From: Xenophilus azovorans DSM 13620
Lineage (GTDB): Bacteria > Pseudomonadota > Gammaproteobacteria > Burkholderiales > Burkholderiaceae_C
Assembly: GCF_000745855.1 (NCBI RefSeq)
Contig: NZ_JQKD01000008.1
Coordinates: 124,001-188,000, forward strand
Length of the DNA stretch: 64,000 nt
Direction of reading: 5' to 3'
Shown here piece by piece: positions 1 to 64,000 of this stretch. A model generated the notes under the pieces. That model was given only the letters and a program-made list of their open reading frames with translations. It searched no databases and was not told the origin of the DNA. A program made the translations under genes and the position numbers. How positions within the stretch are numbered: position 1 is the first letter of the stretch; every line of letters starts with the position of its first letter.

Positions 1-2190
1 TGGGACAACGGCATCTGGACGCCCGAGGGCGACGCGCGCCGCGCGCTGAAGGCGGGCAAGCTCAAGTTCACGCTCCACGGCCGCAAGCTGCGCGGCGGCT
101 GGACGCTGGTGCGGATGCGCCCGCGCTCCGCCGCCGACGAGAAGAAGCCCGCCTGGCTGCTGATCAAGGAGGACGACGCCGAGGCCCGGCCGCTGGACGA
201 CTACGACGTGGAGCAGGCCGAGCCGGACAGCGTGCTCGGCGCACCGCCCGCCGCGCCGGCCGCCGCGAGTCGCCCGGCGCGGCCGCGGGCACGCGGCAAG
301 GGGCATGACGCCCTGCCCGACACCCTCGCCCCCGAACTCGCCACCCTGGTCGCCTCGCCGCCGGCCGATCCGGCCCAGTGGCTGTGGGAGCTGAAGTTCG
401 ACGGCTACCGCCTGCTGACCCGCGTCGATGCGAAGGGCCGGGTGCGCTGCCTCACCCGCAACGGGCACGACTGGACGGCGCGCCTGCCCGAGCTGGCGCG
501 CGCGCTGGACGCGCTGAAGCTGCGCTCGGCCTGGCTCGACGGCGAGATCGGCGTGGAAGGCGAGCGCGGCGCACCGGACTTCCAGGCGCTGCAGAACGCC
601 TTCGACCGGCAGGCGACGTCCCGCATCGTCTACTGGCTGTTCGACGCGCCCTTCCTCGGCGGCCGCGACCTGCGCGATGCGCCGGTGACCGAGCGCCGCG
701 CCGCGCTGCGCGAGGCGCTGGGCACGCGGCCGCCGGGCATGCTGCGCTTCTCGGAGGACTTCGACGCGCCGCCGGCCGACCTGCTGGCCTCCGCCGCGCG
801 CCTGGGTTTCGAGGGCATCGTCGGCAAGCGGCGCGACTCGCCCTACGTCAGCCGGCGCAGCGCGGACTGGATCAAGCTCAAGCACCACCTGCGGCAGGAG
901 TTCGTCATCGGCGGCTACACCGCGCCGCAGGGCAGCCGCGCCGGCTTCGGCGCGCTGCTGCTGGGCGTGCATGACGAGGCGGGCCGCCTGCGCCACGCGG
1001 GCAACGTCGGCACCGGCTTCGACGCGCGCCTGCTCGCCGGCATCCATGCCGCCTTGCGCAAGCTGCACACCGACGCCTGCCCCTTCGAGCCGCGCCCGGC
1101 CGGCCTGCGCGCATCGCGCGTGCAGTGGGTGCGGCCGCAACTGGTGGCCGAGGTGTCCTTCGGCGAGTGGACGCAGGGCGGCCACGTGCGCCAGGCGGTG
1201 TTCCACGGCCTGCGCACCGACAAGCCACCGCACGAGATCGTGCGCGAGCGCGCCGCCTCCGCCCCACCGAAGGAGAACGCCGCCATGCCTGCCCGCACGC
1301 CCCGCGCCGCCGACTTGCGGATCTCGCATGCCGACCGGGTGATCGACCGCGCCAGCGGCGCCACCAAGGGCGACGTGGCGGCCTACTACGCCGAGGCCGC
1401 GCCGCTGATGCTGCCGCACCTGAAGGGCCGGCCGGTCTCGCTGGTGCGCGCGCCGGAGGGCGTGGGCGGCGAGCTGTTCTTCCAGAAGCACGCGCAGCAG
1501 GCCGAGCTGCCCGGCGTGAAGCGGCTCGATCCTGCGCTGGACCCGGGCCACGAGCCGCTGCTGCAGATCGATACCGCGCGGGCCCTCGTCGCCGCGGCGC
1601 AGATGAACGTGCTGGAGCTGCACACCTGGAACGCCACCTCCGGCGCCATCGCACAGCCCGACCGCATGACCTTCGACCTGGACCCCGGCGAGGGCGTCGC
1701 CTGGGCGCAGGTGCAGGAGGCCGCGCTGCTGGTACGCACGCTGCTGCAGGAGCTGGGCCTCGTTGGCTTTCTCAAGACCAGCGGCGGCAAGGGCCTGCAC
1801 GTGGTCGTGCCGCTGCGGCGCGAGCATGGGTGGGACACCGTCAAGGCCTTCTCACGCGCGGTGGTGGAACACCTTGCGCAGACGATCCCTGCACGCTTCG
1901 TCGCCAAGAGCGGGCCGAAGAACCGCGTCGGCAAGGTGTTCGTCGACTACCTGCGCAACGGCTTCGGCGCCACCACCGTGAGCGCCTGGTCGCTGCGCGC
2001 CCGCCCGGGGCTGGGCGTGTCGGTGCCGGTGGCGTGGGAGGAACTGCCCGAGCTGCACAGCGGCGCCCACTGGACGCTGGCCACCGTGCGCCCGCGCATG
2101 GCCGGCACCGGCAACGCGCCCTGGGACGGCATGGCACGCGCGCGGCGCGGCCTGGCGCGGCCGATGAAGGTGCTGGGCTTCACGCCCTGA
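1..2190 (+). CDS. ligD: ATP-dependent DNA ligase D, 5' end outside window
   Basis: Non-homologous end-joining ligase/polymerase that repairs double-strand breaks together with Ku. The frame is open from base 1, so the N-terminus lies outside the window. The first ~35 codons (WTPEGDARRALKAGKLKF) are the tail of the 3'-phosphoesterase domain. The adenylation domain follows, with motif ELKFDGYR (Lys at window residue 132 is the expected AMP acceptor) and the later EGIVGKR and DWIKLK motifs. The primase-polymerase domain starts near residue 440 (RISHADRV) and carries FDLDPGEG (metal-binding Asp residues) and TSGGKGLH. Order PE-Lig-Pol is that of Pseudomonas-type LigD. The first in-frame ATG (109) lies inside the PE tail and is not a credible start. 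No ku gene is visible here; it may lie upstream. Confidence 0.95.
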   Translation, partial: WDNGIWTPEGDARRALKAGKLKFTLHGRKLRGGWTLVRMRPRSAADEKKPAWLLIKEDDAEARPLDDYDVEQAEPDSVLGAPPAAPAAASRPARPRARGKGHDALPDTLAPELATLVASPPADPAQWLWELKFDGYRLLTRVDAKGRVRCLTRNGHDWTARLPELARALDALKLRSAWLDGEIGVEGERGAPDFQALQNAFDRQATSRIVYWLFDAPFLGGRDLRDAPVTERRAALREALGTRPPGMLRFSEDFDAPPADLLASAARLGFEGIVGKRRDSPYVSRRSADWIKLKHHLRQEFVIGGYTAPQGSRAGFGALLLGVHDEAGRLRHAGNVGTGFDARLLAGIHAALRKLHTDACPFEPRPAGLRASRVQWVRPQLVAEVSFGEWTQGGHVRQAVFHGLRTDKPPHEIVRERAASAPPKENAAMPARTPRAADLRISHADRVIDRASGATKGDVAAYYAEAAPLMLPHLKGRPVSLVRAPEGVGGELFFQKHAQQAELPGVKRLDPALDPGHEPLLQIDTARALVAAAQMNVLELHTWNATSGAIAQPDRMTFDLDPGEGVAWAQVQEAALLVRTLLQELGLVGFLKTSGGKGLHVVVPLRREHGWDTVKAFSRAVVEHLAQTIPARFVAKSGPKNRVGKVFVDYLRNGFGATTVSAWSLRARPGLGVSVPVAWEELPELHSGAHWTLATVRPRMAGTGNAPWDGMARARRGLARPMKVLGFTP

Positions 2191-2229
2191 GGCGCCTTCC
2201 GTCTTCCCCGCGCCTGCGTAGTCCATAAG

Positions 2230-2285
2230 CCCTAGGCCATCCTGCAAATTGGCCCCGCGGGGGGCCGCTCCCTAGACTGCCCCGG
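2230..2285 (+). promoter_or_regulatory. Putative promoter and operator upstream of the CHAT/TPS operon
   Basis: Positions 2249-2254 (TTGGCC) and 2273-2278 (TAGACT) resemble -35 and -10 boxes 18 bp apart, each matching 4 of 6 consensus bases. Just upstream, overlapping the -35 box, is a CCTAGGCC-type motif (2231-2255) that recurs upstream of tssK (21400-21424, 20 of 25 bases identical). The leader to the chosen start at 2350 would be about 65 bases. Inference from sequence only. Confidence 0.4.
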
Positions 2286-2349
2286 CGTCGCCCAAGCGCG
2301 ACCGGCCGCCGGTGTGCGGCGGCGGGCGCGGCGCGGCATTGGGGGTCGA

Positions 2350-4500
2350 ATGGAACGATTGGCGACGAAGAGCACCGCGCGGTACCCGTGGCGCCGGCGC
2401 ATGGTGCATGGGCTGTGGATGGGTGCCGTCATCGCCGCGCTGGCGGCATCGCCCGGCGCAAGAGCCCAGGCGCCCGATGCGGAGGCCGCCGCGGCCAGGC
2501 AGGAACAGGCCCGCCTCGCCGACACCGACACCCTGCTGGCGCTGACCAATGACGGCGCCATCCTCTACTCGCAGGACCAGGTCAAGCTCAGCGGCTACCA
2601 GTACTGCAGCCAGGCGGTGGCGCTGGCCGAGGCGGGCGAGTTCCGCCAGAGCGTGCGCGCCGCCAGCAAGGCGCTGCACCTGGCCGGCGAGACGCAGGAC
2701 CCGAACCTGCGCGCCATGGCCAACCGCGACCTGGCCATCGTCTACAGCTACTCGGGCCAGCTGGAGAAGGCCGAGCAGTTCGCGCGCGAGGCGCTCAAGT
2801 ACCCGGCGCGCGACCCGAAGCTGGTGGTCGGCCCAGCGCACAAGGTGCTGGGCGACGTGGCAGCGCGGCGCGGCGACTACGCCGGCGCGGTGCGCAGCTA
2901 CGACGAGGCGCTGGCCGGCAGCTCCGAGCGCTACGCGCCGCTGGTGCGCGCCTCGCTCGCCAACGCCCTGATCGAGGCCGGCGACACCGCGCGGGCGCGC
3001 CAGGTCGTCGACGAGCTGGGCACGCCGCGCGACGCCGCCCTGGCCGCGCAGGTGGAGCGCACCCGCGCCAGCCTGCTGCTGGCCGAGAAGAAGCCGGCCG
3101 AGGCCAAAGCCCTCTACACCGACCTCACCACGCGGCAGATGGGCACCGACACCGAGTACTACCGCCTCTGGGCCTGGGACGGCCTGGCGCGCAGCGAACT
3201 CGCGCTGGGCGACAAGGCCGCCGCCGCCGACGCGCTGGGCCGCGCCGTCGGCAACGTGGACAAGGTGCGCGCGCGCTTCCGTAGCGAGGAATTCAAGATG
3301 GGCCTGTTCTCCGACCTGCAGTCGGTGTTCGAGCGCGCCATCGGCCTGTACGCGGAGGTGGGCGACGCGCAGCGCGCCTTCGAGATCAGCGAGCGCAGCC
3401 GCTCGCGCGCCCTGCTCGACGCGGTGCGCGGCCGGGCGAAGCTCAGCGAGCAGGCCATGCAGTCCATCGACCTGCCCGCGCTGCAGCGCGCGCTGCGGCC
3501 CGACGAGCGGGTGATCGAGTTCCACGTCCTGCCCGAGCGGCTGCAGGTGTGGGTGATCGGGCCCGACAGCATCCGCACGCAGAGCATCGCCGTCACGCGC
3601 GACGAGCTGACCGACCTGGTCGACACGTACCGCAACTCGGTGGTGCGCGGGCGCCGCACGGCGGTGGCCAACGGCGAGAAGCTGGGCGAGGCGCTGATCG
3701 CCCCGCTGGGCCTGAAGGCCGGCGAGCGGCTGGTGATCGTGCCGCACGGGCCGCTGCACTACCTGCCCTTCCAGGCGCTGCGCGTGGGCGGCCGCTACCT
3801 GATCGAGACGCACCCGATCGCCGTCGCGCCCTCGATGAGCATCGCCGTGCAGCTGGCGCAGCGCACGCCCAGCGCGCAGGCCGACCTGACGGCCTTCGGC
3901 AACCCGCGCATCGAGGACAAGTACGACCTGCCCGGCTCCGAGGCGGAGGTCAAGCAGCTCGCGCGCCTGTTCCCCAGCAACCGCGTCTTCATGGGCGCGC
4001 AGGCCACCAAGACGCAGTTCCGCGAGGCGGTGGGCCGCGCGCCCATCGTGCACGTGGCCGCGCACGCCGAGGCCGACCAGGTCGACCCGCTGTACTCGCG
4101 CATCCTGCTGGCCAACGAGGGCGGCCGCCAGAACTTCCTGGAGGCGCACGAGATCCTGGAGCTGCCCATGCAGAGCAACGCGCTGGTCACGCTGTCGGCC
4201 TGCGAGTCGGGCCTGGGCCGCATCGCGCAGGGCGACGAGGTGCTGGGCTTCACGCGGTCCTTCCTCTCGGCCGGCAGCTCCAGCCTGATCGCCTCGCTGT
4301 GGCCCGTCTCCGACGACGCGACCGAGGTGCTGATGAGCACGCTGTACGGCGAACTGGCCAAGGGCCGCGACCTGCAGCAGGCCATGCAGGCCGGCCAGCT
4401 GGCGGTGCTGCGCAACCCGAAGCTGGCGCACCCCTTCTTCTGGGCGCCCTTCAACCTGATCGGCAACTGGCGCCTCACCGTCACGGCGGGCGGCGCATGA
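2350..4500 (+). CDS. Exported TPR-CHAT domain protein (caspase-like fold)
   Basis: Predicted 716-aa protein. An N-terminal Sec-type signal (basic residues, then a hydrophobic stretch ending near ARAQA) implies export. The first half is alpha-helical with TPR-like repeats. The C-terminal third is a CHAT domain, a clan CD peptidase relative, with HGPLHYLPFQAL, the dyad His in VHVAAHAE (residue 572) and the dyad Cys in LSACESGLG (residue 618). Both catalytic residues are present, so a cysteine protease is plausible. An ATG at 2314 is also in frame; 2350 is preferred because GGGGTCGA precedes it and the signal peptide is more compact. Its stop overlaps the start of the downstream translocator gene (ATGA at 4497), so the two are translationally coupled. 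CHAT genes next to haemagglutinin-like genes recur in bacteria; the substrate is unknown. Confidence 0.85.
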   Translation: MERLATKSTARYPWRRRMVHGLWMGAVIAALAASPGARAQAPDAEAAAARQEQARLADTDTLLALTNDGAILYSQDQVKLSGYQYCSQAVALAEAGEFRQSVRAASKALHLAGETQDPNLRAMANRDLAIVYSYSGQLEKAEQFAREALKYPARDPKLVVGPAHKVLGDVAARRGDYAGAVRSYDEALAGSSERYAPLVRASLANALIEAGDTARARQVVDELGTPRDAALAAQVERTRASLLLAEKKPAEAKALYTDLTTRQMGTDTEYYRLWAWDGLARSELALGDKAAAADALGRAVGNVDKVRARFRSEEFKMGLFSDLQSVFERAIGLYAEVGDAQRAFEISERSRSRALLDAVRGRAKLSEQAMQSIDLPALQRALRPDERVIEFHVLPERLQVWVIGPDSIRTQSIAVTRDELTDLVDTYRNSVVRGRRTAVANGEKLGEALIAPLGLKAGERLVIVPHGPLHYLPFQALRVGGRYLIETHPIAVAPSMSIAVQLAQRTPSAQADLTAFGNPRIEDKYDLPGSEAEVKQLARLFPSNRVFMGAQATKTQFREAVGRAPIVHVAAHAEADQVDPLYSRILLANEGGRQNFLEAHEILELPMQSNALVTLSACESGLGRIAQGDEVLGFTRSFLSAGSSSLIASLWPVSDDATEVLMSTLYGELAKGRDLQQAMQAGQLAVLRNPKLAHPFFWAPFNLIGNWRLTVTAGGA

Positions 4501-6221
4501 GCAGCAGGAAGAGCATGACGCACACCCCTCGACGCCCCATGCAGCCGCACCCCGTGGCGATCGCCGCCGCCGCGCTGCTGCTGTGCGCCGCGCCCGGCGC
4601 CGCGCGCGCCCAGGGCGCGACCCAGCAGCTGCCGCTGCTGCCCACGCAGAACCCCTGCGACGCCTGCGCCCGGCCCACGGCCCAGGGCGCCGCGCCGCAG
4701 ACCCTGCCGGCCGCGCCCGCGCCGGCCGTCTCCTTCCGCCTCAACGACCTGCGCCTCAATGGCGCGCAGGCGCTGTCGTCCGAGGACCTGCGCGAGCTCA
4801 CCACCCCCTACATCGGCCGCGACGTGACGCTGGCCGACCTGGAGGCGCTGGCCAGCGCCATCACCCAGCGCTACCGCGAGCGCGGCTACTTCCTCGCGCA
4901 GGCCGTGGTGCCGGTGCAGAAGGTGCAGGACGGCATCGTCGAGATCAGCATCGTGGAAGGCCGCATCGGCAAGATGGAAGTCAACCTCGCGCCCGAGGCG
5001 CCGACCAGCGAGGCGCGCGTGCGCGGCTTCCTCGCGCCGGTGGCGGTGGGCGAGGCGGTCAGCGCGCCGTCGTACGAGCGCGCGATGCTGCTGCTGTCGG
5101 ACCAGCCGGGGCTGCGCGTGGGCTCCTCGCTGCAGGAGGGCACCGCGCCCGGCACCACCGACCTGGTGGTGGACGTGAACCCCGGCCCGCGCTGGAGTTT
5201 CGCGGCCGAGGCCGACAACCACGGCACCAAGGAATCGGGTCGCTACCGCCTCGGCGGCACCGTGCGCTGGGCCAGCCCCTTCGGCATCGGCGACAACCTC
5301 GACCTGCGCGCCATGGTCTCCAACGGCAATGCGCTGCAGTTCGGCCGCATCGCCTACGAGGCGCCCATCGGCACCAACGGCCTGCGCGTGGGCGTGGGGC
5401 TGGCGCGCGTCAACTACGAACTGGGCGGCGAGTTCGCCGAGCTGGGCGCGCAGGGCAAGGCCGACGTGTTCGACGTCTCGCTGAACTACCCGCTCATCCG
5501 CCAGCGCCAGCACAACCTCTTCCTGCGCCTTTCGGCCGACAGCAAGAAGCTCACCGACGAGTACAGGGCGGTGGACTTCTCGGCGCGCAAGCGCGTGCGC
5601 GGCTTTGGCCTGGGCTGGACCTGGGAGCGCCGCGACGAGTGGCTGGGCGGCGGCTACTGGGCCAGCGCCGGCACGCTCTACCGCGGCCGCCTGTCCATCG
5701 GCGACGCCGACACCCTGCTGGCCGACCAGGGCGTGGGCGGCCACCGCACCGAAGGCGGCTTCAGCAAGGCGACCTTCCAGTTCTCGCGGCTGCAGGCGGT
5801 CATCCCCGGCCATTCGCTGTACCTGGCGCTGGGCGGCCAGTGGGCCAGCAGGAACCTCGATGCCTCGGAGAAGCTGTCGCTCGGCGGCGCGCGCGCGGTG
5901 CGGGCCTACCCCTCGGGCGAGGTGCTGGCGGACCAGGGGCTGATCGGCACCGTGGAATGGCGCTGGTCGGCCAACGCCGAACTCACCCCCTTCGTCTTCT
6001 ACGACGCGGCGCGCGGGCGCCAGATCAGGAACCCGACGATCTACGACGCCGTGCCCAATTCGCGCAGCCTGCGCGGTGCGGGCATCGGCCTGAGCTGGGT
6101 GCGCCCGGGCAACTTCGCCATCAATGCCACGCTGGCCTGGCGCGCGGGCACCGAGCCGGCGCGCGCCGACGGCGGCGGGCGCAACCCGCGGCTGTACGTG
6201 CAGGCGCAAAAGACATTCTGA
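4497..6221 (+). CDS. TpsB-family outer-membrane translocator (ShlB/FhaC/HecB type)
   Basis: 574-aa two-partner-secretion pore that exports the TpsA protein encoded next to it across the outer membrane. It has a signal peptide (cleavage likely after AARAQ), then a POTRA_2/ShlB-type region from about residue 80 (FRLNDLRLNGAQ to VEISIVEGRIGKMEV), then a 16-strand-type beta-barrel. GGARAVRAYPSGE matches the conserved VRGY/VRGF element that enters the pore. The C-terminus ends in Phe, as outer-membrane proteins usually do. Length is close to the family norm of 550-600. ATG 4497 overlaps the CHAT stop. Only 8 bases separate it from tpsA. Specificity for the neighbouring TpsA is inferred from position. 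Confidence 0.93.
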   Translation: MSSRKSMTHTPRRPMQPHPVAIAAAALLLCAAPGAARAQGATQQLPLLPTQNPCDACARPTAQGAAPQTLPAAPAPAVSFRLNDLRLNGAQALSSEDLRELTTPYIGRDVTLADLEALASAITQRYRERGYFLAQAVVPVQKVQDGIVEISIVEGRIGKMEVNLAPEAPTSEARVRGFLAPVAVGEAVSAPSYERAMLLLSDQPGLRVGSSLQEGTAPGTTDLVVDVNPGPRWSFAAEADNHGTKESGRYRLGGTVRWASPFGIGDNLDLRAMVSNGNALQFGRIAYEAPIGTNGLRVGVGLARVNYELGGEFAELGAQGKADVFDVSLNYPLIRQRQHNLFLRLSADSKKLTDEYRAVDFSARKRVRGFGLGWTWERRDEWLGGGYWASAGTLYRGRLSIGDADTLLADQGVGGHRTEGGFSKATFQFSRLQAVIPGHSLYLALGGQWASRNLDASEKLSLGGARAVRAYPSGEVLADQGLIGTVEWRWSANAELTPFVFYDAARGRQIRNPTIYDAVPNSRSLRGAGIGLSWVRPGNFAINATLAWRAGTEPARADGGGRNPRLYVQAQKTF

Positions 6222-6229
6222 GAGGCGCC

Positions 6230-9200
6230 ATGAGAAACCGTGATCTTTCCGCGAAGGCCATGCCGCGGCACTGGCGCCTTCGGCCGCTGGCGCTGTCGCT
6301 GGCGTGCATGGGCGCCGGCATGGCCTGGGGCCAAGTCATCATCAACGGCGGCCCGAGCCCCGTTGGCGGCTTGCCTCAGTTCGGCAACGTGATGGCCGGC
6401 TCCGTGACGGGCAGCGTGGCCGGCAACGTCATGACGATCAACCAGGCGTCGCAGCGCGGCATCGTCAACTGGCAGAGCTTCTCGATCGGCCAGAGCGGAC
6501 ACGTCAACGTGGTGCAGCCCAGCGTGGCCAGCGTGCTGCTCAACCGCGTCACCGGCGGCACGGCATCGGTGATCCAGGGCAAGCTCACCAGCACGCTGAT
6601 CGGCTCCGACGTGCCCGGCTCGGGCGGCTCGGTCTACCTGATCAATCCCTCGGGCGTGGTCTTCTCCAAGGGCTCCAGCGTGAGCACGGGCGGGCTGATC
6701 GCCTCCACGCTGGACATCGCGGGGCCGGACGAGGCCACGCGCAACGAGGCCTTCATGGCCGGCGGCAAGCAGTTGATCCTGGGCGGCGACATCAACGACG
6801 CCAACAGCACCGCCCGCGTGACGGTGCAGCCCGGTGCCACGATCAGCGTGGGCGAGGGCGGCACGGTCGGGCTGATCGGCGCGCTGGTGCGCAACGAGGG
6901 CGAGATCAACGTGGCGCGCGGCTCGGTGGGCCTGGTGTCGGGCGCCCGGGTGACGCTGGACTTCGAGGGCGACGGGCTGACGAAGTTCACCGTGCCGGTC
7001 GATGGCGGGCTGATGAACACCTCGGTCGCCGTCGTGCAGGCCGACCCGGGCGGCAGCGCGGAGGAGGCGGAACTCAACGCGAGCACCAAGGCGCTGGTGA
7101 TGAACACCGGCACCATCACCGCTGACGGCGGCCGCGTGGTGCTGGTGGGCGCGTCGGGCGTGGCGCAGCAGGTGGTCAACCAGAGCGGCACCGTGCGTGC
7201 CCGGTCGCTGGTCAACCGCGGCGGCGAGATCGTGCTGGAAGCGATCGGCGCCAGCGTCGACGGTGCCGCCGGCCTCGAGGTGGGCGGCACGCTCGATGCG
7301 CGCGGCGACGCGGCAGGCGTGAAGGGCGGCGAGATCCGTACCTCGGCCGGCAACCTCAGCGTGCTGGAGGGCACGAAGATCCATGCCGGCGGCGGCGCGG
7401 GCGGCGGCAACGGCAGTTGGACGGCCGAGGGCGGCCAGAACCTGACGATCGTGGGCGACGGCGACACCGGCAACATCGCCGCCAGCGTGATCGGCAAGGC
7501 ATTGAGCCAGGGCGCCGACGTGACGCTCACCACGCGCTCGTCCGGCACGGTGCCGCAGGAGAACGTCGGCGTGGTCTTCCAGAGCGGCGCGCAGGTGATC
7601 AAGGACAGCGGCGGCACGGCCACGCTGCGCGTGAACTCGGCGGGCAACATCGAGATGCGCCAGGACGAGGGTGGGGGCGCCATGATCGCCTCCGAGAGCG
7701 GCGCGCTGAACGTCGAGTTCAACGCCGATGCGCAGGGCCTTGCGCTCGCGCAGGCGGGCAAGGCCAACAGCGCGGCAGCAGCCATCCGGCTGGATGGGGC
7801 GGTGATCGATGCCAACGGCGGGAACATCCGTTTCTTCGGCCAGGGCAAGAGCGACGGCAGTGCCGTCGGCGGGCAGGTCAAGGGCGAGGAAGCCGATGTC
7901 GCCGGCGAGGTGCGCAGCGGCATCTGGCTGGGCGAAAGCACGCTGAGCACCCACGGCTCGGGCAGCATTTCCCTGCGGGGAGAGGGCGGCATCGGCAGCG
8001 CGTTGGGCAGCGGCGTTCTGAGCGCCTCGGACGGTGTGAGCATCGGCAACGACAGCACGCTGAGCACGGAGGCCGGCAGCATCACCCTCACCGGCCGCGG
8101 TGCCGCGGGCGCCTCGGGCGTGCGGGTGAGCGGCGACGACTACTCGGCCAGCCTGTCGTCCAAGAGCGGCGACATCGTGCTGAACGGGACGGTGCGCGAC
8201 TGGGCCACCGACGACCTGGTCGGCGAGGCCGCAGGCGGCGCCGGCGTGTCGATCACGGGCGCGGAACTGAGCACCGGCGGCAGCCTGCGCATCTCGGGGC
8301 AGGGCGGCGACCTGTCCGGCATGGCGTCCGGGCTGCCGGATCTCGCGACCTCGCTGAGCACCGCCTTCACGGTGCAGGCCTCGCACGGCGTGCTGATCGA
8401 CGGTTCACGCCTCGAGGCCGGCGCGGGCCGCAGCATCGAGATCAGCGGCACCGCGGGGAGCGCCGGCTTCGGCGTCGACGAGACGGGTGCGCCGGTGACC
8501 TTCCAGCCGCTGGACCTGGATGTCACGCCCTTCGCCGTCCAGGTACGGTCGCAGCAGGAGGCTGACGGCCTGCACGCCGCCGGCGGCACCATCACCATCG
8601 CGGCCGGCACGGGCGACGTCCGCCTGACGGCCGGCGGCTACGACTCGCCCCTGCTGGACGTCGTCAGCACCACCGGCGTCGGCGGCCACATCGGCGTGAG
8701 CGGGCGCAACATCCTGGCGGAGACGGCGGCCGACATCCCCCGCCTCGCCGACGCCAGCGGCCAGGCCGGCGGCGGGAGCATCGACATCCACGGCGCCACG
8801 GCGCCCGGCGCCGGCAACGAGGATTCCGGCGTGGTGGCGATCGGCTCGGCCTTGTCGCTGCAGGCCAATGCGCTGGGCGGCACCGGCAACGGCGGCAGCA
8901 TCCGCGTCGTCGGCGATCGCTCGCTGCGCGCCTTCGGCAGCTTCGAGGCCAAGGGCGGCAGCGCCGGCGGCAACGGCGGCACGATCGAGACGTCGGGCGG
9001 CTCGTTCGAGCTGGGCGGCATCCAGGTGGACGCCTCGGCCCCCGCGGGCCAGGCGGGCAGCTGGCTCATCGACCCCTACAACGTGACCATCCAGAGCGGC
9101 GTGGCCAGCGGCTCGCTGCCCACCAATCCCTTCGTGCCGGTGGCCACCTCCACCATCCAGGACGGCGACATCAACGCGGCCCTCAACAAGGGCACCAGCG

Positions 9201-11476
9201 TGACCATCACGACCGGCACCGGCGGCACCGATCCGGGCAACATCAACTTCGACAACGGCGTGCTGATCGAGCGCAACACGGGCGCGGCGCCGGTGTTCTT
9301 CCAGCTCGACGCGGCCGGCAGCATCGGCCGCAGCTTCGCCGGAACGGGGGCCGCCCCCACCATCCGCTCGACCACCGGGCCGATGGACGTGATCTTCAAC
9401 GCCGGCACCGGCGGCGGCGCCTTCAACTCCCTCAGCTTCTCGGGCAACTCGGCGGCGGACCGGGCCACGATCGCCACGCAGGGCGGCAACGTGACGATGC
9501 AGGTCGCCGGCGGCACCTTCTCGAACCTGTCTGCCTTCAACACCGACATCGACACCGGCGGCGGCAACCTGACGCTGCAGGCCGGCACGCCCGGCGCCGC
9601 CGGGACGAATTCCACCGTTTCCCTGAACGCCGCCCAGGTGGCGACCGGCGGCGGCGCCCTTTCCATGGCGGCCTATGGCGACGGGGCCTATGTCGGCGTC
9701 GGCTCCGGCACCCAGATCACGACCGACGGCGGCGGCGTGTCCATCCTCACCGGCCAGCCCGGGGCGCCGGCCGGATCGGTGGACGTCACCGCGGCGCTGA
9801 TCGACACCCGCGCGGGCCAGTCCGACGCCGGTGCCGGCGGGGGCGTGAGCATCGCCAGCGGCAGCGTGAGCCTGTCCGGCGCGACCATCGCCACCTCCAC
9901 GGGCAACGTGGACATCACCGCCACGGGCAACCCGCCGTTCGGCTACTCCGGCGTGGTGATCGGCAACAAGAGCAGCATCACCACCACCAGCGGCGAGGTG
10001 CAGGTCCGGGGGGTGGTGCGCTCCAACCCGTCCTCGGCCTATGCGGCCACGCACGGCGTGCTGGTCACCGGCGGCAGCGGCATCGTCACGGGCAGCGGCA
10101 GCATCCGCCTGCGCGGCGCCTTCGACGCGGACATCTACGACGGCACCGACAGCGGCGTGCGGCTGGAGAACGGTGCGCGCCTGGCGACCACCGGCGGCGG
10201 CGACATCGAGCTGACCGGCAGCGCCACCGGTGCCAGCACCGGCGTGTCGATCCAGGCGGGCGGCGCGCCGTCCCTGCCCGGCGCGGCGCCGCAGGTGCAG
10301 TCCAGCGGCGACCTGATCCTGCGCGCCGCCAGCGGCGGCAGCACGCCGGCCCTGGTGGTGGAGGCCCCGGTGAGTGCCGCCGGCACCATCAACCTGCGGC
10401 CCGGCGGCATGGACACCGCGCTGAACGTCTTCGACGCCACGTCCTCGGCCATCACCGTGGGCGGGGCGCCGGCAGCGGGCTTCGCCGTCTCGGACGCGCT
10501 GCTGTCCCAGTTGAACGCGCCCACCCTGGTGGTGGGCAGCAACACGCATGCCGGCGCCATCACGGTCGCCGCGCCGCTGACCCGCGGCGGCGCGCTCACC
10601 CTGCAGAACGAGGGCGCCGGCAGCGGCGGCATCGCGCTGAACGCGCCGGTCACGGCCGACCGCCTGGGCCTGCTGTCGGCGGGCGACATCACGCAGACGG
10701 CGGGCGCGCCCGTGGTGGCCCAGCACCTGCTGGCGCGCTCCACCGGCGGCAGCGTGCTGCTGGACCGGGCGGCCAACAACGTGAGCGAGAACAGCCTGGC
10801 GGGCGGCGCCGCGGGCGCCTTCCGCTACCAGGACGTGGACGGCGTGCGCCTGGGCGCCCTGTCGGTCACCGGCTTCGATGCCGCCAGCAACCAGCCGCAG
10901 GTGGTGTCCGCCACCTCGATGGCGGCGGACACGGTGTTCGTGCGCACGCTCTCCGGCGACCTCACGCTCGACATGCCCGTCAGCAGCACCTCCGGCGTCG
11001 ACCTGGTGGCGGCCGCGCGCTTCCAGAACCCGGGCGGCGGCAGCATCGGCGGCGCGCCCTGGCGCATCTGGGCCGACACCTGGGAGGGCGAATCGCGCGG
11101 CGGCCTGTCCGGCTCGGGGCAGCGGCCCGACATCTTCGCCTGCCCCTATCCAGGTCCCTGTCCCGTCGCCGTCTCGCCCGGCGACAACCACTTCATCTAT
11201 GCCCGGGGAACCAATGCGCCCGATCCCGTCGTGACATGGCGCCTGCCGCCGCTCGTCGGCCCGGATCTGGTGCGCGAGCTGCCCAGCACCTACACCTACA
11301 CCTTCGACCGCAACATCGGCGCGGCGCCGATCTGCTTCGCCACCGGCCCGCTGGGCGGCGACCGCGCGCAGCAGGGCGACGACCTGCTGGCGCGCGAATG
11401 GTCGCGCGTGCGCTCGCGTCCCAACCTGACGAGTTGCGTGGACACCGAGCGCAAGAACGGCTGCGCGGATTTTTGA
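6230..11476 (+). CDS. TpsA-family filamentous haemagglutinin-like exoprotein
   Basis: 1748-aa secreted adhesin-like protein. Residues 1-35 form an extended signal peptide. Residues ~35-280 form the TPS (haemagglutination activity) domain, with an NPNGI-like motif as INPSGVVF (Asn139). The rest is Gly/Ser/Thr/Ala-rich beta-helix, with the segment AGSWLIDPYNVTI typical of large haemagglutinin-like exoproteins. The C-terminus carries several cysteines (CFATG, TSCVDT, NGCADF) and no recognised toxin module, so an adhesin or biofilm role is likelier than contact-dependent inhibition. The same frame stays open leftwards to 4583, but this is GC-driven antisense-like openness. ATG 6230 follows a GAGGCGCC leader and directly precedes the signal peptide. 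Confidence 0.9.
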   Translation: MRNRDLSAKAMPRHWRLRPLALSLACMGAGMAWGQVIINGGPSPVGGLPQFGNVMAGSVTGSVAGNVMTINQASQRGIVNWQSFSIGQSGHVNVVQPSVASVLLNRVTGGTASVIQGKLTSTLIGSDVPGSGGSVYLINPSGVVFSKGSSVSTGGLIASTLDIAGPDEATRNEAFMAGGKQLILGGDINDANSTARVTVQPGATISVGEGGTVGLIGALVRNEGEINVARGSVGLVSGARVTLDFEGDGLTKFTVPVDGGLMNTSVAVVQADPGGSAEEAELNASTKALVMNTGTITADGGRVVLVGASGVAQQVVNQSGTVRARSLVNRGGEIVLEAIGASVDGAAGLEVGGTLDARGDAAGVKGGEIRTSAGNLSVLEGTKIHAGGGAGGGNGSWTAEGGQNLTIVGDGDTGNIAASVIGKALSQGADVTLTTRSSGTVPQENVGVVFQSGAQVIKDSGGTATLRVNSAGNIEMRQDEGGGAMIASESGALNVEFNADAQGLALAQAGKANSAAAAIRLDGAVIDANGGNIRFFGQGKSDGSAVGGQVKGEEADVAGEVRSGIWLGESTLSTHGSGSISLRGEGGIGSALGSGVLSASDGVSIGNDSTLSTEAGSITLTGRGAAGASGVRVSGDDYSASLSSKSGDIVLNGTVRDWATDDLVGEAAGGAGVSITGAELSTGGSLRISGQGGDLSGMASGLPDLATSLSTAFTVQASHGVLIDGSRLEAGAGRSIEISGTAGSAGFGVDETGAPVTFQPLDLDVTPFAVQVRSQQEADGLHAAGGTITIAAGTGDVRLTAGGYDSPLLDVVSTTGVGGHIGVSGRNILAETAADIPRLADASGQAGGGSIDIHGATAPGAGNEDSGVVAIGSALSLQANALGGTGNGGSIRVVGDRSLRAFGSFEAKGGSAGGNGGTIETSGGSFELGGIQVDASAPAGQAGSWLIDPYNVTIQSGVASGSLPTNPFVPVATSTIQDGDINAALNKGTSVTITTGTGGTDPGNINFDNGVLIERNTGAAPVFFQLDAAGSIGRSFAGTGAAPTIRSTTGPMDVIFNAGTGGGAFNSLSFSGNSAADRATIATQGGNVTMQVAGGTFSNLSAFNTDIDTGGGNLTLQAGTPGAAGTNSTVSLNAAQVATGGGALSMAAYGDGAYVGVGSGTQITTDGGGVSILTGQPGAPAGSVDVTAALIDTRAGQSDAGAGGGVSIASGSVSLSGATIATSTGNVDITATGNPPFGYSGVVIGNKSSITTTSGEVQVRGVVRSNPSSAYAATHGVLVTGGSGIVTGSGSIRLRGAFDADIYDGTDSGVRLENGARLATTGGGDIELTGSATGASTGVSIQAGGAPSLPGAAPQVQSSGDLILRAASGGSTPALVVEAPVSAAGTINLRPGGMDTALNVFDATSSAITVGGAPAAGFAVSDALLSQLNAPTLVVGSNTHAGAITVAAPLTRGGALTLQNEGAGSGGIALNAPVTADRLGLLSAGDITQTAGAPVVAQHLLARSTGGSVLLDRAANNVSENSLAGGAAGAFRYQDVDGVRLGALSVTGFDAASNQPQVVSATSMAADTVFVRTLSGDLTLDMPVSSTSGVDLVAAARFQNPGGGSIGGAPWRIWADTWEGESRGGLSGSGQRPDIFACPYPGPCPVAVSPGDNHFIYARGTNAPDPVVTWRLPPLVGPDLVRELPSTYTYTFDRNIGAAPICFATGPLGGDRAQQGDDLLAREWSRVRSRPNLTSCVDTERKNGCADF

Positions 11477-11499
11477 GGCACCCCCGGTCTTCTCGGCCG

Positions 11500-12354
11500 T
11501 CAGTCGTCCCGCGCCGTGATGACGAACAACTGCGCCATCAGGTCGGCCAGCAGCCGCAGTTGCGGATCGGCCGTCAGGGGGGCATGGCGGTAGGCCGCGA
11601 CGTGGGCCTCCAGCCCGTCGACCGGGCCGGCGAAGAACAGCCGCCGCAGCGCGCCGCCGAGCGCGTCGTTCTCGGCGGCGCGCGGGCGGTCCGCGATGGT
11701 GCTGCGCGCATGGCTGTCGAGCATCGGCGTGGCCAGGAAGGGTGCGAGCACCGCCGCGCGGATGCGGCCCTCGTGCACCAGCCGGTTCAGCGTGAGGTCG
11801 AGAGGGTGGGCCGGCCCCGCGGCCAGCGCCTCGCGCAGCAGGGCGGGCAGCGTGCGCAGTCCGCGCGGTGTGGCCAGGTAGGCCACCGCGCCCCAGTTGT
11901 ACAGCCCGCGCGCGTCCAGGATCTCGACGCCGGCGGCGGCCTCGCGCGGCGCGCCGGCGTCCGTCGGCAGGTGCCGCTTCAGGCTCTGCCACAGCGCCAG
12001 CAGCGCCGGCGCCGAGGTGTAGGGCAGGCATTCGAGGAACACCAGGTCGAAGGGCTCCAGCCGCGCCAGCGCGTCGCTGCGCAGCAGGGCCGGCAGTGCC
12101 CGGCTCAGCAGCGCATCGTCTTCCAGCACCAGGTGGAAGCCGCCGGGCGCGGCCGCCTCCAGCGCCGCCAGGTGCGAGAGGAAGCAGGCCTGCTCGCCGG
12201 CGGAGACGGCGGCGCCCGCCGCGGCCGGCGGCAGGCCGGCCGCGTCGATCGCCTCCAGGCGCCGGATGCCGGTGAGGCCGAGTTCGCGCAGTTGCGCCTG
12301 CATGGCCTCGCGCCGCGCGCTGCTGCGCTGCAGGTTGATGAAGCAGCCGTTCAT
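11500..12354 (-). CDS. Glycosyltransferase family 25 (LPS/LOS-type)
   Basis: 284-aa cytoplasmic sugar transferase. It begins with the GT25 signature INLQRSSARR (residues 6-15), then AGEQACFLSHLAAL and LVLEDDA, whose acidic run (residues 78-80) fits the metal/nucleotide-sugar site of the family. Known members act on lipooligosaccharide, or on protein/collagen in other lineages; the acceptor here cannot be read. It converges on the tpsA gene with 23 bases between stops, and diverges from the next glycosyltransferase with 62 bases between starts, which must hold both promoters. Confidence 0.85.
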   Translation of the reverse strand: MNGCFINLQRSSARREAMQAQLRELGLTGIRRLEAIDAAGLPPAAAGAAVSAGEQACFLSHLAALEAAAPGGFHLVLEDDALLSRALPALLRSDALARLEPFDLVFLECLPYTSAPALLALWQSLKRHLPTDAGAPREAAAGVEILDARGLYNWGAVAYLATPRGLRTLPALLREALAAGPAHPLDLTLNRLVHEGRIRAAVLAPFLATPMLDSHARSTIADRPRAAENDALGGALRRLFFAGPVDGLEAHVAAYRHAPLTADPQLRLLADLMAQLFVITARDD

Positions 12355-12416
12355 GATGGCGGGATGGAATCGATGAGCCCGGATGGCGCATTCTCCCGTG
12401 CGGACGAGGACGCGGC

Positions 12417-14129
12417 ATGACGCCGTGGCTCAGCATCGTGCTGCCTTTCTACCGCAAGCTCGCGGAGTTCGAGCGCGTCGCCGTCCTCAACGCGCCCTAC
12501 TGGGCGCGTCCCGGCATCGAGGTGGTGATCGCGCTCGACGACGGCGCCGAGGAGGCGCCGCTGCTGCGGCTGCTGCAGCGCTTCCCGGCGGTGTGCTGGA
12601 CGCTGCTGGTCAACGACCGGCCGCATGCCTGGCGCCCGCCCTGCCGCGCCATCAACGCCGGCGTGCGCCACAGCGCCGGGCGCTTCGTGCTCGTGCATTC
12701 GCCCGAGTCGGCCTACGTGGGCGACGCGCCGGCCCTGGCGCTGCATGCGGCGATGTCGCAGCCGCGCGCCGTGGCGCTGGGCCGGGTCGGCTTCGCGCGC
12801 TTCGACGAGCTGGACGGGCAGGCCGGGCAGGCCGGGCATGAGCCGCTGCAGGCGCTGTTCGCGGCCAGGGTGCCCGAGGCACCGTACCTGCGCACCTTCT
12901 ACGGCTCGCTGTGCTGCGCACGCGAGGCCTTCGATGCGGTCGGCGGCTACGACGAGTCTTTCGAGGAGTGGGGCGGCGACGACGACGACTTCCGCGTGCG
13001 CCTGGAAATGGCGGGCCGGCAGTTGCTGGCCTGCACCGCGCTGCGGCTGCTGCACCTGTCCTTCGAGGCGCGCGACGGCGGCGAGCGCTTCGACGCGGAC
13101 GTCGACTGGCAGCGCTGCACCCCCGCGGCGGCGCGTGCCAACGGGCCGCATGAGGACGGGTGGGGCCGTGATTTCTCGCGCATCGCGCGCCGCGACGCGC
13201 CGCAGGCGGCGGCCGCGCCCGCCTGGCTGCAGCCCGCGCCGGTGCTCGCCATGGGCTCGCGCCGCCAGTGCGAGATCTGCGCGCGCATGCTGCACCACGA
13301 GCCGGCGCCGCACTACTTCTGCCCGCGCTGCAGCGCCGGCGCACCGCAGCGGCTGACCTCGCGGCTGCGCATCGTCTGCGTGATGCAGGTGCGCAACGAG
13401 GCGCAGTGGCTCGAAGGCTGCCTTGCGCACCTGCGCGCGCACGTCGACGGCTTCGTGGCGCTCGACGACGGATCGACCGACGCCACCGCGGACATCCTGC
13501 GGCGCGAGCCGAAGCTGCTGGAGCTGCTGTCCAACCCGCCGCGCGAGCCGCATGTCTGGAACGAGCGCGAGAACCGCCGCCGGCTGCTGGAATGCGCGCG
13601 CCGCCACGGCGCCGGCTGGGTGCTGCCCTGCGACGCCGACGAGCGCTACGAGACGCTCTTTCTCGAACATCTGGGCGCGATCGTTGATTCGCTGCCGGAT
13701 GAGCGCTTGTCCTGCCTGTCGCTGGCCAACTGCGAGCTGTGGGACGCGCCCGACCGCTTCCGCGTCGACGGCGTCTGGGGCCGCAAGTCGCGCGTGTGCC
13801 TGTTCCGGCTGCCGCAGCAGATCGCCTTCGATGCCGCGCCCGCGCTGCACGGGCCCTGGTATCCCGACGTGGTCGCGCAAAGCGGCGAACTGCTGCGCAG
13901 CTACTACCGCTTCTATCACCTGGGCTCGATGCGCCGCCAGGACCGGATCGCGCGGCGCGAGCGCTACAACCGCCTCGATCCCGAGCGCCGCTTCCAGGCG
14001 ATCGGCTACGACTACCTGGCCGAGGAAGGCCCGGCGCTGCGGCTGGCCGCGGTGGCGCCGGGGCGCGGCTACGACATGTCGGGCCTGCCGCCGGAGCCCG
14101 CCAGCCTGCGCGCGAAGTCGCCGCGGTAG
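12417..14129 (+). CDS. Tandem two-domain glycosyltransferase with central zinc ribbon
   Basis: 570-aa protein with two GT-A/GT2-like halves. Half one starts LSIVLPFYRKL and carries IALDDGAEE (~residue 40) and an EEWGGDDDDFRVRL acidic motif. Half two starts near residue 317 with RIVCVMQVRNEAQWL and carries ALDDGSTDATADIL and LPCDADERYE, the typical GT2 DXD region. Between them lie two CXXC pairs (Cys285/288 and Cys302/305) that look like a structural zinc ribbon. Two transferase domains suggest transfer of two sugars or a polymerising role in surface polysaccharide or protein glycosylation; the substrate is unknown. The 3' end overlaps the convergent gene at 14069 by 61 bases. Confidence 0.82.
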   Translation: MTPWLSIVLPFYRKLAEFERVAVLNAPYWARPGIEVVIALDDGAEEAPLLRLLQRFPAVCWTLLVNDRPHAWRPPCRAINAGVRHSAGRFVLVHSPESAYVGDAPALALHAAMSQPRAVALGRVGFARFDELDGQAGQAGHEPLQALFAARVPEAPYLRTFYGSLCCAREAFDAVGGYDESFEEWGGDDDDFRVRLEMAGRQLLACTALRLLHLSFEARDGGERFDADVDWQRCTPAAARANGPHEDGWGRDFSRIARRDAPQAAAAPAWLQPAPVLAMGSRRQCEICARMLHHEPAPHYFCPRCSAGAPQRLTSRLRIVCVMQVRNEAQWLEGCLAHLRAHVDGFVALDDGSTDATADILRREPKLLELLSNPPREPHVWNERENRRRLLECARRHGAGWVLPCDADERYETLFLEHLGAIVDSLPDERLSCLSLANCELWDAPDRFRVDGVWGRKSRVCLFRLPQQIAFDAAPALHGPWYPDVVAQSGELLRSYYRFYHLGSMRRQDRIARRERYNRLDPERRFQAIGYDYLAEEGPALRLAAVAPGRGYDMSGLPPEPASLRAKSPR

Positions 14130-14877
14130 GTGCGCGTGCCGGTGTGGCTCAGGCGCGAGCGCGTGTCGACGAACACCCGGCCGCCGATCGACTGCCAGCG
14201 GCGGCAGAAGGCGAAGTCCTCGCTGAGGTAGCGGCCGTTGCCGGGCTCGGCCCAGACGTCGAAGAAGCGGTAGTGCGGCTGCGCGGCGGCGGCCGCGTCC
14301 TCCATGTGGTCGGGCGTGTAGCGCAGCTCGGGCATGGCCTGGGCCAGCCGGGTGAACACGCTGCGCTCGATCAGCATGAAGCCGGTGGGCGCGTCCTGCA
14401 CCTCGACGAAGCCGTCCGCGTCCGCGCGGGCCGGCGCCGGCCCGGCGAAGTTGACGGGGAACTCCGCATGCCGCGCCTCGAAGTCCTCGCGCGTGCTGCC
14501 CGCGGGCAGGGCCTCGGCCAGGCCCCGCGCCGGCCAGCCGTCGGTCTTCTGCGGGTACGCGCCGGCCACCACCTCGTGCCCCGACAGCAGCAGGCGCAGC
14601 GCGGCGTCGGGCTCGAAGCCGACGTCGGCGTCGATCCAGAACAGGTGCGTCCAGCGCGCGTCGGCCATGAACTCGGCCACCAGCCGGTTGCGCGCGCGCG
14701 GCACCAGGCTGTCGCCGTCCAGGAAGCGCGTCTGCATGGCGAATCCGTACGTCCATGCCGCGTTGACCAGGCCCAGCAGGCTGCGCACGTAGACCGAGGT
14801 GAGCGCGCCGGTGTAGCTGGGCGTGGCGACGAAGGGGCGGATGTCGCGCAGGGCGCTGAGGTCCTTCATGGGCCGCA

Positions 14878-14881
<4 letters not shown>
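14069..14881 (-). CDS. GT-A fold glycosyltransferase-like protein
   Basis: About 270 aa (starts at 14881, 14878 or 14869 are all in frame; the first gives an ATGA overlap with the upstream kinase stop). The sequence has an N-terminal PSYTGALTSVYVRSLL region, then LVPRARNRLVAEF, WIDADVGF (a DXD-like metal site), HEVVAGAYPQK and PTGFMLIERSVF, a pattern seen in GT2-like/Anp1-like proteins of polysaccharide loci. No signal peptide or membrane segment is visible. It is last in a - strand unit after a substrate-binding protein and a hybrid kinase, so it may be co-transcribed with them. Acceptor and donor cannot be deduced. Confidence 0.7.
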
Positions 14882-16872
<1,991 letters not shown>

Positions 16873-16885
16873 GGGCAGACGGCGC

Positions 16886-17959
16886 TCATCTGGGCGCGCT
16901 CAGCCGTTGCGCCAGCTCCTGCTCGCTGGGCACGCGCAGCTTGAGCCCGCGCGCCACGGTGGCGTTCACGCGCACGCTGGCGGGCGTGGCGCCTTCGACG
17001 AGCGGCGCGGCGGACGCCTGGCCGGCCGAGGCCACCAGGCGCTCGCCCAGGCCGCGCGCCTGCCGGGCGAGCTGGGCGGGCGTGGAGACGGCCGCCGCCA
17101 GCGCGCCGGAGCGCACCATGCCCTCGCTGGTGCCGAACACCGGCAGCCCGGCGCTGGCGCCCGCGCGCAGCACGGCGAGCGTGGCAGCCTGGCTGTCGCC
17201 GATCAGGTCGGGCAGCACCATCAGCGCATCGCTGTCCTGCAGCACGACGCGCAGGGCGGCGGCCAGCGAGCGCGCGTCGGGTGCGGCCTCCACGTTCAGT
17301 TGCCAGTCGCTGCCCATGGCGGCGGCGGCGCGGCGCAGCTCCTCCACCATCGGGGCGGACTCGCCGGTGACCACCAGGCCCAGCCGCCGCTTGCCGGGCA
17401 GCACGGCGTCGACCAGCGCGAGCTGGTCGGCCATCGCCGGCTCGCGCAGCAGCACGCCGACGCGGCGCTGCGCCTGGCGCAAAGCGGGCAGGCTGCGCAG
17501 GTCCTCGTAGTCCAGCCGGCTGAGCATGGCCAGCAGCAGCGGCTCGCGCCCGGGCTGGGCCAGCGCGGCGCGGGCGGCCGCGGCACCGAGGGCGATGGTC
17601 AGCCCCTCCGGCGGCAGCGCGTGCGCCGCGGGCGCATCGCGCGTGAGGCTGCGCGTGCGCACGCCGGCCACCACGCTGTCCTCGTTGCTCTCCGGCGCCG
17701 CGGCGGGCAGGGCGCCGCCGGCGTCCAGCCGGACGATCTCGATGGCAGGGGCGGCCGCGGCCTGCCCGGCGGGCTCGCGCAGCGCGCGCACGAACTCCGC
17801 GTGCGCCGGCAGGTCGTCGGCGGTGACCACCCGCCAGGCCAGCGCGTGGGCGGGCCCCGGCAGGCCCATGAGCGGCAGGCCCAGCAGCAGCGCCGCGAGG
17901 ATGCGCGCCGCCAGGCGGCGGAAAGGAAGAACAAGGAGGCGGAAGGCCGGAGGCGTCAT
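16886..17959 (-). CDS. ABC-type substrate-binding protein (ABC_sub_bind/COG2984-like)
   Basis: Predicted 357-aa periplasmic protein with a signal peptide (MTPPAFRLL..., cleavage near PAHA-LAW). The mature part shows a periplasmic-binding-protein pattern: PALRQAQRRVGVLL, KRRLGLVVTGESAPMVEELRRAAA, QDSDALMVLPD and AGLPVFGTSEGMVRSGALAAAV. This matches the COG2984/TrpX-like family by recognition, not by search. No permease or ATPase gene is adjacent, and a hybrid kinase starts 13 bases downstream, so a sensory rather than transport role is plausible. The frame is open to 18091, but the upstream stretch is Arg/Pro-rich and unlike a signal sequence; ATG 17959 fits best. Confidence 0.75.
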   Translation of the reverse strand: MTPPAFRLLVLPFRRLAARILAALLLGLPLMGLPGPAHALAWRVVTADDLPAHAEFVRALREPAGQAAAAPAIEIVRLDAGGALPAAAPESNEDSVVAGVRTRSLTRDAPAAHALPPEGLTIALGAAAARAALAQPGREPLLLAMLSRLDYEDLRSLPALRQAQRRVGVLLREPAMADQLALVDAVLPGKRRLGLVVTGESAPMVEELRRAAAAMGSDWQLNVEAAPDARSLAAALRVVLQDSDALMVLPDLIGDSQAATLAVLRAGASAGLPVFGTSEGMVRSGALAAAVSTPAQLARQARGLGERLVASAGQASAAPLVEGATPASVRVNATVARGLKLRVPSEQELAQRLSAPR

Positions 17960-18128
17960 CGGGGCGGCGGAAAGGAGGCTGACCCGCCGGAAAGGCAGGC
18001 GCTTCCAATGTACGCAGGGGGGTGTCGCCAGGCGATAAGGCAGAGGGCTTAGAACACGCGCGCGTGGCGGTGGAGGCGTGCACGATCGCACACCTGCCCC
18101 CTGCGATGGACCGCCAGCGGGATATGCC
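17960..18128. other. 169-bp gap between kinase and substrate-binding protein genes
   Basis: Non-coding spacer between two - strand genes. It contains a small palindrome TCGCC-T-GGCGA near 18028-18038. No convincing promoter or terminator with a T-tract was seen, so whether the two genes share a transcript is open. Confidence 0.4.
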
Positions 18129-20069
18129 TTACGGCAGAGCCGACTCGCGCACCTTCGCCAGCTGCGCCCGGATGGCCTGGCGCAATGCCCGCGGCGCCAC
18201 CGGCTTGTAGAGCACGGCGACGCCGGCGGCCGCCACCTCGCGCAGGCGGTCGGGCTTGGTCTCGCCGGTGACCAGCAGGCGAGCGGTGGCCGCGCCGATG
18301 CCGTTCGGGTGCCGCTCCAGCGCGGCCAGCAGGTCCAGGCCGTTGTCGCCGCCCTGCAGCAGCAGGTCGCTCACCACCACGTCCGGCGGGGCCTCCCAGC
18401 GCGCGGCCAGGTCCAGCGCCTCGGCGCGGTTCTGCGCCGGCAGCACGCGCGCGCCCCAGTTCGACAGCACCACCTGCAGGCCCTCGAGGATGGTGCGCTC
18501 GTCGTCGATCACCATCACCGTCACGCCGTCCAGCCGCGCTTCGTCGTCCGAGGGCAGCACCGGCACCGCCGCCGCCGGCAGGGCCTGCACCGCCTGCGGG
18601 GCCACCAGCCGCGCCGTCACGCTGACGCAGGTGCCGCGGCCGGGGCGCGAGCGCAGGTCGACCCGCGTGTTGAGCAGCCCGGCCAGCCGCTGCACCGTGG
18701 CCAGCCCCAACCCCATGCCGCGCCGGCCGCGCTGCGGGTCGATCTGGAAGAACTCCTCGAACACGCGCGCCTGGTGCTGCGGCGCGATGCCCACGCCGCT
18801 GTCCCACACGTCGATGCGCACCATGCGCCCGCGCCGCCGCGCGCCCACCAGCACGCCGCCGGCGGTGGTGTGGCGCAGCGAGTTCGACACCAGGTTGGAC
18901 AGGATGCGCGAGAGCATCACGTAGTCGCTGCGCACCCACAGCTCGGTCTTGCGCACCACCAGCCGCAGCTCCTGCTGCTCGGCCACGGGGCGGAAGTTGC
19001 GGCTGATCTCGTCGAACAGGCGGTCCAGCGGGAACTCCATCCACTGCGGCTGCACCACGCCGGCGTCGAGCTGCGAGAGGTTGAGCAGCTCGGAGAAGAG
19101 GCGGTCCAGCGACTCCACGCACTCGCGGATGTGGGCGATGCGCGTCAGGCGCGCCGGATCGGTCTCGCCGCTGGCCAGGCCGTCGGAAAAGAGCGTCAGC
19201 GCATGCAGCGGCTGGCGCAGGTCGTGGCTGGCGGCGGCCAGCAGGCGCGTCTTGGCCTGGCTGGCCACCTCCAGCTGCTGGTTCTTGCGCGCCAGCTCGG
19301 CGGTGGCCTCGTCCACCCGGCTGTGCAGCAGGCGGCGGCTCTCGGCCAGCGCCCGCGCCGCCTGGTTGAAGCCGGCCTGCAGGCGCCGCACCTCGGCCGT
19401 GCCGCGCACCGCCACGCTGGCCTCCTCGCCGGCGCCCAGGCGGTCCACCGCCGCGCCGAGCTGGCGGATCGGCGCGCTGATGCGCCGCGCCGCCCACAGG
19501 CCCGCCAGCACCACGCCCAGCACGCAGGCGCCCAGGATCACGGCCACGTTCAGCCACAGCGTGCGGCGCGCGCTGTCCAGCGCGTCCAGGCTCATCTCGA
19601 CCATCACCTTGCCGGCCGGCTGGCCGGCGTCGTCGACCACCGGCACCACCATCTGCAGGCCCGCCTCGCGCCGGCGGTCCGGCGTCTCGGCGTTGGCGAC
19701 GATCTCGCCGTCCTCCGACCACACCTGCACCTGCTGCACGTGCGGCTGCTGGATGCCCGACTGCGCCAGCCGCATCAGCGCGCGGCGGTCCATCCGCGCC
19801 AGCGGGCCCTGCGCCGCCGTCGCCACCTGCAGCGCCATGCTCTGCGCGTTGGCGCGCACCAGTTCGGTGACGCCGCCGAGGTACTGCCGCGTCAGCAGGG
19901 CCGCGGTGCCCAGCACCGCCAGCACGGCCGGCAGCACGGCCAGCAGCACCAGCTGCTGCGCCAGCGACAGATCGGCCAGCCGCCGGCCGGCGGCGCGCGA
20001 CGGCGTCCCCTCGACAGGGGACGCCGCGGGTTCGGCGGGAGAAGAAAGTGCGTCGCTCAAGCCCACCAC
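18129..20069 (-). CDS. Hybrid sensor histidine kinase/response regulator (start uncertain)
   Basis: About 646 aa from GTG 20069; GTG 20066, TTG 20060 and ATG 20138 are other in-frame choices. The A+T-rich stretch 20070-20105 looks non-coding, favouring the shorter forms. TM1 is LSLAQQLVLLAVLPAVLAVL (~35-54), then a periplasmic domain, TM2 near 172-192, HAMP and a coiled-coil-like linker (RVDEATAELARKNQQLEVAS). HisKA has SHDLRQP (His282), HATPase has SNLVSNSLRH, DSGVGI and GMGLGL, and the receiver has IDDE (521-524), Asp568 in VSDLLLQ and Lys622 in YKPVAP. No output domain. It diverges from a PhnD-like binding protein gene, its likely sensory partner. It shares layout and motifs with the kinase at 14878-16872. 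Confidence 0.9.
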   Translation of the reverse strand: MVGLSDALSSPAEPAASPVEGTPSRAAGRRLADLSLAQQLVLLAVLPAVLAVLGTAALLTRQYLGGVTELVRANAQSMALQVATAAQGPLARMDRRALMRLAQSGIQQPHVQQVQVWSEDGEIVANAETPDRRREAGLQMVVPVVDDAGQPAGKVMVEMSLDALDSARRTLWLNVAVILGACVLGVVLAGLWAARRISAPIRQLGAAVDRLGAGEEASVAVRGTAEVRRLQAGFNQAARALAESRRLLHSRVDEATAELARKNQQLEVASQAKTRLLAAASHDLRQPLHALTLFSDGLASGETDPARLTRIAHIRECVESLDRLFSELLNLSQLDAGVVQPQWMEFPLDRLFDEISRNFRPVAEQQELRLVVRKTELWVRSDYVMLSRILSNLVSNSLRHTTAGGVLVGARRRGRMVRIDVWDSGVGIAPQHQARVFEEFFQIDPQRGRRGMGLGLATVQRLAGLLNTRVDLRSRPGRGTCVSVTARLVAPQAVQALPAAAVPVLPSDDEARLDGVTVMVIDDERTILEGLQVVLSNWGARVLPAQNRAEALDLAARWEAPPDVVVSDLLLQGGDNGLDLLAALERHPNGIGAATARLLVTGETKPDRLREVAAAGVAVLYKPVAPRALRQAIRAQLAKVRESALP

Positions 20070-20205
20070 TTCACAAAAGACGGGTCGATTGGTTTCTAAT
20101 TGTGTGACGACCCCTGCGGTGCCGGCCAGTGGCCGCATGGCCAGTGCCCGGTTTGCGATTGGCCCCCTGCCTCCGATGCGCGCGCTCCTCGCTCCTTCCT
20201 GCTGC
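20070..20205. promoter_or_regulatory. Divergent intergenic region between kinase and PhnD-like genes
   Basis: The segment around 20075-20105 is clearly more A+T-rich than its surroundings (CAAAAGACGG..., TTTCTAATTG) and lies between two divergent starts, so it probably carries both promoters. No specific -35/-10 pair can be assigned with confidence. Confidence 0.45.
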
Positions 20206-21222
20206 ATGCCTTCGACCGGCGGCGCCGCCACGGCGTGGCGCCGGCGCGCGCTGCTGATGGCGCTGGCGGCCAGCCCCCTGGCCCTGCGGGCACAGGACGC
20301 GGCGGCGCCGGTGCGCTTCGGCATTCTGCCCCTGGGCGGCGCCTTCGAGTCGCGCAACGACTGGGAGCCGCTGCTGGCCGACCTCGCGCGTGCGCTCGGC
20401 CGGCCGGTGTCGGTGCTGTCCGTCACCTCCTATGCGGCGCTGGAGCAGGCCATCCAGCGCGGCGAGGTCGACATGGCCTTCCTCTCGGGCCGGATGGCGC
20501 TGGACGCGGTGACGCTGCATGGCATGAAGGTGGTGGCCCAGGTCACCCGCCACGACGGCCTGCCCGGCTATCGCGCGCTGCTGCTGGGCCGCCGCGGCAC
20601 GCCGGCCACGCTGCAGGCCGTGCTGGACGCACCCGAGCGCTGGCGCCTGGCGCGCGGCGAGGCGCGCTCCGTCTCGGGCTACATCGTGCCGCAGCTGCAG
20701 TTGTTCCTGCCCAACCGCATCGTGATGGAGACGCGCTTCCGCAGCGAGCTGGTGGGCACCCACCAGGCCGCGGCGCTGGCGGCGGCCAACGGCGACGCCG
20801 ACGTCGCCACCAACAACACGGCCGACTTCGAGCGCTTCAAGCTGCAGTTCCCGGCCGAGGCGGCGCGGCTGCAGGTGCTGTGGGAATCCGACCTGATCCC
20901 GCACGCGCAGATCGTGATGCGCGGCGACTACCCGCCGGCCTTCCAGGCGCAGGTGCAGGCCTTCCTGACCGGCTATGCGCGCGCCCCCGGCCCGCGCGGC
21001 TACGCCGAGCGTGCCGTGCTCAAGGCGCTGCACGACCTGGCGGGCTTCGTCGCGGCCGACAACAGCTCGCTGCTGCCGGCCGCCAGGCTGGCCTACCAGC
21101 TCGCGCGCCAGAACGCGATGACCGCGCAATGGGTCAACGAGGCCGCGCGCCAGGCGCGGCTGTCGCGCATCGAGGGCCAGTACGCCGAGCAGCAGGCGGC
21201 GCTGCGCGGCGCGAATCCGTAA
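20206..21222 (+). CDS. PhnD-like phosphate/phosphonate-type substrate-binding protein
   Basis: Predicted 338-aa exported protein (ATG 20206; ATG 20176 is also in frame but adds an odd Cys-rich lead). The signal peptide has WRRR, a hydrophobic ALLMALAASPLAL core and cleavage near LRAQ. The mature part follows the COG3221/PhnD pattern: VRFGILPLGG, WEPLLADLARALGRPV, YAALEQAIQRGEVDMAFLS, a SVSGYIVPQLQL ligand-contact-like stretch, GDADVATNNTADFERF and ESDLIPHAQIVMRGDYP. There is no adjacent permease or ATPase. It diverges from a hybrid histidine kinase, an arrangement seen where the binding protein senses a ligand for the kinase. Confidence 0.82.
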   Translation: MPSTGGAATAWRRRALLMALAASPLALRAQDAAAPVRFGILPLGGAFESRNDWEPLLADLARALGRPVSVLSVTSYAALEQAIQRGEVDMAFLSGRMALDAVTLHGMKVVAQVTRHDGLPGYRALLLGRRGTPATLQAVLDAPERWRLARGEARSVSGYIVPQLQLFLPNRIVMETRFRSELVGTHQAAALAAANGDADVATNNTADFERFKLQFPAEAARLQVLWESDLIPHAQIVMRGDYPPAFQAQVQAFLTGYARAPGPRGYAERAVLKALHDLAGFVAADNSSLLPAARLAYQLARQNAMTAQWVNEAARQARLSRIEGQYAEQQAALRGANP

Positions 21223-21228
21223 ACCACC

Positions 21229-21345
21229 CCCAGTCTTCGCGGACTTCGTGGCGCTTCGCCCACCCCCTCAAGGGGTCACATCCTGCGGCCGGGCCAAGCC
21301 CGTTCCGCGGATGTTCCCGCATGGCCTGCTCCGCGGCCTCCGGAT
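21229..21345 (+). repeat. Structured dispersed repeat, family 2, copy A
   Basis: Resembles the sequence at 57858-57985. It has a C-run/G-run hairpin (CCCC-TCAA-GGGG near 21264-21275), an outer stem ACATCC/GGATGT (21278-21283 with 21309-21314) and an inner stem CGGGC/GCCCG (21290-21294 with 21298-21302). In the other copy the inner stem is CTGGC/GCCAG, so paired bases changed together. A 20-base identical stretch follows (about 21320-21339). Looks like an intergenic repeat of the Comamonadaceae type. Confidence 0.6.
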
Positions 21346-21380
21346 CGAGGCGCCGCGCCGTGGAACATCTAAGCCCTTCG

Positions 21381-21446
21381 CCCTAGCCATCCTGCGCGGC
21401 CTAGGCCGTCCGGCGGATTTGCCCGCGCCGGACACACACTGAAACT
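21381..21446 (+). promoter_or_regulatory. Putative operator/promoter of the tssK operon
   Basis: CCCTAGCCATCCTGC (21381-21395) is one deletion away from 2230-2245. A second copy at 21400-21424 matches 2231-2255 at 20 of 25 positions. The two CCTAG cores are 18 bases apart. TTTGCC (21418-21423) and GAAACT (21441-21446) could be -35/-10 boxes but are weak. Shared placement upstream of two large operons suggests a common regulator; inference. Confidence 0.4.
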
Positions 21447-21551
21447 TCCGGTTCCCTGGCCCCCTTCGCGCCGCCTGCGGTGCGGGCCGCCCGCTTGCAC
21501 ACACCTGGATAGCCGCATGGATTCTCGATTCCGACCCCGGAGCACGCGCGG

Positions 21552-22892
21552 ATGAGCTGGCGATCGAAAGTGGTGTGGAGCGAGGGCATGCTGCTGGCGC
21601 CCCAGCACCTGCAGCAGGCCGAGCGCCATGCGGACCACGCACGGCACGTGCTCCTGCGCGGCACCGTGCCCTGCGCCTGGGGTTTCTCCGAACTCGAACT
21701 CGACGCCGCCGCGCTGGCCCTGGGCAAGATCGCGCTGGTGCGCGCCGTCGGCGTGTTCGGCGACGGCACCGTGTTCGACATGCCGGCGGTGGACCCGCTG
21801 CCCGAGCCCCTCGACATCCCCGCCGCGATGCGCGACGAAGCCGTGGTGCTGGCGCTGCCGGTGCGCCGCGCGGGTGCGCGCGAGGCCGACGCCGAGGGCT
21901 ACGAGGACCTGGTGCGCCACCGCGTGACCGAGGCCGAGGTGCCCGACTCCAACACCGGCGGCGAGCGCACCGCCACCGTGCAGCTCGGCGCGCTGCACAC
22001 GCGCCTGCTGCGCGCCGGCGAGGCCACCGACGCCTGGACCACGCTGCCGGTGGCCCGGGTGGTCGAGCGCCGCACCGACAACCAGGTGAGCCTGCACCGC
22101 ACCCACGTGCCGCCGCTGCTCGACGTGGCGGCCAGCGCGGTGGTGCGCGGCTGGGTGGAGGAACTGCTGGGCCTGCTGCGCCAGCGCGCCGAGGCCCTGG
22201 CCGGCCGCATGACGCAGGGCGGCACCGGCGGCGTGGCCGAGATCGCCGACTTCATGCTGCTGCAGACCGTCAACCGCCACGAGCCGGTGCTGGCGCACTT
22301 CTCGCACCTCGCGCGCACGGCGGCGCTGCATCCGCTGCATTTCTACGAGCACGCGCTCGGCCTGGCCGGCGACCTGGGCACCTTCCGCGACGCGCGCCGC
22401 TCGGCGCGCTTCGGCCCCTACGTGCACGACGACCTGGAGGCCAGCTTCCGCCCGCTGATGGACGACCTGCGCCGCAGCCTGTCGATGGTGCTGGAGCAGT
22501 CGGCCATCCGCATCGAGCTGCACGACCGCAAGCACGGCGTGCGCGTGGCGCTCATCCCCGACGTGGAACTGCAGCGCAACGCCACCTTCGTGCTGGCGGT
22601 GCAGTCCCACATGCCGGCCGAGGCGCTGCGCGCGCGCTTCCCCACGCAGGTCAAGATCGGCCCGGTCGAGCGCATCCGCGACCTGGTCAACCTGCAGCTG
22701 CCGGGCGTGGCGCTCGCGCCGCTGCCGGTGGCGCCGCGGCAGATCCCCTTCCACGCCGGGGCCAACTACTTCGAGCTGGACACGCGCGGCAGCGAGCTGT
22801 GGCGCCAACTCGAGCAGTCCGGCGGCATGGCGATGCACATCGCGGGCGATTTCCCCGGCCTCGACCTGGCGTTCTGGGCGATACGGTCATGA
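21552..22892 (+). CDS. tssK: Type VI secretion baseplate subunit TssK
   Basis: 446-aa cytoplasmic T6SS protein that links the baseplate to the membrane complex. It is recognised from its N-terminus, SWRSKVVWSEGMLLAPQHLQ, the diagnostic TssK opening, and from the conserved middle (FYEHALGLAGDLGTF) and C-terminal QIPFHAGANYFELD segments. Length matches the family (~445). It is the first gene of the operon, preceded by a 329-bp regulatory gap, and its stop overlaps the tssL start (ATGA, 22889-22892). Confidence 0.96.
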   Translation: MSWRSKVVWSEGMLLAPQHLQQAERHADHARHVLLRGTVPCAWGFSELELDAAALALGKIALVRAVGVFGDGTVFDMPAVDPLPEPLDIPAAMRDEAVVLALPVRRAGAREADAEGYEDLVRHRVTEAEVPDSNTGGERTATVQLGALHTRLLRAGEATDAWTTLPVARVVERRTDNQVSLHRTHVPPLLDVAASAVVRGWVEELLGLLRQRAEALAGRMTQGGTGGVAEIADFMLLQTVNRHEPVLAHFSHLARTAALHPLHFYEHALGLAGDLGTFRDARRSARFGPYVHDDLEASFRPLMDDLRRSLSMVLEQSAIRIELHDRKHGVRVALIPDVELQRNATFVLAVQSHMPAEALRARFPTQVKIGPVERIRDLVNLQLPGVALAPLPVAPRQIPFHAGANYFELDTRGSELWRQLEQSGGMAMHIAGDFPGLDLAFWAIRS

Positions 22893-24208
22893 GCACTCCC
22901 GATCCCTTCGCGGCGTTCGAGTCCGAGCGCACCGTCATCAAGCCCAAGCCGCGTACGCCCGGCGGCGGCGCGCCGCCGCCCGCCATGCCCCCGGCGGCCG
23001 CCGCCGAACCGCTGCCGGCCGAACTGGGCGGCCTGGGCCTGCTCAACCCGCTGGTGTCGGCGGCCGGCCGGCTGCTGGTGCTGATGGGCAAGCTGCGCCA
23101 CCTGGCGCAGCCGTCCAGCGTGCCGGCGCTGCGCGCCGGCGCGGCCGAGGCGGTGCAGCGCTTCGACGCGGAGGCACGCAAGGCCGGCGCCGCCAACGAG
23201 ACGGTGCTGGCAGCGCGCTACATCCTGTGCACCGCGCTCGACGAGGCGGTGGCCAACACCCCCTGGGGCGTGCAGTCGGGCTGGAACAAGCAGAGCCTGC
23301 TGGTGCAGTTCCACAACGAGACCTGGGGCGGCGAGAAGGTCTTCCAGCTGCTGGCCAAGCTGGCGCAGGACGTGCCCAAGCACCGCGACCTGCTCGAACT
23401 CATCTATTGCGTGCTGGCCCTGGGCTTCGAGGGCCGCTACCGCGTGCTCGACAACGGCAAGGCGCAGCTCGACACCGTGCGCCAGCGCCTGGCCGACCTG
23501 ATCCGCAAGGACCGCCCGGCGCTGGAGCCGGCGCTGTCGCCGCACTGGCGCGGGCAGGGCGGCGGCACGGCGCGGCTGCGCGACGCGGTGCCGCTGTGGG
23601 TCATCGGCTCGGTGCTGCTGCTGCTGCTGGCGCTGTCGTGGTTCGGCCTGCGCATCTGGCTGAACAACCGCTCCGACGACACCTGGTCGCAACTGGCCGG
23701 CCTGCGCATGCCGGGCGTGAAGATCGCGCCGCCCGTGGTGCCGGCCAAGGCGCCGCGGCTGGCGCGCTTCCTGGAGCCTGAGATCAAGCAGGGCCTGGTC
23801 ACCGTCACCGACGAGGCCGACCGCAGCACCGTGCGCCTGCGCGGCGACGCCTTCTTCAGCTCCGGCAGCGCCGACCCGATGGCGCCGGCCATGCCGGTGC
23901 TGGTGCGCATCGGCCAGGCCCTGGCCGAGGTGCAGGGCGAGGTGCTGATCACCGGCCACTCCGACAGCCAGCCGATCCGCTCGCTGCGCTTCCCGTCCAA
24001 CTGGCACCTGTCCACCGCGCGCGCGGAGGCCGTGCGCACCGCGCTGGCGCCGCTGGTCGACCCCGCGCGCATGAAAGCCGAGGGCAAGGCCGATGCCGAG
24101 CCCGTCGCGCCCAACGACACGCCGGCCAACCGCGCGCGCAACCGGCGCGTGGACATCGTGCTGATCACCGGCGCCGGCGGCGTGAAGCCCGCGGAGGCGC
24201 AGCGATGA
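22889..24208 (+). CDS. tssL: Type VI secretion protein TssL (IcmH/DotU) with C-terminal OmpA domain
   Basis: 439-aa inner-membrane component of the T6SS trans-envelope complex. Residues ~45-225 form the cytoplasmic DotU domain (ARYILCTALDEAVANTPWG, FHNETWGGEKVFQLL). One TM helix lies at ~234-256, followed by a periplasmic OmpA-like peptidoglycan-binding domain (~320-430: FSSGSAD, VLITGHSDSQPI, NRARNRRVDIVL), so this is the extended TssL that anchors to cell wall without a separate TagL. The N-terminal SERTVIKPKP, with Thr15, resembles the threonine that PpkA phosphorylates and Fha reads in Agrobacterium TssL. Overlaps tssK and tssM by ATGA junctions. Confidence 0.95.
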   Translation: MSTPDPFAAFESERTVIKPKPRTPGGGAPPPAMPPAAAAEPLPAELGGLGLLNPLVSAAGRLLVLMGKLRHLAQPSSVPALRAGAAEAVQRFDAEARKAGAANETVLAARYILCTALDEAVANTPWGVQSGWNKQSLLVQFHNETWGGEKVFQLLAKLAQDVPKHRDLLELIYCVLALGFEGRYRVLDNGKAQLDTVRQRLADLIRKDRPALEPALSPHWRGQGGGTARLRDAVPLWVIGSVLLLLLALSWFGLRIWLNNRSDDTWSQLAGLRMPGVKIAPPVVPAKAPRLARFLEPEIKQGLVTVTDEADRSTVRLRGDAFFSSGSADPMAPAMPVLVRIGQALAEVQGEVLITGHSDSQPIRSLRFPSNWHLSTARAEAVRTALAPLVDPARMKAEGKADAEPVAPNDTPANRARNRRVDIVLITGAGGVKPAEAQR

Positions 24209-27200
24209 AGAAAGTCCTCAGACTGCTGTTCCACCCCGTGCTGCTGACGGTGCTGGCGCTGGCGGCGCTGGCCGTGCTGGTGTGGTGGATCGGCCCGCTG
24301 GTGAAGGTCGGCGAGTTCGCGCCGCTGGCCAGCGAGCTGGCGCGTGCCATCGTCATCGGCGTGCTGGTGCTGATCGTGCTGCTGCGCTGGGCCATCCGCC
24401 GCTGGCGCGTGCGCAAGGCCAGCCAGCAGCTCACCGACGGGCTGATGAAGGCGCCCGCCGCCGCGTCCGCGCCCGCCGCGGCGCCGGGCAGCGCCGAGCA
24501 GAAGGTGCTGGCCGACCGCTTCTCCGAGGCCGTCGCCACGCTCAAGAAGATGCGCCTGGCGGCCGCCGGCAAGAAGCCCGGCTGGCGCGACTGGCTGTCG
24601 CTGTCGGGCGGCAGCTACCTGTACGACCTGCCGTGGTATGTCTTCATCGGCGCGCCGGGCTCGGGCAAGACCACGGCGCTGGTGAACTCGGGCCTGTCGT
24701 TCCCGCTGGCCGAGAAGTTCGGCCCCGGCGCCATCCGCGGCGTGGGCGGCACGCGCAACTGCGACTGGTGGTTCACCGACGAGGCGGTGCTGATCGACAC
24801 CGCCGGCCGCTACACCACCCAGGACAGCCACGCGGCGGAAGACAAGGGCGCCTGGGACGGCTTCCTCGCCCTCCTGAAGAAGTCGCGCCCGCGCCGTCCG
24901 CTCAACGGCGTGTTCCTCACCGTGAGCGTGGCCGACCTGCTGAGCCAGGGCACCGAGGCGCGCAGCGCGCTGGCCGCCTCCATCCGCGCCCGCCTGCTGG
25001 AACTGGACGAGCGCCTGACCACGCGCCTGCCGGTGTACGTGCTGGTGACCAAGAGCGACCTGCTCTACGGCTTCATGGAGTACTTCGCCGACCTGGGCAA
25101 GGAACAGCGCGCGCAGGTCTTCGGCTTCACGCTGCCGCAGCTCATGGACCCCCAGGGCTGGACTGCGTCCAGCCCGCCCCCCGAGGGGGACGGGAAGACT
25201 TGGGGCGGCCCGGCGTCTTCCCGAGAGGGCGGCCACCTGGCCGAGCACGGCCTGGCCGCGCCCTTCCAGCGTGAGTTCGCGCTGCTGCACGAGCGCGTCA
25301 ACAACGGCCTGGTCGAGCGCATGCAGCAGGAGACCGATGGCCAGCGCCGCGCCGCCATCTTCGGCTTCCCGGCGCAGTTCGCCTCGGTCGGCCCGCTGCT
25401 GCAGGACCTGCTCGACCAGGTCTTCACCGGCTCGCGCTTCGCGCAGCCGCCCTGGGTGCGCGGCGTGTACTTCACCAGCGGCACGCAGGAGGGCAGCCCG
25501 ATCGACCGCGTGATGGGCTCGCTGGCGCGCAGCTTCGGCATCGAGCGCGCCATCCTCGCGCCGCAGCGGGGCAGCGGCCGCAGCTACTTCCTCACCACGC
25601 TGCTCAAGGACGTGGTCTTTCCCGAGCAGCGCCTGGCCGGCGTCGACGTGAAGCTGGAGCGCCGCCGCCACGTGCTGCGCCTGGCCGGCGTCAGCGCCAT
25701 GGTGCTGGCCACCGCGGGCCTGCTGGCCGCCTGGGGCTACAGCGCCTGGCGCAACACCGGCTACGTCGAGTCGGTGCAGGAGCGCGTCGGGCCGATGCGC
25801 GAGCAGCTCGCCGCGCTGCCGCCGCAGGTGCACAACCCGGTGCAGCTCGCGCCGGTGATGCAGGGCCTGCGCGACATCTGGCGCACGCCGAAGAACGGCG
25901 AGGGCGATCCGTCTCTCGCGATGACGCTGGGCCTGTACCAGGGCGACAAGCTGGACGCGGCGGCGCACACGGCCTACCAGCGCGCGCTCAACGAGGCCTT
26001 CCTGCCGCAACTGGCCAAGCGCATCGAGGACCAGCTTCGCGGCGCCGGCAAGGACAACCTGGAGTTCGCCTACGAGGCGCTCAAGAGCTACCTCATGATC
26101 CACCAGCCGGAGCACTTCGACGCCGAGGCGCTGAAGGCCTGGATCACGCTGGACTGGGCGCGCACGCTGGACCGTGGCGTCCCCGAGGACCAGCGCCGTC
26201 TGCTGGAAGACCAGCTCGACGCGCTGATCGCGCAGGGCCCGCCGCGCGTGCCGATGGCGATGGACGAGAACCTGGTGCGCAGCGTGCGCGCGCTGCTCGC
26301 CAGCTACCCGCCCGAGGCGCGCATCTTCAGCCGTCTCAAGCGCCAGCGCCTGGGCCGCGACGTGCCCGACTTCACCATCGCGCAGGCCGCGGGCCCTTCG
26401 GCGCCGCTGGTGTTCGAGCGGCCCAGCGGCAAGCCGCTAACCGAGGGCGTGCCCGGCATGTTCACCTACGACGGCTACCACAAGCGCTTCCAGAGCCAGG
26501 TGGTGGTGGTCACCGGCCTGCTGGCGGCGGAAGACCCGTGGGTGCTCGGCGAGGAGAAGGGCGCCGCCGAGCGCGCGCGCGAGGCGGCCGACCTGGGCCC
26601 GCTCACCGACCGCGTGCGGCGCCTGTACCTGCAGGAGTACGTGAAGGTGTGGGAGGCCCTGCTGGCCGACGTGCGCCTGATCCGCGCCGGCGGGCTGGAG
26701 AAGAACATCGAGATGGCGCGCATCCTCTCGGGCGTCGATTCGCCGCTGGCCAACCTGCTGCGCGCGGTGGTCAAGGAGACCACGCTCACGCCCAAGGAAG
26801 GCGACAAGTCCACCGTGAGCCGGGCGGCCGAGACGGTGCGCAACACCCGCAAGGGGCTGGAAGAGCTCTTCGGCAGCAACGACCCCACCCGGCTGCAGCT
26901 GCCGCCGGGCAAGGGCATCGAGAGCATCGTCGACGATCGCTTCGAGCCGCTGCGCCGGCTGGTGGTCTCGCCCGTGCCCAACGCGCCGGCGCCGCTGGAC
27001 GACGCGCTCAAGCTCTTCAACGAGGTGTACGTCTACCTCACGGCGGTGGACACGGCGGTCAAGAGCCGCAGCTCGCCGCCGCCGGGCGACGTGGCCGGCA
27101 AGCTCAAGTCCGACGCGGGCCGGCTGCCCGAGCCGGTGCGCTCGATGATCGAGAACCTCAGCACCACCGGCGCCGCGCAGGCGCGCGTGGCCGAGCGCGG

Positions 27201-27897
27201 CAACCTGAGCCAGGACCTGCAGCCCGTCACCGAGTTCTGCCGGCGTGCCATCGCCGGGCGCTACCCCTTCGTCGAGAGCAGCAGCCGCGACGTGCTGCCC
27301 GAGGACTTCGGCCAGATGTTCGGCCCCGGCGGGATGATGGACGACTTCTTCCAGAAGCGCCTGGCGCAGCTGGTCGACACCAGCCGCCGCCCGTGGCGCT
27401 ACAAGCCGGTGGCCGAGCAGGGCGCCATCTCCACCGCCGCGCTGCAGCAGTTCGAGCGGGCCGACATGATCAAGCAGGTGTTCTTCCGCGGCGGCGGGCG
27501 CGGCCCGGCGATGCGGCTGGACTTCAGGCCGGTGGAGCTGGACGCGGGCATCACCCAGTTCACGCTCGACGTGGACGGCCAGCTCGTCAAGTACGCGCAC
27601 GGCCCGATCGTGCCGATGACGGTGCAGTGGCCCGGCCCGCGCAACACCAACCAGGTGCGCATCAACATCCAGCCGCCGACGGCGGGCGGCACCTCCGGCC
27701 AGGTGACCGAGGGGCCGTGGGCGCTGTTCAAGATGCTGGACCGCGGCCAGCTCCAGCCGGGCGACGCGCCGGAGAAGTTCTTCATCACCTTCCAGCTCGA
27801 CGCGCGGCGCGCCCGCTTCGAGGTCACGACCAACAGCGTGCGGCATCCGCTGCGCATGCCGGAGCTGCTGCAGTTCTCGTGTCCGGAGGGTTTGTGA
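24205..27897 (+). CDS. tssM: Type VI secretion inner-membrane protein TssM (IcmF)
   Basis: 1230-aa T6SS membrane-complex protein spanning the periplasm. Two TM helices lie near residues 11-28 and 45-62. The cytoplasmic nucleotide-binding region has Walker A GAPGSGKTT (149-157), followed by IDTAGRY and LVTKSDLLYG. A third TM lies near 489-513, then the large periplasmic IcmF-related region and the C-terminal domain (VTEGPWALFKMLD). Residues ~316-343 (GWTASSPPPEGDGKTWGG...) do not fit the family and correspond to an in-frame dispersed repeat at 25148-25232. ATG overlaps the tssL stop; its own stop overlaps the next start (GTGA). Confidence 0.96.
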   Translation: MKKVLRLLFHPVLLTVLALAALAVLVWWIGPLVKVGEFAPLASELARAIVIGVLVLIVLLRWAIRRWRVRKASQQLTDGLMKAPAAASAPAAAPGSAEQKVLADRFSEAVATLKKMRLAAAGKKPGWRDWLSLSGGSYLYDLPWYVFIGAPGSGKTTALVNSGLSFPLAEKFGPGAIRGVGGTRNCDWWFTDEAVLIDTAGRYTTQDSHAAEDKGAWDGFLALLKKSRPRRPLNGVFLTVSVADLLSQGTEARSALAASIRARLLELDERLTTRLPVYVLVTKSDLLYGFMEYFADLGKEQRAQVFGFTLPQLMDPQGWTASSPPPEGDGKTWGGPASSREGGHLAEHGLAAPFQREFALLHERVNNGLVERMQQETDGQRRAAIFGFPAQFASVGPLLQDLLDQVFTGSRFAQPPWVRGVYFTSGTQEGSPIDRVMGSLARSFGIERAILAPQRGSGRSYFLTTLLKDVVFPEQRLAGVDVKLERRRHVLRLAGVSAMVLATAGLLAAWGYSAWRNTGYVESVQERVGPMREQLAALPPQVHNPVQLAPVMQGLRDIWRTPKNGEGDPSLAMTLGLYQGDKLDAAAHTAYQRALNEAFLPQLAKRIEDQLRGAGKDNLEFAYEALKSYLMIHQPEHFDAEALKAWITLDWARTLDRGVPEDQRRLLEDQLDALIAQGPPRVPMAMDENLVRSVRALLASYPPEARIFSRLKRQRLGRDVPDFTIAQAAGPSAPLVFERPSGKPLTEGVPGMFTYDGYHKRFQSQVVVVTGLLAAEDPWVLGEEKGAAERAREAADLGPLTDRVRRLYLQEYVKVWEALLADVRLIRAGGLEKNIEMARILSGVDSPLANLLRAVVKETTLTPKEGDKSTVSRAAETVRNTRKGLEELFGSNDPTRLQLPPGKGIESIVDDRFEPLRRLVVSPVPNAPAPLDDALKLFNEVYVYLTAVDTAVKSRSSPPPGDVAGKLKSDAGRLPEPVRSMIENLSTTGAAQARVAERGNLSQDLQPVTEFCRRAIAGRYPFVESSSRDVLPEDFGQMFGPGGMMDDFFQKRLAQLVDTSRRPWRYKPVAEQGAISTAALQQFERADMIKQVFFRGGGRGPAMRLDFRPVELDAGITQFTLDVDGQLVKYAHGPIVPMTVQWPGPRNTNQVRINIQPPTAGGTSGQVTEGPWALFKMLDRGQLQPGDAPEKFFITFQLDARRARFEVTTNSVRHPLRMPELLQFSCPEGL
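25148..25232 (+). repeat. Structured dispersed repeat, family 1, inserted in frame in tssM
   Basis: Contains three consecutive hairpins: GGGCTGGAC/GTCCAGCCC (25155-25163 with 25167-25175), CCCCC/GGGGG (25178-25182 with 25185-25189) and CGGGAAGAC/GTCTTCCCG (25191-25199 with 25215-25223). The 15-base loop of the last is identical to the reverse complement of 32872-32886, whose stem differs by paired changes. The insertion keeps the tssM frame open and adds about 28 residues. Confidence 0.75.
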
Positions 27898-28520
27898 ACA
27901 TGCAGGGGCTGCCGCTGGCGCACCCGGGCGAGCTGCCGGGCTGGTTCGGCAAGCTGCCCGGCATGGGCGACTTCGCCCACCGGCGCCTGCCCGAGGCCTT
28001 CCGCGCGCGCTGGGACGTCTGGCTGCAGCACGGCATGGAAGGCATGCGCCTGCGCCACGAGGACTGGGCGCAGCACTACCTGCAGGGCCCGCTGTGGTGC
28101 TTCGTGCTGGCGCCGGGCGTGGCCGGCGACGCGCCCTGGATCGGCGTGCTGATGCCCTCGGTGGACGGCGTGGGGCGCTACTTCCCCTTCACCGTGGCCT
28201 GCGAGTTGCCGGCGCTGCCGGCCGGTGGCTGGCCGGCGGCATGCCGCTGGTGGCAGGCCGCCGTGCAGGCCGCGCTGGAGGGGCTGGAGCAGGACCTCGA
28301 CGCCGCGCGCTTCGACGAGGCGCTGGCCCGCCATGCCGGTGCGGCGGACGAGGCGGTGCAGCAGGACGCGGCCGAGGCGCCCTGGCCTGCGCAGGGGCAG
28401 TCGCTGTGGCTCACCGACCCGGCAGAGTCCGGCGCACGCCGCATGCTGACCGCCGGCCTGCCCGCCGGCGAACGCTTCGACGCGCTGTTCGACTGCATGC
28501 TGGAGACTGGCCATGAGTGA
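27894..28520 (+). CDS. tagF: Type VI secretion-associated protein TagF
   Basis: About 208 aa from GTG 27894 (overlapping the tssM stop) or 206 aa from ATG 27900. It belongs to the TagF/DUF2094 family: PGWFGKLPGMGDFAHRRLP near the N-terminus, then GPLWCFVLAPG, WIGVLMPSVDGVGRYFPFTV and a C-terminal QSLWLTDP. TagF is a post-translational T6SS repressor in Pseudomonas and Agrobacterium, acting with the threonine-phosphorylation pathway. Its place just before a PpkA-like kinase gene (8-base overlap) fits this role. Confidence 0.92.
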   Translation: MNMQGLPLAHPGELPGWFGKLPGMGDFAHRRLPEAFRARWDVWLQHGMEGMRLRHEDWAQHYLQGPLWCFVLAPGVAGDAPWIGVLMPSVDGVGRYFPFTVACELPALPAGGWPAACRWWQAAVQAALEGLEQDLDAARFDEALARHAGAADEAVQQDAAEAPWPAQGQSLWLTDPAESGARRMLTAGLPAGERFDALFDCMLETGHE

Positions 28521-30348
28521 GCCGGTGCCGCCGCGCAGCGACGAGCCGGACCGCACCCAGGTGCTGTCCGGCCCCGGGCCGGGCGCCGAGGCGACCGTGC
28601 TGTCCACCCCCGGCGGCGCCGCGCCGCCGACGGCGCCGCCGATGCAGGAGGAAGGCGTGCTGCCCGCCGGCAGCCGGCTGGCGGAGTTCGAGATCACGCA
28701 CCTGATCGGCCAGGGCGGCTTCGGCGCCGTCTACGAGGCGTGGGACCACACGCTGGAGCGCACCGTCGCCATCAAGGAGTACCTGCCCACGTCGCTCTCG
28801 ACCCGGCAGAACGACGGTACCGTCTCGCCGCTGTCGGACAAGCACCGCGAGACCTTCGACCTGGGCATGCGCAGCTTCATCAACGAGGCGCGGCTGCTGG
28901 CGCAGTTCGACCATCCCTCGCTGCTGAAGGTCTACCGCTTCTGGCAGGAGCGCGGCACCACCTACATGGTGATGCCGCTGTACCGCGGCCAGACGTTGCG
29001 CCAGGCGCTGGCCTCGATGCCCGGCGGCGTGGACGAGGGCTGGCTGATGCGCGTCATGGACGGCGTGACGCAGGCGCTGGCGGTGATGCACAACGCCAAC
29101 TGCTACCACCGCGACATCGCGCCCGACAACATCATGCTGCTGGAGGGCTCGGGCCGCCCGGTGGTGCTGGACTTCGGCGCCGCGCGCCGCGTCATCAGCG
29201 ACAAGACGCAGGCCATCACCGTCATCCTCAAGCCGGGCTACGCGCCGGTCGAGCAGTACGCCGAGATGCCCGACATGAAGCAGGGCCCGTGGACCGACGT
29301 CTACGCCCTGGCCGCGGTGATGCATGTGGCGGTGTGCGGCCGGGCGCCGCCGCCCTCGGTGGCGCGCGTGATCTCCGACAGCTACGTGCCGCTGGCCGGC
29401 AACGAACTGCTGCGCCAGCGCTACAGCCTGAAGCTGCTGGAGGCGGTCGACCAGGGCCTGGCGGTGCGGCCGGAGCACCGCTTCCAGTCGATGGGCGAGC
29501 TGCGCGCCGCGCTGGGCCTGGAAGAGACCACCACCATCGCCCCGCTGCGCCCGCCCGGCGGCGCGCCGCACGCCGGCGCCGCGCCGGCCGCGGGCACGCG
29601 GCCTCCGCCGCCGCCGGCACCAGCCCCCGCTGCGGCGGCCGGGCGCGGCAAGGCCCTCGCCGCCGGCGGGGTGGCCGTCGCACTGGCATTGGGCGCCGGC
29701 GCCTGGTGGTGGACGCAGCAGCGGCCGGACGAGCAGCCGGGCACCGGCACCGCGGCCACGCCCGCGCCGCCGCCGGTGGCGCAGGTCCCGCCGCCGCCCG
29801 CGCCGCCACCTCCGCCGCCGCCCGCCGCGCCCTCGCCGCGCACGCCGCTGCAGTCGCTGCAGGCGCTGGGCGAGCGCGCCACGCGCGGCTTCGAGGTCGG
29901 CGCCTCGGCCGCCAAGCCCGAGGTGCAGGTCGGCCGCGACAAGCTGGCCTTCGAGGTCAGCAGCAAGCGCGAGGGCTACGTCTACGTCTACCTGCTGTCC
30001 AGCGGCGGCGAGATGTTCCTGCTCTTCCCCAACCTGCTGGACAAGTACAACAAGATCAATGCCGGCGGCACGCTCTCGCTGCCGCGTGCCTCGTGGCCGA
30101 TGAATGCCGGCGGCCCGCCCGGCACCAACGAGTTCGCCGTGGTCGTCAGCGAGCACGAGCGCGACTTCAGCCAGTCCGGAGCGCAGAACGACGGCGTGTT
30201 TCCGCAGTTCGCGCTGCCCGTGCTGGCCGCGCTGGAGGCGGCGCGCGGCGACGGGCCGACGCCGCTGCTGGGCAAGCCCGTGTGCCCGCAGGGCGGCGCC
30301 TGCCAGGACGTCTACGGCGTCGCGCATTTCAGAATCGTCGAGAAGTGA
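28513..30348 (+). CDS. ppkA: PpkA-like Ser/Thr protein kinase with DUF4384-like C-terminus
   Basis: 611-aa T6SS-associated eukaryotic-type kinase. Kinase domain ~58-330: glycine loop IGQGGFGAVYEA, VAIK (Lys88), Glu125, catalytic loop HRDIAPDN (199-206), LDFGAAR (219-225), and GYAPVEQY. The Lys usual two residues after the HRD Asp is Ala here, a substitution I recognise from other T6SS kinases. A Pro/Ala-rich linker, one TM helix (~380-400), a second Pro-rich stretch and a C-terminal domain resembling DUF4384 (FEVSSKREGYVYVYLL, FLLFPN) follow. N-terminal PDRTQVLSG and EATVLSTPG are possible autophosphorylation sites. No PppA phosphatase or Fha gene is visible in the window. Confidence 0.9.
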   Translation: MSEPVPPRSDEPDRTQVLSGPGPGAEATVLSTPGGAAPPTAPPMQEEGVLPAGSRLAEFEITHLIGQGGFGAVYEAWDHTLERTVAIKEYLPTSLSTRQNDGTVSPLSDKHRETFDLGMRSFINEARLLAQFDHPSLLKVYRFWQERGTTYMVMPLYRGQTLRQALASMPGGVDEGWLMRVMDGVTQALAVMHNANCYHRDIAPDNIMLLEGSGRPVVLDFGAARRVISDKTQAITVILKPGYAPVEQYAEMPDMKQGPWTDVYALAAVMHVAVCGRAPPPSVARVISDSYVPLAGNELLRQRYSLKLLEAVDQGLAVRPEHRFQSMGELRAALGLEETTTIAPLRPPGGAPHAGAAPAAGTRPPPPPAPAPAAAAGRGKALAAGGVAVALALGAGAWWWTQQRPDEQPGTGTAATPAPPPVAQVPPPPAPPPPPPPAAPSPRTPLQSLQALGERATRGFEVGASAAKPEVQVGRDKLAFEVSSKREGYVYVYLLSSGGEMFLLFPNLLDKYNKINAGGTLSLPRASWPMNAGGPPGTNEFAVVVSEHERDFSQSGAQNDGVFPQFALPVLAALEAARGDGPTPLLGKPVCPQGGACQDVYGVAHFRIVEK

Positions 30349-30403
30349 TCGTCTGCAGACAAGGCCCGCGAGGAACGGGCCCCTGCACAAGGAGTGATGA
30401 GCC
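30349..30403 (+). promoter_or_regulatory. Intercistronic hairpin and strong RBS before mltA
   Basis: Palindrome GTCTGCAGAC (30351-30360), then GGCCCG/CGGGCC hairpin (about 30363-30382) without a T-tract, then AAGGAG (30389-30394) nine bases before the mltA ATG. The first real gap in the operon after tssK; it may set mltA expression separately. Confidence 0.45.
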
Positions 30404-32026
30404 ATGAACACGCATCCCACCGATCCCCGAGCGATCCCCGCCAGGCGGCCCGGCCTGGCCGGCCTGGGGCTGGCCCTGGGCCTGGCCCTGGGCGGCTGCG
30501 CGGGCGTCCTGCCCTTCACCGACCCGGCCCCCGCGCCGGCGCCTGCACCGGCGCCCACGGCCGAGGCGCCGCCCCCGGCGCCCGCACCCGTGGCGGCGCC
30601 CGCACGCCCGTCGACGCCGCCGCCCGGCAGCAGCGTCGCCGGCCAGGCGCGCACCTTCTCCACGCAGCTGGCCACCTACACGGCGGTGCCCTTCGCCAAC
30701 GTGCCCGGCTGGAGCCGCGACGACTTCTCCGAGAGCTGGCCGGCCTTCCTGACGAGCTGCCGCGTGCTCACCGGCCGCGGCGTGCTGTGGAAGGAGGTCT
30801 GCGACCGCGCGCGCGAAGTGGACGGCAAGAGCGACCCGGCCATCCGCGGCTTCTTCGAGCGCGAGTTCGCCGCCTACCAGATCCGCGACGACGACCGCCG
30901 CCCCGACGGCGTGGTGACGGGCTACTTCGAGCCCGAGATCGAAGGCAGCCGCACCTATTCGCCGCCCTTCATCTACCCCGTCTACGGGCAGCCGGAGGAC
31001 ATGCTGTTCCTCGACACGCGGCGCCTGCCCGCCGGCAACGGCGTGGTCGCCGCGCGCGTGCAGGGGCGCAACGTGGCGGTGCAGCAGGGGCTGTCCACGC
31101 GCGACCTGGGCGCGGCCGGCATCTACGCGCTCGACCTGTCGAAGATCGTGCGCGACACGCTCGACCGCAAGGCCCGCCTGCGCATCGACGGGCGCGAGAT
31201 CAAGCCCTACTTCACGCGCGAGGAGATCGAGACCCGTGGCGCGCCCAACGCCAGGGTGCTGGCCTTCGTCAGCAGCGCCACGGCGCTGTACGAGATGCAG
31301 ATCCAGGGCTCGGGCCGCATCCGCTTCAAGGACGGCCAGGTCATCCGCCTGGGCTACGCCGAGCAGAACGGCCAGCCCTTCCGGCCCACGCTGGCCAAGG
31401 GCAAGGGCGGCAAGACGCGCACTGCGGTGAAGACGCGCGGCGGCGCCATCGAGCTGGAGCTGGACGACGACGAGGATGACGACATCGGCGACGTCGGCGC
31501 CATCCGCACGCGCGGCTTCGTGCTGGCGCGGCCGGTGGCCAGCGGCGCTGTGATGGTGCCCGGGCGCAAGGCGAGCGGGGCGGTGGCGGGCTCCGGCATC
31601 TCCGACCCGAGCTACGTCTTCTTCAAGGAAGTGTCGGCCCCGGCCGACGGGCCGGTCGGCGCGCTGGGCGTGCCGCTCAAGCCCGGGCGCTCCATCGCCG
31701 TCGATCCGCGCAGCACACCGCTGGGCTACCCGGTGTTCGTCTCCACGCGCGAGCCCGGCAAGGGCACGCCGATGCAGCGCCTGACCATCGCGCAGGACAC
31801 CGGCGGCGCCATCCGCGGCGCGGTGCGGGCCGACTACTTCTTCGGCAACGGCCAGACCGCCGCGACCCAGGCGCGCCGCATGAAGGAGCGCGGGCAGCTG
31901 TGGATCCTGCTGCCGCGCGGCCAGGCGGTGGCCGCGGCCAGCACCTCGACGCTGCCGGGCCTGCGCACGCGCGGCGCGAGCCTGGCGAACTGCCTCGTTC
32001 CCGACGACGAGACCTGCGCTGATTGA
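30404..32026 (+). CDS. mltA: MltA-type membrane-bound lytic murein transglycosylase
   Basis: 540-aa lipoprotein with lipobox ALGGC (Cys32), then a long Pro/Ala linker. The MltA domain includes VVTGYFEPEIEGSRT, ALYEMQIQGSGRIRFKDG and the C-terminal 3D part AQDTGGAIRGAVRADYFFG that holds the catalytic Asp region. It cleaves peptidoglycan glycan strands; in a T6SS operon it probably opens the wall for the membrane complex, as MltE does in E. coli. Residues ~345-405 form an unusual insertion rich in Lys/Arg then Asp/Glu (ELELDDDEDDDIGD), not part of ordinary MltA. Placement after ppkA in the same unit supports a T6SS role. A stand-alone cell-wall hydrolase with no secretion function cannot be excluded. 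Confidence 0.9.
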   Translation: MNTHPTDPRAIPARRPGLAGLGLALGLALGGCAGVLPFTDPAPAPAPAPAPTAEAPPPAPAPVAAPARPSTPPPGSSVAGQARTFSTQLATYTAVPFANVPGWSRDDFSESWPAFLTSCRVLTGRGVLWKEVCDRAREVDGKSDPAIRGFFEREFAAYQIRDDDRRPDGVVTGYFEPEIEGSRTYSPPFIYPVYGQPEDMLFLDTRRLPAGNGVVAARVQGRNVAVQQGLSTRDLGAAGIYALDLSKIVRDTLDRKARLRIDGREIKPYFTREEIETRGAPNARVLAFVSSATALYEMQIQGSGRIRFKDGQVIRLGYAEQNGQPFRPTLAKGKGGKTRTAVKTRGGAIELELDDDEDDDIGDVGAIRTRGFVLARPVASGAVMVPGRKASGAVAGSGISDPSYVFFKEVSAPADGPVGALGVPLKPGRSIAVDPRSTPLGYPVFVSTREPGKGTPMQRLTIAQDTGGAIRGAVRADYFFGNGQTAATQARRMKERGQLWILLPRGQAVAAASTSTLPGLRTRGASLANCLVPDDETCAD

Positions 32027-32820
32027 GCGGCGCTCCCACGCCGACCATGCAGGACACCCTCTCGTCCGCCGACAGCGCCGAACTGGTCCGCCTCTGGCGG
32101 CGCCGGCAGACGCTGTCGCCCGGCGAGATGGGGCGCATGTACGGCATCGTGGGCGAGGCGCTGCGCGGCTGCCATCCGCCGGAGCTGAAGGTGCTCGGCG
32201 AAGGCCGGCAGGAGCTGGTGGCGCAGTTCATCTACGTGAAGGTGCTGCGGCTGGACGCCGACCCCGACGACGGCAGCGACGGCGAGGCGCCGCAGCCGCG
32301 CGAGCGCGCGCAGCACAGCGCGCCCTCCAGCGCCTTCGCGCTGTGCGCCTACTTCCGCCGCTACCTGATCGACTGCACCCGTGCCAGCGCCTTCCGCCGC
32401 AAGCTGTCCATCGGCGACGAGGTGACGGACGGCCAGCTCGAGGCGCAGCTCGGCGCGCACGAGGACGCCGAGTCGCGGCTGGCCGAGCACGGCCTGTCCA
32501 GCGCCGCCGTGCATGCGGCCGCGCGCGCCTTCATCGCCGCGCTCGACGAGCCGGAGCGCCTGCTGCTGTGCGAGGGCTTCGGCCAGGAGGCGCCGGGCGG
32601 CCTCTCGGGCGTGGCGGCGCGCCATGCCATCGCCTCCTACCACTACCGCGCCGGCCGGCTCGGCCTGGTGCACAAGCGCGAGGCGCTGCCCACCGACTAC
32701 GCGCGCACGCAGATCGGCCGCTGGCTGCAGGAGACCCTGGGCATCGCCGTCGTGCCGGACCACATGGCCGCGATCCTGGAGGTTTTCAAAATCCTCGGGG
32801 CTGAGGCGTCCTATTCCTGA
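32023..32820 (+). CDS. Putative sigma-70-like transcription factor
   Basis: 265 aa from TTG 32023 (TTGA overlap with mltA stop) or 257 aa from ATG 32047. Not firmly recognised. The region LVRLWRRRQTLSPGEMGRMYG to AYFRRYLIDCTRASAFRRK resembles sigma-70 region 2 in spacing of basic and aromatic residues, and the C-terminal ALDEPERLLLCEG...AARHAIASYHYRAGRLGLV resembles a region 4 helix-turn-helix. It is followed by a single-TM protein gene and a caspase-like protease gene, the position an anti-sigma partner would take. Weak sequence support; it could instead be a phage- or T6SS-specific DNA-binding protein. Confidence 0.5.
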   Translation: MSGAPTPTMQDTLSSADSAELVRLWRRRQTLSPGEMGRMYGIVGEALRGCHPPELKVLGEGRQELVAQFIYVKVLRLDADPDDGSDGEAPQPRERAQHSAPSSAFALCAYFRRYLIDCTRASAFRRKLSIGDEVTDGQLEAQLGAHEDAESRLAEHGLSSAAVHAAARAFIAALDEPERLLLCEGFGQEAPGGLSGVAARHAIASYHYRAGRLGLVHKREALPTDYARTQIGRWLQETLGIAVVPDHMAAILEVFKILGAEASYS

Positions 32821-32845
32821 AGCCATACCCAATTCAGGACACACG

Positions 32846-34036
32846 ATGCACAGCAGCCCTGACCGGAAAACGCCGGGCCGCCCCAAGTTTTCCGCCCCCC
32901 CCGGGGGGGCGGATCGGGTGAAGCCCGATCCTGGGGGCTCGCTCTGGCCCCCGCTGGCCGTCATACGCGGCGCCTTCGAGCCGCCGGCGCCGACGCCAGG
33001 TGATGGGGCAGCCGTGCTGCACGGCCCCGCCGATGCCGCCCCGTCCGCCGGCCCGGCCGCGCTGGCCGACCTGCTGCTGCCCCTGACCGAGCTGGCGCGC
33101 CGCCGCGAGGCGGTGGCGCAGCACGGCTTCGCCGCGCGCTGGGCGCCGGGGCGCCTGGTCAGCGTGCTGCACGAGGGCCGCCTGCTGGGCGTGCTGCTCG
33201 ACCGCGACCTGGGCGACGGCCGCTGGCAGGGCTGGATGGCCGCCGCCGAAGCCGACTGGGCCGGCCCCTTCGATGTGCTGCTGGAGCCGCAGGACGAACC
33301 CTTCGAGCCGATGTTCGGGCTGATCCAGGCCTGGAACCCCGTCACTGTGGCGCAGGCGCCGCAGCTCTGCGCACGCGTGCTGGGCGAGCTGAGCGCCACC
33401 CGCCTGGCCGCGCTGCGCGCGGTGGCCGACGAGGCCGCCCAGGGCGCCGGCCCCGCCATCGAGCCCGCGCCCGGCCGCGTCGCGCTGCGCACCGTGGCCG
33501 GCTGCTTCACCGTGCTGTCGGGCACGCCGCTGGCCGCCGAGGGCGACCCGCGCACCGACTACCAGGCGCTGTACCGCGGCGCGGCCGCCGCGCTGCAGGC
33601 CGGGACGGCAGCTGCAGCGCCTGCCGCGCCGGCCGCCGGGCGCGTCGCCTCGCCGCCGGCGGCATCCGGCGCCTGGGCGCGGCTGCGCGGCTGGCTGGGC
33701 GGCGACGGCCTGTGGCGTCCGGCGCTCGCCGCGCTGGCGCTGGTGGTGGTCGTGCAGAACGTCGGCCTGCTGGCCCGCCACGGCGAGGAGGACGACGCGG
33801 TGCGCTTCCGCGCCGTGCCCGCCGCCGGACAGGACGCGGCGCAGGGCGACCTGGTGCTGCGCTTCAGGCCCGACGCGCCGGCCGCCGAGGCCGCGCAACT
33901 GCTGCGCAGCGCCGGTGCGCAGGTGGTCGCCGGCCCGGACGCGCAGGGCCGCTGGACGCTGCGGCTGGTGCAGCCCGGCGAGGGCCTCGCCGTGCTGCGG
34001 GGCTCGCCGCTGGTCGATGCGGTCGGGCCGCCCTAG
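32846..34036 (+). CDS. Single-TM protein, possible anti-sigma partner
   Basis: 396 aa from ATG 32846, which follows AGGACACACG. No family recognised with confidence. The first ~35 residues (DRKTPGRPKFSAPPGG...) are encoded by a dispersed repeat and are probably not functional. Residues ~60-260 look like a cytoplasmic alpha/beta domain, one TM helix is at ~292-311 (PALAALALVVVVQNVGLLA), and the C-terminal ~80 residues (LVLRFRPDAPAAEAAQLLRSAG...) have a beta-alpha-beta pattern and would be periplasmic. This topology and its place directly after the sigma-like gene suggest an anti-sigma factor sensing an envelope signal; inference only. Confidence 0.45.
   Translation: MHSSPDRKTPGRPKFSAPPGGADRVKPDPGGSLWPPLAVIRGAFEPPAPTPGDGAAVLHGPADAAPSAGPAALADLLLPLTELARRREAVAQHGFAARWAPGRLVSVLHEGRLLGVLLDRDLGDGRWQGWMAAAEADWAGPFDVLLEPQDEPFEPMFGLIQAWNPVTVAQAPQLCARVLGELSATRLAALRAVADEAAQGAGPAIEPAPGRVALRTVAGCFTVLSGTPLAAEGDPRTDYQALYRGAAAALQAGTAAAAPAAPAAGRVASPPAASGAWARLRGWLGGDGLWRPALAALALVVVVQNVGLLARHGEEDDAVRFRAVPAAGQDAAQGDLVLRFRPDAPAAEAAQLLRSAGAQVVAGPDAQGRWTLRLVQPGEGLAVLRGSPLVDAVGPP
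32863..32932 (-). repeat. Structured dispersed repeat, family 1, second copy
   Basis: Inverted relative to the tssM copy. Stems CGGAAAAC/GTTTTCCG (32864-32871 with 32887-32894), a near-perfect C-run/G-run palindrome (about 32892-32912) and GGATCGGG/CCCGATCC (32911-32918 with 32924-32931). The loop at 32872-32886 is the exact reverse complement of 25200-25214, while stem bases differ in pairs from the tssM copy. It overlaps the start of the TM-protein gene. Confidence 0.72.
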
Positions 34037-34046
34037 GAGCCCGGCG

Positions 34047-36044
34047 ATGCGCCCGCCCCCGGCCGCCCTGCGCCTGCTCCTTGCCCTGTGGCTGCTCGCG
34101 GCCGCGGGCACGGCGGCGGCGGTGCAGCGCGCGCTGCTGGTGGGCGTGTCGGAGCTGCCCTACCAGAGCGCCGCCCTGTGGCTGCAGGCGCCGCGCAACG
34201 ACGTGCTGCTGATGCGCGACACGCTGCAGCGCCAGGGCTTCGCGCCGGCCGACATCACCGTGCTGGCCGACGGCGTGGCCGGCGCCGCGCTGCCCGAGTC
34301 GCAGGCCATCCAGCAGGCGCTGCAGCGCCTGCTGGCGCAGTCGGCCAGCGGCGACTTCGTGCTGCTGTACTTCTCCGGCCACGGCACGCGGCTGCGCGAC
34401 CCGGCCAAGCGCTACCTGGAGCCCGACGGCCTGGCCGAGAACTTCCTGGCGCGCGACGTGCGCGGCGTGGTCGGCACCGCCGGGGCCTCCGGCCAGCTCG
34501 CCGGCAGCGTGCGCGACGTGGACGTCGATGCCTGGGTGCAGGCCTTCCTGGCGCGCAACGTGTTCGTGTGGGCGGTGTTCGACACCTGCTCCGCCGCCTC
34601 CATGACGCGCAGCCTGCGCGCGCCGCCGCCGGTGGCCGAGGGTGGCGAGGACGACGAGGTGCGCTGGCGCGGCGTGCGCGCAGACCAGCTCGCCGCGGGC
34701 GCCGCGCCCGCCGAAGCCGCGCCCGCCGCCGTGCCGCCGCCTTCGCCGGCGACGCCGCGCGCCCGCTACGTCGCCTTCTTCGCCTCCGAGAGCCACCAGG
34801 TCACGCCCGAGCTGCGGCTGCCGCGCGACAGCCGCGGCGGCCGGCCGCAGGGCCTGCTGACCTGGGCCGTGGCCGAGACCCTGCAGCGCCGGCCCGCGAG
34901 CTGGCGCCAGCTCTACAACGGCGTGCTCTCGCTCTATGCGCCCGTCATCGCCGAGCTGGAGGGGCGCTTCCCCGAGCGCGAGCTGCCCTCGCCGGTGGCC
35001 GAGGGGCACCTCGACGCGCCGCTGTTCGCCAACCCCGCCGGGCCGCTGAGCACGCAGCCCGCGTGGCCGACACAGCGTGCCGGCGAGCGGCTGAGCGCCG
35101 ACGCCGGCGCGCTCGACGGGCTGGAGGCGCAGCAGCCGGTGCGCGTGAGCGCCGTGCTGGCCGACGGCACCGTGCGCGAGGCCGAGGCCCGCCTCGACGC
35201 GGTGGCCACGGGCAGCGCGCAACTGGCGGTGCCGCCCGCGCTGCGCGACGTGCCCGGCAGCGCGCTGTGGAGCCTCGCCCCGCTGCAGCCGCCGCGCGGC
35301 GCCCTGCTGCGCGTGCGCGCCGACCGGCCCCTGCCGCCGGGCATCAGCCTCGCCTGGCCGGTCGCGGTGCAGGCGGCGGCCGAAGGCGAGGCCGACCTGC
35401 GGCTGGTGGAGACGGGCCGCGGCGGCGGCCGGCTGGAGCCGCTGCAGCCCGGGCTGCTGCTGCCCGGCGGCGCGACGGCCGGCGATGCCGCGGCGCTGCG
35501 CCGGCGCATCGAGCTGCTGGCGCAGCTCAAGTGGTTCTCGCAGCTCGCGCAGCTCGGGCAGGACAGCCGCATCGAGGGCTTCGAGGCCCTGCTGGAGACC
35601 TGGGAGGGCGAGCGCCTGCTGCGCAGCGACCCGCTGCCGCTGGCGGCCGGCTGGGCGCCGCCCGGGCCCGGCCAGCGCCTGGCGCTGCTGGTGCGCAATG
35701 CCAGCGGGCAGTCCATCGACCTGGTGGTGCTGAGCGTCGATGCCGAGGGCGCGCTGCACAGCCTCTATCCCGAGCAGGCGGGGGCGGCCAACCGCTTCGA
35801 GCGCGGCACGCCCCAGGCGCCGGCGCTCAAGCGCTTCGCGCTGCCGCAGGCCGCGGCCGGCGCCCCGCAGGGCGGCCGCCTGCTGCTGGTGGCCAGCCCC
35901 GCCTCGCCGCACAGCGCGCCGCGCCTGTTCGGCCTGCAGGCCAGCGAGCCGATGGCCGACCTGCGCGTGCGCGGCCAGCCCCGGCCGGAAAAGGAACACC
36001 CGCTGCTCGCGGCCTCGGTGCGCTGGGGCGCCGCGGGCCGCTGA
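34047..36044 (+). CDS. Exported caspase-like (peptidase C14/metacaspase) protein
   Basis: 665-aa protein with signal peptide (cleavage near GTAAA) followed at once by a caspase p20-like domain: VQRALLVGVSELP, FVLLYFSGHGTR with the dyad His (residue 112), and WAVFDTCSAASM with the dyad Cys (residue 181). Both catalytic residues are present. The C-terminal ~300 residues include GQRLALLVRNASGQSIDLVVL and LHSLYPEQ, similar in style to the DUF4384-like tail of the kinase. TAGGAG, which includes the upstream stop, serves as RBS 8 bases before ATG 34047. Export would place the protease in the periplasm, where the TM-protein's C-terminal domain also lies. Substrate unknown. Confidence 0.8.
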   Translation: MRPPPAALRLLLALWLLAAAGTAAAVQRALLVGVSELPYQSAALWLQAPRNDVLLMRDTLQRQGFAPADITVLADGVAGAALPESQAIQQALQRLLAQSASGDFVLLYFSGHGTRLRDPAKRYLEPDGLAENFLARDVRGVVGTAGASGQLAGSVRDVDVDAWVQAFLARNVFVWAVFDTCSAASMTRSLRAPPPVAEGGEDDEVRWRGVRADQLAAGAAPAEAAPAAVPPPSPATPRARYVAFFASESHQVTPELRLPRDSRGGRPQGLLTWAVAETLQRRPASWRQLYNGVLSLYAPVIAELEGRFPERELPSPVAEGHLDAPLFANPAGPLSTQPAWPTQRAGERLSADAGALDGLEAQQPVRVSAVLADGTVREAEARLDAVATGSAQLAVPPALRDVPGSALWSLAPLQPPRGALLRVRADRPLPPGISLAWPVAVQAAAEGEADLRLVETGRGGGRLEPLQPGLLLPGGATAGDAAALRRRIELLAQLKWFSQLAQLGQDSRIEGFEALLETWEGERLLRSDPLPLAAGWAPPGPGQRLALLVRNASGQSIDLVVLSVDAEGALHSLYPEQAGAANRFERGTPQAPALKRFALPQAAAGAPQGGRLLLVASPASPHSAPRLFGLQASEPMADLRVRGQPRPEKEHPLLAASVRWGAAGR

Positions 36045-36077
36045 GAAAGAGTCAACCGCACATCCGAGGAGAAACAC

Positions 36078-36635
36078 ATGTCATTCAACAACGACGGCAA
36101 GCTGGACGTGGACGAGGCGCTGCGCATGGTCGACCTGGCGGCCAGCGGCGACCCCGACGGCGACATGGCGATGTCGGTGCAGAGCAAGGGCTCGCCGGTG
36201 GAAGGCGAGTCCCGCCGCGCCTACGACGACGGCAAGAAGCGCATGGACGTGAAGGGCTACTTCTTCCGCTCCTGGGTGCACACGCCGCCGGGCAGCAACA
36301 AGGGGCGCGTGTCGCTCACCACGCTGTCGGTGGTGCGCGAGAGCGATGCCGCCAGCGCCTCGCTGGCCGGCCTGCTGAACAAGCAGGCCGACGACCTGGA
36401 GGTGGTGATCTCGGTCTACAAGGCCAGCGGCGACGACTCGCCCGAGGAGCAGCCCACGCTGGAGATCACCCTCAAGCAGGCGCGGCTGGACCAGCATTGC
36501 CTGCTCAGCGGCGGTTCGCTGGGGCGGCCGTGCGAGGTGCTGAGCTTCCAGTACCGCACGTTGGTGCTCGCCTCGGCGCCGCAGGTCAAGAGCGGCCTGC
36601 GCGGCGCTGTGCGCACCTGCAGCTTCGGCAGCTGA
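36078..36635 (+). CDS. hcp: Hcp-family type VI secretion tube protein
   Basis: 185 aa, somewhat longer than typical Hcp (~165). Pattern fits the Hcp beta-barrel: VEGESRRAYDDG, GRVSLTTLSVVRESDAASASL (equivalent of the canonical 'tKxxDxaSp' segment), LEVVISVYKASGD, PTLEITLKQARLDQHCLLSGG and EVLSFQYRTLVL. A 25-residue N-terminal lead with an EF-hand-like look is extra. GAGGAG precedes the ATG by 8 bases, a strong RBS suited to an abundant tube protein. Its place before tagJ-tssE-F-G is where hcp usually sits. No tssB or tssC gene accompanies it. Confidence 0.75.
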   Translation: MSFNNDGKLDVDEALRMVDLAASGDPDGDMAMSVQSKGSPVEGESRRAYDDGKKRMDVKGYFFRSWVHTPPGSNKGRVSLTTLSVVRESDAASASLAGLLNKQADDLEVVISVYKASGDDSPEEQPTLEITLKQARLDQHCLLSGGSLGRPCEVLSFQYRTLVLASAPQVKSGLRGAVRTCSFGS

Positions 36636-36708
36636 GCGGTCCTCCGGCCCGGCCCCGGGGGGCGGCGGCCGCGCCCTGTCCTGAAACATCCTCGCGCAGA
36701 TCACCACC

Positions 36709-37812
36709 ATGGCCATCCTGAGCATCAAGGCTGACATCAAGGACGGCGCCACCGCCTACCTGGGCGGCGCGCAGGCGCTGAATCTCCTGGGCCGGGAGGT
36801 GGCCGGTTCCAAGCCGCCCAGCGGCTGGAAGGGCATGCTGGACGGCTTCCTCAAGCTCGGCGACGGCGGGACGTTCAAGCTCGGCGGCCACACGATCGAG
36901 AAGAACGGCCTGTACGTCAACGTCAAGGGCCAGGAGTACAAGAACGCCAACCATCCAGGGCCGGCCTACTGGGAGATCGCCGACGGCGTCGGCCAGGAGG
37001 CGCCGACGAAGCTGGCCAGCACCGTCCGCAAGCTGCTCGGCGACCCCGGCCACGCGGTCGAGAACCCCTGGGTCGCGACGCTGGTGGCGGCGATGTTCCT
37101 GTCCGAGGTGGTGCGCAACCCGCGCAGCCTGGCCGTCAACCTGATGCTGCTGGACCTGATCGAGTCGGGCACCCGGTACGGCCGCGACGCCGGCCCCGAA
37201 TCGGGCAAGGTGCTGGACTTCCGCAAGCTGCTGGTCTTCGGCGGCGGCGGCAAGAAGTCCAAGACCTACACGTACGAGGGCGGCGACGTGAAGGTCGACA
37301 AGGCGAGCGGCACGCTGCGCGGCGGCAAGCTGCCGATGTCGCAGCTCGACGCGATGGCGCAGTTCCAGAAGTCCACCGCCAAGACCTACGAGAACAAGAT
37401 GAACAAGGGCTTCAACGCCGTGCTCAGCCAGGCCGCGCTGAACCTGAAGGCGCCGGCCGAGGGCGGCTACCACTTCGCCACGCCGCTGCTGGAGAAGGAA
37501 TGCACCGTCGCGCTGCGCTGGCTGCTCGCCTACTGCGGCCGCAACAGCTTCAAGGGCGTGGGCGGCCATGTCAAAAGCACGGAGATGGTGCCGTCCAACG
37601 CGTGGGTCAAGGACAGCCCGAAGGTCGAGAAGATCGTCCTCACGCCCTGGTACGGCGACGTGCGGCTCAGCGGCCTGCGCGAGCAGCTGTGCCAGACGGA
37701 ATGGCAGAACTGCGCCGCCCCGCAGCCCGGGGCGCTGGCCCGGCAGCTGGCCGACAAGGCGGCCGGCGCCTTCGCCCAGCGCGCCGGTTCGCTGGCGCTG
37801 ATGCTGGCGTGA
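36709..37812 (+). CDS. Uncharacterised protein, candidate T6SS cargo
   Basis: 367 aa, no family recognised. Lys-rich N-terminal half (AILSIKADIKDGATAYLGG, FKLGGHTIEKNGLYVNV), a hydrophobic helical stretch near residues 122-150 (NPWVATLVAAMFLSEVVRNP...) and a Lys/Gly-rich middle (FGGGGKKSKTYTYEGGDVKV). No signal peptide. Composition is less GC-extreme and more lysine-rich than the structural neighbours. It follows hcp by 73 bases and precedes tagJ, a place where Hcp-carried effectors are sometimes encoded. No obvious immunity gene lies beside it, so a structural or accessory role is equally possible. Confidence 0.6.
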   Translation: MAILSIKADIKDGATAYLGGAQALNLLGREVAGSKPPSGWKGMLDGFLKLGDGGTFKLGGHTIEKNGLYVNVKGQEYKNANHPGPAYWEIADGVGQEAPTKLASTVRKLLGDPGHAVENPWVATLVAAMFLSEVVRNPRSLAVNLMLLDLIESGTRYGRDAGPESGKVLDFRKLLVFGGGGKKSKTYTYEGGDVKVDKASGTLRGGKLPMSQLDAMAQFQKSTAKTYENKMNKGFNAVLSQAALNLKAPAEGGYHFATPLLEKECTVALRWLLAYCGRNSFKGVGGHVKSTEMVPSNAWVKDSPKVEKIVLTPWYGDVRLSGLREQLCQTEWQNCAAPQPGALARQLADKAAGAFAQRAGSLALMLA

Positions 37813-37900
37813 CGGGGCGCCCGCCCCGCTCGGCCCGAGGTGCTATGCGGTGCGGCCGATGCACAGCGCCGCCAAAGCATGCGACAAAGACAGGCACACC

Positions 37901-38728
37901 ATGAGCACCACCTCCGCCGATCTGCTCCGCAGCGCCGACCCCGCCGGCGCCTTGAAGGCCCTCTCCGAGGAGATTCGCGCCAAACCCGGCGACAGCCGGC
38001 TGCGCGTCTTCATGGCGCAGCTGCTGTGCGTGCTGGGCCAGTGGGAGCGTGCGCTCAACCAGCTCAGCGTGGCGGCCGAGCTCGACGCCCTGGCCGTGCC
38101 GATGAAGCAGGTCTACGGCGAGGCGATCCGCTGCGAGGGCCTGCGCGCCGAGGTCTTCGCCGGCAAGCGCACGCCCATGGTCTTCGGCCAGCCCGACCAG
38201 TGGCTGGCGCTCCTGATCGAGTCGCTGCTGCGGCGCGGCGCCGGCGACGCGCAGGCGGCCGAGCAGTTGCGTGCGCGCGCCTTCGACGAGGCGCCCGCCG
38301 TCGCCGGCCGCATCGACGGCACCGCCTTCGAATGGCTGGCCGACGCCGACATGCGCCTGGGCCCGGTGCTGGAGGCCTACATCAACGGCCGCTACTACTG
38401 GGTGCCCTTCGCGCGACTGGCGCAGGTGAAGATCGAGCCGCCGGAAGACCTGCGCGACGCCGTGTGGATGCCCGCTCACCTGCTGTTCGAGAACGGCGGC
38501 GAGGCGCTGGCGCTGATCCCCACCCGCTACGAGGGCACCGAGGCCAGCGGCGACGGCGCCCTGCAACTGGCGCGCCGCACCGAATGGCGCGAGATCGCGC
38601 CCGAGGTCTGGTGCGGCCTGGGTCAGCGCCTCCTCGGCAGCGACGCCGGCGAGCATGCGCTGATGGACGTGCGCCAGATCGACTTCGATCCGGCGCCGGC
38701 CGCCGGCGACGCCCTGGATCATGGCTGA
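37901..38728 (+). CDS. tagJ: Type VI secretion accessory protein TagJ (ImpE family)
   Basis: 275-aa cytoplasmic protein. TPR-like N-terminus (ALKALSEEIRAKPGDSRLRVFMAQLLCVLGQWERALNQL) and the ImpE C-terminal domain (EAYINGRYYWVPFARL, DAVWMPAHLLFENGG, RRTEWREIAP). TagJ binds TssB or ClpV in other systems and tunes sheath recycling. ATG 37901 is chosen over the in-frame 37850 because the family starts at the TPR and ACAGG precedes it. Its 3' end overlaps tssE by 8 bases. Confidence 0.93.
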   Translation: MSTTSADLLRSADPAGALKALSEEIRAKPGDSRLRVFMAQLLCVLGQWERALNQLSVAAELDALAVPMKQVYGEAIRCEGLRAEVFAGKRTPMVFGQPDQWLALLIESLLRRGAGDAQAAEQLRARAFDEAPAVAGRIDGTAFEWLADADMRLGPVLEAYINGRYYWVPFARLAQVKIEPPEDLRDAVWMPAHLLFENGGEALALIPTRYEGTEASGDGALQLARRTEWREIAPEVWCGLGQRLLGSDAGEHALMDVRQIDFDPAPAAGDALDHG

Positions 38729-39233
38729 CCTGTCCGTCCAGGAGCGGCTGCAGCCCTCGCTGCTGGACCGCCTGATCGACCATGCCCCCGACCAGCAGCG
38801 CGAGAGCGACGACAAGCGCACCCTGACGCGCCAGGCCCTGCGCCAGGCCGTGCTGCGCGACCTCAACTGGCTGTTCAACGCCACCGCCACCGGGCTGGAC
38901 GAGCGGCGCCATCCGCAGGCGGCGCGCTCGGTCCTCAACTACGGATTGCCTATGCTGTCCGGCCAGTTCACCTCCTCCATCCAGCGTGTCAGCATGGAAC
39001 AGGCTCTGAAGAACGCCATCGTGCAGTTCGAGCCGCGCATCCTGCCCCGCACACTCGAAGTTGAACTCGTCATGGAAGGCTCGGCCCTGGACTCCCACAA
39101 CCGCATCGGCCTGACCATCCGCGGCATGCTCTGGGCGCAGCCGGTGCCGCTGGAGTTCCTCATGCGCAGCCGCATCGACCTGGAAGAAGGCCGCATCGAA
39201 GTCGAGGACGTGTCCAACCCCGGCGCCCGCTGA
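38721..39233 (+). CDS. tssE: Type VI secretion baseplate subunit TssE (gp25-like)
   Basis: 170-aa homologue of phage T4 gp25, which starts sheath polymerisation on the baseplate. Signature elements: LQPSLLDRLID, RQAVLRDLNWLFNA (the conserved EPR-core-adjacent 'DLxWLLN' region), RSVLNYGLPMLSG, and NAIVQFEPRILPRTLEVEL. Length is usual. Overlaps tagJ by 8 bases and precedes tssF by 16, in the standard E-F-G order. Confidence 0.95.
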   Translation: MADLSVQERLQPSLLDRLIDHAPDQQRESDDKRTLTRQALRQAVLRDLNWLFNATATGLDERRHPQAARSVLNYGLPMLSGQFTSSIQRVSMEQALKNAIVQFEPRILPRTLEVELVMEGSALDSHNRIGLTIRGMLWAQPVPLEFLMRSRIDLEEGRIEVEDVSNPGAR

Positions 39234-39249
39234 CACGGGCCGTCGAGCC

Positions 39250-41133
39250 ATGGACCCGCGCCTGCTCACCCTGTACGAACAGGAACTGCGCTACTTCCGC
39301 GAGAACACCGCGGAGTTCGCGCGCGCCTTCCCCAAGATCGCGCGCCGCCTGGGCATCGAGGGCCAGGAGGTGGCCGACCCGTACGTGGAGCGGCTGATCG
39401 AGGCCACCGCCTTCCTGGCCGCGCGCGTCGGGCTCAAGCTCGACGCCGAGTACCCGCGCTTCACCGGGCACCTGCTGGACATCGTCTACCCGCACTTCCT
39501 GGCGCCCACCCCCTCCTGCGGCGTGTGCGCCTTCGCGCCGGACCTGCAGGACGCCAACCTTGCGCAGGGGCCGGTGCTGCCGCGCGGCAGCGCGCTGCGC
39601 GCGCGGCAGGCGACGGGGCAGAACACGCACTGCGAATTCCGCACCGCGCACCCGCTGCGCGCGTGGCCGCTGCAGATCACCCGTGCCCAGTACTTCACCT
39701 ATGCGCCCGACCTGCCGCTGGCCCAGCACCCGCGCGCGCGCGACATCCGCGGCGGCCTGCGCATCGGCCTGAAGGCCACCGCGGGCCTCACGTTCGACAA
39801 GATCGCGCTGGATGCGCTGCAGCTCTACTTCGGCGGCGCGGACGACGTGGCCTGGCAGCTGCACGAGTGCGTGCTCGGCCAGCCCATCGGCGTGCTGGTG
39901 CGCGGCACCGAGGCGGCCGCGCCCGTCACCACGCTGCCGGGCAGCGTGATCGGGGAGGTGGGCTTCGCCGACGACGAATCGCTGCTGCCGCCCACCGCCA
40001 CCGGCTTCTCGGGCTTCCGGCTGGTGCAGGAGTACTTCGCCTTCCCCGAAGCCTTCCGCTTCGCGTGCATCGGCGGCCTGGCGCCGGCGCTGGCGCAGCG
40101 GGCGGTGGACGAGATCGAACTGGTGCTGCTGTTCTCGCGCGGCGACGCGGTGCTGGAGAAGCTGGTGGGCACCGACAGCGTGCAGTTGCACTGCGTGCCG
40201 GTGGTCAACCTGTTCCCCAAGCGGCTGGACCGCGTCACCGTGGGCGAGGGCGTGAGCCAGTTCCACCTGCTGGCCGACCGCACGCGGCCGCAGGACTTCG
40301 AGATCCACTCGCTGACCGAGGTGGTGGGCCACGGCGCGCCGGGCACGGCGGGCGAGGGCGCGCTGGAGCAGGTGTTCCGCCCCTTCTACGCCGCCTACCA
40401 CGACAGCCGCGAGGCGCACCCGGCCTACTACACCACCACCCGCGAGCCGCGCATGCTGTCGGTGCGCCAGCGCGCCGAAGGGCACCGCAGCAGCCACATC
40501 GGCTCCGAGCTGTACCTGCAGGTGGTCGACCCGCAGCAGGCCCCGTTCTCCGCGCAGCTGCGCCAGATCGCATCGACCGCGCTGGTGACCAACCGCGACC
40601 TGCCGCTGCTGCTGCCCGTGGGGCGCGAGAACGACTTCGACTGCGTCGACTCCTTCCCGGTGCAGCGCATCCGCATGGTGCGCGGGCCCTCGCGGCCGGT
40701 CTCGCCGGTGGTGCAGCAGGGGCTGGGCTGGCGCGTCATCGACCACCTGGCGCTGAACTACCTCTCTCTGGCCGACAGCACGCCGGCCCAGGGCGCCGCG
40801 GCGCTGCGCGAGATGCTGATGCTCTACGCCGTGCACGCCGACGACGTGCGCCAGGGCCAGGTGCGCGGCCTGCTGTCGGTGAAGAGCCGGCCGCTGGTGC
40901 GGCGGCTGCCGCTGCCCGGGCCGATCGCCTTCGGCCGCGGGCTGGAGGTCACGCTCGAGGTGGACCCGTCCGCCTTCCACGGCCACAGCGCCTTCCTCTT
41001 CGGCGCCGTGATGTCGCGCTTCCTGGCGCGGCACGTGGAGGTCAACCATTTCGTCGAGACCGTGCTGCGCACCGCCGGCAAGGGCGAGCAGATGCGATGG
41101 AGGCCGCTGTGCGGAACCCGTCCGATCCTGTGA
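39250..41133 (+). CDS. tssF: Type VI secretion baseplate subunit TssF
   Basis: 627-aa VasA/ImpG family protein, part of the TssF2G baseplate wedge. Opening DPRLLTLYEQELRYFRENTAEFA and IARRLGIEGQEVADPYVERL are diagnostic; later FTGHLLDIVYPHFLAPTPS and the C-terminal LSVKSRPLVRRLPLPGP and NHFVETVLRT fit throughout. Length is standard. tssG begins 37 bases before its stop. Confidence 0.97.
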   Translation: MDPRLLTLYEQELRYFRENTAEFARAFPKIARRLGIEGQEVADPYVERLIEATAFLAARVGLKLDAEYPRFTGHLLDIVYPHFLAPTPSCGVCAFAPDLQDANLAQGPVLPRGSALRARQATGQNTHCEFRTAHPLRAWPLQITRAQYFTYAPDLPLAQHPRARDIRGGLRIGLKATAGLTFDKIALDALQLYFGGADDVAWQLHECVLGQPIGVLVRGTEAAAPVTTLPGSVIGEVGFADDESLLPPTATGFSGFRLVQEYFAFPEAFRFACIGGLAPALAQRAVDEIELVLLFSRGDAVLEKLVGTDSVQLHCVPVVNLFPKRLDRVTVGEGVSQFHLLADRTRPQDFEIHSLTEVVGHGAPGTAGEGALEQVFRPFYAAYHDSREAHPAYYTTTREPRMLSVRQRAEGHRSSHIGSELYLQVVDPQQAPFSAQLRQIASTALVTNRDLPLLLPVGRENDFDCVDSFPVQRIRMVRGPSRPVSPVVQQGLGWRVIDHLALNYLSLADSTPAQGAAALREMLMLYAVHADDVRQGQVRGLLSVKSRPLVRRLPLPGPIAFGRGLEVTLEVDPSAFHGHSAFLFGAVMSRFLARHVEVNHFVETVLRTAGKGEQMRWRPLCGTRPIL

Positions 41134-42203
41134 GCGCCGCGCCGCCGCCCACGCAGGCCGCGCCGGCCGAGCGCGCCGCGCTGGCCGGCTGGCTGGCCGA
41201 GCGCGCGCCGCAGGCGTGGGCCTACGACTACTTCGCCGTGATGCGGCGGCTGGAGTGCCTGGCGCCCTCCCTGCCGCGCTGGGGCCGGGCGCTGCGCCCG
41301 TCGGCCGAGGGCGTGCGCGTCGGCCACGAGCCCTCGCTGTCCTTCGCGCCGGCGAGCGTCGGCCGCTTCGAGCCCGGCAGCGGCGACGGCCCGCCCCGCC
41401 TGCGCCAGCACTTCTTCGGCTACATCGGCCCCAACGGGCCGCTGCCCATCCACCTGTCGGACTTCATCCGCGAGCGCGCGCTCAACCACGGCGATCCGAC
41501 CTGGCTGGCCTTCCTCGACAGCTTCTGCCACCGCTTCTCGCTGCAGTTCTACCGCGCCTGGGCGCAGGCGCGGCCCGTCACCGGCATGGACCGGCCGGGC
41601 GAGGACATCTTCCGCCGCCAGATCGGCGCCTTCGTCGGCATCGGCGGCCCGGCGCGCCAGCAGCGCGACGCGGTGCACGACGACGCGCGGTTGCACTTCT
41701 CCGGCTGGCTGGCGCGGCGCGTGCACAACCGCGAGGGCGTCGAGGCCGTGGTCGGCGCCTACTTCGGCGTGCCGGCGCGGCTGGAGCGCTGGGTCGGCCA
41801 CTGGATGCGCCTGCCCGGCGGCGAGTTGACGCGCCTGGGCGCCAGCAATGCCAACGCCGCCTCGCGCACGCTGGGCCTGGGCGCGGTGATGGGCCGCCAG
41901 GTGTGGGACCGCCAGCACAAGGTGCGCCTGCACCTGGGGCCGCTCACGCTGACGCAGTACCGCGACTTCCTGCCCGTCGGCCGGGCACGCCCGGCGCTGC
42001 GCGGCTGGATGCGGCAGTTGCTGGGCGACGAGCTGGAGTGGGACGCGCAGCTCGTGCTGCGCCGCGAAGAGGTGCCGCCCACCCGTCTGGGCGCACCGCA
42101 GGCCGGCCTGGGCGGCAACGCGCCGCGGCTGGGCTGGGTGTCGTGGCTGGGCAGCCGGCCGCGCATGCGCGACGCGGCCGACCTGCGCCTCGCCGGCGGC
42201 TAG
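41097..42203 (+). CDS. tssG: Type VI secretion baseplate subunit TssG
   Basis: 368-aa ImpH/VasB family protein that forms the baseplate wedge with TssF. Features: AYDYFAVMRRLECL, EPSLSFAPASVG, LRQHFFGYIGPNGPLPIHLSDF, GRQVWDRQHKVRLHLGPLT and LTQYRDFLP. ATG 41097 overlaps tssF. The third base of the TAG stop (42203) and its middle A lie in the left terminal repeat of a 266-bp palindromic element, so the present C-terminus (DLRLAGG) may have been set or trimmed by that element; family members end at about this point, so the loss, if any, is small. Confidence 0.95.
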   Translation: MEAAVRNPSDPVSAAPPPTQAAPAERAALAGWLAERAPQAWAYDYFAVMRRLECLAPSLPRWGRALRPSAEGVRVGHEPSLSFAPASVGRFEPGSGDGPPRLRQHFFGYIGPNGPLPIHLSDFIRERALNHGDPTWLAFLDSFCHRFSLQFYRAWAQARPVTGMDRPGEDIFRRQIGAFVGIGGPARQQRDAVHDDARLHFSGWLARRVHNREGVEAVVGAYFGVPARLERWVGHWMRLPGGELTRLGASNANAASRTLGLGAVMGRQVWDRQHKVRLHLGPLTLTQYRDFLPVGRARPALRGWMRQLLGDELEWDAQLVLRREEVPPTRLGAPQAGLGGNAPRLGWVSWLGSRPRMRDAADLRLAGG

Positions 42204-42467
42204 GGTCTGTTGACGCTATGGAAGGGGTCGCGAAGCTCATCCCAGCCCGCCCATCAAGGCGCGCGACGCCGTGCGTGCGTCGGCACGCACAAGGAGCGCA
42301 ACGCCGAGGGGCGGGCTGGGATGAGCTTCCCTTCGGGTTGCCCCGGAAAGGGGCCGTCTGCGGCGTTGCCCGCGCTTGCAAGGCGCCAGCCTTGCTGCGC
42401 ACGGGCGCCTTGCATCCGGCCCCTTTCCGGGGCAACGCGATCCCCTTCCATAGCGTCAACAGACCCT
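42202..42467. mobile_element. 266-bp nested inverted-repeat element (MITE-like)
   Basis: Ends are a ~31-bp terminal inverted repeat (42202-42232 with 42436-42467, one extra base on the right), beginning AGGGTCTGTTGACGC. Inside are two further perfect inverted repeats: 20 bp (42233-42252 with 42309-42328) and 19 bp (42337-42355 with 42418-42436). Each encloses another: GTGCGTGC/GCACGCAC near 42271-42290, and TGCAAGGCGCC/GGCGCCTTGCA near 42379-42414. No open frame of protein-coding quality lies within. No clean target-site duplication was seen. This fits a non-autonomous transposable element that folds as a cloverleaf or cruciform. It separates tssG from clpV. Confidence 0.8.
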
Positions 42468-42544
42468 TAGGAGCCGTGGCATGACCCACGGCCGTTGTTC
42501 TTCCAAAAACCCGGGGGCCGTTCGTCCTTCGTCTGGAGAGTCCG
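42468..42544 (+). other. Leader of clpV, 77 bp
   Basis: Contains the small hairpin CCGTGG/CCACGG (about 42475-42492) and GGAGAG about 10 bases before the clpV ATG. No clear promoter. The remaining tssG-clpV spacer outside the palindromic element. Confidence 0.4.
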
Positions 42545-45280
42545 ATGAGTGAAATCAGCCGCACCGCCCTGTTCGGCAAGTTGAACCCCCTGGCCTACAA
42601 GGCCATCGAGGGCGCCACCGTCTTCTGCAAGATGCGCGGCAACCCCTACGTGGAGCTGGAGCACTGGCTCGCGCAGCTGCTGCAGAACCAGGAAAGCGAC
42701 CTGCACCGCATCGTCCAGCACTACGGCCTGGACATCTCGGTGCTGGCCAAGGACGTGACGGCCGCGCTGGACCGCCTGCCGCGCGGCGCCACCGCCATCA
42801 GCGACTTCTCGCCGCACATCGAGAACGCCATCGAGCGCGCCTGGACCTACGCCACGCTGCAGTTCGGCGAGGCGCAGGTGCGCACCGGCTACATCGTGGT
42901 GGGCATGCTCAAGACGCCGAGCCTGCGCAACCCGCTGCTGCAGATATCGAAGCAGTTCGAGAAGATCAAGGTCGAGGACCTGGCCGAGAACTTCGCGAAG
43001 ATCTGCGACGCCTCGGCCGAAGGCCGGATGCGCGCGCAGGACGGCACCGGCATGGGCAGCGGCGACGTCGGCGACGAGACCGGCGCCATGGCGCCGGCCG
43101 CCATGGGCAAGGGCGATGCGCTCAAGAAGTTCACCACCGACCTCACCGAGCAGGCGCGCGGCGGCAAGATGGACCCCATCGTCGGCCGCGACGACGAGAT
43201 CCGCCAGGTGGTCGACATCCTGATGCGCCGCCGGCAGAACAACCCCATCCTGGTGGGCGAGGCCGGCGTGGGCAAGACGGCGGTGGTCGAAGGCTTCGCC
43301 CAGCGCATCGCGCGCGGCGACGTGCCGCCGGCGCTGAAAGACGTGCGCCTGCTCGCGCTGGACGTGGGCCTGCTGCAGGCCGGCGCCAGCATGAAAGGCG
43401 AGTTCGAGCAGCGCCTGCGCTCGGTGATCGAGGAGGTGCAGGCGAGCGAGAAGCCCATCATCCTGTTCGTCGACGAAACCCACACACTGGTGGGCGCGGG
43501 CGGCCAGGCCGGCACCGGCGACGCCGCCAACCTGCTCAAGCCGGCGCTGGCGCGCGGCACCCTGCGCACCGTGGGCGCCACCACCTGGGCCGAGTACAAG
43601 AAGTACATCGAGAAGGACCCGGCCCTGACCCGCCGCTTCCAGAACGTGCAGGTGGACGAGCCCGACGAGCGCAAGGCCATCCTCATGATGCGCGGCGTGG
43701 CCAGCACCATGGAGAAGCACCACCAGGTGCAGATCCTCGACGAGGCGCTGGAGGCCGCGGTCAAGCTCAGCCACCGCTACATCCCGGCGCGCCAGCTGCC
43801 CGACAAGAGCGTGAGCCTGCTCGACACCGCCTGCGCGCGCGTGGCCGTGAGCCTGCACGCCACGCCGGCTGAGGTGGACGACAGCCGCAAGCGCATCGAG
43901 TCGCTGGAGACCGAGCAGCAGATCATCGGCCGCGAGAAGGCCATCGGCATCGACGTGGCCGAGCGCGAGCAGGCCGTCACCGCCGACCTGGCCGCCGAAC
44001 GCGACCGCCTGGGCAACCTGGAGGCGCGCTGGGGCCAGGAGAAGGCGCTGGTGGACGAACTGCTGGCGCTGCGCTCCACGCTGCGCGGCGGCGCCGGCGG
44101 CACGCAGCCGGTCGAGGGCACGGGCAGCACGCTGGAGGCGCAGGCCGCGACCGAGGCGCCGCCGGCCGCCGACGCCGTCGCCCAGGCCGAGCGCGAGACC
44201 GCGCTGGCGCGGCTGCAGCAGGTGCAGGCCGAGCTCACCGCGCTGCAGGGCGAGTCGCCGCTGATCCTGCCCACCGTCGACTACCAGGCCGTGGCCTCGG
44301 TGGTGGGCGACTGGACCGGCATCCCCGTGGGCCGCATGCAGCGCAACGAGATCGACACCGTGCTCAAGCTGCCGCAGCTGCTGGCCCAGCGCGTGATCGG
44401 CCAGGACCATGCGATGGAGATGATCGCCAAGCGCATCCAGACCTCGCGCGCGGGGCTGGACAACCCGAGCAAGCCGATCGGCGTGTTCATGCTGGCCGGC
44501 ACCTCGGGCGTGGGCAAGACCGAGACCGCGCTGGCGCTGGCCGAGGCGCTGTACGGCGGCGAGCAGAACCTGATCGTCATCAACATGAGCGAGTACCAGG
44601 AGGCGCACACCGTCAGCTCGCTCAAGGGCGCGCCGCCCGGCTACGTGGGCTACGGCGAAGGCGGCGTGCTGACCGAGGCGGTGCGCCGCAAGCCCTACAG
44701 CGTGGTGCTGCTCGACGAGGTGGAGAAGGCCCACCCCGACGTGCACGAGCTGTTCTTCCAGGTCTTCGACAAGGGCTTCATGGAGGACGGCGAGGGCCGC
44801 ACCATCGACTTCAAGAACACGCTGATCCTGCTGACCACCAACGCCGGCACCGAGCTGATCGCCAGCATGTGCAAGGACCCGGAGTTGCTGCCCGACCCCG
44901 AGGGCATGGCCAAGGCGCTGCGCGAGCCGCTCCTGAAGATCTTCCCGCCGGCGCTGCTGGGCCGGCTGGTCGCCATTCCCTACTACCCGCTGTCCGACGA
45001 GATGCTGGGCGCCATCGTGCGGCTGCAGCTCGGGCGCATCAAGAAGCGCGTCGAGGCGCGCTACAAGATCCCGTTCGAGGTCGGCGACGACGTGGTCAGG
45101 CTGGTGGTCAGCCGCTGCACCGAGAGCGAGTCGGGCGGCCGCATGATCGACGCCATCCTCACCAACACCATGCTGCCGGACATCAGCCGCGAGTTCCTGA
45201 ACCGGATGATGGAAGGCAAGCCGATCGGCGGCGTGCGCGTGGGCGTGGCCGAGGGCAACTTCAGCTACGACTTCGCCTGA
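42545..45280 (+). CDS. clpV: Type VI secretion AAA+ ATPase TssH/ClpV
   Basis: 911-aa hexameric ATPase that disassembles contracted T6SS sheath. Clp N domain 1-~160 starts SEISRTALFGKLNPLAYKAIE and VELEHWLAQLL, as in ClpV and unlike ClpB. AAA1: Walker A GEAGVGKT (~238-245), Walker B ILFVDETHTLVGAGG. A coiled middle region carries a low-complexity stretch (~515-545). AAA2: GTSGVGKTETALALAEALYG (~652) and VVLLDEVEKAHPD. ClpV normally acts on TssB/TssC, neither of which is in the window. The palindromic element just upstream could alter its expression. Confidence 0.97.
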   Translation: MSEISRTALFGKLNPLAYKAIEGATVFCKMRGNPYVELEHWLAQLLQNQESDLHRIVQHYGLDISVLAKDVTAALDRLPRGATAISDFSPHIENAIERAWTYATLQFGEAQVRTGYIVVGMLKTPSLRNPLLQISKQFEKIKVEDLAENFAKICDASAEGRMRAQDGTGMGSGDVGDETGAMAPAAMGKGDALKKFTTDLTEQARGGKMDPIVGRDDEIRQVVDILMRRRQNNPILVGEAGVGKTAVVEGFAQRIARGDVPPALKDVRLLALDVGLLQAGASMKGEFEQRLRSVIEEVQASEKPIILFVDETHTLVGAGGQAGTGDAANLLKPALARGTLRTVGATTWAEYKKYIEKDPALTRRFQNVQVDEPDERKAILMMRGVASTMEKHHQVQILDEALEAAVKLSHRYIPARQLPDKSVSLLDTACARVAVSLHATPAEVDDSRKRIESLETEQQIIGREKAIGIDVAEREQAVTADLAAERDRLGNLEARWGQEKALVDELLALRSTLRGGAGGTQPVEGTGSTLEAQAATEAPPAADAVAQAERETALARLQQVQAELTALQGESPLILPTVDYQAVASVVGDWTGIPVGRMQRNEIDTVLKLPQLLAQRVIGQDHAMEMIAKRIQTSRAGLDNPSKPIGVFMLAGTSGVGKTETALALAEALYGGEQNLIVINMSEYQEAHTVSSLKGAPPGYVGYGEGGVLTEAVRRKPYSVVLLDEVEKAHPDVHELFFQVFDKGFMEDGEGRTIDFKNTLILLTTNAGTELIASMCKDPELLPDPEGMAKALREPLLKIFPPALLGRLVAIPYYPLSDEMLGAIVRLQLGRIKKRVEARYKIPFEVGDDVVRLVVSRCTESESGGRMIDAILTNTMLPDISREFLNRMMEGKPIGGVRVGVAEGNFSYDFA

Positions 45281-45299
45281 CGGCCCGCCCGTGTTCCCC

Positions 45300-45749
45300 A
45301 TGTCCATCCGTTCCGCTCTCCTGCCGTTCCTGCTGCCGCTGCTCTGCGGCCTGGGCGTGGCCGCGTGCGCGGATGTGTCGCCACCAACGAAGGAGATCAG
45401 CGCCATGAGTGGATTGCAGATGCCCAAGCCCAAGCGGGTGGGACCGCCCGATGTCAAGCCGGTGCGTATCGGCGACCTGCGCTTCGAGGCCGTGCACTGG
45501 GGCCGCGAGCGCGGCCTGAACCAGAACGGCGGGGTGATCGCCGCCGTGGATGCCAAGTCGGGCAAGGAGCAGTGGACCCTGGTGGTCTACCCGATCGTCT
45601 ACAAGCCCAAGCTCGAAACCGATGTGCAGGACATCTTCATCGAATCGCTCGAGGCCGCGCCGGACGGCCGGCACCTGATCGTCAAGGACGAGAACGGACG
45701 CCGGTTCGAGGTCGACATCGCGGCGCGCCAGGCGCGCCCGCTGCCCTGA
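45300..45749 (+). CDS. Small lipoprotein, candidate immunity protein for the M35 peptidase
   Basis: 149 aa from ATG 45300: hydrophobic N-terminus and lipobox VAAC (Cys23), so a periplasmic lipoprotein. The mature part is mostly beta (VRIGDLRFEAVHWGRERGLN, GGVIAAVDAKSGKEQWTLVV, PDGRHLIVKDENGRRFEVDI). No family recognised. An internal ATG at 45405 (MSGLQMPK) would give a cytoplasmic form. It ends 12 bases before a zinc-metallopeptidase gene, the usual spacing of an effector-immunity pair; a periplasmic location would suit protection against a peptidase delivered there. Function inferred from context. Confidence 0.65.
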   Translation: MSIRSALLPFLLPLLCGLGVAACADVSPPTKEISAMSGLQMPKPKRVGPPDVKPVRIGDLRFEAVHWGRERGLNQNGGVIAAVDAKSGKEQWTLVVYPIVYKPKLETDVQDIFIESLEAAPDGRHLIVKDENGRRFEVDIAARQARPLP

Positions 45750-45761
45750 CCGGAGGGCGCC

Positions 45762-46778
45762 ATGGACAAGTTCACCCAGGCCTACGACAAGGCGCGCGAC
45801 GTCGTCACAAAGCAGAAGTTCGAGGCGGACTGGCAGGCCTTCTCCGAGAAGGCCGGGATGGCCAAGCTGCTGGACGCGTCGGGCTTTCGCAGCGGCGCGG
45901 GCAGCACCGCCGATGCGGTGCGCAAGCGCCTCGAGAAGGCCGCCAGGGACAAGGAACGCAAGGTCGGCGAAGTGATCTACGACGCCTCGGTGAACGCCAA
46001 GTCGCCGGGCCTGCTCGCCGACCGCGCCGCCACCATCAAGTTCGTCAAGCACGTGCACCACGTGCACAAGCGCGGCGGCCAGGACGTCTGGGTCTACGCG
46101 CCGCCCAAGTCCGATGCCGGCTGGGTCTTCGACGAGATCACCGGCGACACGGCCACCATCAAGGCGCGCCTGGAGCACGACGACGAGATCTTCAGCGCCG
46201 ACGAGCGCAAGTGGATGTCCACCTCGCTGGGCAAGGCGCGCAAGATCTCGGAGGACTGCAAGGCCAAGCTGGCCGGCGGCAAGGTGAAGAGTGCGCGCGC
46301 CAGCGTGAAGGAGATGGTCAAGCGCTGGTTCCTCGACGATGCCGACAACGCCGACGATCTCGAGGCGGCCTTCACGACCCTGTACGCGGGGTTCAAGAAG
46401 ATCGCCGCGGCCTGCAACAAGGCCACGCTGGTGTTCGCCGACTACCCCGACTGGCGCGCGCAGCGCGACAAGTACTTCGGCGCTGCGTTCCGGGGCGGGG
46501 AAGGCGGCGCCTTTCCCGTCATCTACCTCGAAGGCGCCTTCACGCGGCTGACCGGCAACAGCGGCAAGATGTGGCTGTGCGTGGAAACGGTCATCCACGA
46601 GATGTCGCACCACGAGGTGTCGACGCAGGACCACCGCTACGACCACCACGGCCTGAAGCCCACCACGGGCTCCTTCCCCTATGCCACCGCGATCGAGAAC
46701 GCGGACAGCTGGGGCTACTTCGCGCTGGACCTGGCGGGCTATCTCTCGCGGGCCGATCGCGACAAGGTCCTGAAGTAG
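45762..46778 (+). CDS. M35-like (aspzincin) metallopeptidase, candidate T6SS effector
   Basis: 338 aa. C-terminal catalytic signature HEMSH (residues 279-283) followed by TQDHRYDHHG, whose Asp290 matches the third zinc ligand of the GTXDXXYG motif in M35/deuterolysin-type enzymes, then AIENADSWGYFALDL. Residues 1-200 are Lys-rich and mostly helical with no signal peptide, as expected for cargo loaded inside the cell. It lies between clpV and vgrG and directly after a small lipoprotein gene. Target protein or peptide unknown. Identification of the fold is good; delivery by T6SS is inferred. Confidence 0.78.
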   Translation: MDKFTQAYDKARDVVTKQKFEADWQAFSEKAGMAKLLDASGFRSGAGSTADAVRKRLEKAARDKERKVGEVIYDASVNAKSPGLLADRAATIKFVKHVHHVHKRGGQDVWVYAPPKSDAGWVFDEITGDTATIKARLEHDDEIFSADERKWMSTSLGKARKISEDCKAKLAGGKVKSARASVKEMVKRWFLDDADNADDLEAAFTTLYAGFKKIAAACNKATLVFADYPDWRAQRDKYFGAAFRGGEGGAFPVIYLEGAFTRLTGNSGKMWLCVETVIHEMSHHEVSTQDHRYDHHGLKPTTGSFPYATAIENADSWGYFALDLAGYLSRADRDKVLK

Positions 46779-46803
46779 GCACGGCAGCGACCGCCCGGAC
46801 GAC

Positions 46804-48180
46804 ATGATGCACCGACAGACCGCCGTTGCCGAGGCCGCCGCCGCTGCCGAGCCGGCCACCGAACTGAGCCCCGAGCAGGCGCTGCAGCTGGCCATCGCCT
46901 GGCACCGCGAGGGCCGCTGGGACGCGGCCGGGAAGATCTACGAGGCCCTGCTGCGGGTGCAGCCGCGCGACGCCAACGTGCTGCACTTCCTGGGGATGCT
47001 GCGCTACCAGCGCGGCCGCCGCGACGAGGCGATCGCGCTCATGCAGCAGTCGATCGCCGAAGACGGCACCGTGCCCGACTGGCACTGCAACCTGGGCAAC
47101 GTGCTGCTGGAGTCGAATCGGCTGGACGAGGCGGCCGCCGCCTACGCGCGCGCGCAGGCCCTGGCGCCCGAACGCCCCGAGCTGCACAACAACCTGGGTG
47201 CGCTGCTGCGCGAGCAGGGCCGGCTGGCCGAGGCGGAAGCCGCCTATCGCCGCGCCCTGGAACTCAAGCCCGACTTCGCGGATGCCCACACGAACCTCGG
47301 CTCGCTGCTGATGCGTACCGGGCGCCCGGAGGAAGGCATCCGCACCTTCTGGGAGGCGCTGGTGCATTCGCCCCGCCACGGCAAGGCGCGCAAGCTGGTG
47401 GGCATGGCCTACGGACAGCTCGGCCGGATGGAGGAAGCGGCGCGCGTGTACCGCGAATGGCTGGAAGACGAACCCGGCAACGCCGAGGCGCTGCACCACC
47501 TGGCGGCCTGCGCCGGCGGGCCCGTGCCGCAGCGCGCGGCCGACGACTACGTGGAAACGGTGTTCGACGGCTTCGCCAAGAGTTTCGACGCCAAGCTGAC
47601 GCGGCTGCACTACCAGGCGCCGGCGCTGGTGGCCCAGCGGGTGGCCGAGCTGGCCGGGGCGCCGCAGCGCGCGCTGCGGGTGCTGGACGCAGGCTGCGGC
47701 ACGGGCCTGTGCGGCCCCCTGCTGGCGCCCTATGCGCGGCACCTGCACGGGGTGGACCTGTCGGCCGGCATGCTGGCCCAGGCCGAGCCCCGCAAGGTGT
47801 ACGACCAGCTTTCCAAGGGCGAGCTGACGGCGTTCATCGCCGCGGCGCCGGCGTCGTCGTGGGAGCTGATCGTCTCGGCCGACACGCTGTGCTACTTCGG
47901 CGGCCTGGCGGACGTGGCCGCTGCCGCCGCGCACGCGCTGGCGCCCGGCGGCTGGCTGGTCTTCACCGTGGAGGCGCTGCCCGAGGCGGCGGCCGAGCCC
48001 TACCGGCTGCACCCGCACGGACGCTACGCGCACCGCGCCGGCTACGTGCGCGAGGCGCTGGCTGCCGCCGGCCTGGCCGTGCTCGGCGTGCAGGCCGCGC
48101 ACCTGCGCACCGAGAACGCCCGGCCGGTGGACGGCTTCCTGGTGTCGGCCCGCAAAGCCGAGGCGGCGCGTTCGTCCTGA
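46804..48180 (+). CDS. TPR-repeat class I SAM-dependent methyltransferase
   Basis: 458 aa (ATG 46804, or 46807 one codon later). Residues ~25-235 hold five or six TPR units (AIALMQQSIAEDG, WHCNLGNVLLESNRLDEAAAAY, LHNNLGALLREQGRLAEAEAAY). Residues ~245-445 form a Rossmann methyltransferase: RVLDAGCGTGLCGPLL (SAM motif I), HGVDLSAGMLAQA (motif II) and LAPGGWLVFTVE. COG4976-like. Substrate unknown. It sits between the M35 peptidase and a vgrG gene and reads in the same direction, so it may be an operon passenger or may modify a secreted protein. Confidence 0.82.
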   Translation: MMHRQTAVAEAAAAAEPATELSPEQALQLAIAWHREGRWDAAGKIYEALLRVQPRDANVLHFLGMLRYQRGRRDEAIALMQQSIAEDGTVPDWHCNLGNVLLESNRLDEAAAAYARAQALAPERPELHNNLGALLREQGRLAEAEAAYRRALELKPDFADAHTNLGSLLMRTGRPEEGIRTFWEALVHSPRHGKARKLVGMAYGQLGRMEEAARVYREWLEDEPGNAEALHHLAACAGGPVPQRAADDYVETVFDGFAKSFDAKLTRLHYQAPALVAQRVAELAGAPQRALRVLDAGCGTGLCGPLLAPYARHLHGVDLSAGMLAQAEPRKVYDQLSKGELTAFIAAAPASSWELIVSADTLCYFGGLADVAAAAAHALAPGGWLVFTVEALPEAAAEPYRLHPHGRYAHRAGYVREALAAAGLAVLGVQAAHLRTENARPVDGFLVSARKAEAARSS

Positions 48181-48216
48181 TTCCATCCATGCCGCACGAT
48201 CACGAAAGGGACGCCG

Positions 48217-50586
48217 ATGGCCGATAACGACACGCTCATCCGGAGCGATTCACCCGTCAACGACGACCTGATGTTCTGGTCGATCGTCGGGCTGGAGGGG
48301 ATGAGCCAGCCCTCCACGTACGAGCTGCGCGTGCTGTCGAAGAACGATGCGATCTCGGCCAAGGACATCCTCGGGCACGGCTTCGACGTGGTGATGAAGT
48401 TCGACGACGCCGACGGCGCCGGGCACGAACGCCACTGCCGGGGCCATGCGGTGCGCTTCGCCCGCCGCGGCAAGGTCGGCCGCTACCACGAGTACGCGAT
48501 CGGCCTGAAGTCGTGGTTCTGGCTGCTGACCAAGCGCTTCAACGCCCGCATCTTCCAGGGCCAGAACGTGCTGCAGGTGATCGACGCGACGATCGAGGAC
48601 AGCCCGATCAAGCGCCTCAAGAAGATCAACACCGACGGCGTCGTCGGCCAGCCCGACAAGCGGCCCTACTGCGTGCAGTTCCAGGAAAGCGACTTCACCT
48701 TCCTCTCGCGGCTGATGGAGGAGGAGGGCATCTACTACTGGTTCGACGCGCACGACGCGCCGGGCACCATGTACCTGTCGAACGCGAGCGACGTGGCGCA
48801 TCCGCCGATGCCCGCGGGCCCCGAGATGAAGCAGGCCGACAACGCCCGCCAGGAAGTGCGGTTCAACGAATTCCGGCAGTGGTTCGGCGCGGCTCTCTAC
48901 GAGTCGGGCGCCTACGCCTCGCACGACAGCGACTTCAAGGCGATACGCAAGAAGCTGAACTCGAACAAGAAGGACGCGGCGGAGCACGAACTGAGCGACC
49001 TGGAGGTCTTCGAGTTCCCGGGCGGCCACCTGCGCGAGGCCGACACCGACCACGTGGCCCGCATCCGCATGGAAGCGCTGGCCGCGCGCCGGCGCTTGTA
49101 CTGGGCCGGCACGCCCTGGCCGGACGTGGCGGTCGGGCTGCGCACCCGGTTCCACACGATCCACGAGGTGGCCGACCTCAACCAGGAGCACCTCATCGTC
49201 AGCTGCATGGTGGTGGCCTCGCATCCCGGCTACGAGGGCACCGACACCTCCGCCCCGGCGGACGTCCGGCGCGCGCTGATCGACCTGCTGCAGGACGACC
49301 GCGTGAACGCGGAGCACAGGGAGGAGCTGACCGCCGTCATCGAGTCCCTCTCCGGGTTCGAGCGCTTCTACGCGGGCATGCGCCAGTTCCTCTACACGAC
49401 GGTGCCCGTGAGCGTGCCCTTCCGTCCGCCGCGCACCACGCCGCGCATGCGCATGCCGGGGCCGCAGTCGGCCATCGTGGTCGGGCCCGAGGGCGACGAG
49501 ATCCATGCCGACGAATTCGGCCGCGTGAAGGTGCACTTCCACTGGGACCGCTATGACGAGAGCAACGAGAAGTCCACCTGCTGGGTGCGCGTGTCGCAGC
49601 CCTGGGCCGGCAAGGGCTGGGGCGGCTACTTCATCCCGCGCATCGGGCAGGAGGTGATCGTCGACTTCCTCAACGGCGACCCGGACCGCCCGGTCATCAT
49701 GGGCCGCGTCTACAACGACGACCAGCCGATCCCCTTCGACAAGCACGAGCAGAGCGGCTTCCGCACCCGCTCCACGCCGGACGGCAACGCCTCCAACTGC
49801 AACGAGTTCCGCTTCGACGACAGCAAGGGCAAGGAGCAGGTCTACCTGCACGCCGAGAAGAACCAGGACATCGAGGTCGAGAACGACGAGACGCACTGGG
49901 TGGGCCACGACCGCAAGAAGACGGTCGACAACGACGAGATCAACCACATCAAGAACAACCGCACGGAAACCGTGGATGTGGACGAGACCATCGACATCGG
50001 CGGCAATCGCGCGGAGTCCGTGGGCGGCAACGAGGACATCTCGGTCGGCGGCAACCGCACCGAGAACGTGGGCGGCAACGAGAGCGTGACCATCGGCGCG
50101 AACCGCAGCCTCACAGTGTCCGCCAACGAGACCGTCAGCATCGGCGCCTCGCGCACGGAGAGCATCGGCGCGGGCCTGACGCAGACCGTGGGCGCGGCGG
50201 TCACGCAGACGGTGGGCGCGGCCCTGACGCAGACGGTCGGCGGCGCCGTGACGATCGCCTCGGGAGGGCCGATGACGCTGAACGCCGCGGGTGGCCTCAA
50301 CATCATCGCGCCGGGCGGCACCAAGGTGGTGGACTTCCAGTTCCTGCAGTTCGGCGGCGACGAGAAGGTGGGCTATGCCACCTCGCTGAACTTCTCGCTG
50401 ATCAACACCGAGATCAACGCCGTCAAGGGCGAGTACACGAGCTTCACGAACGCCCTCATCCCGGTCAAGTTCGAGAAGGTGGGCCTGGAGAACAAGGAGG
50501 CGGCGGCCGAGATCAAGGCCCTGGCCGCCAGCATCGCGTCGGGGGCGACCAAGATCGTGTCCAAGGCGATCAGCATGTTCCTCTGA
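48217..50586 (+). CDS. vgrG: Type VI secretion spike protein VgrG (TssI), copy 1
   Basis: 789-aa trimeric spike. Gp27-like N-terminal region (LIRSDSPVNDDLMFWSIVGLEG, ESDFTFLSRLMEEEGIYYWF), gp5-like OB domain (DEFGRVKVHFHWDRYDE, CWVRVSQPWAGKGWG, RIGQEVIVDFLNGDPDRPVI), then a beta-helix of VGGN/IGAN repeats (~585-700). After the needle comes an extra ~75-residue tail (~714-789), partly amphipathic helix (NKEAAAEIKALAASIASGA), not found in minimal VgrG proteins and a possible adaptor or docking segment. Followed by a DUF2169-pentapeptide gene, likely its cargo-loading partner. Confidence 0.96.
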   Translation: MADNDTLIRSDSPVNDDLMFWSIVGLEGMSQPSTYELRVLSKNDAISAKDILGHGFDVVMKFDDADGAGHERHCRGHAVRFARRGKVGRYHEYAIGLKSWFWLLTKRFNARIFQGQNVLQVIDATIEDSPIKRLKKINTDGVVGQPDKRPYCVQFQESDFTFLSRLMEEEGIYYWFDAHDAPGTMYLSNASDVAHPPMPAGPEMKQADNARQEVRFNEFRQWFGAALYESGAYASHDSDFKAIRKKLNSNKKDAAEHELSDLEVFEFPGGHLREADTDHVARIRMEALAARRRLYWAGTPWPDVAVGLRTRFHTIHEVADLNQEHLIVSCMVVASHPGYEGTDTSAPADVRRALIDLLQDDRVNAEHREELTAVIESLSGFERFYAGMRQFLYTTVPVSVPFRPPRTTPRMRMPGPQSAIVVGPEGDEIHADEFGRVKVHFHWDRYDESNEKSTCWVRVSQPWAGKGWGGYFIPRIGQEVIVDFLNGDPDRPVIMGRVYNDDQPIPFDKHEQSGFRTRSTPDGNASNCNEFRFDDSKGKEQVYLHAEKNQDIEVENDETHWVGHDRKKTVDNDEINHIKNNRTETVDVDETIDIGGNRAESVGGNEDISVGGNRTENVGGNESVTIGANRSLTVSANETVSIGASRTESIGAGLTQTVGAAVTQTVGAALTQTVGGAVTIASGGPMTLNAAGGLNIIAPGGTKVVDFQFLQFGGDEKVGYATSLNFSLINTEINAVKGEYTSFTNALIPVKFEKVGLENKEAAAEIKALAASIASGATKIVSKAISMFL

Positions 50587-50602
50587 CGGACGGGGCAGAT
50601 CG

Positions 50603-53245
50603 ATGAAGGTGTTCAAGCCCATGCCGCTGTCGCTGCTCGCGCGCTGCTTCGAGTTCCGCGAGCGCATCTGGATGGGCGTGTCGGCGCTGCTCATGGTGCC
50701 GCTGGGTCCGGCGCCGCGCAGGCTCTGGCCCGAAAAGGACATCTGGCAGTTCTGGGCCGCGCGGCCCGAGGCGCAGTGGCCGCTGGAAGAGGGCATGCCG
50801 CGCGCGCGCGCCGAGTACCTGGTCTGCGGCCATGCCTACCCGCACGGCGGCGATCGGCGCGCCTGCGCGGTGCGGGCCCGGGTGGGTGCACTGGGCAAGC
50901 AGCTCAACGTGCACGGCAGCCGCTTCTGGAACGGCGACCGCCCGAGCGAGCCGCAGCCCTTCGAGCGCCTGCCGCTGGACTGGGCGCATGCCTGGGGCGG
51001 CCCGGACTGCCCGCAGAACCCGCTCGGCATGGGCATGGCCGACCAGGACGTGGGCGGCGCGCGCGTTCGCCCGCTGCCGCACGTCGAATACCCGCACCGG
51101 ATGCTGGCCTCGCGCTCGGGCGCCGGCCTGCCGGCGGGCTTCGGTCCCATCGACGGCATGTGGCCGCAGCGCGCCGCCAAGCGCGGCACCTACGACGATG
51201 CGTGGTTCAAGACGCACTTTCCCGCCGTGGCGCCCGACGCGGACTGGACCACCTTCAACGTCGCGCCCGACGACCAGCAGCAGGACGCGCCCTTCGCCGG
51301 CGACGAGCGCTACGTGTTCGACAACCTGCATCCCACGCTGCCGGCGCTGTCCGGCGCGCTGCCGGGACTGCGGGCGCGGATGTTCGTCACCCAGCGCGTG
51401 GATGGCGAGCAGAAGTTCAGGGAAGTCGCCGGCGCCCTGCGCGCGCTGTGGTTCTTTCCCGACGAGGAGCGCGCGATCCTCGTGTTCCAGGGCATGCACC
51501 CGATCGCCGAGGACGATGGCGCCGACATCGTGCACCTGCTGGGTGCCGTCGAGGACATCGGCCGGCCGCGCCCCGCCGAGCACTACCTGCACGTGCGCGA
51601 CAAGCGGCTGGACAAGGACCACGGCGCCCTCGAGGCCCTGCGCGAGGACGACCTGATGCCCGCCGACCTGGTGGTGCCGCTGATCGACTTCACGCCGCAG
51701 GAGAACCGCGCGCTGGAGCGCGGGCAGAAGCGCGCGGAGGCCGAGCGCATCAAGGCGCGCGCCGAGGTGGCCAGCCACGGGCTGGACCCCGACGAGCATG
51801 CGGCGCCCGTCAAGGGCGAGGCGCCGCCCGACATCCGCAGCCTGGACGACCTGCTGCGCGTGCGCGCCCAGGTGGACCAGCGCATGGCCGCGATGAAGCA
51901 ACAGGCCGAGGCGTCCAAGGCCAAGGGCGTGGCCGAGGTGCGCGCGCTGTTCGAGCGCGAGGGCAAGGACTTCAGCCTGATCGAGCGCGAGATGGCCGGC
52001 CTGGAAACGCGCGGTCCGCCCAAGCCCTTCGTGGACGACCTGCTGCAGAGCTTCCATGGCTTCATCGCCGCCGGCCAGAACAACAAGGCGGGCATCGCCG
52101 AGCTGGAGCAGTTCGTCGCCGACGACAAGCTGCACGCGCAGTGGCGCCACGGCGAGACCCGGCAGCTCATGGCCTACCGCATGACGGCGCACTATCAGAT
52201 TCCGGCGGATCGCGCGCAGGGCGCGGCGGCCGAGGCGACGCGCCGGCGCGTCATGGACCGGCATGCGGCGGGCGGCGACTTCCGCCAGTGGGACCTGACG
52301 GGCGCGGAACTGGCCGGGCTGGATCTTTCGGGGGCCGACTTCGAGGGCGCCTTGATGGAGCGCGCCAACCTGAGCGGCACCAACCTGAGCGGCGCCAACC
52401 TGCGCGGCGCCGTGCTGGCCCATGCCGACCTGCTGTCCACGCAGTGCCGCGGCGCCGTCCTGGCGGGCGCCAACCTGGGCGCGGCGCGCGTGATGAAGAC
52501 CGACTTCGAAGGCGCCGACCTCACGGACGCGGTCTTTGTCAAGGCGCAGATGGACGAAGTGAGCTGGCGCGGCGCCACGCTGGACGGCGTGCGCCTGGAA
52601 GAGGCGCGCATGGGCGCCATCGACTGCTCGGGCGCACATGCCGAGCAGATGCTGGCCTTCCTCCAGCTCGATCTGCGCGGCTTCCGCTTTGCCGATGCGC
52701 GCCTGAAGCAGGCCGCCTTCGTCGAGTGCGACCTGACCGGCGTCGATTTCGGCGGTGCGGTGTTCGAGAAATGCGGCTTCGTCACCATCCAGGCCGCAGG
52801 CGCCCGCTTCGCCGGGCTGCGCATCGATTCCGGCTGCTTCGTGCAGGGCTGCGACCTGGGCGGCGCCGACTTCAGCGGCGCCACCCTGCCGAACATCAGC
52901 TTCCGGGGAGCCAACCTGGCCGGCGTCCGGCTGCACGGCGCCCAGCTGCGCGGCGCGGACTTCAGCGAATGCGATCTCACCGGCGCCGACCTGGGCCGCG
53001 CCGACGCGCGCGAGGCGCGCTTCGTGCGGGCCCGCCTGGCGGGCGCCCGCCTGGCCGGCACGAACCTGATGGAGGCCGTGTTCCAGCACGCCGCGCTGCA
53101 GGACACCGACTACCGCGACGCCAATCTGTTCCGCAGCGACTTCGCCCGCGTGCGCGTGGCGCCGGGCGTGCGTTTCGACGGCGCCATCGTCACCCGCATG
53201 CGCACCTACCCGCGCCACCGCGCCGCCGGAGGCTCGGCGGCATGA
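50603..53245 (+). CDS. DUF2169 protein with C-terminal pentapeptide repeats
   Basis: 880-aa protein. Residues ~1-320 are a DUF2169 domain (LNVHGSRFWNGDRPSEPQPFERLPLDWAHAWGGPDC, PHVEYPHRMLASR, FGPIDGMWPQRAAKRGTYDD). Residues ~365-440 are charged and coiled-coil-like (MAAMKQQAEASKAKGVAEV). From ~540 to 860 runs a pentapeptide-repeat beta-helix (ANLSGTNLSGANLRGA, GADLTDAVFVKAQ). DUF2169 genes accompany vgrG and DUF4150 PAAR-like genes and are thought to act as adaptors or chaperones for loading. ATGA overlap with the next pentapeptide gene shows they are co-translated. Confidence 0.88.
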   Translation: MKVFKPMPLSLLARCFEFRERIWMGVSALLMVPLGPAPRRLWPEKDIWQFWAARPEAQWPLEEGMPRARAEYLVCGHAYPHGGDRRACAVRARVGALGKQLNVHGSRFWNGDRPSEPQPFERLPLDWAHAWGGPDCPQNPLGMGMADQDVGGARVRPLPHVEYPHRMLASRSGAGLPAGFGPIDGMWPQRAAKRGTYDDAWFKTHFPAVAPDADWTTFNVAPDDQQQDAPFAGDERYVFDNLHPTLPALSGALPGLRARMFVTQRVDGEQKFREVAGALRALWFFPDEERAILVFQGMHPIAEDDGADIVHLLGAVEDIGRPRPAEHYLHVRDKRLDKDHGALEALREDDLMPADLVVPLIDFTPQENRALERGQKRAEAERIKARAEVASHGLDPDEHAAPVKGEAPPDIRSLDDLLRVRAQVDQRMAAMKQQAEASKAKGVAEVRALFEREGKDFSLIEREMAGLETRGPPKPFVDDLLQSFHGFIAAGQNNKAGIAELEQFVADDKLHAQWRHGETRQLMAYRMTAHYQIPADRAQGAAAEATRRRVMDRHAAGGDFRQWDLTGAELAGLDLSGADFEGALMERANLSGTNLSGANLRGAVLAHADLLSTQCRGAVLAGANLGAARVMKTDFEGADLTDAVFVKAQMDEVSWRGATLDGVRLEEARMGAIDCSGAHAEQMLAFLQLDLRGFRFADARLKQAAFVECDLTGVDFGGAVFEKCGFVTIQAAGARFAGLRIDSGCFVQGCDLGGADFSGATLPNISFRGANLAGVRLHGAQLRGADFSECDLTGADLGRADAREARFVRARLAGARLAGTNLMEAVFQHAALQDTDYRDANLFRSDFARVRVAPGVRFDGAIVTRMRTYPRHRAAGGSAA

Positions 53246-54300
53246 CGCGCGACGAAGTGCTGGCGTCGGTGCAGCGGGCCGAGCCGGTGCGCGGACAGAA
53301 GCTGGCGGGCATGGACTTCTCGTCCTGCGACCTTTCGGCCACCCTGTTCGAGAAATGCGACTTCGGCGGCGCCGACCTGCGCGGCGCCGACCTGACCGAC
53401 GCGCAGTTCATCGGCTGCACCTTCACGCGCACCGACATGAGCCGTGCCGAGGCGAAGGGAACGCTCTTCGTCGAAAGCCGCTTCGAGCGCGTCGCCATGT
53501 CCGAGGTGAAGCTGCACAACACGAGCTGGATGAAGTGCGAGATCCAGGGGCTGGCCCTGGTGCGCGGCAGCTTCGACTTCGTCAACTTCGCTGAATGCGC
53601 GCTGGACCAGCTTCTGTTCAACGACAGCCGCGCCGAGAAGCTGACGCTGGCCAATTGCAAGACCGGCGTGCTGAGCTTCAGTCGCTGCCAGCTCGAACGC
53701 ACGGTGCTGCTGGAATGCGACTTGCGCCGGACCGACTTCCGCGAAGCCGCGTTCGACACCGTGGTCATGGTCAAGAGCGTGCTGGCCGGCCTGTCCTTCG
53801 CGGGGCAGTCGATGCGCAACGTGCAGTTCATCGGCGCCGACGTGTCCGGCTGCGACTTCTCGGGTGCCAGCCTCGTGCAGGCCAACTTCCAGCAGTCCAG
53901 GGCCGGCGGCATCGTCTTCCGGGGCGCGCGGGCTGCCGGGGTGCTGTTCGTCGATGCCGACATCAGCCAGGGACGCTTCGAGCAGGCCGGGCTGAGACAG
54001 GCCCTGTTCTGCGGCGCCCGGGCCGAGGGCGCCTGCTTCGACGGCGCCGACCTGTACCAGAGCAACTGGATGCGCGCCCGGCTGGCGCAGGCCAGCCTGC
54101 GCGACTGCGAGCTGACCTATGCCGACTTCTCGCACGCGCTGCTCGACGGCGCCGACCTGCGCGGCAGCGCGATGTTCCGCGCCAAGCTGCACGCGGTGTC
54201 GGACCGGGGCGCCCAGTTCTCCGACCGCGCCCGCGCGCTCGAATCCGAACCCGAGCTGCTGGCCGCCGAGCGCTGGCAGCCGCCCCCTCAGCCCACTTGA
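53242..54300 (+). CDS. Pentapeptide-repeat protein
   Basis: 352 aa, almost entirely A(D/N)LXX-type pentapeptides forming a right-handed quadrilateral beta-helix (FGGADLRGADLTDAQFIG, ASLVQANFQQSRAGG, GADLYQSNW). No extra domain, signal peptide or membrane segment. Overlaps the DUF2169-pentapeptide gene and is followed closely by DUF3540 and DUF4150 genes; the set of four is a recurrent VgrG-associated block. Role probably structural or as an adaptor; not known. Confidence 0.88.
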   Translation: MTRDEVLASVQRAEPVRGQKLAGMDFSSCDLSATLFEKCDFGGADLRGADLTDAQFIGCTFTRTDMSRAEAKGTLFVESRFERVAMSEVKLHNTSWMKCEIQGLALVRGSFDFVNFAECALDQLLFNDSRAEKLTLANCKTGVLSFSRCQLERTVLLECDLRRTDFREAAFDTVVMVKSVLAGLSFAGQSMRNVQFIGADVSGCDFSGASLVQANFQQSRAGGIVFRGARAAGVLFVDADISQGRFEQAGLRQALFCGARAEGACFDGADLYQSNWMRARLAQASLRDCELTYADFSHALLDGADLRGSAMFRAKLHAVSDRGAQFSDRARALESEPELLAAERWQPPPQPT

Positions 54301-54321
54301 ATGACGCAGGAGAACGACATC

Positions 54322-54963
54322 ATGAGCACAACAGCCACCGCCGCGCTGCCGTCCCGGCAGCCCATCGTGTGCGCCCCGGGCACCGCCCTGGTGACGGGCG
54401 TGGACGCCGCGGCCGGCCGCTACACACTGGACGACGGACGCGCGCCGTGCGAGGCGGTGCGCGCGGCCAGTTGCCTGGTGCTGCCCGCCGTGGGTGACAC
54501 GGTGGCCTGTGCCGCGGGCGGCGAGGGGCCGGCCTGGGTGATAGCCGTGCTGCGGCGCGCGGACGACGCGCCGCTCACCGTGTCCCTGCCGCCGGGCACG
54601 ACGATCGACAGCGCGGGCGGCGCCCTCGTGCTGCAGGCCGATGCCATCCACCTGCGCGCGCGCGCGCTGGGCGTGGAAGGCGAGCAGGCGCACCTGAACG
54701 TGGAGCAGGTCAGCGGCGTCGGCCGCAAGGCGTCCTGGTCCTACGGCGCCGTCAAGCTGACGGCCGAGCTGGTGGAGTCCTTCGCCGAGCGGCTGGTGCA
54801 GTTCTCGCGCTGGAGCCAGCGCATGGTCGACGGCCCCGACCAGGTGCGCAGCCGCCAGATCGACTGGCGCGCCGAGCAGGCCATGCAGCTGCAGGCGCAG
54901 GTGCTCATCGCCAACGCCGACAAGCTGTTCAAGGCCGATGCCGAGCAGATCCACCTGGGCTGA
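54322..54963 (+). CDS. DUF3540 family protein
   Basis: 213 aa from ATG 54322; AGGAG nine bases upstream makes this a better start than the in-frame ATG 54301. N-terminal beta-rich domain (GTALVTGVDAAAGRYTLDDG, CLVLPAVGDTVACA) and C-terminal helical part (ELVESFAERLVQFSRWSQRM). DUF3540 proteins occur only in VgrG/DUF4150 clusters as far as known from context; function undetermined. Adjacent to a PAAR-like gene 15 bases downstream. Confidence 0.8.
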   Translation: MSTTATAALPSRQPIVCAPGTALVTGVDAAAGRYTLDDGRAPCEAVRAASCLVLPAVGDTVACAAGGEGPAWVIAVLRRADDAPLTVSLPPGTTIDSAGGALVLQADAIHLRARALGVEGEQAHLNVEQVSGVGRKASWSYGAVKLTAELVESFAERLVQFSRWSQRMVDGPDQVRSRQIDWRAEQAMQLQAQVLIANADKLFKADAEQIHLG

Positions 54964-54978
54964 AGAAGGGAGCCGCGC

Positions 54979-55374
54979 ATGTTTGCCAACTGCCAGCTGA
55001 TGGGGACCGACATGGCCTTCCCCGACGTGTGCCTCACCCCGTCGCCCGCCGGCCCGGTGCCGATCCCGTACCCCAACATCGCCGCCGGCCCGATGGCCGT
55101 GCCCAACGTGCCGACGATCCTTTTCGCCGGCGCGCCGGCGCACAACATGGGCACCACCATCCCCATGACCAACGGCGACAACGCGGGCGTGGCCACCGGC
55201 GTGGCCTCCGGCATGGTGATGGGCCCCAGCCGCCACCTGACGGGCGCCTTCACGGTGCTGCTCAAGGGCCTGCCCGCCACGCGCATGACCAGCGTGTCGC
55301 TGCAGAACAGCACCAACGCGCCCGGCTGCCGGCTGGTGCCCAGCCAGCCGAAGATCCTGCTGCTGGCGCCCTGA
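54979..55374 (+). CDS. DUF4150 PAAR-like spike-tip protein
   Basis: 131 aa. Carries the DUF4150 core: DVCLTPSPAGPVPIPYPNIA, MTNGDNAGVATGV and the Pro/Gly-rich turns of the PAAR fold. It lacks any extension, so it is probably a plain tip that caps a VgrG trimer. AAGGGA precedes ATG 54979. Lies between DUF3540 and the second vgrG. Confidence 0.88.
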   Translation: MFANCQLMGTDMAFPDVCLTPSPAGPVPIPYPNIAAGPMAVPNVPTILFAGAPAHNMGTTIPMTNGDNAGVATGVASGMVMGPSRHLTGAFTVLLKGLPATRMTSVSLQNSTNAPGCRLVPSQPKILLLAP

Positions 55375-55502
55375 GCGGGGGCGTCCCGCCCCGTTTCCTC
55401 CCTCGCGCTGCTTACCTCTTCCGGCAGGATTGCGGGCGGCCGGGCCGGGGTCAATACTGGGCCGCATCGGCCCCTTGTCGTGGGGCAGGGGCATGCGGCG
55501 CC
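55375..55502 (+). promoter_or_regulatory. Spacer before second vgrG with hairpin and weak promoter
   Basis: GCGGG/CCCGC hairpin at about 55375-55390 followed by a short T-run, perhaps a weak terminator. TTGCGG (55430-55435) and AATACT (55453-55458), 17 bases apart, could be a promoter for vgrG copy 2. Both are weak matches. Confidence 0.3.
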
Positions 55503-57845
55503 ATGACGAACACCCTCTTTCGCATCGAGAGCGACTCGCCCGCGAAGGACGACCTGCTGTTCTGGCGCCTGGTGGGCCACGAGGGGCTGTCGCGCCCCTC
55601 CACCTACGAGCTGACGGTGCTGTCCAAGAGCGAGAAGATCGCACCGGGCGACATCCTGGGCCGCAGCTTCGACGTGGTGATCGCCTTCGAGGACGAAGAC
55701 GGCGGCAGCCATGAGCGGCACTGCCAGGGGCATGCGGTGCGCTTCGTGCGCGCGGCGCATGCCGGCCGCCACTTCGCCTACCGGATCACCCTGCGCTCGT
55801 GGTTCTGGCTGCTCACGCGGCGCCGCAACTCGCGCATCCTGCAGGACCAGAAGGTGCTGGACGTGCTGGACGCCGTGCTGGAGGACAGCCCCATCAAGCG
55901 GCTCAAGAAGACCCGCACCGGCAACGTGATCGGCAGCCACGAGCCGCACACCTACTGCGTGCAGTACCAGGAGAGCGACTACGACTTCCTCTCGCGCCTG
56001 CTGGAGGAGGAGGGCATCTACTACTGGTTCGACACCACCGAGGCCGAGCCCGCCATGCACCTGGCCGACGCGCTGGACGCCGCCCATGCGCCGCTGCCGG
56101 CGGCGGGCACCCTGCACTTCGAGGCCTCGGCGGTGGCCGAGGCGCGGCATGCGGAGATCACGCGCTGGATCAGCATGCGCCAGCTCGACAGCGGCGGCTT
56201 CGCCTCGCGCGACCGGGACTTCACCGTCATCAGCCGCACGCTCGCGGCCGACAAGGCCGAGCCCGACGCGCACGAGCTGGCCGACCTGGAGTGCTTCGAG
56301 TACCCCGGCGGCTATGCCAGCGGCGACGACACCGACGGGCTGGCCCGCATGCGGCTGGACGAACTCATCGGCCGGCGCCAGCGCCACTGGGCGACCACCA
56401 CCTGGCCCGACGTGTCGGTGGGCCGGCGCTTCCGCTTCGAGGGCAGCCCCGACGGCCAGCATGACGGCGAGTACGTGATCGCCGGCTGCGTGCTGGTGGC
56501 CGCGCATCCCGGCCACGAGGCGCTGGGCGCGCAGCAGCCCCCGCCGCTGGGCAGCGAACTCGACGCCGCCCTGCACGACGACGCCGTCAACGTCGAGCAC
56601 TGGACCATCGTGCGAGAGCTGATGGACCAGTCGCCCGAGCTGATCGCGCCCAGCCCGGGCAGCAGCTGCTTCCTGCTGACCCTGCTGCCGCTGGACGCGC
56701 CCTGGCGGCCGCCGCGCCTGACGCCGCGCCGCCGCATGCCGGGACCGCAGACCGCGCTGGTGGTGGGCAAGCAGGGCGAGCAGATCTGGACCGACGAGCA
56801 CGGCCGGGTGAAGGTGCAGTTCCACTGGGACCGCTACGGCCGGAACGACGAGAACAGCTCCTGCTGGATCCGCGTGTCGCATCCCTGGGCCGGCAAGGGC
56901 TGGGGCGCGGTGAGCATCCCGCGCATCGGGCAGGAGGTGATCGTCGACTTTCTCGAAGGCGACCCGGACCAGCCGATCGTCACCGGCCGCGTCTACAACG
57001 GCGAATCGCAGGCGCCCTATCCGCTGCCGGGCGGCGCGGTGGTCAGCGGCATCAAGACCGATACGCACAAGGGCCGCGGCTACAACGAGATGTCGATGGA
57101 CGACACCGCCGGCCAGGAGAAGATCACCGTGCACGGCCAGTACGACATGGCCACCACGGTGGAGCACGACCAGACCACCACCGTGCACAACTGCCGCACC
57201 GACGCCATCGACGTGGACGACTCGGAGACCGTGGGCAGCAACCAGACGCTGAGCGTCGGCGCCGACCAGACCGTCACGATCGGCGCCAACCGCACGGAGT
57301 CGGTGGGCGCCAACGAGACCATCACCATCGGCGCCCACCGCAGCGAGACCGTCAACGGCGGCGAGACCGTCACCGTCAACGGCGGACGCAGCCACACCGT
57401 CAATGGCGTGCAGTCCACCACCATCTCGGTGGCCGAGACGCACACCGTCGGTGCCGGGCGCGTGCACAGCGTGGGCGCGGGCGAGGCGATCAACGTGGGC
57501 GGCGTACAGGCGGTGAGCGTGGGAGGCGCACGCATGGTCAGCGTGGGCGGTGCGCAGCAGGTCAGCGTCGGGGCGGTGCAGTCGGTGAGCGTGGGCGGCG
57601 CCCACAGCCTGTCGGCCGCGGCCATCTCGGCGTCGGCCAAGAGCGTGGTCAGGATCAAGGCCGGCTCGACCTGCCAGATCGAGGCGCCCACCATCAAGCT
57701 CAAGGCCGGCGGCAGCACGATCACGATGAACGCCGGCGGCATCACCATCAAGGGCGCCAAGATCACCATCGAGGCCAGCGGCACGGCCTCGTTCAAGGCC
57801 GGCGGCTCGATCAAGATCAAGGGCAGCAGCCTGGGCGAGGATTGA
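55503..57845 (+). CDS. vgrG: Type VI secretion spike protein VgrG (TssI), copy 2
   Basis: 780-aa paralogue of the first VgrG. Gp27-like region (FRIESDSPAKDDLLFWRLVGHEG, EEEGIYYWFD), OB domain (DEHGRVKVQFHWDRYGR, CWIRVSHPWAGKGWG), and an unusually long, regular needle (~550-700) of IGAN/VNGG/SVGGA repeats, then KIKAGSTCQIEAPTIKLKAGG and a short basic end. No extra effector domain. Followed by a DUF6484 gene and a second DUF2169-thiolase-like-DUF4150 set, which it probably serves. Identical nucleotide blocks are shared with copy 1 around motif-coding regions. Confidence 0.96.
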   Translation: MTNTLFRIESDSPAKDDLLFWRLVGHEGLSRPSTYELTVLSKSEKIAPGDILGRSFDVVIAFEDEDGGSHERHCQGHAVRFVRAAHAGRHFAYRITLRSWFWLLTRRRNSRILQDQKVLDVLDAVLEDSPIKRLKKTRTGNVIGSHEPHTYCVQYQESDYDFLSRLLEEEGIYYWFDTTEAEPAMHLADALDAAHAPLPAAGTLHFEASAVAEARHAEITRWISMRQLDSGGFASRDRDFTVISRTLAADKAEPDAHELADLECFEYPGGYASGDDTDGLARMRLDELIGRRQRHWATTTWPDVSVGRRFRFEGSPDGQHDGEYVIAGCVLVAAHPGHEALGAQQPPPLGSELDAALHDDAVNVEHWTIVRELMDQSPELIAPSPGSSCFLLTLLPLDAPWRPPRLTPRRRMPGPQTALVVGKQGEQIWTDEHGRVKVQFHWDRYGRNDENSSCWIRVSHPWAGKGWGAVSIPRIGQEVIVDFLEGDPDQPIVTGRVYNGESQAPYPLPGGAVVSGIKTDTHKGRGYNEMSMDDTAGQEKITVHGQYDMATTVEHDQTTTVHNCRTDAIDVDDSETVGSNQTLSVGADQTVTIGANRTESVGANETITIGAHRSETVNGGETVTVNGGRSHTVNGVQSTTISVAETHTVGAGRVHSVGAGEAINVGGVQAVSVGGARMVSVGGAQQVSVGAVQSVSVGGAHSLSAAAISASAKSVVRIKAGSTCQIEAPTIKLKAGGSTITMNAGGITIKGAKITIEASGTASFKAGGSIKIKGSSLGED

Positions 57846-57857
57846 AAAATGAAGCAC

Positions 57858-57985
57858 CCCCCAAGCCGCTTCGCGGCTCCCCCCTCTCTCGCCTTCGGCG
57901 GGAGGGGGGCGCACCCGGCGGCCTGGCCGAGCCAGTTCCGCGGGCGCCCTGGCATGGCCTGCTCCGCGGCCTTCGGACCGGGGAA
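57858..57985 (+). repeat. Structured dispersed repeat, family 2, copy B
   Basis: Lies in the 193-bp gap after the second vgrG. Hairpins AGCCGC/GCGGCT (57864-57869 with 57873-57878), a C-run/G-run stem closed by CGCC-TTC-GGCG (about 57879-57909), and inner stem CTGGC/GCCAG (57923-57927 with 57931-57935). The region from about 57915 onward matches 21285-21345 with paired stem changes and an almost identical right end. Nothing else is seen in this gap. Confidence 0.6.
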
Positions 57986-58038
57986 GGCCGTTGTGTGCCA
58001 TGCGATGCGGTTGGCGCGCGGCGCCATGGACAACTGAA

Positions 58039-58515
58039 ATGCAGGACACCGATCTCGACGCCGCGCATGTGCTGCTCAGCGGCATGGCGGACTGGGCGCG
58101 CCTGGCGGGCGGCGGCGTGGCGCAAGCCAGCTTTGCGGGCTTCGACGCGGCGGGCCGCTTCCTCGTCACGCTGGCTGACGGCCGGACGCCGGTGCCGGCG
58201 CTGTCCACCGTCGGGCTGGCGCCGGCCGACGCAGGCTGCCGCGTGGTGGTCGCCTTCGAGGGCAGCGACCCGGCGCGCCCGGTGATCGTCGGGCGGCTGC
58301 AGGCCGCGCCGGCGCAGGAGCCGGTGCCGCCGGTGCACTGCACGGTCGATGGCGAGCGCGTGTCGATCGAGGCGCAGCACCGGATCGAGCTGCGCTGCGG
58401 CGAGGCCAGCATCGTGCTGACGCGCGCCGGCAAGGTGCTCATCAAAGGCAACTTCGTGCTCACGCGTTCGCGCGGCGCCAACAAGATCAAGGGCGCCTAC
58501 GTGGACATCAACTGA
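58039..58515 (+). CDS. DUF6484-like VgrG-associated protein
   Basis: 158 aa from ATG 58039. Beta-rich OB-like N-terminal part (ASFAGFDAAGRFLVTLADG, PVIVGRLQAA) and C-terminal RIELRCGEASIVLTRAGKVLIKGNFVLTRS, a pattern of DUF6484 proteins. In frame upstream codons back to 57991 overlap the repeat and are not needed. Occurs with VgrG/DUF2169 sets; likely an adaptor or small needle-like part. Function unknown. Confidence 0.7.
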   Translation: MQDTDLDAAHVLLSGMADWARLAGGGVAQASFAGFDAAGRFLVTLADGRTPVPALSTVGLAPADAGCRVVVAFEGSDPARPVIVGRLQAAPAQEPVPPVHCTVDGERVSIEAQHRIELRCGEASIVLTRAGKVLIKGNFVLTRSRGANKIKGAYVDIN

Positions 58516-58531
58516 GCGCAGAAGGCCCGCC

Positions 58532-59587
58532 ATGTGGCAGCTCGACAACCGCACCCCCTACGCTGCAGAGCGCACCTGGGTGCGCGACCGCGACGGCGCC
58601 GAGATCTGGATCGTCGCGGTGAAGTGCAGCTTCGACATCCACGCCGACGGCAGCACCGAGCCCGCGGCCGAGCAGCCGCCCGTGACGCAGGTGCCCGAGT
58701 ACATCGACCCGGCCGCACCCGCGCGCTCCAGCCTGCGCCACGAGATCGACCTGGTGCGCACCAAGCTCACCACCGACGTGCTGCTGCTGGGCGAGGCGCA
58801 CGCCCCCGGCGGCGTGCCGGTGACGCAGCTCGACGTGGGCTTTCGCGTCGGCCCGGTGGCCAAGCGGCTGCGCGTGACGGGTGACCGCGTATGGCTGGGC
58901 GGCGCGCCGTCGCCGCCGCGGCCCTTCGTGACGCTGCCGATCTGCTGGGAGCGGGCCTACGGCGGCATCGACCCCGGCAGCCGCGACGGCGCGCGGCCGC
59001 AGTGGGACGAGCGCAACCCCATCGGCACCGGCTTCGTGCTCGATGCGTCGCACGCCGAGGGCCTGCGGCTGCCGAACATCGAATACCCCGACCAACTGGT
59101 GCGCACCTGGAGCGACCGCCCCGCGCCGGCCGGCTTCGGCCCGCTCGGCGTGCACTGGCAGCCGCGCCGCAGCCTGGCGGGCACCTACGACGAGCGTTGG
59201 CTGCGCGAGCGCCAGCCGCTGCTGCCGCAGGACTTCGACGACCGCCACTACCAGTGCGCGCCGGCCGACCAGCAGGCGCCGCAGTTCCTGCAGGGGGGCG
59301 AGCCGGTGGCGCTGGTGCACCTGGCACCGCAGGCGGAGATCCGCTTCGTGCTGCCGCGCGTGCTGCTCGGCCTTGAGACCTTCTTTTCGGACGGCACGCG
59401 CCAGCGGCACGAGCGGCCGCGGCTGCACACGGTGATCCTGGAGCCGTCGGCGATGCGGGTGTCGCTGGTGTGGCACAGCGCGCTGCCCTGCCATCCCAGG
59501 GTCCACAAGCTGATGCGCACGCGTATCGCCGGGAAGCGCCTGTTGCGCCTGGGCGAGACCGAAGACGAAGAGGCGGTGCAGGTGTGA
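58532..59587 (+). CDS. DUF2169 family protein
   Basis: 351 aa, single DUF2169 domain: WQLDNRTPYAAERTWVRDRDG, RVTGDRVWLGGAPSPPRPFVTLPICWERAYGG, LPNIEYPDQLV and WQPRRSLAGTYDERW. AGAAGG precedes ATG 58532. Unlike the 880-aa gene upstream it has no pentapeptide tail. Probably the adaptor for the PAAR-like nuclease encoded two genes downstream. Confidence 0.9.
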   Translation: MWQLDNRTPYAAERTWVRDRDGAEIWIVAVKCSFDIHADGSTEPAAEQPPVTQVPEYIDPAAPARSSLRHEIDLVRTKLTTDVLLLGEAHAPGGVPVTQLDVGFRVGPVAKRLRVTGDRVWLGGAPSPPRPFVTLPICWERAYGGIDPGSRDGARPQWDERNPIGTGFVLDASHAEGLRLPNIEYPDQLVRTWSDRPAPAGFGPLGVHWQPRRSLAGTYDERWLRERQPLLPQDFDDRHYQCAPADQQAPQFLQGGEPVALVHLAPQAEIRFVLPRVLLGLETFFSDGTRQRHERPRLHTVILEPSAMRVSLVWHSALPCHPRVHKLMRTRIAGKRLLRLGETEDEEAVQV

Positions 59588-59589
59588 AC

Positions 59590-60642
59590 ATGGCGCCCCT
59601 GCATGTCCTCGGCCTGGGCGCCAGCACGCCGGTCGGCCGCACCGTGTGGGCCAGCGCAGCGGCCGTGCGCGCCGGCGTGTGCGGCTTCCGGGTGCATCCG
59701 TACATGGTCGACACCGCCGGCGAGCCCATGCGCGTGGCGGCCGCGCCCTGGCTGGACATCGGCCTGGAGGGCGCCTCCCGGCTGGCCGCGCTGGCCCTGC
59801 CCGCCATCGAGGAGGCGCTGGCGCCCTGGCCGGCGAACCTGCCGCTGCGGCTCGGGCTGGCCCTGGCGCTGCCGCCCATGCGGCCCGGCAGGCCCGATGG
59901 CCTGGCCGGCGAGGTGCTGGAACGGGTCAGCGACCGGCTCGGCAACCGCTTCGCGCGCATGGCGGCCTTCGAGGCAGGCCATGCTGCCGGCCACCTGGCC
60001 GCCGCCGCGGCCGAGGCTGGCTGCACGCGGGGCGCCTTCGATGCCTGCCTGGTCGTCGGCGCCGATTCCTACCTCGCGCCCGAGACGCTGGAATGGATCG
60101 AAGCCTGCGACCAGCTGCACGGCGGCGGTCCGCTGAACAATGCCTGGGGCTTCATCCCCGGCGAGGCCGCGGGCGCCATGCTGCTGGGCACCGTTGATGC
60201 GGCGCGGCAGTGCGGCGCCGAGCCGCTGGGGGAACTGGTGTCGGTCGGCATCGGCATGGAGCACCGGCTCATCAAGACCGACGACGTGTGCGTGGGCGAA
60301 GGGTTGACCCAGGCCTTTCGCGCCGCGCTGCAGGGGCTGGCGCCGGGCGAGCAGGTGCACGACGTGTATTGCGACCTCAACGGGGAGCGGTATCGCACGG
60401 AGGAGTACGGCTTCGCCGTCTTGCGTACGGCCGAGCGCTTTCGCGCGCCGTCCGAATTCGTCTGCCCGGCCGACTGCTGGGGCGACGTGGGCGCCGCCGG
60501 CGGGCCGCTGCATGCGGCGCTGGCGCTCATTGCAGCGCGCAAGCGCTACGGCAAGGGCCCCCTGTCGATGGTCTGGGGCAGCTCCGAGCGCGGCGAGCGC
60601 GGGGCGATGTTGCTGCGGGGCGCGGATGCGGTCCGCGGTTGA
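59590..60642 (+). CDS. Thiolase/ketosynthase-fold protein, probably non-catalytic
   Basis: 350 aa (ATG 59590; a GTG at 59584 overlaps the upstream stop). The layout is that of beta-ketoacyl synthases: HVLGLGASTPVG start, ACLVVGADSYLAPETLEW, GFIPGEAAGAMLLG and DCWGDVGAAGGPLHAALAL. The expected catalytic residues are replaced: the nucleophile loop reads AFEAGHAAGHL with no Cys, and the GHxxGAAG His is Asp. Such degenerate thiolase-like proteins accompany DUF2169 and DUF4150 genes in T6SS islands. A scaffold or chaperone role is likelier than fatty-acid synthesis. Confidence 0.8.
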   Translation: MAPLHVLGLGASTPVGRTVWASAAAVRAGVCGFRVHPYMVDTAGEPMRVAAAPWLDIGLEGASRLAALALPAIEEALAPWPANLPLRLGLALALPPMRPGRPDGLAGEVLERVSDRLGNRFARMAAFEAGHAAGHLAAAAAEAGCTRGAFDACLVVGADSYLAPETLEWIEACDQLHGGGPLNNAWGFIPGEAAGAMLLGTVDAARQCGAEPLGELVSVGIGMEHRLIKTDDVCVGEGLTQAFRAALQGLAPGEQVHDVYCDLNGERYRTEEYGFAVLRTAERFRAPSEFVCPADCWGDVGAAGGPLHAALALIAARKRYGKGPLSMVWGSSERGERGAMLLRGADAVRG

Positions 60643-60644
60643 GC

Positions 60645-61520
60645 ATGCCGGTCACCATCCGCGTCAACGGCACGTCCACCACGCTGGTCCACAAGTTCAG
60701 CACCGGCATCAGCAACGCGACCATCCCCGACGTCTGCAAGACGCCGAGCCCCGGCGGACCGGTGCCGGTGCCCTATCCGAACATCGCGCTGTCCGGCACG
60801 CTGTCCGACGGGACGACGACCGTCAAGGGCGACAAGGCGCATGCGGCGCATCGCAAGTCGAAGTTCGCGCTGTCCAACGGCGACAACGCGGGCACCGCCG
60901 GCGGCGTGAAGTCCAGCACCTTCATGAAGGAGGCCACCTGGATCGGCTTCTCCTTCGACGTCAAGATGGATGGCGGCAATGCCAACCGTCTTGGCGACCA
61001 GATGTATCACAACGCGCAGAACGCGGCGAATCTGGGCGGGGAGGCGCAGGCGCCGTTTGTCGCCGAGGTCGGCGACAAGGAAATGGCCGACAAGCTCTGC
61101 GACGCCGCCTGCAAGGCGATGGACGACAAGAAGAAGCTGGATGCGGCGGACGTCAAGGCAGGCAGGACGCCACGCTCGAAATACCAGAACCTCATGCGCA
61201 ACCACCTCGATCCCAAGCCGCGCGGGCGCCAGCCGGGCCTGATCACCGAGGCTTCGCAAAAGATCGGCGGCGACTTCATCGGCAAATGGGGCAAGGTGAC
61301 CGGCGGCGGTTCGGGTTTTGTCAAGTGGGACATCGTGCTGACAGGAGCCACGAAAGCGGTGGAAAGAGGATCGGTGACGCTCAGCGGCGTGACCAAGATC
61401 ATCGAGGTCAAGTTTCCCGGCGACTCGCTGACGGACAACCAGACGGCCCAGATCAAGAAGGCCGGCAAGGCGGGGAAGGTGACGGTCATGGATGTCGAGA
61501 ATGACTGCGTCTGCACTTGA
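60645..61520 (+). CDS. DUF4150 PAAR-like protein fused to putative VRR-NUC nuclease (T6SS effector)
   Basis: 291 aa. Residues ~1-95 are DUF4150 (IPDVCKTPSPGGPVPVPYPN, LSNGDNAGTAGGVKSSTF). A helical linker (~110-205) leads to a C-terminal domain with Asp229 (FVKWDIVL) and IIEVKFPGDSLTDNQ (Glu254, Lys256, Asp260, Gln266), the D...EXK arrangement of VRR-NUC-type PD-(D/E)XK nucleases such as the T6SS TseV effectors. Expected to cut DNA in target cells after delivery on a VgrG tip. The next gene is a DUF3396 immunity-like protein. The fold is recognised by motif, not by search. Confidence 0.8.
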   Translation: MPVTIRVNGTSTTLVHKFSTGISNATIPDVCKTPSPGGPVPVPYPNIALSGTLSDGTTTVKGDKAHAAHRKSKFALSNGDNAGTAGGVKSSTFMKEATWIGFSFDVKMDGGNANRLGDQMYHNAQNAANLGGEAQAPFVAEVGDKEMADKLCDAACKAMDDKKKLDAADVKAGRTPRSKYQNLMRNHLDPKPRGRQPGLITEASQKIGGDFIGKWGKVTGGGSGFVKWDIVLTGATKAVERGSVTLSGVTKIIEVKFPGDSLTDNQTAQIKKAGKAGKVTVMDVENDCVCT

Positions 61521-61531
61521 AAGGTGAAAGC

Positions 61532-62443
61532 ATGGATGGGTCCCGATTCACGCACGCGAAGAATGCGCATGTCCTGGCGATGCCCTGCCTGGAGGTCGTC
61601 GCCTTTGCCTATGGGCCGCAAGACAGCGGTGCGGGCTTCGCGCGGTTCCTGCGCACGTTCTGCGAGGCTTTCGGCGAGCACATCCGCTTCTACCGCACCG
61701 GCGACATGAAGCGCTTTCGCGCCTTCGAGACCCGTGCGCTCGATGGGCCCTACCACTGGTTCGCCGATCCGGGCCTGCTGGCCGGCAAGATGCTCGGATT
61801 CCGGGCGCATTCGGGCGCCGCGGCGCGCGATCTCTTTCCGCCCGCCGTGAAGATGTCGCTGCTGGGCGTCTTCGATCCGCCGTGTTTCGTGGTGCGGATG
61901 ATGCTGCCGGTGGAGTGGGGCGATGCGCCGGAGGAAGTGATTGCGCTGGCACGCAACGCCTTGGCGGAGTTCCCGCTCAGCAGCGGCTATTGCGGGTACT
62001 CGCTCGTCTGGGACGAGGCGGACCCTGCGCTGGAGCGCGAGGTCTGCCAGTGGGCGGCGCCCCTGCTGCGCCGGCACCCTGGCCTGGGCTATGGCGATAC
62101 GCTCACGCTGTCCAACGCGGCCGAGAAGGGCGTGGTGGCCGTCAACTGGCTGACCTTCCTGGGTGCCGGGATGGTGGCCACCCTGGGCGGGCGCGCGGCA
62201 TTGGAGAGCAGCGCCCCTGCGGGCGTGTCGGTGCTCCCGCTCGGGAAGGACGGCGTGCTCTTGCGCGCCGGCGATGCGCCGCAGTTCGGCGACGTCAACC
62301 GGCAGGACCTGCTGCCCGCCGTCCACGCCGTGGGCCGGCTCGTTGCGCCGGTGGTGGCGCCCGACGACGCGCTCGACGATCTGGCGATCCAGGGCATGTC
62401 GGAAGAGGATGCGCATGACTGGCTTCGCCGTTTCTTCGTCTGA
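61532..62443 (+). CDS. DUF3396 (type VI immunity family) protein
   Basis: 303-aa cytoplasmic protein with the DUF3396 pattern: GFARFLRTFCEAFGEHIRFYR, RDLFPPAVKMSLLGVFDPPCFVVRMMLPVEWGDAPEEVI, SGYCGYSLVWDEA and AVNWLTFLGAGMVATLGG. Proteins of this family are the known immunity partners of VRR-NUC T6SS effectors. ATG 61532 follows AAGGTGAAAGC, 11 bases after the effector stop. Position and family together make it the likely antidote to the neighbouring nuclease. Confidence 0.85.
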   Translation: MDGSRFTHAKNAHVLAMPCLEVVAFAYGPQDSGAGFARFLRTFCEAFGEHIRFYRTGDMKRFRAFETRALDGPYHWFADPGLLAGKMLGFRAHSGAAARDLFPPAVKMSLLGVFDPPCFVVRMMLPVEWGDAPEEVIALARNALAEFPLSSGYCGYSLVWDEADPALEREVCQWAAPLLRRHPGLGYGDTLTLSNAAEKGVVAVNWLTFLGAGMVATLGGRAALESSAPAGVSVLPLGKDGVLLRAGDAPQFGDVNRQDLLPAVHAVGRLVAPVVAPDDALDDLAIQGMSEEDAHDWLRRFFV

Positions 62444-63125
62444 GCGCTACGCCGGCGCCGTCGTGATCGAGGTCGCGGTGGCTGCCGGGCCCGAGGGCGC
62501 CATCGAACTGGTGCAGCGCCGCATCGGCGCTTTTCTCGATGCGGTCGGGGCGGGGTTCTTCTTTCCGTGCCGACGGCGCGAGGCGTCCCGCGTCGAGGTC
62601 CGCGCCGATACGGCATCGGTCCATGCGAGGCTCGACGTCGAGGACCTTCCGGTCACGGCGCTGGCGGTGCTGGGTGGCATGCTGGCCGACTGCCGGCATC
62701 ACGAAGTCTCGTTCCGGTCGGCACATGCCTTGCTCGGCCGCCGCGAGCACGATCTATTGGCCGAGGGCGGCGTACGCCCCGCCGCCGCCGCACAGCCGCC
62801 GTTTGCGGTCGAGCTGCCGCCGGACCTGGCCGGCAACTCGGCCCTGCTGGTGGAAATCGAGTTCGCGCAGCCGGTGCCGCCCGACGTCGGCGCGGGCTTG
62901 CTGGAGACGCTCGCGCTGTGGGACGCGCTGACGCTGGCCTACCCGAGCGACCCTGACGAACCGGTCGAAGTCAGCGGCGCGCAGGCCCTGTTCAACGACC
63001 CGCGCACGATCCACTACCAGGAGTGGATCTGGGACAACGCCGAGCTCGAGGCGTGGGATCTCGTCGTCAACCTCTGCTGCGCCTGGCATGCGACGCTGCC
63101 CATCGCGCGGCTGCATTTCGAGTGA
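62409..63125 (+). CDS. Uncharacterised protein next to immunity gene
   Basis: 238 aa from ATG 62409 (or 236 from 62415), overlapping the DUF3396 stop by 35 bases. No family recognised. Alternating beta/alpha pattern: VVIEVAVAAGPEGAIELVQ, RVEVRADTASVHARLDV, LLVEIEFAQPVPPDVG, RTIHYQEWIWDNAELEAW. No signal peptide or TM. It could be a second immunity protein, or an accessory of the downstream TIGR02270-like gene. Confidence 0.7.
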   Translation: MRMTGFAVSSSERYAGAVVIEVAVAAGPEGAIELVQRRIGAFLDAVGAGFFFPCRRREASRVEVRADTASVHARLDVEDLPVTALAVLGGMLADCRHHEVSFRSAHALLGRREHDLLAEGGVRPAAAAQPPFAVELPPDLAGNSALLVEIEFAQPVPPDVGAGLLETLALWDALTLAYPSDPDEPVEVSGAQALFNDPRTIHYQEWIWDNAELEAWDLVVNLCCAWHATLPIARLHFE

Positions 63126-63134
63126 AGGGGGCTT

Positions 63135-64000
63135 GTGGTGGCGCAGGACACGCTGTCTTCCGTTGTCGCCGAGCATGCCGAGGAAGCGGCCTTCCTCTGG
63201 CTCCAGCGCACGCATGCCGTCCAGGCGCCCCACTATTCGCCGCGGCAGTTCGCCGACCTGGACGAGCGCCTGGCGGCCCACATCGATGGCCTGCGGGTGG
63301 CGGGCGACGACGGCTGGCAGTGCGCAGCCGAGGCACTGGAGAACGAGGGCCCGGAGGACTTCTTCCCCGCGGCCGTGCTGGCCATCGAGTCTGCCGACGG
63401 GCGCTTCGACGACCTGCTCGCGCGGGCGAAGGCGGCGCCCCATGCCGTGGCCGGGCTGGTGTCCGCGCTGGGCTGGGTCGAGCCGGCGCACCTGGGCCAC
63501 CGCGTCAAGGCGCTGCTGGGCGGCGAGGCGCCGTTGGCGCGCAAGCTGGGCATCGCGGCCTGCGCGCTGCACCGGCGCGACCCGGGCACCGTGCTCGATG
63601 CAGCGCTGGCCGACGAGGCGGACAGCGTGCGCATCCGAGCGCTGCGGGCGGCTGGCGAGCTGGGCCGCACCGACCTGCTGCCGCGCATGTCGGCGCTGCT
63701 CGGCGAGGCCAAGCCCGAACTGCGCTTCTGGGCGGCCTGGTCGGCGGTGCTGCTGGGCGACCGCGGCCACGCCCTCGACACGCTGCGCGCCTTCGCGCTG
63801 GAACCCGGCCCGCGGCAGATGCGGGCCTTCCAGCTCGCGCTGCAGGCGCTGGACGTCGGCGCCGGCCATGCGCTGCTGTCCGAATGCACCGGGCTGCCCG
63901 GCGCGGCGAGGCTTCGTATCGTGGGTGCCGGCTTCGTCGGCGACGCGCGCTATGCGCCCTGGCTGATCGAGCAGATGGCGCAGCCTGCCACGGCGCGCAT
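63135..64000 (+). CDS. TIGR02270-like HEAT-repeat protein, 3' end outside window
   Basis: At least 288 codons from GTG 63135 (a second GTG follows at once); no ATG start fits, and the frame runs off the window. GGGGGC lies a few bases upstream. Starts VAQDTLSSVVAEHAEEAAFLWLQR and continues with paired helices typical of HEAT-like repeats (LGIAACALHRRDPGTVLDAAL, ADSVRIRALRAAGELGRTDLLPRMSALL, FWAAWSAVLLG). This matches the TIGR02270 family found with DUF2169/DUF4150 T6SS islands. Function unknown; scaffold or chaperone suspected. Confidence 0.75.
   Translation, partial: MVAQDTLSSVVAEHAEEAAFLWLQRTHAVQAPHYSPRQFADLDERLAAHIDGLRVAGDDGWQCAAEALENEGPEDFFPAAVLAIESADGRFDDLLARAKAAPHAVAGLVSALGWVEPAHLGHRVKALLGGEAPLARKLGIAACALHRRDPGTVLDAALADEADSVRIRALRAAGELGRTDLLPRMSALLGEAKPELRFWAAWSAVLLGDRGHALDTLRAFALEPGPRQMRAFQLALQALDVGAGHALLSECTGLPGAARLRIVGAGFVGDARYAPWLIEQMAQPATAR

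Follow-up and report, generated by a model that had tools for sequence, protein, structure and literature searches.

A 266-bp two-armed element between tssG and clpV of Xenophilus azovorans DSM 13620, probably an IS-mobilised MITE, and the conservation of its fold in distantly related bacteria

Locus and anatomy of the element

The window, i.e., the whole stretch of 64,000 nucleotides analysed here, is part of the draft genome of Xenophilus azovorans DSM 13620 (6.5 Mb in 132 contigs) and carries a type VI secretion operon in which a 266-bp element lies between tssG and clpV (positions 42202-42467). The TAG stop codon of tssG is occupied by the element, which provides the A and the G of the stop. 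Those open reading frames of at least 90 amino acids that overlap the element merely run through it, and there is no transposase gene in the 266 bp. An intrinsic terminator inside the element was rejected, the terminator scan having found no terminator-like site within it and one just downstream, between the element and clpV (42473-42492; a hairpin with a T-rich tail, one found against 0.4 expected in shuffled sequences). Downstream of clpV, positions 45762-46778 encode a 338-aa protein with a match to Pfam Aspzincin_M35 (lysine-specific metallo-endopeptidase). The features are as follows, the orientation used for the element being the one with the left arm first:

41097-42203, plus strand: tssG, upstream neighbour, outside the element (Pfam T6SS_TssG, 1.3e-94)
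42201-42203, plus strand: TAG stop codon of tssG, its A and G being bases 1 and 2 of the element (sequence, reading frame)
42202-42467, no strand assigned: whole element, 266 bp (repeats, fold, full-length copies elsewhere)
42202-42231, plus strand: left outer arm with the terminal inverted repeat AGGGTCTGTTGACGCTATGG (repeats, fold; ends resemble those of the insertion sequence in locus L073)
42232-42329, plus strand: left hairpin arm (repeats, fold, covariation)
42256-42262, plus strand: conserved motif AAGGCGC in the 5' half of the left arm (arm comparison)
42298-42306, plus strand: conserved motif GCAACGCCG in the 3' half of the left arm (arm comparison)
42329-42337, plus strand: central mini-hairpin CCC-TTC-GGG, with GAA on the other strand (fold, loop survey)
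42337-42436, plus strand: right hairpin arm, related to the left arm in inverted orientation (repeats, fold, arm comparison)
42361-42369, minus strand: conserved motif CGGCGTTGC of the right arm, which is GCAACGCCG on the minus strand (arm comparison)
42405-42412, minus strand: conserved motif GCGCCTTG of the right arm, which is CAAGGCGC on the minus strand (arm comparison)
42437-42467, minus strand: right outer arm with the terminal inverted repeat (repeats, fold)
42545-45280, plus strand: clpV, downstream neighbour, outside the element (Pfam AAA_2, AAA_lid_9 and ClpB_D2-small; the name clpV is from context)

An earlier note on this DNA had described nested inverted repeats at 42202-42467, and pairing and folding bear out the outer stem and the two arms. 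The outer repeats (42202-42227 and 42442-42467) are complementary at 26 of 26 positions, and the stem continues for four more pairs past a one-base bulge, reaching 42231 and 42437. The base of the left arm comprises 21 pairs (42232-42252 with 42309-42329) and that of the right arm 20 pairs (42337-42356 with 42417-42436). Regarding the further inner pairs of 8-11 bp that the same note had placed within the arms, the 8-bp pair at the left tip is complete (42271-42278 with 42283-42290, 8/8), and the 11-bp pair of the right arm (42377-42387 with 42404-42414) is present in the sequence but is replaced in the minimum-energy fold by a competing 7-bp tip (42378-42384 with 42389-42395). The mini-hairpin between the arms (42329-42337) is an addition to that description. 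The claim that the pairing exceeds chance was upheld by RNA folding of 42190-42480, which gave -235.4 kcal/mol, whereas the shuffles averaged -140.7 (z -18.25) and 0 of 200 were as stable; folding the single DNA strands separately gave z -17.01 and -16.95 (0 of 200 shuffles each). A known Rfam RNA was rejected as the identity of the element, since Rfam 15 gave no match in the window at the gathering score (best sub-threshold match, E 0.071).

Copies, insertion sites and partner insertion sequences

Three full copies, with identities of 100, 94 and 91%, and two partial copies are present in the draft genome of the host; six further matches are palindromic parts aligning with the opposite strand and were not counted as copies. 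Within the genus the element was matched by sequence in 10 of 15 genomes, in one of these (G010) by 27 bp only. The start of clpV was found in all 15; among the other 14, the end of tssG lies about 70-145 bp from clpV in nine and farther upstream, at most 1.5 kb, in four, and no tssG was seen within 1.5 kb before clpV in one (L306). The 1.5 kb preceding clpV lack the element in all 14, containing just four chance matches of 12-18 bp; the tssG ends are too divergent between congeners for a base-for-base empty site to be demonstrable. The element thus has further copies in related genomes and is missing from nine congeners in which tssG and clpV adjoin, the opposite of a sequence found only here, in a fixed place in all relatives and without other copies, which the earlier note had named as the outcome that would speak against its reading. 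A search of genome contigs for the exact 26-base end gave 0 matches, and E. coli genomes gave no match to the element at E 1e-5.

Among 40 distinct copies with ends AGGG..CCCT, 30 have T..A flanks and 16 have exactly CT..AG; together with the A and T of the element itself, T..A flanks place TA on either side. The right flank of the window copy is imperfect in this respect (CCCT followed by TA, the usual being CCCT followed by AG). A coding-like TAG stop, i.e., one that ends a long open frame whose third positions are GC-rich, holds 17 of the 27 such copies flanked by 1 kb or more, as compared with 6 of 27 background CTAG sites taken from 279 kb (Fisher p 0.005). Counting 59 copies of all end types, a stop at exactly the same offset was found in 21 flanks (20 copies). 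Relative to the gene with the stop codon, nine copies are in plus and seven in minus orientation, and one lies between two genes. Insertion into TAG stops would be tolerated, as the stop is restored by the element itself.

Several observations concern incomplete or related forms. Draft contigs of G002 end inside copies (C8:1-131, C6:1-104, C6:440544-440664 and C5:102985-103085), as if the hairpin had broken assembly or sequencing. One arm or much of the core is lost in the shortened copies L109 (171 bp), L184 (127 bp) and G000:C12:43894-44071, which are perhaps deletion derivatives. A relative with a single arm, 161 bp long, with ends AGAAGGTGTGAATGAA and bearing the same arm motif once, occurs repeatedly in the seven genomes of the genus that were searched (L170-L175, L179, L181-L183 and L185; also G000:C7:29460-29620 and C7:51520-51680, on the contig of the window and outside the window); no insertion sequence (IS) with such ends was recognised in the search.

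Searching with the ends of the element led to an 807-bp IS in the congener G014, with ends AGGGCCTGTTAACACTA (in L073), of which two frames match Pfam DUF4096 and DDE_Tnp_1, both fragments scoring above the cut-off for NCBIfam transpos_IS5_3; it is present in three places in that genome. A second IS5_3 element of G014 measures 848 bp and has ends AGAACGTGTTCAAAGTCTC, and a two-armed element of the same genome (L178) has ends like it, AGAACGTGTTCAAGGTCTC. As two end types, each with a like-ended IS, enclose the same core, the ends are interchangeable, a point that lay beyond the reach of the earlier note. The partner IS are presumably of the 'IS427-like group'. The 5.5-Mb genome of G014 contains 122 IS5_3-family matches, and at least two of its IS types share ends with local two-armed elements. 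When IS5_3 was searched for in eight genomes and the ends were read at 22 loci, element-like IS ends were seen in G014 only; the ends of the IS of G528, G682 and G000 differ from those of the elements, and no IS with matching ends was seen in the draft genome of the host. The claim of a partner is restricted accordingly, and a known IS partner is not asserted for every end type.

The element is short and without a transposase gene, has terminal inverted repeats in common with a full IS of a congener and occurs in dispersed copies, all of which are features of a MITE. The 'non-autonomous transposon' proposed in the earlier note is in keeping with the dispersed copies, the nine congener junctions without the element, the IS5-family ends and the mostly TA or CTAG flanks. 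Judged from its sequence, the element is probably a non-autonomous, IS-mobilised MITE with ends common to an IS5-family IS of a congener: an IS5-family transposase would act in trans on its ends and insert it at CTAG.

Conservation of the two-armed fold

Within the bacterial family of the host, 101 of the 399 genomes gave matches at E 0.001, with relatives at 66-75% identity, several of them full length. An alignment (A1) of 37 copies from the bacterial family of the host was obtained from 55 distinct elements with a 93% identity filter (L109, L161 and L164 removed; L102, L114 and L116 excluded because no end pair was found), and has a mean pairwise identity of 67% (minimum 51%). Its consensus fold comprises 104 pairs, both sides having changed in 78 of them; 95.8% of the cells are paired, compared with 75.9% after shuffling and 34-44% with slid partners, and the covariation score is 0.515 against 0.147 in the control. 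In the 14 genus copies, double changes that keep the pair number 639, as compared with 89 expected for independent sites, and one-sided changes 476. Among genus copy pairs at least 95% identical, 13 paired changes stand against 34 one-sided ones, which argues that restoration of pairing is not instant.

A covariance model built from the 37 copies (with rough calibration) matched 15 of 15 genus genomes, 88 of 369 genomes of the class (70 of 272 genera) and 70 of 398 genomes of the phylum (43 of 213 genera), 41 of these 70 lying outside the class; the class and phylum samples overlap, and the matches near 1e-3 include partial ones, whereas the strongest span the full length, with values of 1e-30 or lower. 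In 42 loci outside the model set, each represented by its better strand, Watson-Crick pairs make up 89.6% of the cells, with all four pair types at 68 of the 104 pairs and three types at 20 more. Counting both strands of these loci plus two extra matches (alignment A2), 94.0% are paired against 54.5% after shuffling and 38-41% with slid partners. All these figures for the 42 loci lean towards the model because the loci were aligned by fitting to it; further pair types in A2 were not above those of the shuffles (499 of 500 as high). These comparisons of sequences show that the two-armed predicted fold is conserved in distantly related bacteria while the letters of the stems change almost wholly and stay paired; such sharing across the phylum likewise exceeds what the earlier note could have addressed.

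The length is 258-272 bp in 95 of 97 distinct elements (one of them, L331, from outside the class; four more outside-class elements were examined separately), a constancy that is partly due to ascertainment, as most elements were gathered as full-length matches of the 266-bp query or the 268-position model. A model-free check in G674, with ends located by pattern alone, gave 16 facing pairs at 264-267 bp, single pairs at 271 and 332 bp, and eight pairs at 92-198 bp (counted by eye).

Both arms carry (C)AAGGCGC ... GCAACGCCG, which in the right arm is read on the opposite strand. In a comparison of 173 arms from 97 elements the conservation of these motifs is partly built in, since the arms were located by anchors inside them; of 85 elements, 63 showed the strict pattern in both arms, 21 in a single arm and one in neither. 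The five elements from outside the class have AAGGCGC in nine and GCAAC in nine of their ten arms. Comparison with their own reverse complement gives 64% identity for whole elements and 56% for cores, shuffled cores reaching 49%. The mini-hairpin CCC-NNN-GGG is present in 92 of 96 elements (L109 being left out of the loop counts), its loop being TNC in 58, GNA in 29 and another in five (TNC or GNA in 87 of 92); TNC and GNA are reverse complements of each other.

Action of the fold and relation to known elements

Loops of the form C(GNA)G are exceptionally stable in DNA, and those of the form C(UNCG)G are stable in RNA; the loop of the mini-hairpin alone therefore does not decide between the two nucleic acids. 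Action of one strand as RNA should make G·U more acceptable than A·C. A fold in which G-U pairs were disallowed left 445 single mismatches in 85 elements, of which 104 are G·T, 107 A·C and 234 other, and this near-equality speaks against selection as a one-strand RNA. On the sense strand, as set by the upstream gene where that was known (16 copies), G·T numbered 23 and A·C 15 (p 0.26), and the loop was TNC in eight, GNA in six and another or not found in two. In the model-fitted alignment G·U outnumbered A·C by 214 to 74, an unfair test because the model consensus at some pairs is itself G·U. On the structured RNA that the earlier note had envisaged as an alternative, which might reduce read-through into clpV or stabilise the message of tssG, two observations bear: no terminator-like site was detected within the element, and the mismatches have no clear bias towards one RNA strand.

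A fold selected as RNA of the transcribed strand, e.g., as a co-transcribed 3' hairpin that shields the mRNA upstream of it, stops read-through or serves as an RNase III substrate, would agree with the very stable RNA fold, the many copies immediately after a stop codon, the C(UNCG)G-like loop on one strand, the slight G·T excess on the sense strand and the precedents covered in the relevant passages of the review PMC2229807; it is weakened as the main reading by the balance of mismatches in the frame of the element, the even orientation to the stop-codon gene and the mixed loops on the sense strand, and we consider it unlikely. RNA from either strand, the inverted arms conferring independence of orientation as in an anti-polarity or mRNA-protecting operon insert, is the nearest rival, though still a rather unlikely one: the arms are inverted relatives, all 42 loci outside the model set match the covariance model on both strands, and the sites are at gene ends and between operon genes, but no known RNA family is matched (Rfam 15). 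Pairing might also be maintained by mutation without selection if replication template switching copied changes from arm to arm. That this mechanism can keep stems paired is known (PMC8794818), and the paired double changes are far above chance even within the genus (89 expected under site independence); it leaves the conserved unpaired motifs, the TNC/GNA loop and the near-constant length unexplained and is improbable as the sole account, although it may act additionally. A chance or local palindrome without a mobile element is refuted by the dispersed copies, the nine congeners lacking the element at the junction and the shuffles, and is scarcely credible.

A fold at the level of DNA is favoured over these. 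It would act as a cruciform extruded from the duplex or as a single-strand hairpin in replication, and might be kept because it aids the movement or persistence of the element. Such a DNA fold would account for the inverted arms, which present the same signals on both strands, as well as for the even orientation to genes and for G·T being no commoner than A·C. On balance we think it probable, without being confident, that the element is a MITE moved by an IS5-family transposase at CTAG and, least surely, that its fold acts as DNA and helps its movement or persistence. A wider reading is offered more tentatively, as a possibility we would not yet call probable: a phylum-wide mobile core with inverted arms, motifs, a GNA/TNC loop and near-constant length, in which the sequence turns over and the ends are swapped to fit different IS, the selected feature being a shape of extruded or single-stranded DNA recognised by some factor.

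Integron attC sites have the boxes RYYYAAC ... GTTRRRY; no such arrangement was seen in the element when compared by eye with these boxes. The IS5-family IS of L073 resembles the element in its terminal repeats and TA/CTAG flanks and differs in having 807 bp and a transposase, as against 266 bp and none; beyond the ends, neither arm of the element was seen in it by eye. Like the element, the bacterial MITEs NEMIS/Correia, ERIC, RUP and YPAL, in the passages treating them in PMC2229807 and PMC3733652, are short and gene-less with terminal inverted repeats and a stable fold, and their mobilisation in trans is likewise deduced. Effects of NEMIS and ERIC hairpins on mRNA (upstream protection, read-through block, RNase III cutting) are reviewed in the same part of PMC2229807. 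The MITEs described there are named for single genera or groups, whereas the present architecture and motifs extend beyond the class, one plan being kept over the phylum with ends exchanged to suit different IS. Nearest in shape are the CIR elements of Caulobacter and Brucella, which also have two long hairpin arms; the section on CIR in PMC2229807 gives them about 110 bp, a linker between the arms and GANTC in the loop and notes no outer stem of paired ends, and the element, with 266 bp and a paired outer stem, falls outside that group. REP and REPIN sequences are palindromic, dispersed and thought to be mobile, as is the element (relevant parts of PMC3733652 and PMC3116915), but are units of 20-40 bp with a GTAG or CGTC tag and IS200/IS605-like transposases (PMC3733652, same part), unlike the present elements of 258-272 bp with DDE-type IS5 ends. 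Template-switch hairpins share with the element stems kept complementary via paired changes (PMC8794818), yet they represent a mutation mechanism rather than an element, and conserved unpaired motifs do not follow from it. In a 2026 survey of inverted repeats, MITEs are mentioned only in general terms in the pertinent passages (PMC13155455). No prior description of the element was recognised in the open-licence literature; subscription journals and preprints were outside this scope, and a published description elsewhere is possible.

MITEs are commonly viewed as short-lived remnants of a single insertion sequence. Here, a gene-less core in an element family without an Rfam family match at threshold has one architecture over genera, families and beyond the class, most of its paired positions accepting any Watson-Crick pair. 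Two questions thereby become testable, namely why a non-autonomous element conserves a fold and whether bacterial DNA cruciforms have selected functions. Because the family is frequently found at gene ends, it may have an influence on operons, the present type VI secretion operon among them. If the reading as a phylum-wide core is true, the heritable feature of the element would be a DNA shape recognised by some factor.
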